Shown here: one piece after another, positions 1 to 58,199 of the stretch
Layout: each line of letters starts with the position of its first letter
Position numbering within the stretch: position 1 is the stretch's first letter
NCBI GenBank assembly: GCA_003169675.1
Contig: PNAT01000188.1
Span: 24,637 to 82,835 of the forward strand
Direction of reading: 5' to 3'
Source of the DNA: Acidimicrobiaceae bacterium
Lineage (GTDB): Bacteria > Actinomycetota > Acidimicrobiia > Acidimicrobiales > RAAP-2
Length of the DNA stretch: 58,199 nt
Notes under the pieces: model-generated
Seen by the model: only the letters and a program-made list of their open reading frames with translations
Told to the model about the DNA's origin: nothing
The model's database searches: none
Made by a program: the position numbers and the translations under genes

Positions 1-1262
1 ATGTCGGGCATCTGCTTGCGCCCCGGGTTCAAGAACCGCTCGAACAGGAGGTCGAAGCGGATCGGATCGAGGTCCACGATGCGCAGGCAGTAGGCCACAC
101 AGCACCCGGCCGCCGAACCCCGGCCCGGACCCACCCGGATGCCCGAGTCGCGGGCGTAGCGGATCAGGTCCCACACCACCAGGAAGTAGGCCGCGAAGCC
201 CATGTTCTGAATGACCCCGAGCTCGTAGTCCAGGCGCTCAATCACCGCCGCCGGGACGGGTGTGCCGTAGCGCTCGGTGGCCCCCCCCATGGTGAGGTCA
301 CGCAGGTACGCCAGCGCCCTGTCCTCGTAGACCTCGCCCACGAAGCGGTCGGGGACGGGGAACTCGGGCAGGCTCGGCCGGCCCAGTTCAATCTTCACGT
401 CGGCCCGCTCGGCAATGAGCAGGGTGTTGTCGCAGGCCTCGGGAAGCTCGGTGAAGAGGTGGCGCATCTCACGGGCGGACTTCAAGTAGTGCTCGGTGCC
501 CTCGAAGTGGAAGCGGTTGGTGTCGGACAGGAGCGCCCCGGTCTGCACGCATAGCAGCGCGTCATGGGCCACCGCATCCTCCCGGTGCGTGTAGTGGCTG
601 TCGTTGGTGGCCAGCAGCGGCGCGTCCAGATGGCGGGCGATCTCCACCAGCTGGGGGTTGGTGCGGTGCTGGTCGGCGATGCCGTGGTCCTGCAGCTCGA
701 CGAAGAGGTTCTCCCGCCCGAAGATGTCCTGCAGCCGGGCCGCCCGACGCTCGGCCTCGACGACGTCCCCGGCCAGCAGCGCCTGGAGGACCACGCCCCC
801 GAGGCAGCCCGTGGTGGCGATCAGGCCGTGGTGGTGCCGCTCGAGAAGCTCCCAGTCGACCCGGGGCTTGTAGTAGTAGCCCTCGAGATACGCGGCCGAC
901 GACAACTTCAAGAGGTTGCGATACCCCTCCACCGTCTCGGCCAGGAGGGTGAGGTGGTAGTAGAGCTTCTGGCCTCCCTCGGCGTCTCCCCCCGTGTCAT
1001 CCATCTTGCCCCGGCGCACCGGGCGCTCATGGCGCGACTCCCCCGCCATGTAGGCCTCGGTGCCGATGATGGGTGTGATCCCCTGGTCGCGACAGGCCTT
1101 GTAGAAGTCGAGGACCCCGTACATGTTCCCGTGGTCGGTGATGCCGAGCGCGGGCTGGCCGTCGGCCACGGCCGCCGCCACCAGGTCCCCCACCCGGGCT
1201 GCGCCGTCGAGCATGGAGAACTCGGTGTGGGTGTGCAGATGCGTAAACGACCGCCCCGACAC
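1..1262 (-). CDS. dnaE: DNA polymerase III alpha subunit, N-terminal part (runs off the window)
   Basis: This is the catalytic subunit of the replicative DNA polymerase. The first ~420 residues of a family usually near 1,150-1,200 residues are present. The PHP domain opens with HLHTHTEFS (His8, His10, His12) and ITDHGNMYG around residues 41-48. Near the window edge GPGRGSAAG marks the start of the polymerase core and [11 protein letters not shown] follows it. The start is a GTG preceded by AAAGGAGGG. The PHP histidines are retained, so metal binding or proofreading by this domain is possible. The promoter side holds two spaced ACGAAT sequences. The C-terminal part lies outside the window. Confidence 0.97.
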
Positions 1263-1321
1263 CGGCCCTCCTTTCACCAGATGAACTTACATTCGTGTGA
1301 TTCGTTCCCGAACCATGGACC

Positions 1322-1891
1322 TTACCCCGCCTCCCGGGCCACGACGACCACCGATCCGACCGCCTTGTCATGCAGGGTCTGGTTCTTGGCGTCCCAGAGA
1401 GGCCACAGGACATCGAGCAGGCCGCCGACAACGGTGTAGGCCAATCCCAGCTGCACCAGGGACCGGCGCAGGGCCCGGGCCGGCCCGAGTGGGCCGAGCC
1501 TCTCGTCCGTCCTGGCCCGCACGCCGACCGCCATCATCCCGACCGTCTGTCCCCGCGGCGAGCCGAGCATCACGGTGGCGTACCCGACAAAGAACACCGC
1601 ACCGATGAAGAGCACCAGGAACGAGACCGAGTTGTGGCTCACGGTGCCGTTCCTCATCCGCATGGCGTAGTGCAGGCGCGCCGTGCCGTTGTGCCGGAGG
1701 AGGGCGCCCGTCAAGGCCTGCACGGCATAGAGCATGACGCCGTCAATCAGTGAGGCTCCGACGCGCGTCCACCAGGAGGCATAGGGGATTCCCGTCGCGG
1801 GTGCCCACCCCGTCGGTGGGGGGAACTGACCCCGCGGCGCCGGAAACGGAGGCGGTCCCCCGCCCGGGGGGCCACTCAATTCGTCAGCCAT
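1322..1891 (-). CDS. RDD family membrane protein
   Basis: A small integral membrane protein of about 189 residues. A Pro/Gly-rich cytoplasmic N-terminus (residues 1-35) is followed by the RDD-type start WWTRVGASLIDGVMLY, then hydrophobic segments and a second conserved stretch, GQTVGMMAVGVRAR. RDD proteins are poorly characterised; transport or ion homeostasis roles have been proposed for some. The ATG at 1891 is preferred because GGAGGTGG lies upstream. An in-frame GTG at 1906 is the alternative. It follows the proteasome-activator gene at a short distance and may be co-transcribed with it. The specific function is unknown. Confidence 0.85.
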   Translation of the reverse strand: MADELSGPPGGGPPPFPAPRGQFPPPTGWAPATGIPYASWWTRVGASLIDGVMLYAVQALTGALLRHNGTARLHYAMRMRNGTVSHNSVSFLVLFIGAVFFVGYATVMLGSPRGQTVGMMAVGVRARTDERLGPLGPARALRRSLVQLGLAYTVVGGLLDVLWPLWDAKNQTLHDKAVGSVVVVAREAG

Positions 1892-1926
1892 GTCCGCCAC
1901 CTCCACCTCGACCTCACCCGACCCGA

Positions 1927-2424
1927 TCAGAGGTAGGCGCCCGGACGGCCACCCGAGCTCTCGCCCACCTGGGGCAACCCGCGCTGGCGGATCTCCTCGA
2001 GTTGGGCCCGGGCCGCCATCTGCTGTGACATCAACGTGGCCTGGATCCCATGGAACAGCCCTTCCAGCCAGCCGACCAGTTGGGCCTGGGCGATGCGCAA
2101 CTCCGACTCGCTCGGCGCGTTGTCGTCGAAGGGCAGCGCCATGCGGTCCAGCTCGGCCACCAGATCGGGCGACAGGCCTTCGGAAAGATCGTGGATGGAC
2201 TGCTCGTAAATCTCCCGCAGGCGGACGCGGCTCTTCTCGTCCAAGGGGGCTTGGCGCACCTCATCGAGCAGGGTCTTGACCATGGAACCGATGCGCAGCA
2301 CCTTGGCCGGCTCGGAGACGGACTCGGTGGACTCCGCCGCCGCGCCGGCGCCGTCACTCCCGGCGCTGAGCACCTCGTCGGGCGACACGGGGATCGCTTC
2401 ATCAGCCGTCGACTTTTTCGCCAT
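1927..2424 (-). CDS. bpa: Bacterial proteasome activator Bpa/PafE
   Basis: An ATP-independent ring-forming activator of the 20S proteasome. The 165-residue protein has a disordered acidic N-terminus (1-42) and then the helical core with family stretches LSPDLVAELDRMALPF and QLVGWLEGLFHGIQ, followed by MAARAQLEE. The C-terminus is GAYL, where characterised mycobacterial Bpa/PafE ends in GQYL. That tail docks into the proteasome alpha ring and opens the gate. The penultimate Tyr and final Leu are kept. Its presence implies that 20S proteasome genes exist elsewhere in the genome. Known substrates in mycobacteria include heat-shock repressor HspR; here substrates are unknown. Confidence 0.93.
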   Translation of the reverse strand: MAKKSTADEAIPVSPDEVLSAGSDGAGAAAESTESVSEPAKVLRIGSMVKTLLDEVRQAPLDEKSRVRLREIYEQSIHDLSEGLSPDLVAELDRMALPFDDNAPSESELRIAQAQLVGWLEGLFHGIQATLMSQQMAARAQLEEIRQRGLPQVGESSGGRPGAYL

Positions 2425-2454
2425 GGGTCAATCCTGCCACCGCTGGCACCCTGC

Positions 2455-3648
2455 TCAGGCGGAGGGCCAACTGAGCAGCGGGATCATCATCTCGTCCCGG
2501 GTGAGGGAGCCATGGCGGGCGGACAATCTCAGCTCCCCCGTGTCGGCCGGATCCATGAACGCAGTGGGGGCGAACGGCATCAAGGCCACGTCGCCCATCC
2601 GGCCGGCCACGGCCGCCGAGGGCACCCCGCCCAACCATCCCTCTTCAATGATCTGCTCCCTGGTCCGGACCCAGGCCACATCCCCGAAGGACTCCCCCGC
2701 CATGGCCGCCACGTCACCTGACGCCCCCGGACGCAGATGGAGCCAGCGGAAGCGGCCCTCGCCGCTGAGGAGCGTGACGTCCTTCATGAGGTCGGCTCCC
2801 AGCACCTCGACCGAACTTCCCACGTCGACCTGCCCATGGTCCGCCGTCACCACCAAGACGGCACCGGGCGGGAGCACACCGAGCACGTCGCCGACCAGGC
2901 GGTCGACCGCCCGCAACTCGTCGTCGTAATCCTCTCGCAACCCCCGGGCATGCGCCACCTTGTCAATGCCTTCGTAGTAGGCGTAGACGAACGGCGCACC
3001 CTCGGCCACCAACCGGCGCACCCCGGTCACCAGGCCCGCCGGCGTGTACCAGCGGTGCAGATCCACTTCGCCCAGATGGGCCGCCGTGAACCCCGTCGGC
3101 CCGTAATCTGATCGGGTCACCACCGGCACCACGGCGCCCGCACCCGGGAAGGCAGGACAGGGTTGGAAGACCCGGGGCGGCACTCGCACGCGGGCATCGG
3201 CGCCGTCCAATGTCCACGCCAGTACATTCATGATCGCGCCGTCGAGCGCCACTCGATACCCCACCACGCCATGCTCAGCCGGCACCCGTCCCGTCACCAA
3301 CGACGTGAGCGCGCAGGCCGTCGTGCTGGGCGCCACCGAGGTGATCGATCCACCGACGCCACTGGCCAGGACCGGGGCCAACGCCTGCCGGGAGGCCAGT
3401 TGCTCCGCTCCCAGGCCGTCCAGCACCAGCAAGACGATCTGTGTTGCCTCGGCCACCGGACCGGGCATCCACTCGGGCAAACCAGCGTCGCCACCGCCGG
3501 CCAGATGGCCGAGCAGCCCCGGCACCACGCCAGTCAGACAGGACCCGCCGAAGTCGGGCAGGACCAGTGGGACTCCGTGCACAGCGGCCCACCCTAGGAC
3601 CGCCAGCACCCCTCTCCCAAGCGATGGGCCGGTAGCATCGGTTGCCAT
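2455..3648 (-). CDS. Alkaline phosphatase/nucleotide pyrophosphatase-superfamily phosphodiesterase
   Basis: A probable metal-dependent hydrolase of the type I phosphodiesterase/alkaline phosphatase superfamily, 397 residues. The first metal-binding Asp lies in VLLVLDGLG. The nucleophile region is APSTTACALTSL, with Thr as likely nucleophile, followed by GRVPAEHGVVGY. The second metal site is TADHGQVDV and a late His lies in SARHGSLT. No signal peptide is obvious. The ATG at 3648 overlaps the ATG of the divergent Rrf2 gene within CATG. A GTG at 3582 is an alternative start, since the first 22 residues are not clearly conserved. The substrate cannot be read from the sequence. Confidence 0.85.
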   Translation of the reverse strand: MATDATGPSLGRGVLAVLGWAAVHGVPLVLPDFGGSCLTGVVPGLLGHLAGGGDAGLPEWMPGPVAEATQIVLLVLDGLGAEQLASRQALAPVLASGVGGSITSVAPSTTACALTSLVTGRVPAEHGVVGYRVALDGAIMNVLAWTLDGADARVRVPPRVFQPCPAFPGAGAVVPVVTRSDYGPTGFTAAHLGEVDLHRWYTPAGLVTGVRRLVAEGAPFVYAYYEGIDKVAHARGLREDYDDELRAVDRLVGDVLGVLPPGAVLVVTADHGQVDVGSSVEVLGADLMKDVTLLSGEGRFRWLHLRPGASGDVAAMAGESFGDVAWVRTREQIIEEGWLGGVPSAAVAGRMGDVALMPFAPTAFMDPADTGELRLSARHGSLTRDEMMIPLLSWPSA

Positions 3649-4081
3649 GAGGGTCTCGACACGGGGCGACTACGCCAGCCGGGCGCTGCTCTCGCTGGCC
3701 CTGCACGGCGCCGAGACCCCAACCTCGGTGCGCGACATTGCCGAGCGGACGGCGCTGCCCCAGCCCTACCTCGAGCAGATCCTCCTGGCGCTCAAAGGGG
3801 CCGGACTGGTGCGCTCCAAGCGCGGCGTCGGCGGCGGGTACGTGCTGGCCCGCAGCCCCGAGGACATCAGCCTGGCCCAGATCGTCTCGGCCGTCGACGG
3901 CCCCATCGCGGCCGGTGACTTCGGCGAGCCCCACGCCGACGGCGCCTGCGACCACGAGGGCCAGTGCGTCCTGTTGGCCGTGTGGGCCGATGTCGGGGAG
4001 ACCATCCGCACCCATCTGCAGTCCTTCAGCCTGGCCGACATGGTGGCCCGGGCCCAGGGCAACGTGGCCACGCCCGTCTAG
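3647..4081 (+). CDS. Rrf2-family transcriptional regulator
   Basis: A 144-residue DNA-binding regulator. The winged helix fills residues 1-80 with typical Rrf2 features: STRGDYASRALLSLA, PQPYLEQILLALK and SKRGVGGGYVLAR. Only two cysteines are present in the sensor loop (Cys101 and Cys107, in GACDHEGQC), whereas IscR has three; a His between them could help bind a cluster. Iron-sulfur sensing is therefore plausible but not shown. Its ATG shares CATG with the divergent phosphodiesterase start. Its TAG stop shares CTAG with the convergent histidine phosphatase stop, so the gene has no flanking spacer at all. Confidence 0.9.
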   Translation: MRVSTRGDYASRALLSLALHGAETPTSVRDIAERTALPQPYLEQILLALKGAGLVRSKRGVGGGYVLARSPEDISLAQIVSAVDGPIAAGDFGEPHADGACDHEGQCVLLAVWADVGETIRTHLQSFSLADMVARAQGNVATPV

Positions 4082-4647
4082 GTCGAGGACCCCATATTCC
4101 AGCCAGCCACCACCGGGTTCTCGCGCTCCCAGCTCAGAATGCACAGGGCTCCAGGACCCAGGGTGAAGAGCCGTCCCCCTGCCGGCGGCAGACCGAGCCA
4201 TCGAGCCGTCAACACCCGCAGGAGGTGCCCGTGGGCCACGCACAAGGTGTCCGCTTCCCCCTGCCGCGCCCGTGCGATGACCCGGTCGGCACGGCGGCCC
4301 ACATCGGCGGCTCGCTCGCCGTCGATCACCCCGTCCTTCCACAGGTCCCAACCGGGTCGGTCCTCCCTGATGTCGTCCGTGGTCCGGCCCTCGTAGGCGC
4401 CGTAGTCCCACTCCATCAGGTCGGGCTCGGGCTCACCGGTGAACCCGGCCAGGGCGCAACTCTCCGATGCCCGTTTCAGGGGGCTGGTCAGGACCAGGCC
4501 GAACTCCATCCCATGGAGCCTCTGACCAGCGGCTTCGGCCTGTATGCGCCCCGCCGGGGTGAGGGGGATGTCCGTCCGGCCCGTGTGCTGGCCACTCACC
4601 GACCACTCGGTTTCTCCGTGCCTGAGCAGCACCATCCGCGGGGCCAT
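4078..4647 (-). CDS. Histidine phosphatase family protein (phosphoglycerate-mutase-like)
   Basis: A 189-residue branch-1 histidine phosphatase. The phosphohistidine motif LLRHGETEW is at residues 7-15, followed by GRTDIPLTPAGR. The second-half catalytic acid region is MEWDYGAYEG and the late histidine lies in TLCVAHGHLLRVL. Such enzymes dephosphorylate sugar phosphates, nucleotides or cofactors and motifs do not reveal which. The start is an ATG at 4647. Upstream, the divergent sigma-factor leader contains a GC-rich inverted repeat. The 3' end overlaps the Rrf2 gene by four bases (CTAG). Confidence 0.9.
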   Translation of the reverse strand: MAPRMVLLRHGETEWSVSGQHTGRTDIPLTPAGRIQAEAAGQRLHGMEFGLVLTSPLKRASESCALAGFTGEPEPDLMEWDYGAYEGRTTDDIREDRPGWDLWKDGVIDGERAADVGRRADRVIARARQGEADTLCVAHGHLLRVLTARWLGLPPAGGRLFTLGPGALCILSWERENPVVAGWNMGSST

Positions 4648-4684
4648 CGGCGTACCTCACCACGGGCAGCCCTGAAGTGCAATT

Positions 4685-4703
4685 CCGGGGGCGAACACCC
4701 CGG
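4685..4703. repeat. GC-rich inverted repeat between divergent genes
   Basis: CCGGGG (4685-4690) and CCCCGG (4698-4703) are perfect complements around a 7-base loop. It lies between the starts of the histidine phosphatase and the sigma factor. There is no T tract on either side, so an operator or mRNA hairpin is more likely than a terminator. Confidence 0.4.
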
Positions 4704-4800
4704 TGGAATGATGCGGCCCAGGCAGGTGTTGTACCTGACAGATTGATCCCGGAGTCCTCTGGGTACGTATGAGAAAGAGCGAAGAGCGTCGGGAGACTCA

Positions 4801-5637
4801 ATGAACAGCACGGTGAGCACAACGGACACCTTGGGCCTGATGTTGCGCAGCCTGGACCAGTTCCCCATGCCAGATCACGAGCAGCAGGTCGAACTGGCCA
4901 AGCGGGTCGGCGCCGGTGATGATGCCGCCCGCAAGCAGATGGTGGCGGCCAACCTGCGTCTCGTCGTGCACTGGGCCCGTCGGTACCAGGACCGGGGCGT
5001 CGACATGGCCGACCTCGTCCAGGAGGGCACCTTCGGGCTCATGCGCGCCGTCGACAAGTTCGACTGGGAGCGGGGCTTCCGCTTTTCCACCTACGCCACC
5101 TGGTGGATCCGCCAAGCACTCCAGCGGGCCGTGCAACAGCACGGGCGCACAATCCGGATCCCCCTGGAGGTGGGGGAGCACATCCAGCGCCTTGAGCTCA
5201 CCAAGGCCGAGCTGGCCACCACCCTCGGGCGCACCCCGACGGAGGCCGAGCTCGACGAGGCCACCGGTATGACGGCGGATGAGCGCCATGCGCTCGAGGA
5301 CGTGGCGCGGGTCACCGCGTCGCTCGACCAACCGGCCGCCTCGGAATCGGCCACCACGCTCGGCGAGCTGGTGGCACCGGACGAGTCCGACTTCGTGGCG
5401 GACGTGGAGCAGACCATGGTCTACGAGCGGGTGCGCGATGCCGTGGAAAACCTGCCCGACCTCCAGCGCGACGTCCTGCGCCTGCGCTTCGGCTTCGATG
5501 GTGATTCTCCGGCGTCGCTGCAAGCCACGGCCGAGCGCCTGGGCGTCGGCGTGCGCAGGGTGCGGCGGGCCGAAGAGGAGGCACTGGCGGCACTTTCCTT
5601 CGACGCCGATGTCCTCGGCGTCCATCGGGCGGCCTAG
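4801..5637 (+). CDS. RNA polymerase sigma-70 family factor (group 2-like)
   Basis: A 278-residue sigma factor without region 1.1. Region 2 is textbook: NLRLVVHWARRYQDRGVD, LVQEGTFGLMRAVDKFDW and FRFSTYATWWIRQA, which recognise and melt the -10 element. Region 3 covers about 120-180. Region 4 starts at NLPDLQRDVLRLRFGFDG but its helix-turn-helix reads ERLGVGVRRVRRAEEEAL instead of the usual GVTRERIRQIEAKAL. Contacts to the -35 element may therefore be altered. The start ATG follows a purine-rich GGGAGACTCA. It ends in a CTAG shared with the convergent rluD-like gene. It is probably an alternative housekeeping-like factor; the regulon is unknown. Confidence 0.92.
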   Translation: MNSTVSTTDTLGLMLRSLDQFPMPDHEQQVELAKRVGAGDDAARKQMVAANLRLVVHWARRYQDRGVDMADLVQEGTFGLMRAVDKFDWERGFRFSTYATWWIRQALQRAVQQHGRTIRIPLEVGEHIQRLELTKAELATTLGRTPTEAELDEATGMTADERHALEDVARVTASLDQPAASESATTLGELVAPDESDFVADVEQTMVYERVRDAVENLPDLQRDVLRLRFGFDGDSPASLQATAERLGVGVRRVRRAEEEALAALSFDADVLGVHRAA

Positions 5638-6560
5638 TAGTTCCTGAGGTCCTCCGGCAGCTCGGAGGAGAACTCCAGGCGCTGCCCGCTCACCGGGTGG
5701 GTGAAGGCCAAGCGAAATGCGTGCAGGTAGAAGCGTCCTGATCCCAGGCGCTTGTCCGGGGTGCCGTACCGGGCATCGCCCACCACCGGGTGCCCAATGG
5801 CGGCCATGTGGACGCGGATCTGATGGGTCCGCCCGCTCTGCAGGCTCAACTCCAAGAGCGTGGTCGGTGGTGGCCCGGCCCGCCGCTCGCGCACCGTGTA
5901 ACCCGTCCGAGCCGGCTTTCCCCCCGCAGCGATGGCCATCTTGGTGGGCGTCCGGCTCGACCGCCCGATGGGCGCGTCCACCTCGCCCCGCTCGTCGGCC
6001 ACCTCGCCCTCCACCAGCGCCAGATAGCGGCGCTCCATGGTCCGGGCGGCCAACTGGGCCACCAGCGCCTCGTAGGCCGCCGAGGTGCGGGCCACCGCCA
6101 GAAGGCCCGATGTGCCCTTGTCGAGCCGGTGCACAATGCCCGGCCGATCAGCCGCGCACACACCGCCCTCCACCAACTGAGCCAGGTCCGGGAAGCGGGC
6201 TAACAGCCCACCCACCAGGGTGCCCTCGTGGTGCCCCGCCCCGGGGTGGACGACGAGTCCGGCCGGCTTGTCGACCACCGCCACATCGTCATCGGCGTGG
6301 ACCACCTCGAACACCACTCCCGGCTCGGGTTCGACCCGGTCGACTCCCGGATCAGGCAGGAGAACGGTGAGCCGGGTTCCCTCCCGCAACTCTGTGCGTC
6401 CCACCTGCACGACTTCGTCGTCCACCAGCACTCTTCCAGCGGCGATCAGCCCGGCCGCCACGGTGCGGGACACGTCGGCCATCATCGCCACCCCCCGATC
6501 CACCCGGACGCCGGCCAGGAGGCTCGGAACCTCCACCGAGACCGTCTCGCCGTCCGTCAC
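5634..6560 (-). CDS. RluA/RluD-family 23S rRNA pseudouridine synthase
   Basis: A 308-residue RNA pseudouridine synthase. The N-terminal S4-like RNA-binding domain (about 12-75, ending LTVLLPDP) is followed by the catalytic domain with DKPAGLVVHPGAGH and the active-site Asp in GIVHRLDKGTSGLL. Later family stretches are YLALVEGEV and LELSLQSGRTHQIRVHM. Gene order (directly after lspA) matches RluD-type enzymes in many bacteria. The GTG start overlaps the lspA stop as GTGA, so translation is probably coupled. Which uridines are modified cannot be read from the sequence. Confidence 0.93.
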   Translation of the reverse strand: MTDGETVSVEVPSLLAGVRVDRGVAMMADVSRTVAAGLIAAGRVLVDDEVVQVGRTELREGTRLTVLLPDPGVDRVEPEPGVVFEVVHADDDVAVVDKPAGLVVHPGAGHHEGTLVGGLLARFPDLAQLVEGGVCAADRPGIVHRLDKGTSGLLAVARTSAAYEALVAQLAARTMERRYLALVEGEVADERGEVDAPIGRSSRTPTKMAIAAGGKPARTGYTVRERRAGPPPTTLLELSLQSGRTHQIRVHMAAIGHPVVGDARYGTPDKRLGSGRFYLHAFRLAFTHPVSGQRLEFSSELPEDLRNY

Positions 6561-7117
6561 GCGTTCTCGGTGGTCGGGTTCCGGCCAAAGACGAGTGACG
6601 CGGCCACCACGATGACCCCTACGGTGACGCAGGCGTCGGCCACATTGAAGGTGGGCCAGTGCGAGAGTGTGATGAAGTCAGGCACCTGCCCATTGTGCCC
6701 ACTGAAGATCCGCTCACTGAGGTTCCCGACCGCACCGCCAAGGACCAGGCCGCCGCCGACGGCCTGGACCATGGTCCTGGCCCGGGCCACCACGACAGTG
6801 AGGACGACCACCCCGACGCAGAGGAGCACCGTCACGATGGAAGCCCGACCACTGAAGAGACTGAAGGCGAAGCCCGAATTGAAGGTCAGTGCCAGACCGA
6901 AGGGCCCCCAGAGATGGGTGGCGTGATGCAGGTGGCCCAGGGCGAGCGACGTCGTCAATCGGTCGGCCGCCAGGACCACTGCGGCTATGGCGAATGCCAG
7001 CCGCCGCGTTCCGGTCAGCGGCGCGACAGGCCCCCACTCTTGCAGGCCACGCAGAGCCGGGCGTAGGGAAGGGCCCGCAACCGCGGCTTGGGGATCGGCT
7101 GGAAGCACCGCTCGCAA
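6557..7117 (-). CDS. lspA: Lipoprotein signal peptidase (signal peptidase II)
   Basis: A membrane aspartyl protease that removes signal peptides from diacylglyceryl-prolipoproteins. Four hydrophobic segments are visible. The catalytic aspartates are kept in VPDFI and FNVADA. The usual GNLIDR motif reads GNLSER, so a conserved accessory Asp is replaced by Glu. The early D-Q-x-T-K motif is reduced to DRLTTS. The start is uncertain: the open frame begins inside the DksA-like gene (TTG 7117, GTG 7108) and no canonical start lies closer to the first membrane segment, so about 30 N-terminal residues may be spurious. The stop overlaps the rluD-like GTG. Confidence 0.88.
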   Translation of the reverse strand: MRAVLPADPQAAVAGPSLRPALRGLQEWGPVAPLTGTRRLAFAIAAVVLAADRLTTSLALGHLHHATHLWGPFGLALTFNSGFAFSLFSGRASIVTVLLCVGVVVLTVVVARARTMVQAVGGGLVLGGAVGNLSERIFSGHNGQVPDFITLSHWPTFNVADACVTVGVIVVAASLVFGRNPTTENA

Positions 7118-7866
7118 TAGCCGTAGGTCTTGCCGGCGATCCGCTCCAGGGCAAAATCGATCTCCTCCACGGCGAGCAAGGCCTGTCCGGACAACGCCAG
7201 GTTCCGCTCCCGGTCCACCGTGACCGTGCCGCCCTCGCCTGACTCTTCGTCGAATTGCACGTCGCCGGGCTCACGTTCAAGCGCCAGGGAGTCGGCCTCG
7301 GCCCGGAGGGACGTGGCCTGCTCCTGGTAAATGGCCCGGTCGACAATGAGGAGCTCGGTGACCTCTTCCAAGAACTTGGTGTCCTTAGCGTAGGGACCGG
7401 TCTTGGGCCTGACGGGGGGCGGCGGCTTGGGTTTGGGCGTGAAGGTGGTCCGTGCCGGTGCCGCAGCAACCGCCGGGGCGGCCTTCTTCGGGGCCGCAGC
7501 CGCCTTCTTCGCGGCCGGGGCGGCCTTCGTGGCGGCGGATGATGCCTTCTTGGCCGCCGGGGCCCCCTTCTTGGCCACGGCCGCGGATTTCTTTGGCCCA
7601 GGGGTGGCCTTCTTGGCGCCAGGAGCAGCCTTCTTCGCTGTCACCACCCTCCGTGCCGTCTTGACTGCCTTCTTCACCGTGGAGGCCACCCGTTTCGTGG
7701 CTGATGTTGGTTTCTTCACTGCGCTGGCCGACCGCCCGGGGACCTTCTTGGTCGCAGCGGGCTTCTTGGTGGCAGCGGGCTTCTTGGTGGCGCCGGGCTT
7801 GGTGGCCGACGCCCGACGCGACGCAGGCATCTGCTTGGCTGCCGTGCCTTTGCTCGCTGGGGCCAT
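7015..7866 (-). CDS. DksA/TraR C4 zinc-finger protein with histone-H1-like N-terminus
   Basis: A 283-residue two-part protein. Residues 1-150 are an Ala/Lys/Pro-rich tail of repeated AATKK, PAAKK and AAPKK units resembling histone H1 or mycobacterial Hup tails, likely DNA- or RNA-binding. The C-terminal part is DksA/TraR-like: an acidic helical region and a C4 zinc finger with Cys251, Cys254, Cys272 and Cys275. The start at 7866 has an excellent GGAAGGAGG site, so the upstream in-frame ATG at 7965 is rejected. A similar gene beside lspA and divIVA is known in other actinobacteria. The role may be in transcription or nucleoid organisation. Confidence 0.85.
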   Translation of the reverse strand: MAPASKGTAAKQMPASRRASATKPGATKKPAATKKPAATKKVPGRSASAVKKPTSATKRVASTVKKAVKTARRVVTAKKAAPGAKKATPGPKKSAAVAKKGAPAAKKASSAATKAAPAAKKAAAAPKKAAPAVAAAPARTTFTPKPKPPPPVRPKTGPYAKDTKFLEEVTELLIVDRAIYQEQATSLRAEADSLALEREPGDVQFDEESGEGGTVTVDRERNLALSGQALLAVEEIDFALERIAGKTYGYCERCFQPIPKPRLRALPYARLCVACKSGGLSRR

Positions 7867-7934
7867 CGTCTCCTCCTTCCCGACCATCAGACGTGGCCGG
7901 TTCCCTGACGACAACCTCGTCGAGGGAGCGGGTG

Positions 7935-7962
7935 ACGATAGCACCGCAATGACGGGGGACAA
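7935..7962 (-). promoter_or_regulatory. Candidate sigma-70 promoter of the DksA-like gene
   Basis: On the minus strand, TTGTCC (7957-7962) and TATCGT (7935-7940) are separated by 16 bases. They lie 69 bases upstream of the 7866 start, in the gap after divIVA. This would allow dksA-lspA-rluD to be transcribed separately from the cell-division genes. Confidence 0.45.
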
Positions 7963-7973
7963 CACCTGCCCGA

Positions 7974-8729
7974 TTAGAGCGAGCGAGGCGCTCCCGATGC
8001 CGCACCGCTCGATGCGCTTTCGAGATTCAGCGTGGGTGCCCCATCGTCTTCCCCTGGGCCCTCCACGTCATTTGGCGCCGCCTTGGCCCCCGCCGCACCC
8101 TTGGGGCGCACACCCATGAGCGAGTTGGCCGGCTGCACGTTCTCGTCCACCCACTTGAGGATGTCCGAGAGTGCACCTCGCAGGCGATTACGCTCGGCCT
8201 CCAGGTGGCGGGCCATGTTTTCGACATCGGTGGCCAGCTCGGTCCGGGTGGTCTCCAGGCGGGCCACCTCTTCACGCAGATTCTGCTGTGATTCGGCCTG
8301 CAGGGTTGCCGCAGCCTGCTCGGCCTCGGCCACTGCGTTGCGCGCTGTTTCTTCGGCCTGGGCCACAATGGCTGCCGCCTCGGCCTCGCTCTCGCGTTTG
8401 GTCTGGTCGACGAACTTCTGGGCCAGCACCAGGGTGCGCTGGAGCGTCTCATCGGAAAGGCCGGCGTCCACGCTGGCGGCAGCGCCACCGTCTGCTGCGG
8501 CCGCAATGGGTGCCGACCGCACGTCCCGCTCAAGCTGCACGATCCGGTCGCTGGCCTGGCGGAGCCGTTCGTTCAGCTGGCGCGTGTGCTCCTGCAGCGC
8601 CTCCGCTTCTTGGGCCGCCCGGTCGAGGTATTCGTCGACCTCGTCGACGTTGTACCCCTTGAGTCCGAGACGGAACTCCACGGTGCGGAGTGTGTCGAGA
8701 ATGGATGAGGCGGCTTGCGAATTGTCCAT
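7974..8729 (-). CDS. divIVA: DivIVA-domain polar growth/septum protein
   Basis: A coiled-coil scaffold of 251 residues that senses membrane curvature and, in actinobacteria (Wag31/DivIVA), organises polar growth. The N-terminal membrane-binding region is seen as TLRTVEFRLGLKGYNVDEVDEYLDR in shortened form around residues 13-37. Two long coiled coils follow (40-72 and about 95-190), rich in Ala, Glu and Gln. The C-terminal tail is disordered. Gene order ftsZ-yggS-sepF-yggT-divIVA is the standard actinobacterial arrangement and supports the call. Confidence 0.93.
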   Translation of the reverse strand: MDNSQAASSILDTLRTVEFRLGLKGYNVDEVDEYLDRAAQEAEALQEHTRQLNERLRQASDRIVQLERDVRSAPIAAAADGGAAASVDAGLSDETLQRTLVLAQKFVDQTKRESEAEAAAIVAQAEETARNAVAEAEQAAATLQAESQQNLREEVARLETTRTELATDVENMARHLEAERNRLRGALSDILKWVDENVQPANSLMGVRPKGAAGAKAAPNDVEGPGEDDGAPTLNLESASSGAASGAPRSL

Positions 8730-8774
8730 GGACGGCGAGTCTACCCATCCCCTCCGTCAAGTCACGGAATCAGC

Positions 8775-9032
8775 TCAACCTCGCAAGACGGGCACCATCA
8801 CGATCTGCGCCACCAGGATGACCACCATGAAGGAAAAGTCCAGTCCCGCCATGGGCGGAATGACCCGGCGCACCGGGCGTAGCACGGGTTCTGTCGCCCG
8901 GTAGAGAAACGCCCGCACCGGGATCAGTGGGCTCCCGGGCTGGACCCGGAACCAGCTCAAGATGGCATAGGGGAACATGATGAGCCAGATGTAGGCCTCA
9001 ATCAGCCAGGCAACAAGGTGGAAGATGTTCAC
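8775..9032 (-). CDS. YggT family membrane protein
   Basis: An 85-residue protein with two hydrophobic segments (about 2-22 and 65-84) separated by a loop with the family stretch LYRATEPVLRPVRRVIPPMAGLDFS. YggT proteins are encoded next to sepF and divIVA in most Gram-positive bacteria and are implicated in division or osmotic balance; the mechanism is unknown. The gap to sepF is 21 bases, so it is very likely in the same operon. Confidence 0.9.
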   Translation of the reverse strand: MNIFHLVAWLIEAYIWLIMFPYAILSWFRVQPGSPLIPVRAFLYRATEPVLRPVRRVIPPMAGLDFSFMVVILVAQIVMVPVLRG

Positions 9033-9053
9033 TGCTCGGTAAGAATACCGCCC

Positions 9054-9626
9054 CTACTCGCGCCCGAAGCCGCGCTCCACCAAACGCCTCCGTTCTTCGT
9101 CGGAGACCTTCACATTGGTCGGCGCCAGGAGAAACACCTGGTCGGCCACCTTCTCCATCTCGCCGCTGAGGGCGTAGGTGACCCCACTGCAGAAGTCGAT
9201 CATGCGGCGCTGCAGATCGCGATCGGCCATCTGGAGGTTGACGATGACCGGCCGGTTGTCCTTCAGACGGTCGGCGATCTCCTTGGCGTCGCCGAACCGG
9301 GCCGGGGCGACCACGTGCACCCGGGCCGACGCGCCGCTGCCGATGGCGGTATCCACTGGCACGGCCCGTACCGATGAGGGGCGGGGCGGGGCGGGCGCCT
9401 GCTGGGCCCTTGGGCTGGGCATGGCCGATTCCCGGGGAATGGTGCGGATCCTGCTCATCCCGCCGGCGAACTCCTCAGGCTGCTCGAATTCCTGCGCCCG
9501 ACCATCGACCCGCGCGGCCGCTGAGAAGCCGCGGGGGGCGCGGTCTTCCAGATCGTCGTACTCGTCGTACTCGTCATCGAGTAGGCCGAGGTAGACCATG
9601 GTTTTCTTCATGAACGAGGGTGACAT
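9054..9626 (-). CDS. sepF: Cell division protein SepF
   Basis: SepF links FtsZ to the membrane, the essential anchor in actinobacteria that lack FtsA. The 190-residue protein has an amphipathic start (SFMKKTMVYLGLLDDEYDEYDD), a disordered Pro/Ala/Arg linker (about 30-95), and the globular SepF domain from VHVVAPARFGDAKEIADRL to VFLLAPTNVKVS in shortened form. The ATG at 9626 has AGGAGAAGGC just upstream and is chosen over the longer open frame. It follows yggS and lies two genes after ftsZ, whose C-terminal peptide is the expected binding partner. Confidence 0.95.
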   Translation of the reverse strand: MSPSFMKKTMVYLGLLDDEYDEYDDLEDRAPRGFSAAARVDGRAQEFEQPEEFAGGMSRIRTIPRESAMPSPRAQQAPAPPRPSSVRAVPVDTAIGSGASARVHVVAPARFGDAKEIADRLKDNRPVIVNLQMADRDLQRRMIDFCSGVTYALSGEMEKVADQVFLLAPTNVKVSDEERRRLVERGFGRE

Positions 9627-9681
9627 GCCTTCTCCTGTACCGGCACAGCGTAGTGCCTGGGGGCTGGGGCGGGCGGGAACG

Positions 9682-10359
9682 CTACATACGGTTCCGACGT
9701 GCTCGTTCTCCGAAGAGGGCCCGCCCAACCCGAACCATGGTCGTGCCTGCGGCCACCGCGGCCTCCAGATCGTCGCTCATCCCCATGGAGCGCTCGGCGA
9801 GACCGAGCTCGTCGGCCAATCGGGCCACCTCGGCGAAGGTCGAGGAGGCGTCCCCGCCCAGGGGTGCCACGGTCATCAGGCCCTCCACCGCCAGGCCCAT
9901 CTCCCTGAGTCCTTCGACCAGGGCAGGCACCTCGCTCGGGGCACACCCGTTTCGTCCGGCCAGACCCGAATGGTCCACTTGGACGAGCACGGTGGCCCCG
10001 GGCGCGAATTGTGCGATGCGCGCACCCTCAGCCGCCCGGGACACGCTCTGCCACACATCGACCAGGGGAGCCAGAACGTGCACCTTGTTGCGCTGCACTG
10101 CACCGAGAAAGTGCCAGCGGGTCCCCTCGGGGCCCGGCGCCTTGGCCCGGAGCTCCTCGATGTAGTTCTCCCCCAGGTCGGTCAATCCCACCTCACGGGC
10201 CGCCCGCACCTCGTCCGGCCCGAATCCCTTGGTCACCGCCAGGATGCGGATGCGGAGAGGGTCTCCGCCGGCCTGGGCGATGCGCCGGCGGACGTCGGCC
10301 AGCCGGGCCGCGACCTCGTCGCTAGCGCAGGAAGGAGGGGACGTCGAAATCGTCGTCAC
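9682..10359 (-). CDS. YggS/PROSC-family PLP homeostasis protein
   Basis: A single-domain fold-type III pyridoxal-phosphate-binding protein of about 225 residues, involved in PLP and amino-acid homeostasis. The PLP lysine lies in ILAVTKGFG. Other family marks are [20 protein letters not shown] and [20 protein letters not shown]. The usual IGxLQxNK is IGAVQRNK-like here. The most likely start is the GTG at 10359, inside the ftsZ 3' end (38-base overlap), because no start codon occurs between the ftsZ stop and the conserved core. It is a standard member of the ftsZ-sepF cluster. Confidence 0.9.
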
Positions 10360-11431
10360 CCAGATCGAACTCGTCCACCGCAGGGGTGGTGGAGTCGGCG
10401 AAGATGTCCACCGTCTCAGCGGATCCCGAAAAGATCGACGCGGGCCGCTCTCCCCGGGCCGCACCGCTGCCTTCTTCCCATCGCTCGAATCCGGCGGCGA
10501 TCACGGTGACCCGGACCTCGTCGCCCATGTTGTCGTCGATCACGGCACCGAAGATGATGTTGGCATCGGGGTGGGCCACGCCGTGGATGATCTCCGCCGC
10601 CTCGTTCACCTCGAACAATCCGAGGTCAGACCCGCCGGCGATGTTGAGCAGGATGCCGCGAGCCCCCTCAATGGAGGCCTCCAGCAGGGGGGAGGTGATG
10701 GCCGCCCGAGCCGCATTGGCGGCCCGACCCTCGCCGATGGAGGCCCCGATACCCATGATTGCCGTACCGGCGTTGGTCATGACCATCTTCACGTCGGCGA
10801 AGTCGGTATTGATCAGGCCGGGGACGGTGATGAGGTCGGTGATGCCCCGCACACCTTGCAGGAGGACCTCATCGGCCATCTTGAAGGCATTGACCATGCT
10901 GGTCTTGTCGTTGGAGACCGTCAGCAGGCGGTCATTCGGAATGACGATGAGAGTGTCGACTTTCTCCTTCAGGAGCTGAATGCCCTTCTCGGCCTGCATG
11001 GAACGGCGTCGACCCTCAAAGGTGAATGGCCGCGTGACGACCCCGATGGTCAACGCACCCAGGCTCTTGGCCACTTCGGCCACCACCGGCGCGGCCCCGG
11101 TACCGGTGCCCCCGCCCTTACCGGCCGTGATGAAGACCATGTCGGCCCCCTGCAGGGCCTCCTCGATGTCGGCTCTGTGCTCCTCGGCCGCCTGCCGCCC
11201 CACCTCGGGGTCGCTGCCGGCGCCGAGTCCCCGGGTCAGCTGGCGTCCGATGTCCAGCTTCAGATCGGCATCGCTCATGAGCAGAGCCTGGGCATCCGTG
11301 TTGGCCGCGATGAACTCCACATTGCGCAAGCCGGAGTCGATCATTCGGTTGACGGCATTGACGCCGCCGCCACCGATCCCGACCACCTTGATGACAGCCA
11401 GGTAGGTGCCTTGGGAAGGAACGGTCGTCAT
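10322..11431 (-). CDS. ftsZ: Cell division protein FtsZ
   Basis: The tubulin-like GTPase that forms the division ring, 369 residues. The nucleotide site starts with [13 protein letters not shown], the tubulin signature is [14 protein letters not shown], and the T7 synergy loop is [11 protein letters not shown]. The C-terminal peptide [11 protein letters not shown] is the expected binding site for SepF. A variable linker covers about 318-355. The ATG at 11431 follows GAGGGAGTTC. It has its own strong promoter just after ftsQ. ftsA is absent between ftsQ and ftsZ, as usual in actinobacteria. Confidence 0.98.
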
Positions 11432-11566
11432 GAACTCCCTCGTGTCCGGGTCGATCTCCGACCGATCGCGCTGTGGATACTCTCGCCCTGCGTCACCATG
11501 TGACCTCCCCGCTCATCCCTGAACCTTTTGGGAAGGTTGATGTTCACAGTACGGCAACGTAGTCCC

Positions 11567-11595
11567 ACCATACGAGGGGGGTTCGTGGAGGTCAA
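11567..11595 (-). promoter_or_regulatory. ftsZ promoter (sigma-70 type)
   Basis: On the minus strand, TTGACC (11590-11595) and TATGGT (11567-11572) are separated by exactly 17 bases, 136 bases before the ftsZ ATG. The -35 begins only 11 bases after the ftsQ stop. The leader downstream contains the inverted repeat AACCTT/AAGGTT (11522-11538). It would let FtsZ levels be set independently of the upstream mur genes. Confidence 0.65.
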
Positions 11596-11605
11596 GCATC
11601 CTCGG

Positions 11606-12418
11606 TCACGGTCCGGTCACAGTCGGGGCGTCGGGGACGCTGACGTCAATGACATCGCCATTGTGCAAGGAGGCGCCCGCCAAAAGGGCGGACACATCCT
11701 CATACTTGGCCGGCAGCTGGGTGGCCGTACCGATATCCACCACAATGGGCGTGGTCAGGGCCATTTGCACCCAGTCTCCCGGCTCGACGGTGACCGCCGT
11801 CACCTGGGCGCCGAACGACGCCGGAAGGGTGGCCGCCACGGCCAATCCAGCCTGGTCACGGGCACCGAGTGTGGTCCCGGCCGCCCCCGGGGCCTGAGGT
11901 CCGGTCATGGCCAGCAGCCCAGGTGGGCGGACGGCTGACACGGCGAGCACGCGACCATCGATACTCAGTGACGCCCATTGACCGCCCGGCTCGCTCATCA
12001 CCAGCCCGGGTGCTTCCTCGACCACCGCGATGTGCACGCCATCGGGCCATTGGACCCGCACCGTGGCCGAACGAACCCACGGCAGCCGCTCAATCGCTGC
12101 CGCCACCGTGGCGGTGTTGATATCGATCAGTGGTGAGTGCCGGCTGAGGCCCGAGGCCTGGACCACCAGCGCTGCCGCCTCGTGCGTGTTCCCACTCACG
12201 GTCACCGAGCGGGCCGAGAAGAGCGGAGAGTGCAGCAGGTACCAACCCCCCACCACGGCGCCTGTCACCACCGTCACGATGGCCAGCAGGTGCAGTCGTT
12301 GCCGGCCCTTCTCGCGGGTGACCGCGGTCCGCCGGGCCCGAATCCGCGGATCCATGCCCTTGCGTGCTTTCGCCGCGCCCGGGACCGCCGGGCGGGTCTT
12401 GGTTGCCGTCGGGGTCAT
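11606..12418 (-). CDS. ftsQ: Cell division protein FtsQ
   Basis: A bitopic divisome protein of 270 residues. A basic cytoplasmic tail (1-48) is followed by one membrane segment (about LHLLAIVTVVTGAVVGGWYLL). The POTRA domain starts FSARSVTVSGNTH and contains LIDINTATVAAAIERLPWVRSATV in shortened form. The FtsQ domain with VDIGTATQLPAKYE comes next. The ATG at 12418 overlaps the murB stop as ATGA, which sets the start and indicates translational coupling. The protein links FtsB/FtsL-type partners to septal synthesis. Confidence 0.94.
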   Translation of the reverse strand: MTPTATKTRPAVPGAAKARKGMDPRIRARRTAVTREKGRQRLHLLAIVTVVTGAVVGGWYLLHSPLFSARSVTVSGNTHEAAALVVQASGLSRHSPLIDINTATVAAAIERLPWVRSATVRVQWPDGVHIAVVEEAPGLVMSEPGGQWASLSIDGRVLAVSAVRPPGLLAMTGPQAPGAAGTTLGARDQAGLAVAATLPASFGAQVTAVTVEPGDWVQMALTTPIVVDIGTATQLPAKYEDVSALLAGASLHNGDVIDVSVPDAPTVTGP

Positions 12419-13392
12419 TCCCCGTCCCCAGCGTGACTCACTGCACCAGTCTTCCCGCCCTCGAAGCCCAGGAGGCGGACCTCCTCCGTCAGGGCCACCC
12501 CCGAGCGCTCCAGCACCACGCCCCGCACGTGCTCCATCAGGGCTCGCACATCGTCCGCGCTCCCCCCCTTGTCCGCCTGAATGAAGTTGGCATGCTTCTC
12601 CGATACGTGCGCCGTCCCGATGCGCCACCCCTTGAGGCCCGCCGCCTCGATCAACCGGCCGGCCGAATCCCCCACCGGATTGGTGAACACCGAACCGGCA
12701 TTCGAGCCGCCCGGCTGATGTTCCCGGCGCCAGCGCACAATGGAGGACACCGCGGCCTGCTCCACGTCGACCGCACCCGGCGTGACCACGACTTCGGCTC
12801 CCAGCACCACTTCTGAAGGCGCTACCGACGACGATCGATAGCCGTACGCCAACCGCGCCGGATCATCGGTGCCACCGGCCTCGCTCACCAGGTCCACCCA
12901 GGTGTAGCTATGGAGGCACGAAGCCATGTCTGCCCCGTGGCCACCGGCATTCATCCGTATCGCACCGCCCACCGATCCCGGTACACCGACGGCCCAGGAA
13001 AGGCCCGACCATCCGGCATCGGCGGCCTGACGGGCCAGGCTCGGGAGAGGCACGGCCGCCCCCACCCTGACCACCCACGGACCGGGCGCATCCGGGTGGA
13101 ATCGAGGCAGGGTGACGGAGGCGAACCCGCGCCCGAGGTGGACGACCACCCCGTCGAAACCGGCGTCGGCCACCAAGAGGTTCGACCCACGGCCCACCAC
13201 GAGGGTGGCCAGTCCACTTCCCCTGAGCAGGCCGCGGACAATCTCGAGGTCCTCGGGCTCGTCCACCTCTGCGAACAGGGCTGCTGGTCCGCCGACCCCA
13301 TAGGTGGTCATGGGACCCAGTGGCTTCATCAGCGTGGCCCGGGAGCCCATGGCATGGGCCAGGGCGGTGTAGCGGGTGGTCGGCGTCACCAC
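12415..13392 (-). CDS. murB: UDP-N-acetylenolpyruvoylglucosamine reductase MurB
   Basis: The FAD-dependent enzyme that reduces UDP-GlcNAc-enolpyruvate to UDP-MurNAc. 325 residues. The FAD-binding region has TTYGVGGPAALFAEV, VVGRGSNLLVADAGFDG and PGSVGGAIRMNAGGHG. The catalytic Ser lies in AGSVFTNPVGDSAGRLIE. The C-terminal region includes HANFIQADKGGSADDVRAL. The start region overlaps the murC 3' end by seven bases and its stop overlaps the ftsQ ATG. It is part of the continuous ftsW-murG-murC-murB-ftsQ block. Confidence 0.96.
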   Translation of the reverse strand: MVTPTTRYTALAHAMGSRATLMKPLGPMTTYGVGGPAALFAEVDEPEDLEIVRGLLRGSGLATLVVGRGSNLLVADAGFDGVVVHLGRGFASVTLPRFHPDAPGPWVVRVGAAVPLPSLARQAADAGWSGLSWAVGVPGSVGGAIRMNAGGHGADMASCLHSYTWVDLVSEAGGTDDPARLAYGYRSSSVAPSEVVLGAEVVVTPGAVDVEQAAVSSIVRWRREHQPGGSNAGSVFTNPVGDSAGRLIEAAGLKGWRIGTAHVSEKHANFIQADKGGSADDVRALMEHVRGVVLERSGVALTEEVRLLGFEGGKTGAVSHAGDGE

Positions 13393-14792
13393 GCTGGAGA
13401 GGCCAGCAACTCGTCGGGGAGGGCGGTCAGATCACCGGCGCCCAAGGTTAGGCAGAGGTCGCCCGGTCTCAGCAGGGCGCTGACGATCCGGCCCAACTCA
13501 TCCCAGCCCGGCGCGTAGGTCACCTCCAGCCGCGGATCCTGCTTCCGGACGGCGTCGGCCACCAGGCGCCCGGACACGCCCGGCACCGGCGGCTCTCCGG
13601 CGCTGTACACGTCGGTCACCACGAGGGCGTCGGCGTCGGCGAATGCCGCTCCGAATTGGTCCGCCAAAGAGGCCGTGCGCGAGAAGCGGTGGGGCTGGAA
13701 GACGGCGATGACCCTTGACCACCCACCCGACCGGGCGGTCGCCAATGCGGCCCGCACCTCGGTGGGGAGGTGGGCATAGTCATCGACAAAGGTCACGCCA
13801 TTCGATTCGCCGCGGAACTCAAAGCGGCGGGGTACCCCGGCAAACCGGGCCAGGGCACTCTGAGCCGCCGTGAAGGGGGCACCGGCTTTGAGGGCCGCCA
13901 CGGCGGCCACGGCAGCGTTCGAGGCGTTGTGCAGGCCCGGCACGCCGATCCGCAACACGCCGAGATCTCCATCGGGGCCGCCCAGGGTGAAGGCGACCGA
14001 GCTCCGGTTCTGGACGACATCGGTCATGGCGTAGGTGGCACCCGTCGTGGTTCCGACGCTGTCGGCCCCGTGGGCCAGGCCGATGGCGGCGGCATGCAGG
14101 TCATCAGACGAGACGACGACGCCGTCCGTGGCGTCGGCCACGAAGGCCCCGAAGGCCGCCAGCAGTTCTTCGAAGGTCCCGTAGAAGTCGAGGTGATCCG
14201 CCTCGACGTTGGTCAGCACGGCCACATCGGGATGGAGGGCCTGGAAGGTCCCATAGCTCTCGTCGGCCTCGACCACCAACCAATCGCCGCTGTCCCACAC
14301 GGCATTCGTGCCGATTTCATTCACGTCGGCCCCAATGAGGAAGGACGGGCGGAGTCCGGCTTCGACCAGGATCAACGCCAACATCGATGCCGTAGTTGTC
14401 TTCCCGTGCGTGCCCGCTACCGCCAGGCAACGCCGGGTGGCGCAGATGGCAGCCAGCATCCCGGACCGTGGGATGACACGGGCCCCACGTGTCGCTGCCC
14501 CGACAATTTCGGGGTTGCCGAGCGCGACCGCCGGTGAATACGTCACCGCGTCCACCTCACCCACATTGTCGACCCGATGTCCCACCGCCACCGCCACACC
14601 CTGGGAGCGCAGCCGGACAGCCACCGGGGAGTCCTTCAGGTCGGATCCCGACACGGTGTGTCCCATGGCTCGCAGCACCAGGGCGATGGCGCTCATGCCC
14701 GCTCCCCCGATGCCGACGATGTGGATCCGCTTCGGTGTGCGCAGGTCCAGCGGGTCCACCCCTTGGCCATCAGATCCTCGACTAGCGGGCAT
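13386..14792 (-). CDS. murC: UDP-N-acetylmuramate--L-alanine ligase MurC
   Basis: The ATP-dependent ligase that adds L-Ala to UDP-MurNAc. 468 residues. The N-terminal Rossmann part begins IHIVGIGGAGMSAIALVL; the P-loop is GTHGKTTTASM; the Mg/ATP region has DESYGTFQALHPDVAVLTN and EADHLDFYGT; the C-terminal domain has DDYAHLPTEVRAAL and FQPHRFSRT. The start ATG lies 11 bases inside the murG 3' end, so the genes are coupled. It is the only one of the four Mur ligases besides MurE in this cluster. Confidence 0.97.
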   Translation of the reverse strand: MPASRGSDGQGVDPLDLRTPKRIHIVGIGGAGMSAIALVLRAMGHTVSGSDLKDSPVAVRLRSQGVAVAVGHRVDNVGEVDAVTYSPAVALGNPEIVGAATRGARVIPRSGMLAAICATRRCLAVAGTHGKTTTASMLALILVEAGLRPSFLIGADVNEIGTNAVWDSGDWLVVEADESYGTFQALHPDVAVLTNVEADHLDFYGTFEELLAAFGAFVADATDGVVVSSDDLHAAAIGLAHGADSVGTTTGATYAMTDVVQNRSSVAFTLGGPDGDLGVLRIGVPGLHNASNAAVAAVAALKAGAPFTAAQSALARFAGVPRRFEFRGESNGVTFVDDYAHLPTEVRAALATARSGGWSRVIAVFQPHRFSRTASLADQFGAAFADADALVVTDVYSAGEPPVPGVSGRLVADAVRKQDPRLEVTYAPGWDELGRIVSALLRPGDLCLTLGAGDLTALPDELLASPAW

Positions 14793-15927
14793 GGTCTTCT
14801 ATCAACTCGGCGACCCGGTCGGCCGCATCAGGGTGACCGAACCGGCGGGCTGCCTCGCCCATCTCACGCAGTCGGTCCGGATCGTCGAGCAGCGCGGTGA
14901 GCTCAGACGCCAACCGGGCGCCGTCGCACTCACTATCTGGGATCAGGACGGCGGCGCCCACTGCGACCAGAGCCGCCGCGTTACGAGTCTGATGGTCCCG
15001 CGGGGCCCCGGGAAGGGGAATGAGAATCGAAGGGACGCCGGACACCAACAGTTCGGCCACCGTCATGGCGCCGGCACGGGCGACACACACGTCGGCGGTA
15101 CCGTAGAGCTCGGGCATCCGATCCTCGAAGGGCACGACCCGATAATCCGGCCCCCCGCCCGCATCCCCCTCTCCGTCGGGGTTGTCCAATGGCCCCGTGG
15201 CGAACTTCTCGTAGTCACGTCGCCCCGTGACGTGGTACACCGAACGCCCCGCGCCATCCGGCCATACCCCGAGCAAATCGGCGACCGCCCGGTTGATACG
15301 GAGTGCCCCCAGGGAGCCCCCGAACGCCACCACGGTCTGGCGATCGCCGGGCAATCCAAATTGCGCCTTGGCCCGAGCCCGCCCTTCAGGCGATCGGTCC
15401 AACGAGTCAAACTCCGGCCGCACCGGCGTCCCGGTGACATGGGCCCGTGGGAGCTCGGTCCCTGGAAACGCCACTGCACAGGCCGCAGCGAAGCGACCCA
15501 GGAGGGCGTTCACTGCACCGGGCACGGCATCGGTGTTCATCAGCACCAGGGGGACACGCGTGAGCACCGCCGCCATGCCGGCGGGAAAACCTGCGTAACC
15601 CCCCACCACCACCACCACATGGGGCCGGTGGAGCACAAACGAACCCAGGGAGCGGGCGCAGGCCCAGATGAGCCCGAGGACGGCCCCCGCGTTGGCCCAC
15701 AGGGCGCCGGGACGGAAGCTGCGACGAATACCCCGACCAGGGAGAAGGGTGAACGGGAACTCCAGGGGCGGCCAGGCACTGGCTTCCATGCCGCGTCGCG
15801 AGCCGAACAATTCGATGGAGTCCGCCGCGTGTCCCCGGGCCACCATGGCTCGAGCAATCTGGAGCGATGGGATCACGTGGCCACCCGTTCCACCTCCGGC
15901 GATTACCGCACCTCGCCTTCCGTTCAC
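14782..15927 (-). CDS. murG: UDP-GlcNAc:lipid I GlcNAc transferase MurG
   Basis: The GT28 glycosyltransferase that converts lipid I to lipid II at the inner membrane face. 381 residues. The first G-loop is IAGGGTGGHVIPSLQIA, the second is VVVVGGYAGFPAG, and the C-terminal half has FGGSLGALRINRA, VARAGAMTVAELL and LIPLPGAPRDHQTRNA, where the usual PxPxAxxxHQ is slightly altered. A GTG at 15927 overlaps the ftsW stop as GTGA, which fixes the start despite a much longer open frame upstream. Confidence 0.96.
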   Translation of the reverse strand: MNGRRGAVIAGGGTGGHVIPSLQIARAMVARGHAADSIELFGSRRGMEASAWPPLEFPFTLLPGRGIRRSFRPGALWANAGAVLGLIWACARSLGSFVLHRPHVVVVVGGYAGFPAGMAAVLTRVPLVLMNTDAVPGAVNALLGRFAAACAVAFPGTELPRAHVTGTPVRPEFDSLDRSPEGRARAKAQFGLPGDRQTVVAFGGSLGALRINRAVADLLGVWPDGAGRSVYHVTGRRDYEKFATGPLDNPDGEGDAGGGPDYRVVPFEDRMPELYGTADVCVARAGAMTVAELLVSGVPSILIPLPGAPRDHQTRNAAALVAVGAAVLIPDSECDGARLASELTALLDDPDRLREMGEAARRFGHPDAADRVAELIEDHAR

Positions 15928-17231
15928 CGACCTCGACCACGGCCGGAGGACGAACGGGGCATCGCCCGCCCTCCAACTCGGCGCGGCAGGGATACGGTCC
16001 CGTGCGGCCCGGCTGCCTCCCCCTGGCGGGCGATGTTGAGCAGGATGCCGGCCGCGACCAGGGTGATGACGAGCGACGAACCGCCGAAGGAGATGAACGG
16101 CAGCGGGATACCCGTGACGGGCAGCAAACCCACGACCGCCCCCACGTTTATGAGGGTCTCGGCGGCCACCCAGGCCACCAGCCCCAGAGCCAGGAGTCCA
16201 CCGAAACGATCGGGCGAGCGCGTGGCTGTCCGGAGACCGAGGCACAAAAAGGCGCCGAGGAGGAAGAGCACCAGCACAGCGCCGATGATCCCCAGCTCCT
16301 CCCCGACCACTGAAAAAATGAAGTCGGTGTGGGCGTTGGGGAGGAAACCCCACTGCTGCTGCCCGCCTCCGAGTCCCGATCCGAAGACGTGGCCAGAACC
16401 CAACCCGATCAGCGACTGCACCACTTGATAGCCCGATCCAGAGCCGTGGGCCGAGGGGTCGATAAAGGAGAGGAGGCGCGCCCGCCGGTAGGGCGAGGCC
16501 ACGGCCACGATCACCGCCAGGACGACCACCACACCCATGATCTTCACGACCGGGCCCAACCTGACACCTGACACGAACAGCATGGCCAAAGCGATGCATC
16601 CGAGCACCATGGCCGTCCCCATGTCCGGCTGGGCCAGGATCAATACCCCGGCCCCGGCGGTCACCATGAGCAGCGGCCCCATGATGCGGCGGTCCGTGGC
16701 GTCTTCATCGAGGCGGCGGGTGATGAAGTCGGCGGCAAAGATGGTCAAGGACAGCTTCATCAGCTCGGAAGGCTGGATCCGGAGTTGGCCGAACCCGATC
16801 CATCGGCTCGAGCCCTGCACGTGCAGTCCAAGGCCGGGGACCAGAACGGCGAAGAGCAGTCCGAATGTGACCAGCAGGAGCAGCGGGCTGATCCGGCGCA
16901 AGGTGTGGTAGTCCAAGCGCATCCCCATGGCCAGCGCGACCACTCCGATGACCATCCACATGCCTTCTCTGAACAAGATGGCCCACGGCGAGCCGTAAAT
17001 CGAGATGGAGATCACCGACGACGCCGAGCCGACCATCACGAGACCGATGACGCAGAGGAGCGCCACCACGACCATGAGGGCGGTCGACGTCTGGAGCCCG
17101 GTCCCGGGCATGCGCCATCCACGTCCTGCCGCCACCACACGCCCGGACCCACCCGAGGAGGCAGATGTGGTCGTCACCTTCGGCTTGCGGGTCCCGGGAC
17201 GCTGGGCCGTGACACTCCGGATCGGTGTCAT
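15924..17231 (-). CDS. ftsW: Septal peptidoglycan glycosyltransferase FtsW
   Basis: A SEDS-family polytopic glycosyltransferase partnering FtsI. About 435 residues with roughly ten membrane segments starting at TALMVVVALLCVIGLVMVGSAS in shortened form. SEDS marks include SSRWIGFGQLRIQPSELMK in part, ILAQPDMGTAMVL, GYQVVQSLIGLGSG, FLPNAHTDFIFSVVGEELG and the late GIPLPFISFGGSSL. The ATG at 17231 is preferred; a TTG at 17306 would add 25 residues. murD, usually just upstream, is absent. Confidence 0.95.
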   Translation of the reverse strand: MTPIRSVTAQRPGTRKPKVTTTSASSGGSGRVVAAGRGWRMPGTGLQTSTALMVVVALLCVIGLVMVGSASSVISISIYGSPWAILFREGMWMVIGVVALAMGMRLDYHTLRRISPLLLLVTFGLLFAVLVPGLGLHVQGSSRWIGFGQLRIQPSELMKLSLTIFAADFITRRLDEDATDRRIMGPLLMVTAGAGVLILAQPDMGTAMVLGCIALAMLFVSGVRLGPVVKIMGVVVVLAVIVAVASPYRRARLLSFIDPSAHGSGSGYQVVQSLIGLGSGHVFGSGLGGGQQQWGFLPNAHTDFIFSVVGEELGIIGAVLVLFLLGAFLCLGLRTATRSPDRFGGLLALGLVAWVAAETLINVGAVVGLLPVTGIPLPFISFGGSSLVITLVAAGILLNIARQGEAAGPHGTVSLPRRVGGRAMPRSSSGRGRGR

Positions 17232-17340
17232 GACGCCGCCGCCTGACGTTCGACGACCCGCCAGCCACCTGCTGTCCGGTCCGACACCCCCCGACACATG
17301 GTGCAAGTTTCCCCCACGCAGCGGCTGAACTGGCGGAGGG

Positions 17341-18381
17341 TCATGTGAATTTCGCCACGGTCAAGAAGTCGCCGTAGAAGACGCCGAGCCCGAGCGCCAC
17401 GAAGAGGCCGCCGAGGATCCAGAAGCGCACGATGACCGTGGTCTCAGGCCATCCCCCCAACTCGAAATGGTGGTGGATGGGAGCCATCCGGAATATCCGG
17501 CGGTGGAAGACCCGAAAACTCACCACTTGAGCGATCACCGACAGCGTCTCCATCACGAAGAGGCCGCCGATGATGGGGAGCAGAAGGTCGAGGTTCAAGA
17601 GGAGGCACAGGGAAGCCAGTCCGGCCCCGATGGCCAGAGAACCGGTATCGCCCATGATGATCTTCGCCGGAGCGGCGTTCCACCACAGGAATCCGATGCA
17701 CGCGCCGGCCAGAGCGACGGCGACCAGGGAGAGATCGATCGCGGACGCTTGATGCACGTGATAGATCGAGAAATGGCGGAAGATCCAGTACCCCATGATG
17801 GAGAGGACGGCGAAGCAGAAGGTGCCTGAGCCGGCAGCCAGGCCATCGACTCCGTCGGTGATGTTGACCGCGTTCGTCGTACCCACCATGACGAGCACGG
17901 CGAAGACAACCCACCCCACATGCCCGAGATCGACGCCAGGGACCTGAGCCCGGGTGAATGACAATGCGGTCGATGCATGCGCCCAGCGGAGCGCCAACTC
18001 GGCGAAGGCAAGGGCCACAACAACCTGGGCCGCCGATTTCCAACGCTTGTTGAGACCGAGACTCCGTTGGTGGCGGACCTTGATGAGATCGTCGAAAAAG
18101 CCGATGATGCCAAAACAGACCACGGCTCCGATGGCGAGATATCCGGTCCGTGAGAATCGGATCTCAGTGCCGATGTGCCCGATGGCGTAACCGAAGACCA
18201 CTGCACCCACCAGGACGATGCCACCCATCGTCGGGGTGCCTGCCTTGGTGCTGTGACTGGCCGGGCCGTCCTCCCGGATGTGTTGCCCGATCTGCCGTCT
18301 GCGGAAGAAACGAATGAGGAACGGAGTGGCCAATATGGCCACGCAGAGCGCGACTCCCCCGGAGACGAGAAGTCCGAGCAT
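17341..18381 (-). CDS. mraY: Phospho-MurNAc-pentapeptide translocase MraY
   Basis: The integral membrane enzyme that makes lipid I from UDP-MurNAc-pentapeptide and undecaprenyl phosphate. 346 residues with about ten membrane segments. Conserved stretches are SHSTKAGTPTMGGIVLVG, FFDDLIKV (Asp pair), AVNITDGVDGLAAGS and the late IHHHFELGGWPE. It starts three bases after the murE stop, so murF, usually between them, is missing. It ends about 110 bases before ftsW where murD would be expected. Confidence 0.97.
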   Translation of the reverse strand: MLGLLVSGGVALCVAILATPFLIRFFRRRQIGQHIREDGPASHSTKAGTPTMGGIVLVGAVVFGYAIGHIGTEIRFSRTGYLAIGAVVCFGIIGFFDDLIKVRHQRSLGLNKRWKSAAQVVVALAFAELALRWAHASTALSFTRAQVPGVDLGHVGWVVFAVLVMVGTTNAVNITDGVDGLAAGSGTFCFAVLSIMGYWIFRHFSIYHVHQASAIDLSLVAVALAGACIGFLWWNAAPAKIIMGDTGSLAIGAGLASLCLLLNLDLLLPIIGGLFVMETLSVIAQVVSFRVFHRRIFRMAPIHHHFELGGWPETTVIVRFWILGGLFVALGLGVFYGDFLTVAKFT

Positions 18382-18384
18382 GCG

Positions 18385-19956
18385 TTAACGACGCTCTGAC
18401 GACGAGAAATGGGTGGTCTTGGGAGTCCATGTCGTCGGGTCAGTGCCGAATCGTCGGGACAAAGATGAGCGCGCCTCGACCGCGTCGTCAAAGGGCAGAC
18501 GCCGTCCCTTGACCTCTTGGTAGGTCTCGTGTCCCTTTCCGGCGATCACCACGACGTCACCCGGCTGCGCCCCGTCGAGGGCATTGCGAATGGCGAGGCG
18601 GCGATCGGGCTCGACCATGAATTTGGCCTCTTGTTCTTGACCCCTGGCCAGGCCTGCCCGCACCTCTTCAATAATGGCCAGCGGATCTTCATCGCGAGGA
18701 TTATCCGACGTGAGGAAGGCCACATCACTCAGGGTCCATGCGGCCTGGCCCATCAGGGGACGCTTGGCCCTGTCCCGATTCCCGCCACATCCAAAGACGA
18801 CCAGGACCCGACCCGTCCCATCGGCCAGGGACCGGGCCTCCCGCAGGACGACCTCGAGGCCGGCCGGCGTGTGGGCGTAGTCGACCAGCACCGTGAACGG
18901 CGAGCCTGCAAGGTCGGTGGCGCCATCCCGGTTCGGCGTGGCGATCACCTGCAGCCGTCCCGGCACCGGCGAGAGGTTGTCCAATGCCTCGGCCACCTCG
19001 GCGGCATCCAGACCCAGGCCGAGAGCCGCCTCGGCGGCCAGAAGGGTGTTGTCCACGTTGATGGCACCGGTCAGGGGCGTCGTGATCCGGTGGCCTCTCC
19101 AGGTGAATTCCGTGCGGCCCGGCCGTAGCACCACATCAGCGGCATCGCTGTGGTGCACGGCAGTCATCGGAATACGCGCCCGTTCGATGAGGCGCTTGCC
19201 CCAGGGATCATCGGCGTTGACGACCCCCCGCAGCGCGTGGTCGGGATCGAAGAGGATGTGCTTCGCCTCAAAATAGGCTTCCATCGTCCCGTGGTAGTCG
19301 AGATGGTCGTGGCTGAGATTGGTGAACACGGCGACATCGAAGTGCACGCCCTCCACCCGGGCCTGGACCAGGGCGTGGCTGGACACTTCCATGGCCACGG
19401 CGTGCTGGCGCCCGTCCGACTTCTGCCGATCGCGCACGCCGGCCAGCACCCGTTGGACCTCGGTGGCTTCGGGAGTGGTGCGCGCTCCCGACAAGGTGCC
19501 CATGACATTGGTGGGCCGGCCGGTGGCGCCCAGGAGGTCGCCGAGCAGTTGCGTCACCGTGGTCTTGCCGTTGGTCCCGGTGACGCCGACCATGAGGAGC
19601 TCGCGGGCCGGGAAGTCGTAGAAGGTGGCGGCAAGTCGTGCCATGACGGGGCGGATGGTGCCCGGGGCAATCCGGGTCTGGATCACACCCTGGTCGAGGA
19701 GTTCAGGAATGAAGTGCTCGCACAGAACTCCCACGGCGCCCCGGTCGACCGCCTCGGCCGCATGGACATGCCCATCGCTCAGCAGCCCGGGAACGCAGCA
19801 GAAGAGGTCACCCGGCACGACACGACGGCTGTCGTGGGCAATTCCTGCGATATCGACGGCCGAAGGATCCCCCACGGACTCAATGACCTCAATGTCATCG
19901 AAGAGGAGATTCATGGGCATGGTCGGCATGGTGGCCACGACAGCGTGACACGCCAC
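18385..19956 (-). CDS. murE: UDP-MurNAc-L-Ala-D-Glu:meso-DAP ligase MurE
   Basis: The ATP-dependent ligase that adds the third stem-peptide residue. About 523 residues. The substrate domain has AHDSRRVVPGDLFCCVPG; the P-loop is VTGTNGKTTVTQLL; central marks are LSHDHLDYHGTMEAYFEAK in part and VDYAHTPAGLE. The C-terminal DNPRDEDP is the meso-diaminopimelate specificity motif, predicting DAP-type peptidoglycan. The start is ambiguous: GTG 19956, or ATGs at 19929, 19920 or 19914, with no clear ribosome-binding site. It follows ftsI and directly precedes mraY without murF. Confidence 0.95.
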   Translation of the reverse strand: MACHAVVATMPTMPMNLLFDDIEVIESVGDPSAVDIAGIAHDSRRVVPGDLFCCVPGLLSDGHVHAAEAVDRGAVGVLCEHFIPELLDQGVIQTRIAPGTIRPVMARLAATFYDFPARELLMVGVTGTNGKTTVTQLLGDLLGATGRPTNVMGTLSGARTTPEATEVQRVLAGVRDRQKSDGRQHAVAMEVSSHALVQARVEGVHFDVAVFTNLSHDHLDYHGTMEAYFEAKHILFDPDHALRGVVNADDPWGKRLIERARIPMTAVHHSDAADVVLRPGRTEFTWRGHRITTPLTGAINVDNTLLAAEAALGLGLDAAEVAEALDNLSPVPGRLQVIATPNRDGATDLAGSPFTVLVDYAHTPAGLEVVLREARSLADGTGRVLVVFGCGGNRDRAKRPLMGQAAWTLSDVAFLTSDNPRDEDPLAIIEEVRAGLARGQEQEAKFMVEPDRRLAIRNALDGAQPGDVVVIAGKGHETYQEVKGRRLPFDDAVEARSSLSRRFGTDPTTWTPKTTHFSSSERR

Positions 19957-19996
19957 GAAGCCTGGCGCATCACTCCAGGACGAGGGGGAAACGCGA

Positions 19997-22132
19997 TCAT
20001 GTGATGTCCTGCACCTGGTTGCTCAGGCTGGGACCGCCGGACGTCGGTGGCACCTTGGTCGTCGCTCCCGGGGTGGTCGGGATGTCGTATCGATGCAGGG
20101 CGTAGCTCATGATCTGCGAGAACACCGGTGCCGCCACTGTGCCACCGAAGATTGGCGTCGGGCGGTCCAAGACGACGATCATCGACAGCGTGGGGTTCAC
20201 CGCCGGGGCAAATCCGACGAAGGACGCCATGTACGCCCCGGTCACGTAGGAGTCCTTGCCCGGCGTCGGGATCTGCGCCGTTCCCGTCTTTCCGGCCACC
20301 GTGTAGCCGGGTACGGCGGCGCTGTTGCCCGTGCCGCTCGTGACCACCTGCTCGAGCATGGACGTGAGCTCGGCATCAATCTGCGGGGAGAAGGCCTGGT
20401 GGGACAGGGACGGGCCCGCGGCGGTGGGCACGCCCGAGGAGCTGACGGTGGCCCTGACCAGCTTCGGCGCTATGAACACTCCCCCGTTGGCCACGGCGTT
20501 GTAGGCGTCGAGCACTTGCAAGGGACTCACGGCGTCCACCTGCCCGATAGGGAGCGACACGATGTCCGTGGGTTCCCACTGGGCGGCGGTGGCCAAAAGG
20601 CCGAGCGATTCACCGGGAAACTTCAATCCGGTCGGTTGGCCGAAGCCGAGGTTCTTCACCTGAGCCAGGAGCCGTTGCTCGCCGAGCCCTTGGGCAATTT
20701 CTGAGGTTCCGATGTTGGAGGACTGGGCCAGGATCTGCGTCGCGGTGAGCGACTCTGTCGCGTGGGGCTCCGCGTCATGGAAGGTGGAACCATCCAGCCG
20801 GAGCTGATCGGGCACGCTGAATACTGAGTGGGGATTGATCAGTCCGTCTTGCAGGGCGGCAGAAAACGTGACCAGCTTGAAGACAGAACCGGGCTCGTAC
20901 AGCTGCGCCACGGCCAGATTGCTCGATGCTTCGTCCACCGAGTCCTTGGGGCCGATCGGCACCACCCCGCCCGTCGCCGCGCCGGCAGCACCCGGAGTGG
21001 CGGCCGTGGCGGCCGTGGCGGCCGTGCCGGCCGTTGCCGACGCGTTGGGATGGGTCGAGACAAGATTGGCCATGGACAGGATCTGACCGGTCTTCACGTC
21101 CATCACGACGGCGGTACCGCTCTGGGCGTGCGATGAGCCGATCGCCCGGGCCAGTGCCTGTTCTGTCTCGTATTGAAGTTGGGTGTCGATGGTGAGTTCA
21201 AGCCCGGTCCCGGCGGTGCTCGAGACGCGACCAGTCACGGGCGCTTGTGGCAGCGACACGCCCGAGGGCGACTCAATGATGGTCTCCTTGCCCGCTTGGC
21301 CCGCGAGCTGTTGATTGTCGCCGTATTCAAGTCCGGCGGCGCCGGCACCACTGGCGTTGGTGAAACCCAGGACCGGCGAGGCCAGATTCCCGTTGGTCAC
21401 CGTCCGTTGGGAATCGTCGACCAGGGTGATCCCCGGGATGGCATCGGCCGAGATTTTCTGCGCATTTGCCTCGGACAGCTGCCTGGTCAACACCACGTAG
21501 CCCGACCGTTGATGCAACTCGATGGCCAGGGTGGCAGCCGGCACATTAAGCAGCGGAGAAAGCGCCAGAGCGGTCTGCACGGGATGGACCACCAAGAAGT
21601 CGTCCGCCACGACATCTGAAGTGGCAGTGGAGAGAGCCAGCGGGGACCCATCCCGGGCGTACAGGCCGCCCCGCAGTGACGGCAGGACCACCGTCTGTGA
21701 GGACTCGCCCCGTGCGGCCGCTGCATACGTCCCGGCGTGCAGTACCTGGACATCGACCAGCCGACCTGCCAACAACAAGAAGGCGCCCAGCATCATGAGT
21801 CGGATCACCATGACCCGGCGGCGGAATGAGACACCGGCCCACGAGGTCTTAAGACTACGAGCGGCCCGGACGGATCCCGTGCTACGGGTGGAACCAGAGG
21901 CCCGGGCCGTTCGAGGGTAAGCCCCGTTGCGGCGGGGATCGGTCGTCGTGCGATGGGGTCGCCGCGCCGGGGCCGCGGGCGGCCTGGTGCGCGGGGACCC
22001 GGCTGCCGGGCGTGACGGCCGGGCGGCCCGCACCGGCCTGGCCGGACGAGCGGTCACCTGACGACCGGCCGGTTCCAACCGAGGTGTGACGGCGCGCGCG
22101 CGCTGACCGGCATGTCGCGTGGTGACACTCAT
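19997..22132 (-). CDS. ftsI: Septal transpeptidase FtsI (penicillin-binding protein)
   Basis: A class B PBP of 711 residues. A long basic Arg/Pro/Ala-rich cytoplasmic tail (1-125) precedes one membrane segment (VIRLMMLGAFLLLAGRLVDV). The dimerisation domain follows. The transpeptidase motifs are Ser416-V-F-Lys419 in EPGSVFK, SSN in AQSSNIGTS and KTG in VAGKTGTAQ. An unusual Ala/Thr spacer encoded by 9-base tandem repeats lies about 37 residues before Ser416. The ATG at 22132 overlaps the ftsL-like stop as ATGA. There are no PASTA domains at the C-terminus. Confidence 0.96.
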   Translation of the reverse strand: MSVTTRHAGQRARAVTPRLEPAGRQVTARPARPVRAARPSRPAAGSPRTRPPAAPARRPHRTTTDPRRNGAYPRTARASGSTRSTGSVRAARSLKTSWAGVSFRRRVMVIRLMMLGAFLLLAGRLVDVQVLHAGTYAAAARGESSQTVVLPSLRGGLYARDGSPLALSTATSDVVADDFLVVHPVQTALALSPLLNVPAATLAIELHQRSGYVVLTRQLSEANAQKISADAIPGITLVDDSQRTVTNGNLASPVLGFTNASGAGAAGLEYGDNQQLAGQAGKETIIESPSGVSLPQAPVTGRVSSTAGTGLELTIDTQLQYETEQALARAIGSSHAQSGTAVVMDVKTGQILSMANLVSTHPNASATAGTAATAATAATPGAAGAATGGVVPIGPKDSVDEASSNLAVAQLYEPGSVFKLVTFSAALQDGLINPHSVFSVPDQLRLDGSTFHDAEPHATESLTATQILAQSSNIGTSEIAQGLGEQRLLAQVKNLGFGQPTGLKFPGESLGLLATAAQWEPTDIVSLPIGQVDAVSPLQVLDAYNAVANGGVFIAPKLVRATVSSSGVPTAAGPSLSHQAFSPQIDAELTSMLEQVVTSGTGNSAAVPGYTVAGKTGTAQIPTPGKDSYVTGAYMASFVGFAPAVNPTLSMIVVLDRPTPIFGGTVAAPVFSQIMSYALHRYDIPTTPGATTKVPPTSGGPSLSNQVQDIT
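20997..21032 (+). repeat. 9-base tandem repeat inside ftsI
   Basis: GTGGCGGCC occurs three times in perfect tandem (20997-21023), followed by a one-mismatch copy GTGCCGGCC (21024-21032). Read on the coding strand it encodes a repeating Ala-Ala-Thr spacer just before the catalytic serine motif. Copy number is likely variable between strains. Confidence 0.85.
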
Positions 22133-22626
22133 GGTTTTGGTGTTGTCGTCGAGCTGGGAGCAGCCGCGGGTGCGGGGGTGACTTTCGGAGTGGCCAATGG
22201 GGACGTCAGTGGGACAAAGGGGATCTGGATCACCACAGGTGGGTGCACCAGGTGGAGTCGACCAAGAGCAGCCGACACAATCCGGGACGGCGTCTCGAGT
22301 TGGGACACCTGGAGCTCGGTGTGGCGGTGGGCGCTCTGCTCGAGCGTGAGCTGATGCTGAATGGCGGCCATGCGCACCTGACCGTCGGCCAACAGGGCAT
22401 GTCCGGCGACGACAACCAGCAGTGCACCCACGACCAGGGACACCGAGAGGAGGGTGGCCACCAGGCCCTCGGCCCGCCACAGGCGCCGACCCGACTTCCG
22501 CCCACCAGGGACGGCCCGCAGCGAGGGTCGGCGCGCCGCGCCGCGGCCCCCATGCTCACTCCCCCGCCCCGGGCTCGATACAACCCGCCGAACCGCCGCG
22601 CCTGAAGATGCCGAAGGAGGTGCCAT
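22129..22626 (-). CDS. ftsL: FtsL-like divisome protein
   Basis: A 165-residue bitopic protein in the ftsL position between rsmH and ftsI. The basic N-terminus (1-52) is followed by one membrane segment (GLVATLLSVSLVVGALLVVVAGHALLA in part) and a short helical region QVRMAAIQHQLTLEQSAHRHTELQVSQLETPSRI in part, which looks coiled-coil-like. The C-terminal tail is Pro/Ala/Thr-rich. The ATG at 22626 shares TGATG with the rsmH stop. Sequence conservation in FtsL is low, so the call rests on topology, size and gene position. Confidence 0.8.
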   Translation of the reverse strand: MAPPSASSGAAVRRVVSSPGRGSEHGGRGAARRPSLRAVPGGRKSGRRLWRAEGLVATLLSVSLVVGALLVVVAGHALLADGQVRMAAIQHQLTLEQSAHRHTELQVSQLETPSRIVSAALGRLHLVHPPVVIQIPFVPLTSPLATPKVTPAPAAAPSSTTTPKP

Positions 22627-23549
22627 CAGGGCACGTCCAATCGCACAATGGCCCGCAGGCGGGCGCTCTCGGCTCGGTGGTTCTCCGCTACCTCGGCAGC
22701 TGAAGCCTTCCGGGCGCCCTGGAAGAGCAACCGATACCGGATCACGGCGCCACACACGCACGGGAGATCGGGCGGGCAGGTGCAGCCGCCGGTGGCGGCC
22801 TCCCGCAGGACCTGCTTGGCCAGGCGGTCCTCACCGGAGTGGTAGCTGATGACGGCGCACACGCCCCCGGGGACCAACCGCGCCAGGGCCAGCGGCAACC
22901 CGGCCGCCAACTGCCCGAGCTCGTCGTTCACTTCAATCCGCAGGGCCTGGAACACCCGGCGGGCCGGGTGGCCCTTGCGCCGGACCGCAGCCGGCACGGC
23001 GGCCGCCACGACCTCGGACAGCTGGGTGGTGGACGTGAGAGGGCGAGCGGCGACCACGGCCCGGGCGATGCGCCCGGACAGGCGCCCCTCGCCGTTCTCC
23101 CGGAAGAGGGATGCCAACGCGCCTTCGGGAAGCTCGTTGACCAACTGCCCCGCCGTGGCCCCCGAGGTCTGGTCCATACGCATGTCGATGGTCCCGCCCA
23201 GGCGGTACGAGAATCCCCGCTCGGAGCTGTCCAGCTGAGGTGAACTCACCCCCAGGTCGAACAGCACGCCGGAGACCGGCCCCGGCACCACGTCGCCCAG
23301 GGATGAGAAGGGGGCGTGCACCAGGGTGACCCGATCCCCGAACCGGGCCAAGCGCTCCCGAGCGGCAGCCAGGGCAACCGTGTCTCGGTCCAACCCCACA
23401 ACGGAGAAGTGCGCGTAGGCATCGAGCAGTGCGGCACTGTGGCCTCCCCCACCCACCGTGGCATCGACGATGACACCGGCCGGCGCCGATGCGAAGAGCG
23501 ACACCACTTCGTCGCGGAGAACGGGCGTGTGTTCGAACGAGTGGACCAT
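22626..23549 (-). CDS. rsmH: 16S rRNA (cytosine-1402-N4)-methyltransferase RsmH
   Basis: The SAM-dependent methyltransferase (MraW) acting on 16S rRNA C1402. From the ATG at 23549 it is 307 residues, the family's usual size: FEHTPVLRDEVVSLF opens it, the SAM site is DATVGGGGHSAALL, then VVGLDRDTVALAAA, FDLGVSSPQLDSSERGFSY in part and VISYHSGEDRLAKQ. The start has GGGGAG six bases upstream, but both lie in the 3' arm of a 23-base inverted repeat. An in-frame ATG at 23705 overlapping the mraZ stop could give a 359-residue form. Confidence 0.95.
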   Translation of the reverse strand: MVHSFEHTPVLRDEVVSLFASAPAGVIVDATVGGGGHSAALLDAYAHFSVVGLDRDTVALAAARERLARFGDRVTLVHAPFSSLGDVVPGPVSGVLFDLGVSSPQLDSSERGFSYRLGGTIDMRMDQTSGATAGQLVNELPEGALASLFRENGEGRLSGRIARAVVAARPLTSTTQLSEVVAAAVPAAVRRKGHPARRVFQALRIEVNDELGQLAAGLPLALARLVPGGVCAVISYHSGEDRLAKQVLREAATGGCTCPPDLPCVCGAVIRYRLLFQGARKASAAEVAENHRAESARLRAIVRLDVP

Positions 23550-23660
23550 CTGTAGCTCCCCGACAGGAGCGAGGAGCGAAGGGTGGAGTTCCGCTCTGTC
23601 ATGGGGGAAGAGGGTGGAGGGGTCTTCCACAACACCGGTCGGGGAGCTACACATGGTCCA
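23542..23660 (-). ncRNA. mraW-RNA-like structured leader burying the rsmH start
   Basis: In the mRNA the arms 23660-23638 and 23564-23542 pair over 23 bases with one mismatch. The 3' arm contains both the rsmH ribosome-binding site (GGGGAG) and its ATG. The 73-base loop contains two smaller hairpins, GTGGA/TCCAC (23614-23630) and CTCT/AGAG (23594-23612); the second displays CTTCCCC (23604-23610). A conserved loop CUUCCCC and location before mraW are features I recall for the published actinobacterial mraW RNA motif. The whole segment is also open in frame with rsmH. Function is inferred: control of rsmH translation. Confidence 0.65.
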
Positions 23661-23704
23661 GCGGGCATATACCGCCGTTGGTCGGTTGGTCAGTAAGTCA
23701 GGCA

Positions 23705-24127
23705 TCACTCCTCGGGGTCGTCGCCCAGGAGCCATCTCTCCTCGGGCTGGACGCGCTCGGCCCAGGCCGGCGGACTCCACAGCTCGACGCGATCGATGGC
23801 TCCATGCACCAGCACCTCGCTCTCCAGCCCGGCGAACTCGCGCAGATGCACGGGAATCGCCATGCGGCCCTGGCGGTCGATCTCCACCTCGTGCGAGGTC
23901 GACGCCCACAACCGGGCGCGGTTCCGGTCCGATCTCCCCGACTCGGCCCGCTCCTGCATCACCGCCATCTGGCGCTCGAACTCCCCCGGCGTCCATAGAG
24001 CGAGACAACCTTCTGAGTGCTGGGTCAGGTAGCCACCCCGCTCGAACTGGGCGCGGAACTTCGCCGGCAGGATGACCCTGCCCTTGATGTCGAGCGAGTG
24101 CTCGTATCTCCCTACTAGTCCGGCCAC
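23705..24127 (-). CDS. mraZ: Transcriptional regulator MraZ
   Basis: The first gene of the dcw cluster, encoding a 140-residue AbrB-like DNA-binding protein that controls the dcw promoter in several bacteria. Two SpoVT/AbrB half-repeats are visible: YEHSLDIKGRVILPAKFRAQF in shortened form (about 8-28) and EVEIDRQGRMAIPVHLREFAGL in shortened form (about 80-101). The GTG at 24127 lies nine bases after GGGAG. The stop overlaps a downstream in-frame ATG as TGATG. Upstream are tandem AAAGTGG-type boxes, its likely own operator. Confidence 0.96.
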   Translation of the reverse strand: MAGLVGRYEHSLDIKGRVILPAKFRAQFERGGYLTQHSEGCLALWTPGEFERQMAVMQERAESGRSDRNRARLWASTSHEVEIDRQGRMAIPVHLREFAGLESEVLVHGAIDRVELWSPPAWAERVQPEERWLLGDDPEE

Positions 24128-24171
24128 CGGCTTGATCTCCCACGACGCCCCCTGAACCGCGTCCTTGAACG

Positions 24172-24198
24172 CCCCTTCGCGCCACTTACCACCACTTT
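24172..24198 (-). promoter_or_regulatory. Candidate MraZ operator (tandem boxes)
   Basis: On the minus strand AAAGTGG, TAAGTGG and GAAGGGG occur with a strict 10-base period (N3 spacers), and a weak fourth TCAAGGA follows at 24168-24162. This matches the published style of MraZ sites: short G-rich boxes repeated once per helical turn. The first box overlaps the -10 element, so autorepression is the simplest reading. Confidence 0.65.
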
Positions 24199-24222
24199 AC
24201 GCCCTTTTCCTCCCTTAATCAA
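24194..24222 (-). promoter_or_regulatory. mraZ/dcw promoter (sigma-70 type)
   Basis: On the minus strand TTGATT (24217-24222) and TAAAGT (24194-24199) are separated by 17 bases, 67 bases upstream of the mraZ GTG. It is the first good promoter before the cluster and overlaps the MraZ-like boxes. Confidence 0.65.
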
Positions 24223-24548
24223 CCATTGAACCCCCCACCGCTCCCATGACCACCATTGGGGCACCGATGAGGCTCCGCGAACCTCGAGGTGTCTTCCTTG
24301 GAGCCGACCGCCCCCACCCCACGAACCACCTACCGGCGGGACCGGCCAATGACCCCAACCGACCGGCAACCCGGCCCGGAAGGCGGGTGCCCGGACGCGG
24401 TCAGCGGGCGGGAGCTGCCGACGGAAGACCGGAATCAATGGGCCTTGTGCGGATGGACAGCGAACTCAGTGACGTGGGTCCAGATTCCCAGAGGTGGTGA
24501 ACGCCCTCTGGGCGGCCATTGACCATCCGCTGGGCTGGCACCGGCCGT
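24223..24548. other. Non-coding stretch upstream of mraZ
   Basis: No gene with recognisable protein features was found on either strand. The part next to the mraZ promoter is moderately AT-rich; the remainder has the base composition of the genome and short open frames without ribosome-binding sites. It leads directly into the transposase remnant and may include decayed insertion-sequence DNA. Confidence 0.5.
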
Positions 24549-24827
24549 TCGTGGGAGGACGCCGAGTACCTGACGGGCCGGGTGATCTCGGGCACCACGG
24601 CTCGGGAATGTCCAGAGGAGTGGATCTGCGCCGGGTTCTTCGACGCCATCGTCGCTGAGGCCTTCAGTGGCTACGACAAGATCGTCAGGCTCGACCTGAG
24701 CGAAGTGGCGGACGACGGGTCGTTGGACAAAGCCTCGGCCGGTGGCGAGGGAACGGGCCAGAGCCCGGTGGACTGGGCCAGGCTCGGTTGGAAGTGGTAG
24801 ATCGCCACCGATGCTGCGGGCGAAACA
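24549..24827 (+). pseudogene. Decayed IS5-family transposase fragment
   Basis: The translation contains SWEDAEYLTG, EEWICAGFFDAIVAEAF, YDKIVRLDLSEVADDGSLDK and GGEGTGQSPVDWARLGWKW in part. This is the middle of an IS5-type transposase where DLSEVAVDGSLHKAP and GGEGTGKSPVDRAKLGWKWS are usual; the catalytic Asp of the DDE triad would be in DDGS. A TAG at 24798-24800 replaces the Ser after GWKW, and the family sequence ATDAAG continues in frame behind it. Both ends are missing and no inverted repeats or target duplication were identified. The element is inactive. Confidence 0.8.
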
Positions 24828-25041
24828 CCAGTGCATCGCCGCCGAGCGCTTGAACCGCTTGGGTGTCGATGCGTTTCAACTCAATCTTCTTGATGCTGTG
24901 AGGAGTCTCGGATGCCGGTTCTGGACCGGTCCCTCCGAAGTCCGAGTCTGTTGCCCCAACCGTTCCTAGCGAGTCCGTCCGCCCGGATGGCCCCGTAGGG
25001 CTCCGTCACATCCCGCTGCGTCGCGGATCACCGGAACGAGA
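24828..25041. other. Stretch between IS remnant and terminator
   Basis: A short plus-strand frame contains AAERLNRLGVDAFQLNLLDAV, which is protein-like but has no start or recognised family; it may be further IS or flanking-gene debris. Nothing else is supported. Confidence 0.35.
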
Positions 25042-25072
25042 AATCGCCTGGAGGCTGAGCCCCCAGGCGATT
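25042..25072 (-). terminator. Rho-independent terminator of the small secreted protein gene
   Basis: AATCGCCTGG (25042-25051) and CCAGGCGATT (25063-25072) form a perfect 10-base stem with an 11-base loop. On the minus strand the stem is followed by TTCTCGTT. It lies 25 bases past the stop of the 25098-25511 gene, the right position for its terminator. Confidence 0.7.
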
Positions 25073-25097
25073 CCACGTTCACATCTACATCAGCTAA

Positions 25098-25511
25098 CTA
25101 CTGGGTGCAGACGTACGTTCCGTTCGGCGCGGTCGGAACAGCTTGACCTTCAACAGTGCCGTTCGTGTTGCCGTCATTGCCGACGGCAACTCCGCCGCCC
25201 TGGCCACCGGCTGAACCGCTGGCGGTCACATTGCCGGAGACGGGGCTGGTGCTCGCGCTGGTCACCCCGGTCACCTGCAGGTATCCGCCATTGCCGCTCT
25301 GTGTCGCGGCGATGCCCGCGTAGCCGCTGGGCGGCACGGCGGGAAGGCCGTTGGCACCCGACGTGTACACCGGCCCTGCGCCGCCATTAGCGGTGCCCTG
25401 GGACGACCCGCACGCGGCGACCGAAGTCCCGGACAGGGCAGCTGTACCGAGCAGACCACCCGAAGCAGCCATGATTCCCAACATTCCAATACGTGAGGTG
25501 AGCCTCAACAT
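25098..25511 (-). CDS. Small Gly/Ala/Ser-rich exported protein of unknown function
   Basis: A 137-residue protein not assigned to a family. A hydrophobic signal sequence (about 8-29, MLGIMAASGGLLGTAALSG) ends in SVAAC, which fits a lipobox (V-A-A-C34), so it could be a lipoprotein; otherwise cleavage after Ala is likely. The mature part is Gly, Ser, Thr, Asn and Ala-rich with little charge and ends in TYVCTQ, giving a second Cys near the C-terminus. The start ATG at 25511 has GGAGGA unusually close; ATG 25484 is an alternative. It is monocistronic with its own promoter and terminator. Confidence 0.7.
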   Translation of the reverse strand: MLRLTSRIGMLGIMAASGGLLGTAALSGTSVAACGSSQGTANGGAGPVYTSGANGLPAVPPSGYAGIAATQSGNGGYLQVTGVTSASTSPVSGNVTASGSAGGQGGGVAVGNDGNTNGTVEGQAVPTAPNGTYVCTQ

Positions 25512-25855
25512 TCCTCCATTCCAATGGTTAGTGGGCCTGAGTACGGCACGTCACGAGAACGCACGAACATCGACCCCCCATTCCCGCCAAGGTGGTGGGG
25601 AGCCACAGAGTATTAGGTCCGGCTCCCTAAGTCAAACGTTTGTTTGGGATAGGGATCGGGGCCCCCCGGCGGAGCAGAAGGGGATCCGAGCCGGGAGGAT
25701 TCAAGGGTTCTGCCCCCGATTATTCGATTCCCTGCTCTGCCAGGTCGTCGGTCGGTGGATACGGGCATAGCTGGGTTTGTCCCTGCTCACGGGAGATCCC
25801 TCTCGGCTCATGTCGAGCGCCGGGAGGGTATCCGGCGGCTCAAAGGAGCCCTCAG
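25512..25855. other. Non-coding stretch with promoter
   Basis: This gap holds the leader and promoter of the leftward small-protein gene (25607-25635) and a 10-base palindrome. No gene was recognised on either strand in the remainder up to the esterase stop. Confidence 0.5.
25607..25635 (-). promoter_or_regulatory. Promoter of the small exported protein gene
   Basis: On the minus strand TTGACT (25630-25635) and TACTCT (25607-25612) are separated by 17 bases. The start codon lies about 96 bases downstream. The palindrome CAAACGTTTG (25633-25642) overlaps the -35 edge and could be a regulator site. Confidence 0.6.
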
Positions 25856-26659
25856 TTAGGCGATCTGAGCCGGTGCTTGCGGCTGGGTCGGGAGCACCGT
25901 CGCTGGGGACCCGAGAACGTGGGAGTCGAGAAAGAGCGACACGATGCCCGCACACTGACGACCGAATGCAGGCTGGAGATCGAAGGCGTGCGGCTGGCCA
26001 TCGAAGATGTGGATCTCGGCCGACGCTCCGGAGGCGATCAGGGCGAGATACATCTTCAGGCTCTCACCGCAGTCAACCAGTTCATCGCGGTTGCCGGTGA
26101 CCAGCAGTGTGGGCGGAAACTGTGGACCGGCGAGGGTCAAGGGGCTCAAAGACGCCAGGCGGGTCTCCGATACGTCATCACCGAGTAGAAACGCCATCGC
26201 CTGCGGAGCCCCCAGGGCGCGGGCGTAGTCACCCAGAAAGTCGACCGGCGGGTAGAACGCCACCGTGGCCGCCACCGGCCGCTCGCCCGTCCCGGCTGCC
26301 AACAGCGCCAGGCATCCGCCGGCCGAATGACCCGACACGACGATCTTGGCGGGATCGAGGCCCAGGGATGGAGCCTGATCATGAAAGTAGGCGAGTGCGG
26401 TGTGGACGTCGTCGATCTGCGCGGGCCATGTGGCCTCTCGAGCCAGCCGATACTCACAGGCCAGGCTGGTGTAGCCGATCCGGCCCAGGGCGATGCCGTA
26501 GCCGCGGAGCTGGCTTCGATCGCCGTTGACGAAGCTGCCGCCATGCACCAGGAGTACTCCGGCGCCGTTGGGCGTCGGTGGCCGGTAGAGGTCGGCCCTG
26601 AGCGGCCGCCTCCCGCCCTGCCCCACGTCCACCGTCTCGATCTCCACTCGTTCCGACAC
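25856..26659 (-). CDS. Alpha/beta hydrolase (HSL-like esterase)
   Basis: A probable carboxylesterase of about 267 residues. The oxyanion-hole motif is VLLVHGGSFVNGD; the nucleophile elbow is SGHSAGGCLALL, with His instead of the usual Asp of the GDSAG form; the acid is in LLVTGNRDELVDC and the catalytic His in DGQPHAFDLQP. The GTG at 26659 follows GGAGGAGTGC and is preferred over the longer frame starting at 26734. No signal peptide is seen, so it is probably cytoplasmic. The substrate is unknown. Confidence 0.85.
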   Translation of the reverse strand: MSERVEIETVDVGQGGRRPLRADLYRPPTPNGAGVLLVHGGSFVNGDRSQLRGYGIALGRIGYTSLACEYRLAREATWPAQIDDVHTALAYFHDQAPSLGLDPAKIVVSGHSAGGCLALLAAGTGERPVAATVAFYPPVDFLGDYARALGAPQAMAFLLGDDVSETRLASLSPLTLAGPQFPPTLLVTGNRDELVDCGESLKMYLALIASGASAEIHIFDGQPHAFDLQPAFGRQCAGIVSLFLDSHVLGSPATVLPTQPQAPAQIA

Positions 26660-26766
26660 GCACTCCTCCGAGACCCAATGCTCAACCGCGCCATGGGCGC
26701 ACGCGGTGCGAACCAGCGTGAATCTAACTCTCAAGCGTCCCTACCGGCACCTCGCCAGCCACTTCT

Positions 26767-27456
26767 TCAGTCGCCCGACCGACCGCCCTCGACCGGCCAG
26801 GACCCGAACGACGACACCAGCTCATCACGCAACACGCTCAGATCCACCACCCCGTCCGAGAGTTCCGCCACGCCGACCGCGGTGTCGGTGAGATCGCGCA
26901 CCAGTCCGGCTCGCACCGCGTCATCGACGTGCACGAGCTCAATGAGCGGCACGGGATCCCAATGGGCATAGGCACAGGAGGAGAACAGCGCTCCCTCCCG
27001 ACCCCGCCACTGCGAGAGGCCGGTGACCTTGCGGCCATGGTGGAACACCTCGCCGGGACCCCGACCGGCAAAGCACACCAGCTCACCAAGCTCTCCGGGG
27101 ACCGAACGCCCGGAATGCACGTCCAGGCCCCCAACGCCCAACGTCGCCAGTGCCTCGCACCACCAAGCCCCCACCCACGCCGCGGCGGCGGATACATCGA
27201 CGTCCCAGAGTGGGTCATGGCGCGGAATCCAGGAGTCGATCCACACATGATCGCCCGGCTGCAGGAAGACCGACCCTCCCCCACCCCTCCGGCGCGCTAC
27301 GTCCACACCTCTCTCCTTCACCCGCAGCCGGGCCACCAACTCCACTGGCTGCGTGCTGCCCAGCACCAACGTCGGGCGCTCCACCAGGCGCGCCAGCGCC
27401 ACCCGCTCGGGCGCTTTTCTGAATTGCTCGACGTCGAAGAGAGGACTCGAAAGCAA
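26767..27456 (-). CDS. Lipoate/biotin-ligase (LplA/LipB/BPL) family protein
   Basis: A 229-residue protein of the biotin/lipoate A/B ligase fold. The characteristic core is VARRRGGGGSVFLQPGDHVWID in shortened form (about 53-73), followed by CFAGRGPGEVFHHGRKVTGLSQWRGREGALF in part, where the Lys of GRKVTGLSQ is the usual cofactor-site lysine. Ligase or transferase activity on lipoate or octanoate is likely, but the acceptor is unknown. A TTG start three bases after the HNH gene stop fits translational coupling. The protein is shorter than bacterial LplA (about 330). Confidence 0.75.
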   Translation of the reverse strand: MLSSPLFDVEQFRKAPERVALARLVERPTLVLGSTQPVELVARLRVKERGVDVARRRGGGGSVFLQPGDHVWIDSWIPRHDPLWDVDVSAAAAWVGAWWCEALATLGVGGLDVHSGRSVPGELGELVCFAGRGPGEVFHHGRKVTGLSQWRGREGALFSSCAYAHWDPVPLIELVHVDDAVRAGLVRDLTDTAVGVAELSDGVVDLSVLRDELVSSFGSWPVEGGRSGD

Positions 27457-27459
27457 CGT

Positions 27460-27966
27460 TCAGGATGCCGCAGCCAAATAGGGCTCCCACAAAGGGTCCA
27501 CCTCGGCCAGGTGGCGGAGCCGCCAGAGATGGCCGTCAGGAGGGACCGGCTTCACCCGCAGCGTCCATCCCAGCTCGGACAGCAACAGATCGGCCTTGGT
27601 CAGGTTGTCCCGTTTGCAGGAGGCCACCACATTGGACCAGTCATGCGTGCCGCCCCGGCTGCGCGGGATCACGTGGTCGATGGTGTCGGCCGGTGCCGAG
27701 CAGTACACACAGAGCCCCCCGTCCCGGCGCAGGACCGACCGCCTGGTCACGGGCGGCGTGCGCGCCCAGCGCGGAATGCGGACCATGTGGGCCAGTCGCA
27801 CGATGGAAGGGACCTCTACGTGCAGGGACGGAGAGTGGAACACGGCACAGTCCTCGCGAAAGGCGACCGCCTCGGCCCGGCCGGCCAGTACCAGTACGAC
27901 GGCACGGCGATCCGAGACGAGGGCCAGCGGCTCGTAGGTCGCATTGAGGAGGAGCACCCGCTCCAT
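27460..27966 (-). CDS. HNH endonuclease family protein
   Basis: A 168-residue HNH-domain protein of the group common in actinobacteria, beginning VLLLNATYEPLALVSDRRAVVLVL in part. The HNH core is CVYCSAPADTIDHVIPRSRGGTHDWSNVVASCKRDN in part. The DH pair and the second-half Asn are kept. The fourth structural zinc ligand is changed: the usual CxxCN reads CKRDN. This may weaken zinc binding or mark a functional shift. It is followed by the ligase-like gene within three bases. The biological role of this family is not established. Confidence 0.85.
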   Translation of the reverse strand: MERVLLLNATYEPLALVSDRRAVVLVLAGRAEAVAFREDCAVFHSPSLHVEVPSIVRLAHMVRIPRWARTPPVTRRSVLRRDGGLCVYCSAPADTIDHVIPRSRGGTHDWSNVVASCKRDNLTKADLLLSELGWTLRVKPVPPDGHLWRLRHLAEVDPLWEPYLAAAS

Positions 27967-27979
27967 AACGATGGAGAGG

Positions 27980-28267
27980 CTACCCGCGGCCGGGACGCGT
28001 CCTCCGACACCATTTCAGGTAGGCCACCACGTCGGCTCTGGACAAAGCCTCTCCCGACCCGGCGTCGCCCCCGAAGGCAGTCTCCAACCGGAACCGCCAA
28101 TACGCCTCTCCCGGAACGGGCAGGAACGGCGCCCGGTGCCACCATCCCCGGCGCGCCAGGCGGACCAGAGCGGCAAGTGCCGCCCACCACAACGTCGGGT
28201 GGAGCACCACGGCACCCAGGACCACGATGGCGTCACCACTCCAACGGTGACGTCCGGTGGCGCTCAT
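27980..28267 (-). CDS. Small protein of unknown function with one membrane segment
   Basis: A 95-residue protein without a recognised family. One hydrophobic stretch (IVVLGAVVLHPTLWWAALAALV in part) lies near residues 13-34; the rest is basic with WWHRAPFLPVPGEAYWRFRLE in part and an acidic segment. The ATG at 28267 overlaps the ROK-kinase stop as ATGA, so it is co-translated, and it lies 13 bases before the HNH gene. A housekeeping role within this small operon is possible but not shown. Confidence 0.65.
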   Translation of the reverse strand: MSATGRHRWSGDAIVVLGAVVLHPTLWWAALAALVRLARRGWWHRAPFLPVPGEAYWRFRLETAFGGDAGSGEALSRADVVAYLKWCRRTRPGRG

Positions 28268-29181
28268 CCTCGGGAAGCGACGCCGTGCCATCCGACCTGC
28301 GCCGCGCCAATGAGGGGACCGCGGTCACCCAGACCCCCGGGTACCACCGTCGCCCCCCGGGCGAAGTCGAGACCACACCGAAGGTCGATCTCCCGCTGCG
28401 CCGCCACGAAGAACGGCTCGCCGAACCCCAATGCCACGGAGCCACTGACCACCGCCAGCGGGAGATCCAACAGATTCACCGTGGAAGCCACGGCACGACC
28501 CACCAGAGTGCCGGTCCGCTCCACCATCTCGGGCGATGCCAACTCGGCCGGTTGCCCGGTGATCAGTGCCAACGCCGTGCCCGACGCCTCCGCCTCGAGG
28601 CAGCCGTGGCTCCCGCACACGCAGGGGCGCCCTTCGGGGACGACGACCATATGGCCGATGTGCCCGGCATTCCCCCACCGGCCCTGGAGGAGGCGCCCGT
28701 CGAGAATCACACCTCCACCCACGCCGGTTGAGACGACCATGGCGATGAAGTCACGTTGGCCGGCCCCGGCGCCAATCCACCCCTCACCGAGCGCCAGTGC
28801 TTTGGCGTCGTTATCGACAAAGGTGGGCAGGCCGGTCAGGGCAGCCAGCCGGGCCCGCAGGGGGAACGACCGCCAGCGGGGGATGTTCAGGGGCGATACT
28901 TCTTCGCCTCCCGTGCTCATCGGCCCCCCGCACCCGACACCGCAGACCACGATCGGGTCGCGACCGTTCGCCTGGGCACGCACCCGATTGACCAGGTCAA
29001 CCAGGTTAAGCCACATTGACTCCGCCTCGTCTGGACCGCTCCCGGCACCACCGGAGGAGCCACGTGGCCCCGGCACCAGGGTCGGCACCTGTTCCCGGTG
29101 CACGATGCACCCTTCGGGATCGACCAGACCGGCAGCCATTTTCGTGCCACCGATGTCGACGGCCAACGCCAGATTGGTCAT
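28264..29181 (-). CDS. ROK family sugar kinase (glucokinase-like)
   Basis: A 305-residue ROK kinase. The phosphate-1 motif is VDIGGTKMAAGLVD; the catalytic Asp is in FVDNDAKALALGE; the phosphate-2 loop is VSTGVGGGVILDG; the ROK zinc motif is GHMVVVPEGRPCVCGSHGCLE in part, with CxCGxxGCxE complete. No helix-turn-helix is present, so it is an enzyme rather than a ROK repressor. Glucose or a related hexose is the likely substrate. It is followed by coupled small genes. Confidence 0.92.
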   Translation of the reverse strand: MTNLALAVDIGGTKMAAGLVDPEGCIVHREQVPTLVPGPRGSSGGAGSGPDEAESMWLNLVDLVNRVRAQANGRDPIVVCGVGCGGPMSTGGEEVSPLNIPRWRSFPLRARLAALTGLPTFVDNDAKALALGEGWIGAGAGQRDFIAMVVSTGVGGGVILDGRLLQGRWGNAGHIGHMVVVPEGRPCVCGSHGCLEAEASGTALALITGQPAELASPEMVERTGTLVGRAVASTVNLLDLPLAVVSGSVALGFGEPFFVAAQREIDLRCGLDFARGATVVPGGLGDRGPLIGAAQVGWHGVASRG

Positions 29182-29221
29182 GGTGGACGGCAGTCGGGCC
29201 GCGGGCGAGCCCGCGGGTGAC

Positions 29222-29626
29222 TCAGCTCTCGCGCCGGTGGAACCGGGTACGGAACCAGTCGCGAGCTTCGGTCACCGCTCCCTCCAGCCCGCTCGATGCT
29301 GCAGCGGCCCTCGACTGCTCACCATCCCTCGGACGGGTCAGGTCGTGCCACCCGGCGCGACCCATACGGCGCAGGTTGCGCTCGAACCAGACAGCGGAGG
29401 CGAACATGATGACGACCCCCATGAACCCGGCCACGGTCGACTTGCTGTAGAAGGCCACCAGGATGACCACCCCGATGATGAACGTCACGGCAGCCCACTT
29501 GCAGTAGCGACCGGCATGTCGGTACACGGATTCGGTGCGGACCCGCTCGGCGAATTCGGGGTCCTGGCGCACCAGGGACTCTTCCAGCTCAGCCAATATT
29601 CGCTGTTCGTGGTCGGAAAGTGGCAC
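29222..29626 (-). CDS. DUF3040 membrane protein
   Basis: A 134-residue protein with the actinobacterial DUF3040 start MPLSDHEQRILAELEESL, in which the charged N-terminal helix precedes two membrane segments (about 45-62 and 66-82). The C-terminal tail is charged. DUF3040 genes are widespread in actinobacteria, often beside mraZ, but have no established function. Here the gene stands between the ROK kinase and the divergent acyl-CoA ligase. Confidence 0.9.
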   Translation of the reverse strand: MPLSDHEQRILAELEESLVRQDPEFAERVRTESVYRHAGRYCKWAAVTFIIGVVILVAFYSKSTVAGFMGVVIMFASAVWFERNLRRMGRAGWHDLTRPRDGEQSRAAAASSGLEGAVTEARDWFRTRFHRRES

Positions 29627-29902
29627 TAGCAGCAGCCCCCGGGGTTAGGCACGTCTATCCGCCCTCCATGTTTGCATGCCGGCCGGACCGGGACAATGCG
29701 ATCTGCTCCCTGCGATCCATTGTGCCTGGCCATCATCACCGTCCTTCAGCTTAGGACCACCGCCGGACCTCCGGCACGCGGTCGTTGGCCTGGCCAGGCG
29801 GCTCGGCCGGGCCAGTTCCCCGGCCCACCAAGGGTCTTGCCGACTCCGCCTCGCCCGTCCTGCCGGCCAGCTGCTATGAGAAGAGTCCGAAAAGGAGTGG
29901 AC

Positions 29903-31462
29903 ATGAGCACGAACGAGGTACTCACCGGAGCACGCACCTTGTGGGAGCTCACTGACCGACGGGCCGACGTGTCCCCCGACCAACCCATGCTGATCGCCGC
30001 CGACGGGGAGATGCTCACCTTCGGGCAGTTCCGTGATCGGGCCGCCCGGGTGGCCGCCGGCCTGCACACCATGGGCGTCGGCACGGGTTCCATGGTGTCA
30101 TGGCAGCTCCCGACCCGGATCGACACCGTGGTGCTCTCCCTGGCCCTCTCCCGCCTGGGGGCCGTCCAGAATCCCATCATCCACCTCTACCGTGAGCGCG
30201 AGGTCGGCTTCGCCCTCCGGGAGACGGGCGCGTCGATGTTCATCATCCCGACCGTCTGGCGGGACATCGACTTCCCGGCCATGGCCGAGCGGGCGCTGGC
30301 CGACTCCCCCACCCGCCCCGACATCATGAGGATCGACGACGGGCTGCCCGAGGGAGATCCGGCGACCCTTCCGCCACCGCCCGTCCCCACCACGGCGGCG
30401 GAAGCCCCCAACCGGTGGATCTACTACACCTCGGGCTCGACGGCTGACCCCAAGGGGGTGCAGCACACCGACCAGACCCTGATCGCCGGCGGCTGGGGCC
30501 TGGCCCGCGCCCTGGCCATGAACCCCGACGACGTCGGCACCATCGCCTTCCCGTTCGCCCACATCGCCGGCCCGGACTACCTCGTCACCATGCTCTCGTT
30601 CGGTTTCCCGGCCGTCCTGGTCGAGGCCTTCTCGGTGCCCGACGTCCTCCCGCTCTTCCGCAATCACGGCGCCACCATGGTGGGCGGCAGTACTGCCTTC
30701 TATGTGGCCTACCTGGCCGAGCAACGCAAGACGCCGGGCCAGCCGATCCTGCCCACGCTCCGCCTCATGTCCGGGGGTGGCGCGGCTAAGCCACCCGAGG
30801 TCCACTTCGAGGTGCGCGACGAGATCGGGGGCCGAGGGGTCGTGCACGGGTACGGCATGACCGAGGTACCCATGATCTCGAACGGCTCACCAGACGACTC
30901 CGACGAGCAACTGGCCAACACCGACGGCAAGCCGGTAGAGGGCGCCGAGGTGCGCATCGTCACCCTGGACGGCCGGCCGGCCGCGCCCGGTGAAGAAGGC
31001 GAAGTACGGGTCAAGGGCCCCATGGTGTTCCACGGCTACACCGACCCCTCCCTCAACGCCGACGCCTTCGATGACGACGGCTATTTCCGCACCGGCGACC
31101 TGGGCAAGCTCAGAGCCGATGGGCATCTCACCTTGACCGGGCGCCTCAAGGACGTCATCGTCCGCAAGGGGGAGAACATCAGCGCCAAGGAGATCGAGGA
31201 CCTGCTCTACACCCACCCCAAGGTCATTGAGGTGTCGGTGATCGGCCTTCCCGATCCCGAACGGGGCGAACGGGTCTGCGCCGTCGTCCAATTGGCCGAG
31301 GGAACCGACGGGCTCGAGCTCGCCGAGGTGGTCGCCTTCTGCCGGCAGGCCGGCCTCATGACGCAGAAGATCCCCGAGCAGCTCGAGATCCGCACCGAGT
31401 GGCCCCGGGCCGGCACCGGGAAGATCGTCAAGAAGAACCTGCGCGACGAGTACTCGGCGTGA
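29903..31462 (+). CDS. AMP-dependent acyl-CoA ligase
   Basis: A 519-residue ANL-superfamily enzyme that activates a carboxylate via acyl-AMP and transfers it to CoA. The P-loop-like motif is IYYTSGSTADPKGVQHT; the A5 region is HGYGMTEVPMIS; then DDGYFRTGDLG, the hinge LTGRLKDVIVRKGENIS and the catalytic Lys near the end in TGKIVKKNLRDEY. The ATG at 29903 follows AAAGGAG, so the longer upstream frame is not used. The chain-length preference is unknown; relatives act on medium- to long-chain or cyclic acids. Its stop overlaps the next gene as GTGA. Confidence 0.93.
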   Translation: MSTNEVLTGARTLWELTDRRADVSPDQPMLIAADGEMLTFGQFRDRAARVAAGLHTMGVGTGSMVSWQLPTRIDTVVLSLALSRLGAVQNPIIHLYREREVGFALRETGASMFIIPTVWRDIDFPAMAERALADSPTRPDIMRIDDGLPEGDPATLPPPPVPTTAAEAPNRWIYYTSGSTADPKGVQHTDQTLIAGGWGLARALAMNPDDVGTIAFPFAHIAGPDYLVTMLSFGFPAVLVEAFSVPDVLPLFRNHGATMVGGSTAFYVAYLAEQRKTPGQPILPTLRLMSGGGAAKPPEVHFEVRDEIGGRGVVHGYGMTEVPMISNGSPDDSDEQLANTDGKPVEGAEVRIVTLDGRPAAPGEEGEVRVKGPMVFHGYTDPSLNADAFDDDGYFRTGDLGKLRADGHLTLTGRLKDVIVRKGENISAKEIEDLLYTHPKVIEVSVIGLPDPERGERVCAVVQLAEGTDGLELAEVVAFCRQAGLMTQKIPEQLEIRTEWPRAGTGKIVKKNLRDEYSA

Positions 31463-32016
31463 GCCGGGTGGCGCCCCGACTCGTCGCACCGCCCCGCCCG
31501 ATTCACCAGCTCCCGTACCGGATCACCTTCGTGTGCACGGGCAACATCTGCCGGTCGCCCATGGCCGAGGTGATCACCCGATCACTGGCCGGCGCCACCA
31601 CCCTCGACGACGGCACCTCGCTGGACCGGCACCTGGTGGTCAGCAGTGCCGGCACCGGCCCCTGGCACGAGGGAGAGCCGATGCACCCCAGTGCCGCCCT
31701 CGCACTCGAACGGGCCGGCTACGGCCACCACCCGCATATCGCCCACCACATCCCCACGGCGCAGCTCGGGCACTTCGACCTCATCGTGGCGCTCGACCGG
31801 CGGCACCAGCAGACCTTGCGCGGCCTGGGGGCCGACCCGCACCGCCTCTTCCTCCTGCGCTCATTCGACTCCGACTCCGGGGCAGCCGCCGATGTCCCCG
31901 ACCCGTACTACGGGGACGACGACATGTTCAGCGACTGCCGGGACATGATCGCCGCCGCCTGCCACGGACTGGTGGGCTCCCTGGTCGCCCACTGGGACAC
32001 TCTCTCCGCCGTCTGA
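31459..32016 (+). CDS. Low-molecular-weight protein tyrosine phosphatase
   Basis: A 185-residue cysteine phosphatase. The active-site loop is VCTGNICRSPMAE (C-x5-R-S) near residues 26-38, and the general acid lies in DVPDPYYGDDD near residue 145. The GTG start overlaps the acyl-CoA ligase stop, so the two are translationally coupled, although a shared pathway is not obvious. In bacteria such enzymes often control capsule or exopolysaccharide tyrosine kinases; the CapA-family gene 80 bases downstream fits that reading. It is longer than the usual ~160 residues through an N-terminal extension. Confidence 0.9.
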   Translation: MSRVAPRLVAPPRPIHQLPYRITFVCTGNICRSPMAEVITRSLAGATTLDDGTSLDRHLVVSSAGTGPWHEGEPMHPSAALALERAGYGHHPHIAHHIPTAQLGHFDLIVALDRRHQQTLRGLGADPHRLFLLRSFDSDSGAAADVPDPYYGDDDMFSDCRDMIAAACHGLVGSLVAHWDTLSAV

Positions 32017-32096
32017 GCCGCCCCGACGCCCCACCGCCCAGGTCCCGCCCGGCCCCGGGCCTGACCAGGCTCGATACGGTGTGACATAGTGCCCAC

Positions 32097-33431
32097 GTGG
32101 TCTCACACAGGGTCCGCCGTCGGCGCCGCCAAGTCACCACGGGCGGCGTCGTGCTCTTTCTGCTCCTGCTCTACGTCGTCTTCTTCTCCGGTGGCGGCCA
32201 GAACACACCAGGGCCATCGGCCTCGCACCACCAAACCGCGCTGCAGGCCTTCCCGCTCCACTCGCCCCTCAACCCCGACTGGAAGGGTGACGGCAAAGCC
32301 GTCACCCTGGGCTTCGGCGGGGACGTGCACTTCGCCGGGGCCGTGGGAACCCGCCTGGCGGCGAATCCGGCCACGGCGCTCGGGGACACCTTCAGCCAGC
32401 TCTTCTTGGGCACCCAGTTGAGGATGGTCAACCTGCAGACCGCCATCACCGACGGCACCTGCCCCCCACCAGCACAGAACAAGCTGTACATCTTCGACGC
32501 GCCGGCGACGTCCATCACCGCGTTGCGCAGCGCAGGGGTCAACGTGGCCACTCAGGCCAACGATCACGCCATTGACTGCGGCCCTACGGGGCTGGCCCAG
32601 AACTTGGCCATCGCCGCGCAGACCAAGTTCCCCATCATCGGCATCGGGAACAATGCCGCGCAAGCCTTCGCCCCCTACCGGATCAAGATCAAGGGACAAC
32701 GAATCGCGGTCATCGCCGCCACACAGGTGATCGCCGCCAACCTGGTCAGCACGTGGTCGGCGACGACCTCCCAGCCCGGCGTGGCGGCTGCACTGGATCC
32801 GACAGAACTCATCACCGCAGTCCAGCAGGCCCGGCGAACGGCGGACACGGTGGTGGTCTACCTACATTGGGGAACCGAAGTGCAGGCATGCCCCAACCCC
32901 CAGCAGGAGCCCTTGGCCCAGCAGCTGGTCAATGCCGGTGCCGACATCGTCATCGGCACCGACGCCCACGTGATTCTCGGCGGTGGGTACCTCGGGAGCG
33001 CCTACATCGACTACGGCCTGGGCAACTTCGCCTTCTATGACAACATCGCCCCGGAGACGTCGAGCGGATCCCTCATCATCACTGCGATCGGACGAAAGAT
33101 CACCGGCGCCACCTTCCGTCCCGCCACCATCTTGGCCGGCCTCCCACAACCCCTGACCGGTGCCCCTGCCGCCACCGCCCTTCAAAGCTGGAACTCGGCC
33201 CGTAGTTGCACCAATTTGGCCAGCACCCCGACGGCCAGCCTGGCCTCTGAAAAGGGGGAAACGTCTCCCTTCGTCGCCCCGACCGCCCCGACCGCCCCGA
33301 CCGCGACCCCACCTGCCGGCACCGGTTCGACCTCTACCTCCTCCCCCACGTCCTCCCCCACCTCCTCTACGGCCCCGCCGACCACCACGGCCCCGCCGAC
33401 CACCACGGCCCCGACGGACAACGCCGGATAA
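32097..33431 (+). CDS. CapA-family (poly-gamma-glutamate synthesis type) protein
   Basis: A membrane-anchored metallophosphatase-fold protein of 444 residues. A basic N-terminus (SHRVRRRRRQ) precedes one membrane segment (9-30). The domain starts LGFGGDVHFAGAVG and includes NLQTAITDG, NVATQANDHAIDCGPTGL and VYLHWGTEVQACPNPQQ in part, then GTDAHVILGGGYLG and DYGLGNFAFYDN, all typical of CapA. The C-terminal 60 residues are a Pro/Thr/Ser tail encoded by tandem repeats, probably a wall-spanning linker. A role in capsule or polymer assembly is inferred from the family. Confidence 0.88.
   Translation: MVSHRVRRRRRQVTTGGVVLFLLLLYVVFFSGGGQNTPGPSASHHQTALQAFPLHSPLNPDWKGDGKAVTLGFGGDVHFAGAVGTRLAANPATALGDTFSQLFLGTQLRMVNLQTAITDGTCPPPAQNKLYIFDAPATSITALRSAGVNVATQANDHAIDCGPTGLAQNLAIAAQTKFPIIGIGNNAAQAFAPYRIKIKGQRIAVIAATQVIAANLVSTWSATTSQPGVAAALDPTELITAVQQARRTADTVVVYLHWGTEVQACPNPQQEPLAQQLVNAGADIVIGTDAHVILGGGYLGSAYIDYGLGNFAFYDNIAPETSSGSLIITAIGRKITGATFRPATILAGLPQPLTGAPAATALQSWNSARSCTNLASTPTASLASEKGETSPFVAPTAPTAPTATPPAGTGSTSTSSPTSSPTSSTAPPTTTAPPTTTAPTDNAG
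33277..33413 (+). repeat. Tandem repeats encoding the Pro/Thr tail of the CapA-like protein
   Basis: CCCCGACCG is repeated three times without error at 33277-33303. An 18-base unit GGCCCCGCCGACCACCAC is repeated twice at 33371-33406 with a partial third copy to 33413. They encode Thr-Ala-Pro and Ala-Pro-Pro-Thr-Thr-Thr repeats. Confidence 0.85.
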
Positions 33432-33487
33432 CCACGGTTGGGGTCCGACTCCGACTACTGGGGAACACCGGGAGACGCCCGGTCACC

Positions 33488-34492
33488 TCAGGTGAGGGCC
33501 AGGAGGATGGCGACGCACAAGATGTAAGCCCCGACGAGCAGCCAACCGGCCGTGCGGCCAAGGCCACGCCCTGCATAGGCCAGCGCCAGGGCCACGACGG
33601 TGAGACCCAGGTACCACCCGGCGATCAGAACGGCAGAGGCTGAAGGTTTGGCCATTCCGAGGACTGCCGCCGGGACCAGGAGGCCGGCGGCGACGTTGAT
33701 CGCATTCGAGTTGAGGGCGGTACTCCATGCCGCGGCCCCTCTCCCCCGCCGGGCCAGGTACACGGCGGCGACGGCGTTGGGAAGACTGGTCACGATCGCC
33801 AGGACCAATCCCCCGACGACCACTTGGGGCACCCCGAAGTGCGCGCCAAGTGAGGTCGCCCCATGCTCCATGGCCACACTGGCCCCGATGACGACCACCA
33901 ATGCGGCCAGACCGACGATGGCGTCGCGCCCCGTGCCGCGGCGAGGGGAGATGGCCAGCTCGAGCTCGTCCTCCTCTTCGACAATGGCGCTCGCCAGCCA
34001 TTCCGCCCACCGGTCAGGGAGACCGACATGCCTGACCGACCCGTGGGCACCCAGCGCGACCACGTACGGGATCAGGCCCGCCAGGACGAGACCGAGAGCG
34101 ACGGCCGGATTCACCACACCGGTGACTGCGGCGAGGCACACCAGTGCGACATAGACGGACACCGCCCCGCCGAGGAGGACAACACGGCGGTGCAAGCCGA
34201 TCCCCCCTGCGACGACGGCACCCACTCCGAGCAAGGCAGCAAGGTTGAAGACGTTCGAACCGATCACCACACCTGCTCCGACGACCTGCTGGCGGTGAGC
34301 CATGGCGGTGACCGAGGCAGTGATCTCCGGTGCGTCAGCAGCCAGGGCCGCCACCACTCCGAGCAGACCCTCGGAGAACCCCAATCGTTCGCCCATCCGT
34401 TCGAGGCGGGTCACCAGCAACCAGCTCGTAGCCAGGCTGATCACACCGCCCGATGCGAACATCAAGGTGGAGCCGCCGAGCGCCGCGTTCAC
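33488..34492 (-). CDS. Sodium/calcium exchanger (CaCA) family protein
   Basis: A cation antiporter with about ten membrane segments and 334 residues from the GTG at 34492. The two alpha repeats are visible: ALAADAPEITASVTAMAH with IGSNVFNLAALLG, and VLAIVTSLPNAVAAVYLAR with LNSNAINVAAGLL. The acidic residues of the ion site (Asp/Glu in alpha-1) are kept, while alpha-2 reads TSLPN instead of TSLPE, so ion binding may differ from classical Na/Ca exchangers. A hydrophilic loop with EEEDELE separates the halves. Confidence 0.88.
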   Translation of the reverse strand: MNAALGGSTLMFASGGVISLATSWLLVTRLERMGERLGFSEGLLGVVAALAADAPEITASVTAMAHRQQVVGAGVVIGSNVFNLAALLGVGAVVAGGIGLHRRVVLLGGAVSVYVALVCLAAVTGVVNPAVALGLVLAGLIPYVVALGAHGSVRHVGLPDRWAEWLASAIVEEEDELELAISPRRGTGRDAIVGLAALVVVIGASVAMEHGATSLGAHFGVPQVVVGGLVLAIVTSLPNAVAAVYLARRGRGAAAWSTALNSNAINVAAGLLVPAAVLGMAKPSASAVLIAGWYLGLTVVALALAYAGRGLGRTAGWLLVGAYILCVAILLALT

Positions 34493-34745
34493 GCAACCAC
34501 CTTGTGGGAGCGTGCAAGGGGTCGGGCCGTAGGTTCGCCATGGCACAGCAGGAGAGCAAAGCCACACCTCATGTCGGCTCCTTCGCGCGCGGGCATCGTG
34601 CCGACCAGGCTTCCCGGCTCTCCGAGAGACAGACTACCCCGCTACCCGCCGAGCCGGCGTGGCCAGGAGGGCCGCATGGCCGAGCGATGCTCCGCCGGCC
34701 ATCCGCCGCCAAAACGACCAGTCACTACGTCAATCAGCCAAAAGG

Positions 34746-36038
34746 TCAGTCAAGGAAGAAGCGCGGCAGATGATGCTTGTTGGCCGCCAACAATGCGTCG
34801 GCCAGGTCTGCGGCAAGCGGGTACTGCCCAACCAGTGGGTTGGCCAACAGAGCGCGCACCACGTCATCCCGGCTGCCCGTGCGCGCCGCCTTGACCGCCA
34901 AGTGCTCGTAGGCCTTGACGTGCTGGACCAGCCCGAGCATCTCGGGAGGCAGCTGTCGCTGGGGAAGCGGGTGAGCTCCCTGGGCATCGACCAACGCAGT
35001 GGTCTCCACCACCGCGTCGTCCGGCAACCCGGGTATGGCGCCGTCGTTGCGCATGTCGACGACCTGGACGTCACCGGTGTTGGCATGGAGGGATGCCATG
35101 AGGCGCACGGCAGCCAGGGAGTAGAAGGCACCTCCTCGATACGAAAGGCCATCGGGCTTGGTCACCAGCTCCGGGTCGCCGTATTCGACCAGGAGCTTGG
35201 CCTCCAGCTCGGCCACGACCTCGGCCCGCGAGCGGTGCCCGGGCACCGCCTGCTCGGCCACATCGGCGTCGTGGTTGTAGTAGTAGTGCACGTAGTACGA
35301 CGGCAGCGCCTGCTGCAGGCGGAGGAGTTCGAGCGGGATCCCGCTCTCCAGTTCGAGCTCGGGACCGACACGGTCGAAGAGCTCAGGCAAGAGATCCCTG
35401 TCGCTGCCGCCGAGCCGGGCCGAACGGATCCAGGTCAGATGGTTGAGGCCGACGTGTTCGATCCCCACCCCATCGGGATCGACTCCCAAATAGTGCCCGA
35501 GCCGGCGCTGGGCCCAGATGGCCACGTTGCACAGGCCCACCGCCCGATGCCCTTCATCGAGCAACGCCTGGGTGACGATGCCCACCGGATTGGTGAAATC
35601 GACGAACCATGCGCCCGGATTGGCCCGCGCGGCCGTCTCCTCCGCCAACTCCAACACCACGGGGACGGTGCGCAGCGCCTTGGCCAGCCCGCCGGCTCCG
35701 GTCGTCTCCTGGCCGAGGCACCCGAAGCCGACCGGGATCGTCTCGTCGACATGGCGTGCGGCCTGGCCACCGATGCGCAATTGGACGACGACGAAGTCCG
35801 CCCCTTCCAGCGCGGCGTGCCGATCGGCCGTCGTCGAGAAGGTGCCTTCCCAACCCCTGGTGCGCAGGATGCGTTCGGACAGCCCACCGACCACCTGGCG
35901 CCGATGCTCGTCCGGATCCAAGAGGACAAGGTCGTCCACCACCATGCGGTCCTCGTGATCGCACAGCCCGTCGACCAACTCCGGGGTGTAGGTGCTCCCG
36001 CCCCCGACCACGGCCACCTTGATCCCCACCCCGGGCAA
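34746..36038 (-). CDS. Glycoside hydrolase family 4 (6-phospho-beta-glucosidase-like)
   Basis: An NAD- and metal-dependent glycosidase of 430 residues. The NAD site is VAVVGGGSTYTPELVDGL. Family marks are GQETTGAGGLAKALRTVPV, FTNPVGIVTQALLD, the metal-binding Cys in VGLCNVAIW and His in VGLNHLTWIR. GH4 enzymes hydrolyse intracellular phosphorylated disaccharides by an oxidation-elimination route. The facing gene is an amino-sugar kinase only 14 bases away, so a shared substrate such as a GlcNAc-containing disaccharide is plausible. No PTS or ABC transporter lies nearby. Confidence 0.93.
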   Translation of the reverse strand: MPGVGIKVAVVGGGSTYTPELVDGLCDHEDRMVVDDLVLLDPDEHRRQVVGGLSERILRTRGWEGTFSTTADRHAALEGADFVVVQLRIGGQAARHVDETIPVGFGCLGQETTGAGGLAKALRTVPVVLELAEETAARANPGAWFVDFTNPVGIVTQALLDEGHRAVGLCNVAIWAQRRLGHYLGVDPDGVGIEHVGLNHLTWIRSARLGGSDRDLLPELFDRVGPELELESGIPLELLRLQQALPSYYVHYYYNHDADVAEQAVPGHRSRAEVVAELEAKLLVEYGDPELVTKPDGLSYRGGAFYSLAAVRLMASLHANTGDVQVVDMRNDGAIPGLPDDAVVETTALVDAQGAHPLPQRQLPPEMLGLVQHVKAYEHLAVKAARTGSRDDVVRALLANPLVGQYPLAADLADALLAANKHHLPRFFLD

Positions 36039-36052
36039 CGTACTATCCGGGC

Positions 36053-37051
36053 GTGACCGACAGCCCGGAACCGGCGGTGCTGGCCCTCGACGGCGGCAGC
36101 ACCAAGACCGACGTCGTGCTGGTCTCCCGCCAGGGTGCCGTCCTCGGTCGATCGCGGGGAGGGCCGAGCAATCATCAGTTGGTCGGCATCGACGGCGCTA
36201 TGGACGCGCTCGACGAGGCGATTGTCGCTGCCGCCCGCGACGCCGGGCTGTCCGAGGCGCCGCACCCCATGTGCCCAATCGGCGTCTACTGCTTGGCCGG
36301 CGTCGACCTCCCCGTAGACGAGGAGCGCCTGGCACCCGCCATCGCGCTCCGGGGCTGGACCTCGGACATCCTCCTGCGCAACGACACCCTGGCCGTGTCA
36401 CGAGCGGGCACATCGAAGCCGTGGGGCATCGGCGTGGTGTGCGGCACCGGCCTGAATTGTGCCGGAGTCGGCCCCGATGGCGCATCGGTGCGCTTCCCCG
36501 CCCTGGCCGAGCTCTCCGGTGACTTCGCACCCGGAGGCTCATGGTTGGGCATCCGCGCCCTCGGCCTGGCGCTGCGGGCCGCTGACGGCCGCGGCGCGCC
36601 GACGTTGCTCAGCGAACGGGTGCCGGCCCACTTCCAACTCCCCGATGCGCCATCGGTGTTGACCGGGGTCTACACCGGCCAGATCAACTACACCCGCCTC
36701 TTCGAGTTGGCCCGCGTCCTGCTCGACTCGGCCGCCGAAGGGGATGCCCTGGCCCGCGAGGCCGCCGACATCCTGGCCGACGAGGTGGTCACATTCGCCA
36801 CCACCGCCATCACCCGCCTCGGGATCGAGGCCGAACGAGTGGAGGTCGTCCTCGGTGGCGGCATCTTCGAAACCAAGGACACACGATTTCATGACCGGGT
36901 GGCCCGGGGCATCCACGCCGTGGCTCCTGGCGCCCAGCTCCTTCGCCTCAGCGCACCCCCGGTCCTCGGTGCCGCCCTCCTGGGCCTCGATACGATCGGC
37001 GCCCCCGCGCCAGCTCACGACAGGCTGCGCGCCGAGCTCGCGCTCCCCTGA
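36053..37051 (+). CDS. BadF/BcrA-type ATPase, N-acetylglucosamine kinase-like
   Basis: A sugar kinase of the ASKHA fold, 332 residues. The phosphate-1 motif is LALDGGSTKTDVVLV, the substrate region has GPSNHQLVG, the phosphate-2 loop is VCGTGLNCAGVGPDG, and the adenosine site is VVLGGGIFETK. GlcNAc or a related amino sugar is the usual substrate of this group. The GTG start is separated by 14 bases from the divergent GH4 gene, so both promoters must overlap coding sequence or be shared. It converges on the efflux-pump gene with 8 bases between. Confidence 0.85.
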   Translation: MTDSPEPAVLALDGGSTKTDVVLVSRQGAVLGRSRGGPSNHQLVGIDGAMDALDEAIVAAARDAGLSEAPHPMCPIGVYCLAGVDLPVDEERLAPAIALRGWTSDILLRNDTLAVSRAGTSKPWGIGVVCGTGLNCAGVGPDGASVRFPALAELSGDFAPGGSWLGIRALGLALRAADGRGAPTLLSERVPAHFQLPDAPSVLTGVYTGQINYTRLFELARVLLDSAAEGDALAREAADILADEVVTFATTAITRLGIEAERVEVVLGGGIFETKDTRFHDRVARGIHAVAPGAQLLRLSAPPVLGAALLGLDTIGAPAPAHDRLRAELALP

Positions 37052-37059
37052 CGCTCAGG

Positions 37060-39126
37060 TCACGTGGTCGCCGGACCGCCCGCCGCAACCGCCGGAGACC
37101 TTGGGAGGGCATCGGCCACCAGGCGCTCGTCATCGGCCAGGAGCGCGGCGGCCAATTCCTTGACCATGTCGATCACTTCGGGATGCTCCTGGGGATTCCA
37201 GCCCTCGAGGAGCTCGGTCAGCCCGCTCCGCCGTGCCTCGGCCAAGCGCTCAATGGCCGCCGTGCCGGTCGGGGTCAGTGCCAGGTCCCGCTCATCGCCG
37301 CGTTGGATCTCCTCGACCATGCCCGCGGCCACCAGTCCGTCCAATCCCGGCTTGATGATCAGCGGATCCACCTTGAGTCGCTCCGCCACCTGACCCACCG
37401 TCGAGGCAGGGCGATCAGCCAGTCGGTAGAGCAGCCAGCATGAGCGCGGCGGCAGGTCGATGCCGGCCCGTTGCGCCAGTGTCCGGTACAGCTCCACCCG
37501 GTTCTCGCGCCCGGTGAACCGCTCCAGCGCCAGCTGGATCTCCTGGAGCGACGATCGCGTGTCGGGCATCCCGAAGCCCTCTCCCCGATCCACCGTCTGC
37601 ACCGTTTTGCGCAGTTCAAGCTCGGGCAGGAGCCAACTGAGCAGGAAAGCCACGAAGGCGATCGGAACGGCAACCAGGAAGACCGTCTGCACGGTTCCGG
37701 TGATGGCGGCAATGACCTTGTCGTAAATCTGCGGAGCCGCCACCGCCAGCTTGTGCAGGGCCGTCGGATCGAGGGACGTCACATTGGGCGACGGTCCATG
37801 TGTCTTGGGCAGGGACGCCAATGTCGGGGCCAACTTGGCATGCAGCACATTGGCGAAAATGGCCCCGAACACCGCGGTGCCGAACGATCCACCGATCATG
37901 CGGAAGAAGGTGCTGCTGCTGGTGGCCACACCCAGGTCCTCGTAGGTGACGGCATTCTGCACCGCCACCACGAGCGTCGGCATGATGAGTCCCAAGCCGG
38001 CCCCGAACACGAACATGTAGGCCGCCATGACCCAGGCTCCGGTGTGCTCGCCGATGAGGAACATGAGGTACGCACCGATTGTCATCAGCGCCGTGCCCAC
38101 GATCGGGAAGATCTTGTAGCGGCCCCACCGGGACACCAGGCGTCCCGAGAGGATGGAGGCGGCGAGAAGCCCTCCCATGAGTGGCACCAGCCGAAAGCCC
38201 GAATCGGTGGGACTCACCCTCTTCACGATCTGCAAGAAGAGCGGGACGAAGGTCAAGGCTCCGAACATGGCGAAACCCATGACGAAGGAGATGGCACTGG
38301 CCGCGTTGAACACCCGGATTCCGAAGAGCTTGAGCGGGATCACCGCCTCGGGGGCCCGGTGCTCAGCCACCAAGAACAGCAGGGTGAGCACGACACCACC
38401 CACCGCCAGGCTGATGCTTGGTAGTGACCTCCAGGCCCACGAAATACCACCCAAGCTGGCGAAGAGGATGAACGTGGTCGCCGCGGCCGAGAGGAGGAGC
38501 GTGCCCAGGTAGTCGATGGCATGGTGGACCCGCGACAACGTCCCGGGCAGGACAGCGCCCGTCACGAAGAGGGCCAGGACCCCCAGCGGCAAGTTGATGT
38601 AGAAGACCCACCTCCAGGTGAGGTAGGTCACGCAGAGCCCGCCCATGAGCGGACCGATCACGGTGGCCAGTCCGAACATGGCCCCGGTCAGGCCCATGTA
38701 CCGGCCTCGATCCCGAGGCGAAACCACATCGCCGATGATCGCCTGGGCACCCACCATCAGGCCGCCCCCGCCCAATCCCTGGACGGCCCGGAACATGATC
38801 AGTTGGGTCATGGTGTGGCTGAAACCGGCCAGCGCCGAACCCACGACGAAGACCACGATGGCGCCCTGAAAGAAGAACTTGCGTCCGAATTGGTCGCCCA
38901 ACTTGCCCCACAGCGGGGTTGAGACGGTCGAAGCCAAGAGGTATGACGTGACCACCCAGGCCAGGTGCGACCCTCCGTGCAGCTCCCCCACAATGGTAGG
39001 CAGCGCCGTCGACACAATGGTCCCGTCGAGCGCGGCCAGGAGCATGCCCAGCAGCAGGGCGCCGAGAATGAACCAGAGCCGGCGCTTGGTGATCTGCTCG
39101 GCTGGGTGAGGTGCCACGACGGTCAC
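37060..39126 (-). CDS. DHA2-type MFS multidrug transporter fused to a MarR-like winged helix
   Basis: A 688-residue two-domain protein. Residues 1-515 form a 14-helix MFS pump of the EmrB/QacA type: LDGTIVSTALPTIVGEL is motif D1, GKLGDQFGRK motif A, and motif C-like VIGPLMGG follows. After a linker, residues ~535-670 carry a MarR-like winged helix: LYRTLAQRAGIDLPPRSCWLLYRLAD in part, STVGQVAERLKVD, DGLVAAGMVEE and RDLALTPTGTAAIERL. So one polypeptide may export drugs and sense them or bind DNA. The GTG start has GAGGAGGT. A promoter with an overlapping inverted repeat precedes it. Confidence 0.9.
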   Translation of the reverse strand: MTVVAPHPAEQITKRRLWFILGALLLGMLLAALDGTIVSTALPTIVGELHGGSHLAWVVTSYLLASTVSTPLWGKLGDQFGRKFFFQGAIVVFVVGSALAGFSHTMTQLIMFRAVQGLGGGGLMVGAQAIIGDVVSPRDRGRYMGLTGAMFGLATVIGPLMGGLCVTYLTWRWVFYINLPLGVLALFVTGAVLPGTLSRVHHAIDYLGTLLLSAAATTFILFASLGGISWAWRSLPSISLAVGGVVLTLLFLVAEHRAPEAVIPLKLFGIRVFNAASAISFVMGFAMFGALTFVPLFLQIVKRVSPTDSGFRLVPLMGGLLAASILSGRLVSRWGRYKIFPIVGTALMTIGAYLMFLIGEHTGAWVMAAYMFVFGAGLGLIMPTLVVAVQNAVTYEDLGVATSSSTFFRMIGGSFGTAVFGAIFANVLHAKLAPTLASLPKTHGPSPNVTSLDPTALHKLAVAAPQIYDKVIAAITGTVQTVFLVAVPIAFVAFLLSWLLPELELRKTVQTVDRGEGFGMPDTRSSLQEIQLALERFTGRENRVELYRTLAQRAGIDLPPRSCWLLYRLADRPASTVGQVAERLKVDPLIIKPGLDGLVAAGMVEEIQRGDERDLALTPTGTAAIERLAEARRSGLTELLEGWNPQEHPEVIDMVKELAAALLADDERLVADALPRSPAVAAGGPATT

Positions 39127-39155
39127 CGCGACCTCCTCACGTCTCCCACGATCCG

Positions 39156-39187
39156 CTCACAGTAGAAATAAGGTGAGAAGAATGCAA
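39156..39187 (-). promoter_or_regulatory. Promoter and candidate operator of the MFS-MarR fusion gene
   Basis: On the minus strand TTGCAT (39182-39187) and TACTGT (39159-39164) are separated by 17 bases. CTCAC (39156-39160) and GTGAG (39173-39177) form an inverted repeat overlapping the -10 element and spacer, a typical place for a MarR-type site. Confidence 0.55.
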
Positions 39188-39281
39188 CATTGGGCCTGCT
39201 CGGGGGCACCCTCACTACGCTGATGACGACCACGGTGCCGGCGCCGACCGACACTGACGATCCGAAAGAAGGCAGAACCGC

Positions 39282-40247
39282 ATGCGCACTCGTCTCACCG
39301 AGCTGCTGGGCATCGAACACCCGGTGATGCTGGCCGGCATGGGTGGGGTTTCCTACTCCGAGCTGGCCATCGCCGTCTCCGAGGCGGGCGGCTTCGGCTG
39401 CCTCGGTGCGTCCACCATGGGCGACGAGAAAATGGAGGCGGAGATCTCCGCCGTCCGAAAGGGCACCGACAAGCCCTTCGGGGTCGATCTCCTGACGGCC
39501 ATGCCGGGCGGGATGAGCGCGCAGGTGCAGATGATCATCGAGGGCGGCGCCACCGCCTTCGTGGCCGGCCTGGGTGTGCCCACCGAGGTGGTGGACCAGT
39601 GCCACGCCAACAACGTGGTCGTGGTCAGCATGTGCGGCAAGGTCGACCATGCCGTGCGCGCCGTGGAAGCCGGGTGCGACCTCGTCGTCGCCCAGGGGAC
39701 CGAGGCCGGCGGCCACACGGGTCAGGTCGCCTCCTTTCCGCTGATCCCCCAGATCGTCGACGCCGTCGGGGACCGCGTGCCCGTGGTGGCGGCCGGTGGC
39801 ATCTTCGACGGGCGCGGCCTGGCCGCCGCGCTGGCACTGGGGGCGGACGGGATCTGGGTCGGCACCAGATTCATCGCCACGCCCGAGGCCCGAGGTGTGC
39901 TCGGGTACAAGGAGAGGTTGCTGTCCAGCCGCGAGGACCAGACCACGGTCAGCCGCGCCTACTCGGGCAAGACGATGCGCGTCGTGCGCAATTCCTACAC
40001 CGACCACTTCGATGCCCACCCCGAGGAGCTCAAGAAGTTCCCCGAGCAATTGGCCATCTCCTACGGCGGGGGCACCATGCACCTGGGGGGTGACTCCTTC
40101 ACCGACGGGGTCGATGTGGACAAGGAGTGCTACCCGGCCGGCCAGGGCGTGGGGGCCATCACCGAGCTGATCCCGGCCGCCGATCTGGTCCGGCTCTTCG
40201 TGGCCGAGGCCGAAGCCGCGCTCGACCGCCTGTCTGCGCTGCGCTGA
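39282..40247 (+). CDS. Nitronate monooxygenase family flavoprotein
   Basis: An FMN-dependent TIM-barrel oxygenase of 321 residues (2-nitropropane dioxygenase family). Family marks are HPVMLAGMGGVSYSELAIAVSEAGGFG in part, the phosphate-binding VAQGTEAGGHTGQV and VVAAGGIFDGRGLAAALALGADGIWVGTRF in part. The His of AGGHTG is the usual catalytic position. Such enzymes detoxify nitronates or act as enoyl reductases. The ATG at 39282 follows GAAAGAAGG. It is transcribed divergently from the MFS-MarR gene. Confidence 0.92.
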   Translation: MRTRLTELLGIEHPVMLAGMGGVSYSELAIAVSEAGGFGCLGASTMGDEKMEAEISAVRKGTDKPFGVDLLTAMPGGMSAQVQMIIEGGATAFVAGLGVPTEVVDQCHANNVVVVSMCGKVDHAVRAVEAGCDLVVAQGTEAGGHTGQVASFPLIPQIVDAVGDRVPVVAAGGIFDGRGLAAALALGADGIWVGTRFIATPEARGVLGYKERLLSSREDQTTVSRAYSGKTMRVVRNSYTDHFDAHPEELKKFPEQLAISYGGGTMHLGGDSFTDGVDVDKECYPAGQGVGAITELIPAADLVRLFVAEAEAALDRLSALR

Positions 40248-40268
40248 CCACCGCCCCCGCCGGGGTGC

Positions 40269-40715
40269 TTAGGTGATGCGGTAGGTCTGGATCCCGTGGG
40301 CCAACACCTTGCCATCGCGGTCACGGGCAGTGATCTCGGTGAAGATGAGCTCGCGGGCCCGCCGGATGGTCGTGGCATGGCAGAACAGGTCGCTGCCGGC
40401 GCTGGCGGCCACATACTGCAGCGCCATGGACACCGTCGATGCGCGCACGCCCCGGTCGAAGTCGTGGTTGGACCAGGCGGCCAGGGCGCCGGTGGTGTCG
40501 ATGGCCGTGCCGACCACGCCGCCGTGAAACGTGCTTCCGTCATTGCTCAACTCAGTCCGAAAGGGCAGCCGGGTGGCGACATCGTCGGGCTCGTAGCGCT
40601 CTACCGCCAGGCCCAGCCAGGCCAGGAAGGGTGTCTGGGCGAAGACCGACGGGATGGCCGACCGCCGTTGGGCCTGCTCGACCTCGGTGAGGCGGCTGGA
40701 CTCTCCCGCACTCAC
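40269..40715 (-). CDS. PaaI-type hotdog-fold thioesterase
   Basis: A 148-residue acyl-CoA thioesterase. The PaaI core is [20 protein letters not shown], preceded by the substrate-facing LPFRTELSN and followed by [15 protein letters not shown]. The Asp in AIDTTG is the likely catalytic acid. The GTG at 40715 overlaps the msrA stop as GTGA. The natural thioester is unknown. Confidence 0.9.
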
Positions 40716-41359
40716 CCCAAGCCGACCGGGCAGGACACGCCGGTCCCGCCCAGCCCGCAGTAGCCGCCGGGGTTGGCCTCGAGATACTGCTGGTGGTATG
40801 GCTCGGCGTAATAGAACTCGCCGGCCGGCGCCATCTCCGAGGTGATGGGTCCGTACCCGGCACCGGCCAGGGATCCGCCGAACGCGGCCGCCACCTTCTC
40901 GACTGCGGCCGCCTGTTCGGGCGACGTGGTGTAGATGGCCGAGCGGTACTGCGTGCCGACGTCGTTGCCCTGCCGCATGCCCTGGGTTGGGTCATGACCT
41001 TCGAAGAACGCGACCAGCAGCGTCTCGTAGTTCGTGACGGACGGGTCGAAGACGACGAGCACCGCCTCGGTGTGACCGGTACGACCGCTGCACACCTCGT
41101 GATAGGTCGGGTTAGGGGTGATCCCGCCGGCGTAGCCGACAGCGGTGGTGAACACGCCCGGCATGGTCCAGAACTTGCGCTCGGCTCCCCAGAAGCACCC
41201 CATGGCGAAGATGGCCCGCTCGAACCCTTCAGGGAAGGGAGGGGTGATCGGCGTGCCCAGGACCAGGTGCGGAGCGGTGATCGTCATGGCCTCTGCCCGT
41301 CCCGGCAGGGCCCGGTCCGCCTGGACCAAGGCTGACTTGAATGAGGTGAACAATCCCAT
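40712..41359 (-). CDS. msrA: Peptide methionine-(S)-sulfoxide reductase MsrA
   Basis: Repairs oxidised methionine. 215 residues from the ATG at 41359, which follows CTGGAGG; longer upstream frames are not used. The catalytic Cys is in [15 protein letters not shown], then [23 protein letters not shown] in part and [22 protein letters not shown] in part. The C-terminal [13 protein letters not shown] supplies resolving cysteines. Coupled with the thioesterase gene and near a likely mycothiol-dependent gene and the egt genes, it fits a thiol/oxidant-defence background. Confidence 0.96.
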
Positions 41360-41503
41360 GGCGCCTCCAGGGCAGATGAGCGATCGGCCGGACCACGGAC
41401 CCCGGGGACCCGTCCGCTGTCCACAGTATGGGTGCCGACGACGGCTTCCGGCGCGGCCCCAACGACTTTCTTCCTGAACCTCCATCAGATCTCAAGAATA
41501 TTG

Positions 41504-41528
41504 TGATATATCATTAGCGTATCATTAG
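41504..41528 (+). promoter_or_regulatory. AT-rich operator candidate upstream of padR
   Basis: TGATATATCA (41504-41513) is a perfect 10-base palindrome. TATCATTAG occurs twice in direct repeat (41509-41517 and 41520-41528), 11 bases apart. This AT-rich patch stands out from the GC-rich surroundings and lies 27 bases before the padR ATG, so autoregulation is likely. Confidence 0.55.
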
Positions 41529-41554
41529 GAAGTCAACGAGATAGGGAGCCCGCC

Positions 41555-42112
41555 ATGGGATTCGAAGGCCATCACGACCATGAACCTCCCCACGGAGGGC
41601 ACGGCATGCACGGCCCGTTCGGGCGCCCGGGCGCCCGCGGCGGCTGGGGCGGCGGCCGCGGCGGCTGGGGCGGCGGGCGTCGCATGCGTCGCGGCGACAT
41701 CAGGCGGGCCATCCTGACCGCCCTGGCGGACCAGCCCGCCCACGGCTACGAGGTGATGCGCCGGCTCGAAGAGATGAGCGGTGGCCTCTGGCGACCCAGC
41801 CCCGGTTCGGTCTACCCGCACCTCCAGATGCTCGAGGATGAGGGGATGGTCAGATCGCGCGAAGACGAAGGGACCCGCACCTTCACGCTCACCGAGGCGG
41901 GCGTGGCCGAGGCGGCCACGGAGGTCGGGTCGCCCTGGCGGTCCGAGGGCGAGAACGACAGCCAGATCCGCACCCTGCGCCAGTCGGTCGGCCAACTGAT
42001 GAGTGCAGCCAAGCAACTCTCGGGCGCCGGCGAGACGGCACAGGTCGAGCGCGGCATCGCGGTCATCCAAAAGGCCCGCAAGGAGCTCTATCAAATTCTG
42101 GCCGAGGACTGA
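41555..42112 (+). CDS. PadR-family regulator with His/Gly-rich N-terminus
   Basis: A 185-residue winged-helix regulator. Residues 1-46 are rich in His, Gly and Arg (HHDHEPPHGGHGMHG, then GGW repeats), a possible metal-binding extension. The PadR domain runs from RAILTALADQPAHGYEVMRRLEE in part through PSPGSVYPHLQMLEDEGMVRS in part to TFTLTEAG. A C-terminal helical region (about 120-185) would make the dimer. The ATG at 41555 follows GATAGGGAG. Palindromic AT-rich DNA upstream suggests autoregulation; no obvious transporter target is adjacent. Confidence 0.92.
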   Translation: MGFEGHHDHEPPHGGHGMHGPFGRPGARGGWGGGRGGWGGGRRMRRGDIRRAILTALADQPAHGYEVMRRLEEMSGGLWRPSPGSVYPHLQMLEDEGMVRSREDEGTRTFTLTEAGVAEAATEVGSPWRSEGENDSQIRTLRQSVGQLMSAAKQLSGAGETAQVERGIAVIQKARKELYQILAED

Positions 42113-42224
42113 AACGGCACACCGGGTACTGTGCACGCCAAGGCCATGAGCACCTCCACTTCCGCTCTCCTCACCGTCCACCCTTCGGGCGGCGGGGCAC
42201 CACCATCATCGAGAAGGCAGAGCG

Positions 42225-42905
42225 TCAGAGAACCCGCAATGCCCCCGGGTGGGCGCGCTCGGCTCGGGTGAACGCCCTGAGGGTGGCGACGCCACCCACA
42301 CGGGCGCGGGCAAGATCCACGCAGAGCGCGAGGCACACCTCCACGGCGGCGGGAGGTGGGTCGGGTGCGCTCCAGCCGCTCACGCTGGCCGCCAGGTCGT
42401 CGCCGTGCACGATCACTTCGAGCACGCGAGTGCGCAGGTAATCCGACAGAGGCGCCCGGCCTTCGGGGACCCGCGCCGACGGCATCGCACGATCGGCCCG
42501 GGCCTGGGGAAGCACGCGGGCCAACTCGTCACGTGAGGCCATGCAGGCGGCCGCCACGGCCCCGGGGCCTTGGCGGGCAAACTCCTCCGCACGGGCGCGC
42601 AGCAACGCGAAGAGCGGATCGTCGTCACCCGGATCGGCCATCCGGTTGGGGCCGAAGTACTCCCCCACCAGCACCACGCGACCGCCCGATGGCTCCGGAT
42701 CGGCCAGGAGTTGCTCCAGCCGGAGCAGGCCCCCTTGCACGGCGTGGGCCGCCACCCCACCGACGGTGTAGTGCGCCAGTGCGCTCGGCCCGTCCCAGAC
42801 CGATGCCACGTCGTCATGGCGCAGGAGTTCGATCAGCCAGGCCACCGCACTGAGGTAGGTCGCCACCTCGTCGGCCGCAAGTAGGCGCGGTCGATCGGTT
42901 GTCAT
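42225..42905 (-). CDS. DinB-like, probable mycothiol-dependent maleylpyruvate-isomerase-family protein
   Basis: A 226-residue protein resembling actinobacterial metal-binding mycothiol-dependent proteins. Family-like stretches are WLIELLRHDDVASVWDGPSALAHYTVGGVAAHAVQGG in part and LRTRVLEVIVHGDDLAASV, in which HGDDLA supplies the second half of the metal-binding set and AAHAVQ the first. The reaction cannot be assigned. The ATG at 42905 overlaps the stop of the upstream glycosyltransferase-like gene as ATGA, which fixes the start. Confidence 0.75.
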   Translation of the reverse strand: MTTDRPRLLAADEVATYLSAVAWLIELLRHDDVASVWDGPSALAHYTVGGVAAHAVQGGLLRLEQLLADPEPSGGRVVLVGEYFGPNRMADPGDDDPLFALLRARAEEFARQGPGAVAAACMASRDELARVLPQARADRAMPSARVPEGRAPLSDYLRTRVLEVIVHGDDLAASVSGWSAPDPPPAAVEVCLALCVDLARARVGGVATLRAFTRAERAHPGALRVL

Positions 42906-44656
42906 GCCCCGTTCACCCGATGGCTGACCGAGCCGGTGCAGAGGGGCGGAGGGGCCGGCGGGCCCGCCGCACTCGTCGGGGCACTCGTGAAGTGGTACAG
43001 CAAGATGGTGCCGCCCAGAGTTCCCACCGGACAGTAGCCACGGAGCCAGGCCAACGCGTCCCGGTCGGCGCTGGTCAGATCGCTGGCCGACGCGGCCACC
43101 CAACCCAGGACTGCGTGTGGCGGGATGCCGATGAGGGCCCTGGCCCCGGGCACGTCCCGGGGCGTGATCCCGCGAGGCCCGAAGTAGGCCACGTAGGGGT
43201 GGTGGCTCCGGCTCCACGTGGCCAGGAGGGTGAGGTCCTGGCCCCAGTCCAGGTTGGAGTCGGTGGCCACGCGGTACCCCGGCCGGAACGGTGCCGCCGT
43301 GGAGGAGATCGAATGGGGGAAGGAGAGCGCCGTCGTCACCGCGGCCAAGCCGAGGACCGCCCCGAGCGCGACCGCGGCCAACCGCCGCCCGACCACCAGG
43401 GCGATCGGTGATGCGACGGCGATCCACAGTGCGAGGGAGGGCAACAGGTACCGCACCCCGAGCGTGCGGGGATTTGGAAGCTCGACCACGAACAGGATGA
43501 CCGCCGGCAGCGCCACCGCGATGAGCGTGTGATGCCACGTCGAGCGTTGAATTCTTCCCGAACGGACGAGGCCCACCAACGCCAGTGTCCCGCCCACGAG
43601 CATCACCAGGACTGGCGCGGGGAGTTTGACCACGAGCGCTACCGGCCAGAACCAGAGGTTGGCTCCCGTCCAGGCGTGGCCGATGAGGAAACCGGGGGCG
43701 GCGCCGGTGTCGTGGGTGGCCAGATACCCGAGGCCCTCTCCGTACGGCTGTGGGAGAACCACCCAGGAGTGGATGACCACGCTCGGGTTGATCGCGATGT
43801 AGGGAAGCCAGATGGTGAACCACGCCACCACGAGGACCAGTCCGGCCGGCCGCCACGGCGCCCAGGACCTCCCACCCGCCCGCCTTCCCACCAGGACCAC
43901 CACTCCGACGGCCAGCCCGATCAGCAGGAGACCAGTCACTTGAGCCGAGGCGGCGGCGCCAGAGGCCGCCCCCACCCACCACAGCGATCTGCGATCACGA
44001 CGGTCGAGCCAACGCACGAGAGAGAGGGACACCAAAACGGTGGTCAGGGCGAACGGGAGGTCGACACCGTCGACGTGGCCGAGTCCGAGGACCAACGGGT
44101 CGAGCAGCCACAGCAATGCGGCCACCACCCCGGGCCACGGACCGAAGAGGCGCGACGCCAGCGCAAAGAGGGCCAGGGCCATCAGAACGCACTCCACCAA
44201 AGGGATGACACGAGCCGCCACCGTCACCTTGTGCATGGTGCCGGCCTGCATTTGGGACGCCACGAAGCGGGCCCCGTAGGCCCGCTCGTCATTGCGGTTC
44301 CAGTGGCCGTCACCCGGCACGACGGGGTGGACGATCAGGACGGGGAGTGCCGCGAGCACCTTGAAGAGAGGTGGGTGCTCCGCGTTGTCGGCCAGGTCGT
44401 GGTGGAGGATGGCCGCCACGCCCGATGACACGTACACCGGCTCGTCGTAGGTGGCGGAGTCGTGCCAGGCCTCGAAGGCAGCCAGCACCAGGAAGGCGAC
44501 GGCAGCGGCCACGACGATGGAGAGGCCCATCAACGCGGCGCGCCGGGACCCCGACCTGGCCCTGGTCGGTCGATCGGCTGGTGGCAATGGTCCCGTCGTC
44601 GTCTCCCTGGTCCGGCCCGGCCCTGATGAGGTCAGCAGGCTAGGATTGTCACACAT
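42902..44656 (-). CDS. GT39/ArnT-like polytopic glycosyltransferase family protein
   Basis: A large membrane protein of up to 584 residues with about 11-12 hydrophobic segments. The first loop after membrane segment 1 has TYDEPVYVSSGVAAI, with the acidic pair expected in GT-C enzymes, and AEHPPLFKVLAALPV, the H-P-P-L-F form common in dolichyl-phosphate mannosyltransferase and ArnT relatives. Such enzymes transfer a sugar from a polyprenyl-phosphate donor to a protein or lipid outside the membrane. The ATG at 44656 may be too early; ATG 44530 just before the first membrane helix is possible. Confidence 0.75.
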   Translation of the reverse strand: MCDNPSLLTSSGPGRTRETTTGPLPPADRPTRARSGSRRAALMGLSIVVAAAVAFLVLAAFEAWHDSATYDEPVYVSSGVAAILHHDLADNAEHPPLFKVLAALPVLIVHPVVPGDGHWNRNDERAYGARFVASQMQAGTMHKVTVAARVIPLVECVLMALALFALASRLFGPWPGVVAALLWLLDPLVLGLGHVDGVDLPFALTTVLVSLSLVRWLDRRDRRSLWWVGAASGAAASAQVTGLLLIGLAVGVVVLVGRRAGGRSWAPWRPAGLVLVVAWFTIWLPYIAINPSVVIHSWVVLPQPYGEGLGYLATHDTGAAPGFLIGHAWTGANLWFWPVALVVKLPAPVLVMLVGGTLALVGLVRSGRIQRSTWHHTLIAVALPAVILFVVELPNPRTLGVRYLLPSLALWIAVASPIALVVGRRLAAVALGAVLGLAAVTTALSFPHSISSTAAPFRPGYRVATDSNLDWGQDLTLLATWSRSHHPYVAYFGPRGITPRDVPGARALIGIPPHAVLGWVAASASDLTSADRDALAWLRGYCPVGTLGGTILLYHFTSAPTSAAGPPAPPPLCTGSVSHRVNGA

Positions 44657-44764
44657 TCGTAACGATGCGACCCGAACTGGGCGGCCTCGAAACCCCGGCC
44701 GTCAAGGGGCAACGTAGGGTCCTCGGCGGGGGCACCCGACGGGATTCTGCCCCAATCCATCTCC

Positions 44765-45895
44765 ATGACGACCACCGAAGAAGATCAAGATCTCAGTCCT
44801 CCTGCGGCCGCGCTGGCCGGGGATCATGACGGCACCGCTCCCCTCGGCGCCGGGAGCCTTCCTCACGATCGGCGGTCCTTCGTGGGCTGGGCCGCCGGCC
44901 GTTGGACCGATCCCGGCAGGCGTCGGGTCACCGTCGGGTGGGCGGTGCTCGGGGCCAGCGTCATTGTGTATTTCCTCCTGGCCGGCATCCCGTGGTCCCT
45001 CAATTGGGTCTTCGCCTATATCACGGCCGGGCTCATCGTCTCGAGTCTGGGCACCGGTGTGCGCTGGAAGCGGCTTCTCCTCGACTGGTTGCCCTTCTAC
45101 CTGGTCCTCGTCTTGTACGACCTCCTGCGTGACTACGCGTCGCACACCCTGTGGGCTCCGTTCGTCAAACCCCAAGCATGGTTCGACGCGCACCTCTTGG
45201 GAGGAGTCGCTCCCGCGGTCCAGCTCCAACATTGGCTCTTTACCCCGGGCCTGCATTTTTGGGACTACCTGGTGTGGTGTTGCTACATGACCCACTTCTT
45301 CGCGGCCTTCGTCATCGCCGGCGTGCTGTGGAAGGTGAACCATGCGAAGTTCAGGCGCTTCACGGCCCTCTTCGTGGGATTGACCTTTGCCGGCTATGTC
45401 ACCTACGTGCTGTACCCCGCCATGCCGCCGTGGATGGCGTACCAGACCGGCCATCTGGGGCCGGTGACGAGGATCGTCCCGGTGGTGCTCAATCACCTTC
45501 ATCTCCACTCCGGTGCCGCCGTCTTCACGGGCGGAAGCAAATTCGACAACACCGTGGCCGCCATGCCGTCGTTGCACGGTGCCTACCCCATGCTCATCTG
45601 CCTCTTCTTCTGGAAGGGCGCCAGTCTCCCCAAGCGCGTCTTGCTGGCGGCCTACCCCATCTGCATGGCCTTCACCCTCGTCTACAGCGGTGAGCACTTT
45701 GTGATCGACATCTTCGTGGGCTGGATCTACGCCGCGGGCGCCTACTACGTCGGGACCAAACTGCTCGACCGCTGGGAGGCCAGGAAGCTGGGCCGGCAGC
45801 TGGGCTCCACGACCGACGGCGGGGATCCCTCTCTCCCGGCGACGGCGGGGGATGCCACGGTGTCGAGTTCGCGGCCGCTGCCCGTCGGCGGGTAG
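44765..45895 (+). CDS. PAP2-superfamily membrane phosphatase/transferase (AUR1-like)
   Basis: A 376-residue membrane protein with about six hydrophobic segments. The PAP2 signature halves are AAMPSLHGAYPM and VYSGEHFVIDIFVGW, supplying the catalytic histidines; the first Lys/Arg motif lies earlier and is weaker. The arrangement resembles Aur1/inositol-phosphoceramide-synthase-like members, which move phospho-head groups between lipids, but simple lipid phosphatase activity is equally possible. It is divergent from the GT-C gene and lies beside other envelope genes. Confidence 0.85.
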   Translation: MTTTEEDQDLSPPAAALAGDHDGTAPLGAGSLPHDRRSFVGWAAGRWTDPGRRRVTVGWAVLGASVIVYFLLAGIPWSLNWVFAYITAGLIVSSLGTGVRWKRLLLDWLPFYLVLVLYDLLRDYASHTLWAPFVKPQAWFDAHLLGGVAPAVQLQHWLFTPGLHFWDYLVWCCYMTHFFAAFVIAGVLWKVNHAKFRRFTALFVGLTFAGYVTYVLYPAMPPWMAYQTGHLGPVTRIVPVVLNHLHLHSGAAVFTGGSKFDNTVAAMPSLHGAYPMLICLFFWKGASLPKRVLLAAYPICMAFTLVYSGEHFVIDIFVGWIYAAGAYYVGTKLLDRWEARKLGRQLGSTTDGGDPSLPATAGDATVSSSRPLPVGG

Positions 45896-45938
45896 GCCGT
45901 CGCCCTATGGTTGTGGCCCCGGGGACACCTTCGATTCA

Positions 45939-45950
45939 CCCGACGTCGGG
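45939..45950. repeat. Perfect 12-base palindrome upstream of egtB
   Basis: CCCGACGTCGGG is a perfect palindrome about 130 bases before the egtB start and 44 bases after the PAP2 gene. It could be an operator or a weak hairpin; no T tract follows. Confidence 0.35.
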
Positions 45951-46080
45951 CAGGACGACCTGGCCTTTGTGCCACGGAGAGCGGTCGCGCCGTTGCCGGG
46001 GGACATCTGGGTAGGGTGGCCGCAACGAACTGCCTGTATGGCGCCCCCGCTCTCGCTGGAGCGGTGAAGGGACGGATCTG

Positions 46081-47343
46081 ATGTCGGAGGACAGCGGGTG
46101 GACGATGCCATCAGATCTCACCGCGGCCTACGCTCAGGTGCGCTCGACCACTGAACGTCTGGCCGCTCCGTTGAGCGCCGAAGACCAGACGATCCAATCG
46201 ATGCCCGACGCCAGCCCGACCAAGTGGCACCGGGCCCACGTGACGTGGTTCTTCGAAACCTTCATCCTCGGCCCACACGCCAGCGGCTATCGGCCCTTCA
46301 ACGATGCGTTCGCCTACATTTTCAACTCGTACTACGAGGCACTCGGTGATCGCCACCCCCGAAACGAGCGCGGACTGATCTCGCGTCCCGGCATCGAAGA
46401 AGTGGGCCGGTACCGGCGCCACGTCGACGACGCCATGCACTCGCTCCTCTCGGGGTCGCTCGAGCCGGAACTGGCAGACCTGGTGATGCTCGGACTCCAT
46501 CACGAGCAGCAGCACCAGGAGCTTCTCCTGATGGACATCAAACATGTCCTCTCACGCAATCCCCTCCGCCCGACCTATCTCCCAGCCGGCGACTCCGGGA
46601 CCTGCGCCGCCCCGCCCAAGGCACGGTGGATTGAGCACGCCAGCGGCGTGGTGGAGATCGGGCACGCCGGGGGGGCCTTCGGCTTCGACAACGAATTCCC
46701 CCGCTACCCGGTGCACCTGAGCCCCTTCGCGCTGGCTGATCGGCCGGTGACCTGCGGCGAATGGCTGTCCTTCATGGAGGACGGTGGTTACGCCCGACCT
46801 GAATTCTGGCTCTCCGACGGATGGTCCGTGGTCATGGGGCAGGCCTGGCGGGCGCCCTTGTACTGGTTCACCGATCCGGATGACCCCGACACCTGGCTCC
46901 AGTTCACCCTCTCGGGCGTGCGGCCCGTCGAGCCCGACGAGCCGGTGTGCCACGTGAGCTACTACGAAGCCGACGCCTTCGCCCATTGGACCGGAATGCG
47001 CCTGCCGACCGAGGCCGAATGGGAAACCGTGGCGTCCGCCCAGGCCGAGGGCGACAACTTCCTCGGTGAGGGTTCGCCTCACCCGCGTCCGGCCATCTCC
47101 ACCAACGCCCTGTTCGGCGATGTGTGGGAATGGACGTCGAGCGCGTATACCCCCTATCCGGGCTTCCGGGCCGCACCGGGTGCCGTCGGGGAGTACAACG
47201 GGAAGTTCATGGTCAGCCAGTACGTGCTTCGTGGTGGGTGCTGTGCCACGCCTCCGGGTCACACGCGCACCACCTACCGGAACTTCTTCCCACCCGGTGC
47301 CCGGTGGGCCTTCAGTGGTGTTCGCCTGGCGCGGGATCCCTGA
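46081..47343 (+). CDS. egtB: Ergothioneine biosynthesis sulfoxide synthase EgtB
   Basis: A non-heme iron enzyme that joins hercynine to a thiol donor with O2. 420 residues. The DinB-like N-domain supplies iron ligands: His in TKWHRAHVTWFFE and the pair in HHEQQHQELLLMD. The stretch FNSYYEALGDRHPR resembles EgtB proteins from operons with only egtB and egtD. The C-terminal FGE-sulfatase-like domain starts near 190 and contains VCHVSYYEADAFAHWTGMRLPTEAEWE in part and GDVWEWTSSAYTPYPGF. An ATG at 46108 is an alternative start. It precedes egtD by five bases. Confidence 0.95.
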   Translation: MSEDSGWTMPSDLTAAYAQVRSTTERLAAPLSAEDQTIQSMPDASPTKWHRAHVTWFFETFILGPHASGYRPFNDAFAYIFNSYYEALGDRHPRNERGLISRPGIEEVGRYRRHVDDAMHSLLSGSLEPELADLVMLGLHHEQQHQELLLMDIKHVLSRNPLRPTYLPAGDSGTCAAPPKARWIEHASGVVEIGHAGGAFGFDNEFPRYPVHLSPFALADRPVTCGEWLSFMEDGGYARPEFWLSDGWSVVMGQAWRAPLYWFTDPDDPDTWLQFTLSGVRPVEPDEPVCHVSYYEADAFAHWTGMRLPTEAEWETVASAQAEGDNFLGEGSPHPRPAISTNALFGDVWEWTSSAYTPYPGFRAAPGAVGEYNGKFMVSQYVLRGGCCATPPGHTRTTYRNFFPPGARWAFSGVRLARDP

Positions 47344-47348
47344 ACGAC

Positions 47349-48320
47349 ATGGCCTTCACCATTGATGTGCACCTTTCACCCGATGACGTGCGCCGCCAAA
47401 TGCGGAACGATGCCCTGGCCGGCCTGCAGGCGGAGCACAAGTCCATTCCGCCCGTCTGGTTCTACGACGAACGGGGTAGCCAGCTCTTCGAGGAGATCAC
47501 CCGGCTTCCCGAGTACTACCCCACCCGGGCCGAGCGCCGCTTGTTGGTAGCCCACGCACCGGCCATCGCCGAAATGTCCAAGGCCGATACCTTGGTCGAA
47601 CTCGGTGCCGGAGCCTGTGACAAGACCCGCATCCTCCTCGACGCGCTCCAGGACGCCGGCACCCTGGCTCGGTACGTGCCCTTCGATGTCAGTGACGGAT
47701 TTCTGAGGAACGCCGCCGCCACGCTGTCGGTCGAGTACGCCTCGTTGGCGATTCACCTGGTCATCGGTGACTTTCACCATCACCTGGCCGAGATCCCAAC
47801 CGAAGGGAGGCGCCTGGTGGCCTTCTTGGGGGGCACCATCGGCAACCTCGACCCTTCCCAGCGGGCTCGCTTTCTCTTCGATCTCAATTGCACCATGTCG
47901 AGCGACGACTGCCTGCTGCTCGGAACCGATCTCGTGAAGGATCGCACCCGCCTGGTGAAGGCGTACGACGACGAGGCCGGAGTCACCGCCGCCTTCAATC
48001 GGAATGTCCTCCATGTGCTCAACGAACAGCTGGCTGGCGATTTCGATCCAGAGCTCTTCAGCCACGTCGCCCTGTGGAATGAGGGGACCCAGTGCATAGA
48101 GATGCGCCTCCGGGCCGGGCAGACAACGGAGGTCACCTTGCACGACGCCGGCATCACCGTGCAGTTCCACGAAGGAGAGGAACTCCTCACCGAGATCAGC
48201 GCGAAGTTCACACCTGAGGGTGTCGCGGCCGAGCTCATGGAAGCTGGCTTTGTGGTCGAAGGGACGTGGGGAGCCGATCAGGGAGAGTTCATGCTCTCCC
48301 TGGCCCATCCCTACTGCTGA
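47349..48320 (+). CDS. egtD: L-histidine N-alpha-methyltransferase EgtD
   Basis: The SAM-dependent enzyme that trimethylates histidine to hercynine. 323 residues. Family marks are RLPEYYPTRAERRLL, the SAM loop VELGAGACDKTRILLDAL, VPFDVSDGFLR, FLGGTIGNLDP with the substrate-binding Asn, and LTEISAKF, where Glu and Ser bind the imidazole ring in the characterised enzyme. The ATG at 47349 is set by the egtB stop five bases upstream. egtA, egtC and egtE are not present. The 3' end overlaps the convergent YfhO-like gene by ten bases. Confidence 0.96.
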   Translation: MAFTIDVHLSPDDVRRQMRNDALAGLQAEHKSIPPVWFYDERGSQLFEEITRLPEYYPTRAERRLLVAHAPAIAEMSKADTLVELGAGACDKTRILLDALQDAGTLARYVPFDVSDGFLRNAAATLSVEYASLAIHLVIGDFHHHLAEIPTEGRRLVAFLGGTIGNLDPSQRARFLFDLNCTMSSDDCLLLGTDLVKDRTRLVKAYDDEAGVTAAFNRNVLHVLNEQLAGDFDPELFSHVALWNEGTQCIEMRLRAGQTTEVTLHDAGITVQFHEGEELLTEISAKFTPEGVAAELMEAGFVVEGTWGADQGEFMLSLAHPYC

Positions 48321-51010
48321 GGCCCCGCCTGCCGCCGACGCGGCCGGCCGCGAGCGAGTTTGGCGATGAGAAGGGCGATGAGAACCAGGCCGGCCGACAT
48401 GCTGAGGAGGCCGGCCGCCACAATGTGCGGCGGCCGGTACTCGAAGGTCACCACATCGGTGCCGGGGGGAATCTGGAGCTGCTGCACCAAGTTGTGATCC
48501 GTCACTGCCACCGCCCGTGGGGATCCACCATTCACGGTGACCGAACCTTCCCACCCTGGATCCCACGCCACGTCGCGTACGACGGACGATGCCCGGTCGA
48601 CGTGCACCTTGATCACTTCTGACTTGGTGTTACTGGAGAGCACCGTCACCGGTGGGGAACTTTCCCCCACCGGGGTGACGACAAATATCGGCTTCGGCGG
48701 AAGCCGCCGGACATAGAGCACGTACCCGTGCACAGTTCCCGCTTGGCGCCAGATACTGGGACTGAGGGACCTTGACAGGGAGCCATCAAGCTCGAAGTCC
48801 CGTTGGTTGACCGAGATGATCGCTTGGTAGCCGGGGATCACACCCGAGACCACGCCGACGGCGAGCCCGACGGCGCTTCCTGCGGGCAAGGCACCGGTGG
48901 CGGCCAAGGCCCCCCTGGTCAGCGTGACGTCGGGACCCCAGTTGGTCCCACCCGAGGGTCGTAGCTTCCCGAAGCGAACCGTCGTGGTGGACGCCGTCGC
49001 CGCGGTGAACAACAGCGTGGCGGACACGGGATCAATCGACTGGCCGAAGAATTCCGACGATGTCTGCGCTGAGTGCAGGGGCGGTTGCGCGCTCGTGTAG
49101 AACGGGTAGAAGGGGTCGGTGAAGTCCGGCGGGTTGCCGAACGGCACCACGGGATCGAGCCCATGATTCTCCGTCATGTGCTGTGCCGCGGCCAGGGTGG
49201 TGGGTTGCCCGCTCACGGGGACGAGGAAGTACTCGGGTATCGTCAGGATCTCCTGCAGGTCCAACCGATCGAGGGTTCCCGAGGCCAACTCGTTGATATT
49301 CAGCTCGCCCAGATTGTGCGTCTGCGTGACCGCGCTGTAGTTCCCGTTGACAATGGAGGCGTAGCCGGCCACCGAAGGCAGGCGCGCCAGAATGTTGAGA
49401 TCCGGGAGGCCCGTGATGGTGTCAGGGGAGGAGGCAATGCTCATGGGGTCGTAGACATCGAATCGACCACCTGGGACCGCATGGGCCGCCACCAGTTGCT
49501 CCACCGACGAGCGGCCGGCCAGTACTGAATTCAACGGGTAGGTGGCCAGCTGACTGGTGAGGGCCACCAGGCCCAGATCGAAAGCCACGAAGACGGTGAC
49601 CGCACCCATCCACCAACGAGCCGGCAGCCTGATACGCAGCCAGATGATGACGACCGCCGTGGTGCAGAACATCAACGCGGTCACCGTCGCCACTCGAGTC
49701 GTGCCTATGAAGCTCGCAAAGGCCGAGACGCCTGCCAATCGCCGCAGGAGAGCGCCGGGTCCGAAGAGGGCCCAGGCGGTGAGCCCGGCGACCAGGCCGA
49801 GCGGGAGCAGGGCCATGGCCCGGTCGAACTTCACCAGGTTGTGGCGGGAGTCAGGGAGCCGGTCAATCCATCCGGCGAAGAGGACGCAGAGAGCGAGCGA
49901 GACGTCAATCATGTTGCGGCTCTGCAACCTTTGGTGGCCATAGAGGGGGATGGCGTTGAAGAGGTGCTCGAGCGGGGTATTCGATCCGAGAGCCAGGAGG
50001 AGGCCAAGGAGGCCCACGAGGTACCACGTCCGCCGCTCGCGCCCGGGCAGTCGGCTGGGCCAGCGGGGGTGCCACAGCGCCACCAGCGCCATGATGGGCA
50101 GGATCCCCACATAGATCCCCACCTCGGGCAGGTTGTACTGGCTGAAGAAACTGTTTTCTCCCAGGTGGCCATAGCCGCCATAGAGGTAGGGCACGACGGA
50201 CAGGAAACCGAACACTGGCGGGTAGCTTCCAGCCACCGTGAATCCGGCGTTCAGGCCACGTTGGGAGTTGGCGATGGCATTGAGCCCGGGCCACCATTGG
50301 ACGGCCGCCAGGGACAGGGCCAGCGCGGCACCCGCGCTTCCCCGGGTCAGAACCCTCCACCAGCGGCCCCGGTCGACACCGGCTGAGAGCGCCGCGTAGG
50401 CGATGATCAGGATTGTCTCATCGAGCATCGCCTCGGGGGCGCCAGCGAGGATGACCGTGGCAAAGGCCACACCAAGCAGGATGGACCACCGCCAACGGCC
50501 GTCTCGGATGATGTGCAGGACGGCCAGCAGCATCCAAGGGATGGCGACGAATCCTTCCGTCATGTCCACGTGGTTGACCTGACTCAACACCGTCCCCGAG
50601 AAGGCGAACGTCGCGGCGGCCAGCAGGCACGCCATGGTCGAGAGAGCCAGGGCCCGCAGGAAGGTGTACATCCCGATCGCCACGGCTGAGAAGAGGATGA
50701 TTTCGGTGGCCATCCACGCCACGCGGTCAGGCAGGATCACAAAGAGGCCCACGAGGGGGTAGAAGGCCCCGGCATTGAAATCGGCCAGAAGAGGCGATCC
50801 ACTGAAGATGTACTGATTCCAGTAGGGCAATTGCCCGTGCCCCAGCATGGAGCCGACCAGCACGTGGAGGGGGTAGTTCTGTTGAAGGTTGTCGCCGGTC
50901 AGGAGAAGGTGGCCGGAGATGAGGTCAGGCAATATGAAGGCGGCGGAGGGGATGCCAATCAGGACGAGGTAGGGCCAAAGAGGGCCGACATGGTCTCGAA
51001 TGCGATTCAC
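48311..51010 (-). CDS. YfhO-like polytopic membrane protein (putative glycosyltransferase)
   Basis: A very large membrane protein of 899 residues with about 12-13 hydrophobic segments in the first 450 residues, then a long extracytoplasmic domain and one C-terminal segment near 865-885. The N-terminal loop SGHLLLTGDNLQQNYPLHVLVG in part, PYWNQYIFSGSPLLADFNAGAFYPLV in part and ATFAFSGTVLSQVNHVDM are typical of YfhO proteins. YfhO of Bacillus is implicated in glycosylating lipoteichoic acid; other members are unassigned. It follows the sulfoquinovose synthase gene, so a sulfosugar or related donor is worth considering. Confidence 0.85.
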   Translation of the reverse strand: MNRIRDHVGPLWPYLVLIGIPSAAFILPDLISGHLLLTGDNLQQNYPLHVLVGSMLGHGQLPYWNQYIFSGSPLLADFNAGAFYPLVGLFVILPDRVAWMATEIILFSAVAIGMYTFLRALALSTMACLLAAATFAFSGTVLSQVNHVDMTEGFVAIPWMLLAVLHIIRDGRWRWSILLGVAFATVILAGAPEAMLDETILIIAYAALSAGVDRGRWWRVLTRGSAGAALALSLAAVQWWPGLNAIANSQRGLNAGFTVAGSYPPVFGFLSVVPYLYGGYGHLGENSFFSQYNLPEVGIYVGILPIMALVALWHPRWPSRLPGRERRTWYLVGLLGLLLALGSNTPLEHLFNAIPLYGHQRLQSRNMIDVSLALCVLFAGWIDRLPDSRHNLVKFDRAMALLPLGLVAGLTAWALFGPGALLRRLAGVSAFASFIGTTRVATVTALMFCTTAVVIIWLRIRLPARWWMGAVTVFVAFDLGLVALTSQLATYPLNSVLAGRSSVEQLVAAHAVPGGRFDVYDPMSIASSPDTITGLPDLNILARLPSVAGYASIVNGNYSAVTQTHNLGELNINELASGTLDRLDLQEILTIPEYFLVPVSGQPTTLAAAQHMTENHGLDPVVPFGNPPDFTDPFYPFYTSAQPPLHSAQTSSEFFGQSIDPVSATLLFTAATASTTTVRFGKLRPSGGTNWGPDVTLTRGALAATGALPAGSAVGLAVGVVSGVIPGYQAIISVNQRDFELDGSLSRSLSPSIWRQAGTVHGYVLYVRRLPPKPIFVVTPVGESSPPVTVLSSNTKSEVIKVHVDRASSVVRDVAWDPGWEGSVTVNGGSPRAVAVTDHNLVQQLQIPPGTDVVTFEYRPPHIVAAGLLSMSAGLVLIALLIAKLARGRPRRRQAGPQQ

Positions 51011-51115
51011 TGACGACCGAGATGCCTTCCGGGAGTGCGAGGCACGTCATGTGCTTCGGAGGCCACCGTGACGCGAACGGCATGAAACCTAGCGCCGATC
51101 GCGAACGGTGTGCTC

Positions 51116-52411
<1,296 letters not shown>

Positions 52412-52503
52412 TTAAGGAATTCGCGAACCCCAAATTGCGACATTCGTATGACAAACCCAGTGCAGTTCGGAGGGGGTTTTTAACTCTGGCCGAGCAATCT
52501 GAC

Positions 52504-54117
52504 ATGAATCGACAAAGGACCCCGTCCATGGAGCTCGTGACATCGGGCACTCACGCAACCCCACTTGCACCCGATACCACTGCTGAAAGCACGGCCCACG
52601 GGGCCCGCTTACGCCTCCTCCATGCGGCCCTGTGGGGGTTGGCCGGCACCACGTCCACCGTCCTCGGTGCCCTGATCGGGGGACGGTCCTTCGAGACCCA
52701 TCTTCCCGGGGCCTGGTTCTTCGGCATGCCCGGTGGCTTGTTCGGTTCGATCGGATCGGACAGTGGCCACTCTCCGATCCTGGGACTGATCCTGGTCTTC
52801 GGAGGCCTCATCATTCTCTGCCGAGTGTGGTGGGGCTTCTTGAGGCACCTGCACGGACAGCCCGGCTTTCCGGTCAAGAAGGTGATCCTGGTGGTCGCCA
52901 TCTGGGCCGTGCCTCTCCTTCTGGCCCCACCCCTCTTCAGCCGTGATGTCTACACCTATGCCGGCCAGGGCGAGATGGTGAGCCACCACATCGATCCCTA
53001 CACCTATGGCCCCGGAGTGCTCGGTTCCACACCATTCAGCACCTTGCCCGACTCGGTGTGGTCGAACGACCCGTCACCGTACGGTCCCACCTTCTTGTCC
53101 ATTGACGGTCTCCTCGCCGAAGCGTCCGGTCACAAGATCCTGCCCGACATCGTCCTGCTGCGGTTGCTCGAAGTCGCCGGTCTCGCCCTCATTGTTGCGG
53201 CAACGCCCACGCTGGCCAGGTCCATGAAGCGCGATCCGGCCGAGGCGGTCCTCCTCGGGGCCGGATCCCCCCTCGCGCTCTTGACCCTGATCGCCGGCGC
53301 CCACAATGACGCCCTCATGCTGGGACTGCTCATGGCAGGCCTGGCCGTGGCCAAACGGTTCGGGACGGTGCCCGGAATCGTGCTGTGCGCCTTGGCCGCC
53401 GGCGTGAAGTCTCCGGCAGCGCTGGGCGTGATCTTCCTGGGCTGGGTGTGGGCGGGTCACGGCGCATCGACATGGCGGCGGATCGTGCACACGGCGGGGG
53501 CCGGCCTGATCGCCCTGGCCACCATGGAAGTCGTGGCGACCGCTTCGGGTACCGGGTGGGGATGGCTCAACTCGGCCACCAACGCCGACAAGTCGTTCAC
53601 CGGGGTGACGCCGGTCAGTGTGGCGGCCCGCATCATCTCGGTGGCCACCCATGTGGTCCAGGTACCGGTGTCAACCCTGCAAGCCCATACCGTGGTGAGC
53701 ATCATCGGGCTCCTCTGTGCGGCCGGATTAGGGCTCTGGCTTCTCCTTCGATCCCCCGACGATGGAATGATCCGTTGCCTGGGCCTCTCGTTGCTGGCGG
53801 TTGCTCTGCTCGGCCCCATCCTGTGGGCCTGGTATGTGACGTGGGGGGTGATGGTCCTGGCCACGGTCGTCGCCGGCCGGCTACGCCGCGCCCTCATCGT
53901 GATCATCACCTTCGAGACATTCGTAGGCGCCACCTCAATACACGGGGTGTTCGCCAAGCTGTTCGAGACCTTCGTCGTGTCCGATTTGGTCCTGGTCGCC
54001 GCGCTTCTCGCCGCCTGCATCGTGCCGTTGGGGCTGGTCGCCCACCCGAGACGGCACATGCTGTCGATCCGGTCCCGGTCTGCCGGCATCTCGCTCGGCT
54101 TGGATCCGACCAAGTAG
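52504..54117 (+). CDS. MptA/MptB-like polyprenol-phosphate-dependent mannosyltransferase
   Basis: A polytopic GT-C glycosyltransferase of about 537 residues with 12-13 membrane segments. The hallmark loop is FSRDVYTYAGQGEMVSHHIDPYTYGPG in part, followed by VWSNDPSPYGPTFLSIDG, matching actinobacterial alpha-1,6-mannosyltransferases (MptA/MptB) that extend lipomannan cores from polyprenyl-phospho-mannose. The start is uncertain: ATG 52504 or 52528 near the hydrophilic N-terminus, or an earlier frame at 52435. It is divergent from the sulfoquinovose synthase gene. Mannose as donor is inferred from family. Confidence 0.82.
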   Translation: MNRQRTPSMELVTSGTHATPLAPDTTAESTAHGARLRLLHAALWGLAGTTSTVLGALIGGRSFETHLPGAWFFGMPGGLFGSIGSDSGHSPILGLILVFGGLIILCRVWWGFLRHLHGQPGFPVKKVILVVAIWAVPLLLAPPLFSRDVYTYAGQGEMVSHHIDPYTYGPGVLGSTPFSTLPDSVWSNDPSPYGPTFLSIDGLLAEASGHKILPDIVLLRLLEVAGLALIVAATPTLARSMKRDPAEAVLLGAGSPLALLTLIAGAHNDALMLGLLMAGLAVAKRFGTVPGIVLCALAAGVKSPAALGVIFLGWVWAGHGASTWRRIVHTAGAGLIALATMEVVATASGTGWGWLNSATNADKSFTGVTPVSVAARIISVATHVVQVPVSTLQAHTVVSIIGLLCAAGLGLWLLLRSPDDGMIRCLGLSLLAVALLGPILWAWYVTWGVMVLATVVAGRLRRALIVIITFETFVGATSIHGVFAKLFETFVVSDLVLVAALLAACIVPLGLVAHPRRHMLSIRSRSAGISLGLDPTK

Positions 54118-54210
54118 GCCGCGCTCCCAAGAGACAAGATCACCCTGCGCTCAGTCGGTCAGCTCCCGTGTTGAGGTGACGTGGAGAGGATGGAGGCGGT
54201 CGGGCCTCGG

Positions 54211-54675
54211 CTACCCGGCCTGCCCTCCATGGGCCTTGAACGCCGCCAACCACGCACTCACGACTGGGGCGAAATTGGCCGGGTTATACGCATCCTCCTC
54301 GTAGGAGAACTTCATGTTCCCGGCATAGTGCAGGACGGTGAGGTTGTGGGCCTGGTGCACCGAGCCATCGCCGGGATCCTCGAACCGGTTCTCAATGCGG
54401 CAGATCCACCAGCCCCGCTCCTCGTCGCACACGCACCACGCGTGCGGGAACGACGTCATGGCCCGGTTGGGCCACTCCGCCATAGTGGCGGAAATCCAGG
54501 CGTGAATTTCTTCCTTCCCGTGGAATGTGCCGAACATATGCTCCACATAGGTGGCGTCCTGAGTGAAGAGGTCCGCCCACTCCCGCCAGTGTCCGCTGGC
54601 CGCACACCGATTGGCCGTGTCCGTGAAGTTCTCGTGTGCCTGCTCGAGTTCGTCCCTGCTCCAACGATTGGTCAT
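54211..54675 (-). CDS. NTF2/SnoaL-like protein
   Basis: A 154-residue cone-fold protein. The family look is clear: ANRCAASGHWREWADLFTQDATYVEHMFGTFHGKEEIHAWI in part, with a central WPNRAMTSF and a C-terminal sheet region. Aromatic and acidic residues line a likely pocket. The ATG at 54675 overlaps the upstream gene's stop as ATGA, so it is co-translated. Such proteins act as dehydratases, isomerases or simple binding modules; which applies cannot be told. Confidence 0.8.
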   Translation of the reverse strand: MTNRWSRDELEQAHENFTDTANRCAASGHWREWADLFTQDATYVEHMFGTFHGKEEIHAWISATMAEWPNRAMTSFPHAWCVCDEERGWWICRIENRFEDPGDGSVHQAHNLTVLHYAGNMKFSYEEDAYNPANFAPVVSAWLAAFKAHGGQAG

Positions 54676-55394
54676 GACTTCAATATCCACTCGCTCATGG
54701 TCATGCTGCGCATGGAGTCCAAGTCAACGAAGGCGGTGATCTCCTCGATCATCTGGGTGACATGGGCCGTCATTTTCTCTGGGTCGCCGTCGGCACAAAA
54801 GAAGAGCATGGGGTCAGTCACATGTTCGGTGGACGGCCACGCTTCCTCCACGATGCCCCGGAGAGGTGGGGCACCCTCGGTGACCGCCCGGAAGACGGCA
54901 TTGCGCACATACCGGCACCTGGGCTGAATGGCCTCGGTGATGGGAGATATGCGGGTGTGCCAACGCGTCATCCACTCCTCAAAGGTCTGGTCGGGGTGCT
55001 GCTCCAGGAGCGCTACCGTGAGCACGCCGGGCGAGCGTTGGCCATCGGGCCAATTGCGAGGACCCGACCACTCATTTCCCCCGTAGTCACGGTAGAGGGA
55101 CTCCACCACTTCGTAGCCGGCCAGGCGGTCGGCCACCTTGGCCAGCACTTCTTCATAGGGTCGGCGGTGATCGACCGCGTCAACCCACATGGAGACGAGC
55201 GCATGGAGCGGGGTTTCACCCTCCGGCGTGGGTACCGGTGATGGAATGTCGCTCTGGGGGTCTCGCAGGTCCATGCTCAAGCGATGAGGCCCGAGCGCCA
55301 GAAGTTCGGGCGCCACCTTCGTGAGCATGACCTCGGGCACCTGGTCCCGGGTGGTCTCGGCCTCCAGCCAGACCAGGTAGATCAGCTTCTCCAT
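54672..55394 (-). CDS. EthD-like protein of unknown function
   Basis: A 240-residue protein with the dimeric alpha/beta-barrel look of EthD proteins: MEKLIYLVWLEAETTRDQ at the start, PDQTFEEWMTRWHTRISPITEAIQPRCRYVRNAVFRAVT in part in the second half, and FFCADGDPEKMTAHVTQMIEEI in part near the end. It may contain two ferredoxin-like halves. EthD proteins often accompany oxidative degradation enzymes without known catalysis. ATG 55394 has GGGAGGGAG upstream. It sits between an SDR gene and the NTF2-like gene, all apparently one operon. Confidence 0.65.
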   Translation of the reverse strand: MEKLIYLVWLEAETTRDQVPEVMLTKVAPELLALGPHRLSMDLRDPQSDIPSPVPTPEGETPLHALVSMWVDAVDHRRPYEEVLAKVADRLAGYEVVESLYRDYGGNEWSGPRNWPDGQRSPGVLTVALLEQHPDQTFEEWMTRWHTRISPITEAIQPRCRYVRNAVFRAVTEGAPPLRGIVEEAWPSTEHVTDPMLFFCADGDPEKMTAHVTQMIEEITAFVDLDSMRSMTMSEWILKS

Positions 55395-55410
55395 CGGGCT
55401 CCCTCCCGCA

Positions 55411-56199
55411 TCACCAGGTGAGGCCCAACGCCTGGCGCATGGTGGCCTCGAACTCGGCGTCACTGAGGGTGCGACGGAGCTCGAGCACCATGGCGGCATC
55501 GTTGCCCACCTCAACGCGCAACGGTGTGCGGGGGTCCTCCAGGGCATCGGCCACGGCATTCCCCACCAACTCGGGGCCCGGCCGGCCGGCCGGTCCGACC
55601 AGGGAGGACGTGGACGCGTCCCACTGCGCATGGAGATCGGCGTAGATCCCGGGCCCCAAATGATCGTCGGTGTGCTTCATTCCCGGGGCGATATATCCGG
55701 GCTCAATGATGACGATACGGATCCCGAAGTGGCTCAATTCGAAATGGAGGGTGTCCGAGAGGGCCTCCAGCGCGTGCTTCGATGCGGCATAGGCCCCCTC
55801 CAGTGGCGTCCCGATCTTGCCCTGCACGGAACTGATGTTGACCAGAACACCGCTCCCCCGCTCCCTCCACCCCGGCACGACGGCCTGGGCCAAGCGCAGG
55901 GGACCCAGCGTGTTGACGTCGAGCACCCGCGTGAAATCAGCCAGGGGAAAATCTTCCAATGGTCCGAGGCCCGTGAGCCCGGCGTTGTTCACCACGGCAT
56001 CGAGCTCGCCTGCTTCGGCAATGGCGGCCGCCACCGATTCGCCATCGCTCACGTCGAGCGTCAGCACCTGGTGGACGTCCAGGTCGGCCAGTAGGTTGAC
56101 GTTGCGGGCTGTGGCCACGACCTGGTGGCCCCGCGACGTCAGGACTTCAGAGGTCGCCCGCCCGATCGCCCGCGAGGCGCCGGTTACCAACACGCGCAC
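55411..56199 (-). CDS. Short-chain dehydrogenase/reductase (classical SDR)
   Basis: A 262-residue NAD(P)-dependent oxidoreductase. The cofactor loop is VLVTGASRAIGRATSEVL (TGxxxxIG), then LDVSDGES, VVNNAGLTGLG (NNAG), the catalytic Ser in VNISSVQGKIG and YxxxK in GAYAASKHALEAL. The C-terminal region with FGIRIVIIEPGYIAPGM shapes the substrate pocket. It is 16 bases upstream of the EthD-like gene and seven bases after the second SDR. The substrate is unknown. Confidence 0.93.
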   Translation of the reverse strand: MRVLVTGASRAIGRATSEVLTSRGHQVVATARNVNLLADLDVHQVLTLDVSDGESVAAAIAEAGELDAVVNNAGLTGLGPLEDFPLADFTRVLDVNTLGPLRLAQAVVPGWRERGSGVLVNISSVQGKIGTPLEGAYAASKHALEALSDTLHFELSHFGIRIVIIEPGYIAPGMKHTDDHLGPGIYADLHAQWDASTSSLVGPAGRPGPELVGNAVADALEDPRTPLRVEVGNDAAMVLELRRTLSDAEFEATMRQALGLTW

Positions 56200-56205
56200 G
56201 TCGGG

Positions 56206-57102
56206 TCAGCTTGCCTGGCTCGCCGGCAATCCCACCAGCTCTTCACTTACCGTCCACAGCCGTCGCGCCACCTCGGGATCCTGAGCCACTGCCTTCGGCG
56301 TCTTGGGCTTGCACTTGGCAAAGTACGTGCCGCTCACGTGCGCGACGTCGGGAGACGATGCCAGGTACACCGAGGTGAGGGCTCCCTTCTCCGGTGAGAG
56401 GAAGAAGCCTTTTCCGATCTTGATCCCGATGGCGAGGAGCCCTTTGGCATCGCCATCGGCTCCATAGCCCGTGCGCACCGTGCCCGGATGCAAGGAATTG
56501 GCGGTCACCCCTCTCCCGTCGAGCCTTCGGGCCAACTCGTTGGTGAAGAGAATGTTGGAAAGCTTGGACATCCCGTACACGCGCATGCTGGCGTAGCGCT
56601 TGGTCGATTGGAGGTCATCAAAGGGGATCCCCCCTCTGGCCTGGCTGTGGGCGACGGAGGCCACATTGACGATCCGGGCCGACGCGGTTTCCACCATGCG
56701 CTCCAGGAGGAGATTGGTCAGGAGAAACGGTCCCAAGTGGTTGATGGCGAAGGTGGCCTCATAGCCATCAACCGTCTCGGCGCGCTCGGTCAGGATGAGC
56801 CCCGCATTGTTGATGAGGACATCGAGACGAGGGCAGCGCTCGAGCAGTTCTGCCGCGCCGCGCCGGACCGAGCTCAGGTCGGCCAGGTCGAAGACCGCCA
56901 GTTCCACGGAACCGGTTCCACTGAGCCCGGCCGCAGTGGACGCCGCCGCCGCCTCCCCCCGCTCAGGGTTTCGGGCGGTGATGATGACCCGGGCGCCCAT
57001 CGCCGCCAGAGCCGTGGCCGTGGCCAGGCCGATGCCGGAGTTTCCTCCTGTGACGACCACTGTCTTCCCCTGCATCTCAGGCACGATCAGTGTCCTCCCC
57101 AA
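56206..57102 (-). CDS. Short-chain dehydrogenase (retinol-dehydrogenase-like SDR)
   Basis: A 298-residue SDR. The cofactor motif is VVVTGGNSGIGLATATAL, followed by ITARNPERGEAA, which suggests NADP(H) through the Arg, INNAGLILTERA, the catalytic Ser in VNVASVAHSQA and YxxxK in RVYGMSKLSNILF. This subgroup includes retinol dehydrogenase-like and WWOX-like proteins and acts on hydrophobic alcohols or ketones. It is the first gene of the four-gene leftward cluster. Confidence 0.92.
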   Translation of the reverse strand: MGRTLIVPEMQGKTVVVTGGNSGIGLATATALAAMGARVIITARNPERGEAAAASTAAGLSGTGSVELAVFDLADLSSVRRGAAELLERCPRLDVLINNAGLILTERAETVDGYEATFAINHLGPFLLTNLLLERMVETASARIVNVASVAHSQARGGIPFDDLQSTKRYASMRVYGMSKLSNILFTNELARRLDGRGVTANSLHPGTVRTGYGADGDAKGLLAIGIKIGKGFFLSPEKGALTSVYLASSPDVAHVSGTYFAKCKPKTPKAVAQDPEVARRLWTVSEELVGLPASQAS

Positions 57103-57433
57103 TCACGCTCGTGGACGAACGAACGGGCGTCAGCTTTTCACACGGGCGCCGCAGGGAGGGTCGAAACTGAAAATGCGGGCTCGAGATCCCTGGGATGACG
57201 CGCCCTGATTGGTCCATCCCCGAAGGCGGATTGACTGGGCAACTAGTGCTGTGTCAGCCAACGTTAGCGACGTTCTGTCGGCATCACGTCGAGTTGGATC
57301 AAGGCGATGGTGTCACCGCTTTTCGCCCGGCGCCCTCGACCCGCCACCGGCAACAGTGGCTCGATTCGCGCCCACTCCCGATCCGTCGACTCATCCCGTC
57401 CAACCACAACCAAGAGGCCGCTGGGCGACCGGC
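57103..57433. other. Non-coding stretch with IS debris
   Basis: The gap contains the leader of the SDR cluster, a stretch CTAGTGCTGTGTCAG (57243-57257) that looks like an insertion-sequence end, and the transposase fragment listed at 57320-57403. No intact gene was recognised on either strand. Confidence 0.4.
57320..57403 (-). pseudogene. IS5-like transposase N-terminal fragment
   Basis: Read on the minus strand the sequence gives DREWARIEPLLPVAGRGRRA, which matches the N-terminal helix region of IS5-group transposases. The frame loses similarity after about 20 residues and the catalytic domain is absent. It is a relic, probably an internally deleted copy. Confidence 0.55.
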
Positions 57434-58033
57434 TCAACGACGGACACGGTAACGGATGTGTGTGGCTTCCGGGGTGTCGTTCACTCGAACGATCTCCAAC
57501 TCGACCCTCGCCGGCAACACTTCGAACAGTCGGCGTCCGCCACCGAACAGCACCGGGACTTGGTGAATTTGCAACTCATCGAGCACGCCCGCCTCGAGCG
57601 CCGTCTGTGCCGTATATGCGCCATGGACCAGCACGTTGCGGTCACCTGCTGCAGCCTTCGCCTGTGCCATCGCGCTGGCGATCCCATCCCTCACATACGT
57701 CACCAATGGATACTTCGCGACCGACGGTCCCGGCGGGCGGTGACTGGGCACGAAGATAGGGACAGCGTCGTGGTGGTCACCGCCCCAGTGATCGACATGT
57801 TCCACGGTATTGCGACCGGAGAGGACCGCGCCGGTCGTTTTGATTTCTTCTAGAAATTGTTTGCCAATCCCCGACGTATCAATGGACTCCGCGTTCGGCC
57901 CAGGATCCGAAGCAAACCCGTACCACTCGTGCAGCCGCATGAAGGCGTCGCCGCCGGGGTTGCCCGGTTTGTCGTTCGGACCAGCGATGTACCCGTCAAG
58001 TGACATCGACATGTAGAGCACTGATGCAGACAC
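57434..58033 (-). CDS. Dihydrofolate-reductase-like (RibD C-terminal domain) protein
   Basis: A 199-residue DHFR-fold oxidoreductase. Family marks are YMSMSLDGYIAGPND at the start, GAVLSGRNTVEHVDHW, FVPSHRPPG, NVLVHGAYTAQTALEAGVLDELQIHQVPVLFGGGRRLF in part. The GGGRRLF stretch is the usual NADP-binding end. These stand-alone RibD-C proteins reduce unknown substrates and are not folate enzymes by default. The GTG at 58033 is preceded by AGGAGGT. No gene lies between it and the window end at 58199. Confidence 0.92.
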   Translation of the reverse strand: MSASVLYMSMSLDGYIAGPNDKPGNPGGDAFMRLHEWYGFASDPGPNAESIDTSGIGKQFLEEIKTTGAVLSGRNTVEHVDHWGGDHHDAVPIFVPSHRPPGPSVAKYPLVTYVRDGIASAMAQAKAAAGDRNVLVHGAYTAQTALEAGVLDELQIHQVPVLFGGGRRLFEVLPARVELEIVRVNDTPEATHIRYRVRR

Positions 58034-58199
58034 TTCGACCTCCTGTGGTCTCGATCCAAGCCGGTTTCACCTTATTGTCCTTAAGTCAGAGGTGAGTGGG
58101 GTGCGGCGAGGTTGCGTCCCCGAGCTCGCGCATTCAGACCTTGAAGGATGGCTCGTTGTTTCGGACATCAATTCGCCTCTAGGTGGTTGGTGTCTTATG

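Follow-up and report, generated by a model that had tools for sequence, protein, structure and literature searches.

A covarying RNA leader of rsmH in Acidimicrobiia that commonly holds the rsmH start codon in its stem

Almost every bacterium carries a conserved rsmH gene, which stands first in the division and cell-wall cluster, and our literature search found no report on how the level of rsmH is set. The question takes a concrete form in a contig of an Acidimicrobiaceae bacterium, of which a stretch of 58,199 nucleotides (the window) was analysed. A long inverted repeat lies between mraZ and rsmH, and an initial annotation had read it as a hairpin that locks the rsmH ribosome-binding site and start codon and is crossed by ribosomes restarting at the end of mraZ. 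Does such an RNA exist, and could it govern rsmH translation? We take the rsmH product to be the 16S rRNA m4C1402 methyltransferase, a name that comes from family knowledge and homologues. Homologues of mraZ were found upstream of rsmH in relatives. The features of the locus are listed in Table 1.

Table 1. Features of the mraZ-rsmH region in the window.
Feature	Position	Strand	Details
rsmH (mraW)	22626..23549	minus	307 aa, opened by ATG 23549-23547
mraZ	23705..24127	minus	140 aa, GTG start; TGA stop 23707-23705
P1 5' arm, TGGACCATGTGTAGCTCCCCGACCGG	23635..23660	minus	repeat search, fold, covariation
P1 3' arm, with rsmH ribosome-binding site and start codon	23542..23567	minus	repeat search, fold, covariation
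Shine-Dalgarno-like GGGGAG	23556..23561	minus	pairs with CUCCCC of P1 5' arm (fold)
rsmH ATG	23547..23549	minus	pairs with CAU of P1 5' arm; start placed by homology
P2 hairpin	23606..23628	minus	GGAAGA (23628-23623) pairs with UCUUCC (23611-23606), fold
P2 loop CCCCUCCACCC	23612..23622	minus	includes CUCCACCC (23619-23612), the window's version of the conserved CUCCGCC(C)
P3 hairpin (GAGCGGA/UUCGCUC)	23574..23596	minus	fold, alignment; variable, missing in some orders
Stop-free leader in rsmH frame	23550..23708	minus	from GTG 23708 / ATG 23705 at mraZ stop to rsmH ATG

In the window, a repeat search returned two arms of 26 nt that are 92% complementary and 67 nt apart (P1). The initial annotation had described 23-base arms with one mismatch; these are the inner 23 bases, the mismatch being G opposite G. 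Its placement of GGGGAG and the rsmH ATG within the 3' arm was equally accurate, and the gap between the two is 6 nt. The folding energy of the 118-nt element is -60.7 kcal/mol (z = -7.1), a value equalled by none of 200 shuffles, and within 201 nt of context the fold has z = -4.2. CTTCCCC had been assigned to the loop; in the fold, 23610-23604 is mostly paired, with CUUCC forming the 3' strand of P2. Neither a sigma-70 promoter nor a terminator was found in the region.

Upstream of mraZ, the window carries AAAGTGG-TGG-TAAGTGG direct repeats (24182-24198, minus strand), which resemble known MraZ operator repeats, and 62 of 113 loci have AGTGG N4-6 AGTGG in the 300 nt before the mraZ homology. 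Two 25-nt direct repeats, 80% alike and 30 nt apart, span the end of mraZ (23700-23754).

From relatives we collected RsmH homologues together with the DNA preceding them; after re-orientation, the arms were sought by ungapped search. The same stem was found at the same place in most relatives, and a MAFFT alignment of 86 elements was clear. An alignment of 65 sequences with P1, P2 and P3 has 88.5% of its cells paired, and 26 of its 37 pairs change on both sides, compared with 8-15 when the partners are slid. Because relatedness can inflate such counts, a tree-preserving null was run on 90 class-wide sequences with significance at E<0.05. Seven structure pairs, all in P1, were significant, and no non-structural column pair was. 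The compensatory changes in P1 thus exceed what phylogeny gives; such changes in relatives were the check that the initial annotation had proposed for its hairpin. P2 has 89% of its cells paired in the 65-sequence alignment, with 5 of its 8 pairs changing on both sides, and none of its pairs is individually significant in the 90-sequence null. At one locus (L026) both P2 strands are replaced wholesale. In most orders P3 has a very conserved loop, GGGGAGA(A/C)AUCCC (L127-L130, L133, L135, L136, L139, L151 and similar); elsewhere P3 is degenerate or missing. Fold and alignment agree on a long stem topped by a hairpin. The hairpin is thereby confirmed, and is better supported than the initial annotation could know.

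In the class Acidimicrobiia, a covariance model built from the rsmH leader element (R1) finds matches in 201 of 296 genomes. In a phylum sample of 246 genomes, all 14 matching genomes belong to Acidimicrobiia and no match lies outside that class. The window's own genome has one match. Each of the 76 fetched matches (L123-L198) is directly upstream of rsmH, in the orientation of that gene. G030, a complete genome from the window's order, has no match; there the mraZ stop is only 8 nt before the RsmH homology (L030). Since a bare perfect 25-bp hairpin (L114:621-672) scores 31 bits with R1, low-scoring matches deserve trust only with rsmH context. In the searches made, the element is exclusive to rsmH. 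It represents a new RNA leader family, absent from Rfam 15, of a kind already known, the cis-regulatory leader of rsmH. What is unusual in the new family is the combination of a start-codon stem with a translated in-frame path.

The known leader of this kind is the mraW RNA (RF01746), listed for Actinomycetales as a possible cis-regulator whose function is unproven (Weinberg 2010; PMC2864571); our literature search found no paper giving it a function. In C. diphtheriae the motif has been placed ahead of the point where mraW transcription begins. An intergenic transcript of M. tuberculosis falls in the rsmH leader, inside an N-terminus that had been mis-annotated, which parallels the open frame of the leader described here. 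The initial annotation had linked the window to this motif through CUUCCCC. That link did not hold. With membership set at a covariance-model match of at least 50 bits, RF01746 matches nothing in the window, nothing around the element with E allowed up to 10 and nothing in 14 relatives with E allowed up to 5, and the same tools detected it in Mycobacteriales-type genomes and Corynebacterium glutamicum. Nor was a mraW-type terminal loop with unpaired ACUUCCCC found; CUUCC is paired in P2 of the window, and the class-wide loop is CUCCGCC. Membership was accordingly rejected.

Kinship at a greater distance is another matter, the element being in that case a far-diverged mraW RNA that works by the same mechanism, whatever that may be. 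Both stand before rsmH, occur in one phylum and follow a common plan, a structured leader with a long stem, an apical hairpin and a C-rich loop that begins ACU (ACUUCCCC in mraW RNA, ACUCCGCC in the Acidimicrobiia element), and R1 matches one mraW RNA (L116) at 20.5 bits (E = 0.005). That match proves little, because the bare hairpin scores higher with the same model, and it was discounted. The conserved CUUCCCC of mraW RNA, unpaired there, contrasts with CUCCGCC here, and the Acidimicrobiia element differs further in that it usually includes the rsmH start codon and occurs only in Acidimicrobiia in the samples searched. Together with the failure of RF01746 to match, these differences make far-diverged kinship a possible but doubtful account.

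The position of the start codon within P1 recurs. Of 135 distinct elements, 80 have a start codon at one P1 position, with AUG paired to CAU; a start was counted when it was in frame, open, within 15 codons of the RsmH homology and 7 nt from the end of the P1 3' arm. Both the window's family and the 90-96-nt forms found in other families of Acidimicrobiia use this position; those shorter forms have no P3. In the window and in these 80 elements, ribosome-binding site and start codon alike lie within a conserved, covarying stem, as in a sequestering element. The other 55 of 135 have no usable start at that position near RsmH, a common cause being displacement of the element to tens of bases or more upstream of rsmH. 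Locking of the start codon therefore cannot be the sole function. Start-codon hiding is common, not universal, and the lock proposed for the window stands for a majority of elements and not for all of them. An upstream ATG in the 5' arm was considered as a required start and rejected, as relatives often have ATC, ATT or CTG instead.

The displaced elements bear on whether P1 is instead an RNase III site, cut so as to split the mraZ-rsmH message or make it less stable, with start hiding as a side effect. A helix of 24-26 bp is long enough for RNase III. P1 is near-perfect over that length, and processing would not depend on how far the stem is from the start. Such a site would leave unexplained both the near-invariant CUCCGCC loop and the repeated placement of the start at one P1 position in separate families, and we regard this explanation as unlikely.

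In the window, ATG 23705-23703 and GTG 23708-23706 are in the rsmH frame, without a stop before the gene. A single mraZ-rsmH frame relation is found in 76 of 83 Acidimicrobiaceae-like loci carrying the element. Between 98 and 590 nt long, the spacers of these 76 loci show 52 different lengths that leave one and the same residue modulo 3, which implies many independent indels. The rsmH frame is open in 76/76, where shuffled spacers predict 18; the other two frames are open in 36 and 52. Because the loci are related, a simple binomial P for the open frames was not taken at face value. At the mraZ stop, 82 same-frame loci read ATGA, GTGA or TTGA in 37 and CTGA in another 37. The frame is thus conserved and the restart ATG is not. 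The leader claimed by the initial annotation, an in-frame, stop-free path through the hairpin, holds across the family, and the exact TGATG overlap proved to be the window's own variant; it was rejected as a conserved feature, being variable even within the genus, where GTGA occurs in 3 of 4. The overlap of stop and start and the open frame to rsmH are those of translational coupling. Beyond the window's family, loci differ in frame relation and some have stops; the RNA is thus class-wide, and its translated leader a feature of one lineage.

In close-relative pairs, substitutions by codon position are 205:181:325 in the spacer, 116:94:387 in rsmH and 25:27:29 in the element; the spacer was aligned via a protein alignment, with a slight bias toward third-position changes. 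Wobble positions are frozen inside the element. We read this pattern as a spacer probably translated under weak protein constraint and an element constrained as RNA. One clade shows mainly third-position changes over the 70 nt that precede P1. A peptide containing GLAAVARHDVHIERVWPMRSPSTG is encoded in the rsmH frame about 190 to 110 nt upstream of rsmH, with mostly third-position changes, in L059, L062, L068, L076-L078, L086, L093, L095 and L096, which suggests that this clade has a real N-terminal extension of RsmH.

Might the whole leader be merely a conserved N-terminal extension of RsmH, its RNA structure a by-product of codons? The open frames, the frame-keeping indels of the family and the codon-like variation upstream of P1 in the one clade would fit. 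The flat codon-position pattern and frozen wobble positions of the element, the covariation of P1, and copies in other orders that are out of frame or have stops upstream do not, and the idea was rejected as very improbable. A palindrome acting as DNA, for instance an operator for a protein or a small mobile element, would account for a near-perfect inverted repeat and is scarcely credible given its single copy in the genome, its constant position and orientation ahead of rsmH, the compensated pairing changes on one strand and the conserved asymmetric loop.

What the element might bind is suggested by its loop. Of 135 elements, 116 have CUCCGCC in the loop region, compared with 2% in shuffles, and 124 have CUCC(A/G)CC. 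The commonest full loop form outside Acidimicrobiaceae is ACUCCGCCCG (57/135). In one whole 16S rRNA from an Acidimicrobiia order, the best site for ACUCCGCCCG is ACACCGCCCG at 1396-1405, with 9 of 10 bases alike and 7 at the next best site. That stretch includes C1402, the target of RsmH (PMC5053481). The match was noticed post hoc; by shuffling, P is 0.003 for the 10-mer itself and 0.027 when every 10-mer covering C1402 is allowed. The window's genus has CUCCACCC, with A where 16S has G1401. We regard the likeness of the loop to the RsmH target region as suggestive. Two other roles for the loop were rejected. An anti-Shine-Dalgarno loop (CCUCC) was considered because Acidimicrobiaceae loops read CUCCUCCGCC; the class-wide form UACUCCGCCCG has no CCUCC. 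Kissing between P2 and P3, by CUCC with GGAG of the P3 loop, is at odds with the lack of P3 in the 90-96-nt forms.

We favour, by a modest margin over doubt, a reading in which the element is a cis-acting RNA controlling rsmH translation, a lock opened by ribosomes arriving from mraZ and set in its closed state by binding at the loop. With P1 closed, 30S subunits would be unable to start at the rsmH AUG. A ribosome ending mraZ could restart at the overlapping NTG, read on and melt P1, upon which either an N-terminally extended RsmH would be made or the rsmH AUG would be exposed. The conserved loop would be the putative repressor-binding site that sets the closed state. Where the element lies upstream of the start, the same binding would have to act in some other way.

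Because the loop resembles its 16S target and the element is found only at rsmH, RsmH itself is the likeliest candidate for the loop ligand; the attribution is tentative, and we hold it at less than even confidence. RsmH has been reported to act on 30S and not on protein-free 16S rRNA (PMC5053481), so a naked RNA mimic may not bind it. The stem, near -60 kcal/mol, may also be too stable for a graded switch. The fullest version of the idea is that RsmH represses its own synthesis through a loop mimicking the C1402 region, that in the window's family the switch sits within a translated leader and is reset by mraZ ribosomes giving a long RsmH, and that mraW RNA does the same job. Taken as a whole, this version is rather unlikely.

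Related systems are known. Some ribosomal proteins autoregulate by binding mRNA mimics of their rRNA site, and a target-like leader would likewise sense free enzyme against free substrate; RsmH differs in being a modifying enzyme, and the likeness here is 9 of 10 bases, in sequence only. Translational coupling through overlapping stop and start codons is known, and the NTGA overlap at the mraZ stop with an in-frame path to rsmH resembles it, except that the path crosses a conserved structured RNA, over 98-590 nt, before the usual rsmH start. Thymidylate synthase is reported to bind its own mRNA, where it stabilises a hairpin hiding the start codon (site 1; PMC4274661). The parallel is an enzyme on a start-hiding hairpin of its own message, and the differences are an unrelated enzyme and RNA, from human, and that binding by RsmH is a proposal.

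An in-frame translated leader means that a structured RNA is embedded within a translated region, and RsmH starts in the window's family are therefore probably mis-annotated. A class-wide, strongly covarying leader offers a concrete handle on how the level of RsmH is controlled. It also points to a possible function for mraW RNA, listed since 2010 without a proven one, which may be to sense free RsmH against its 30S substrate.
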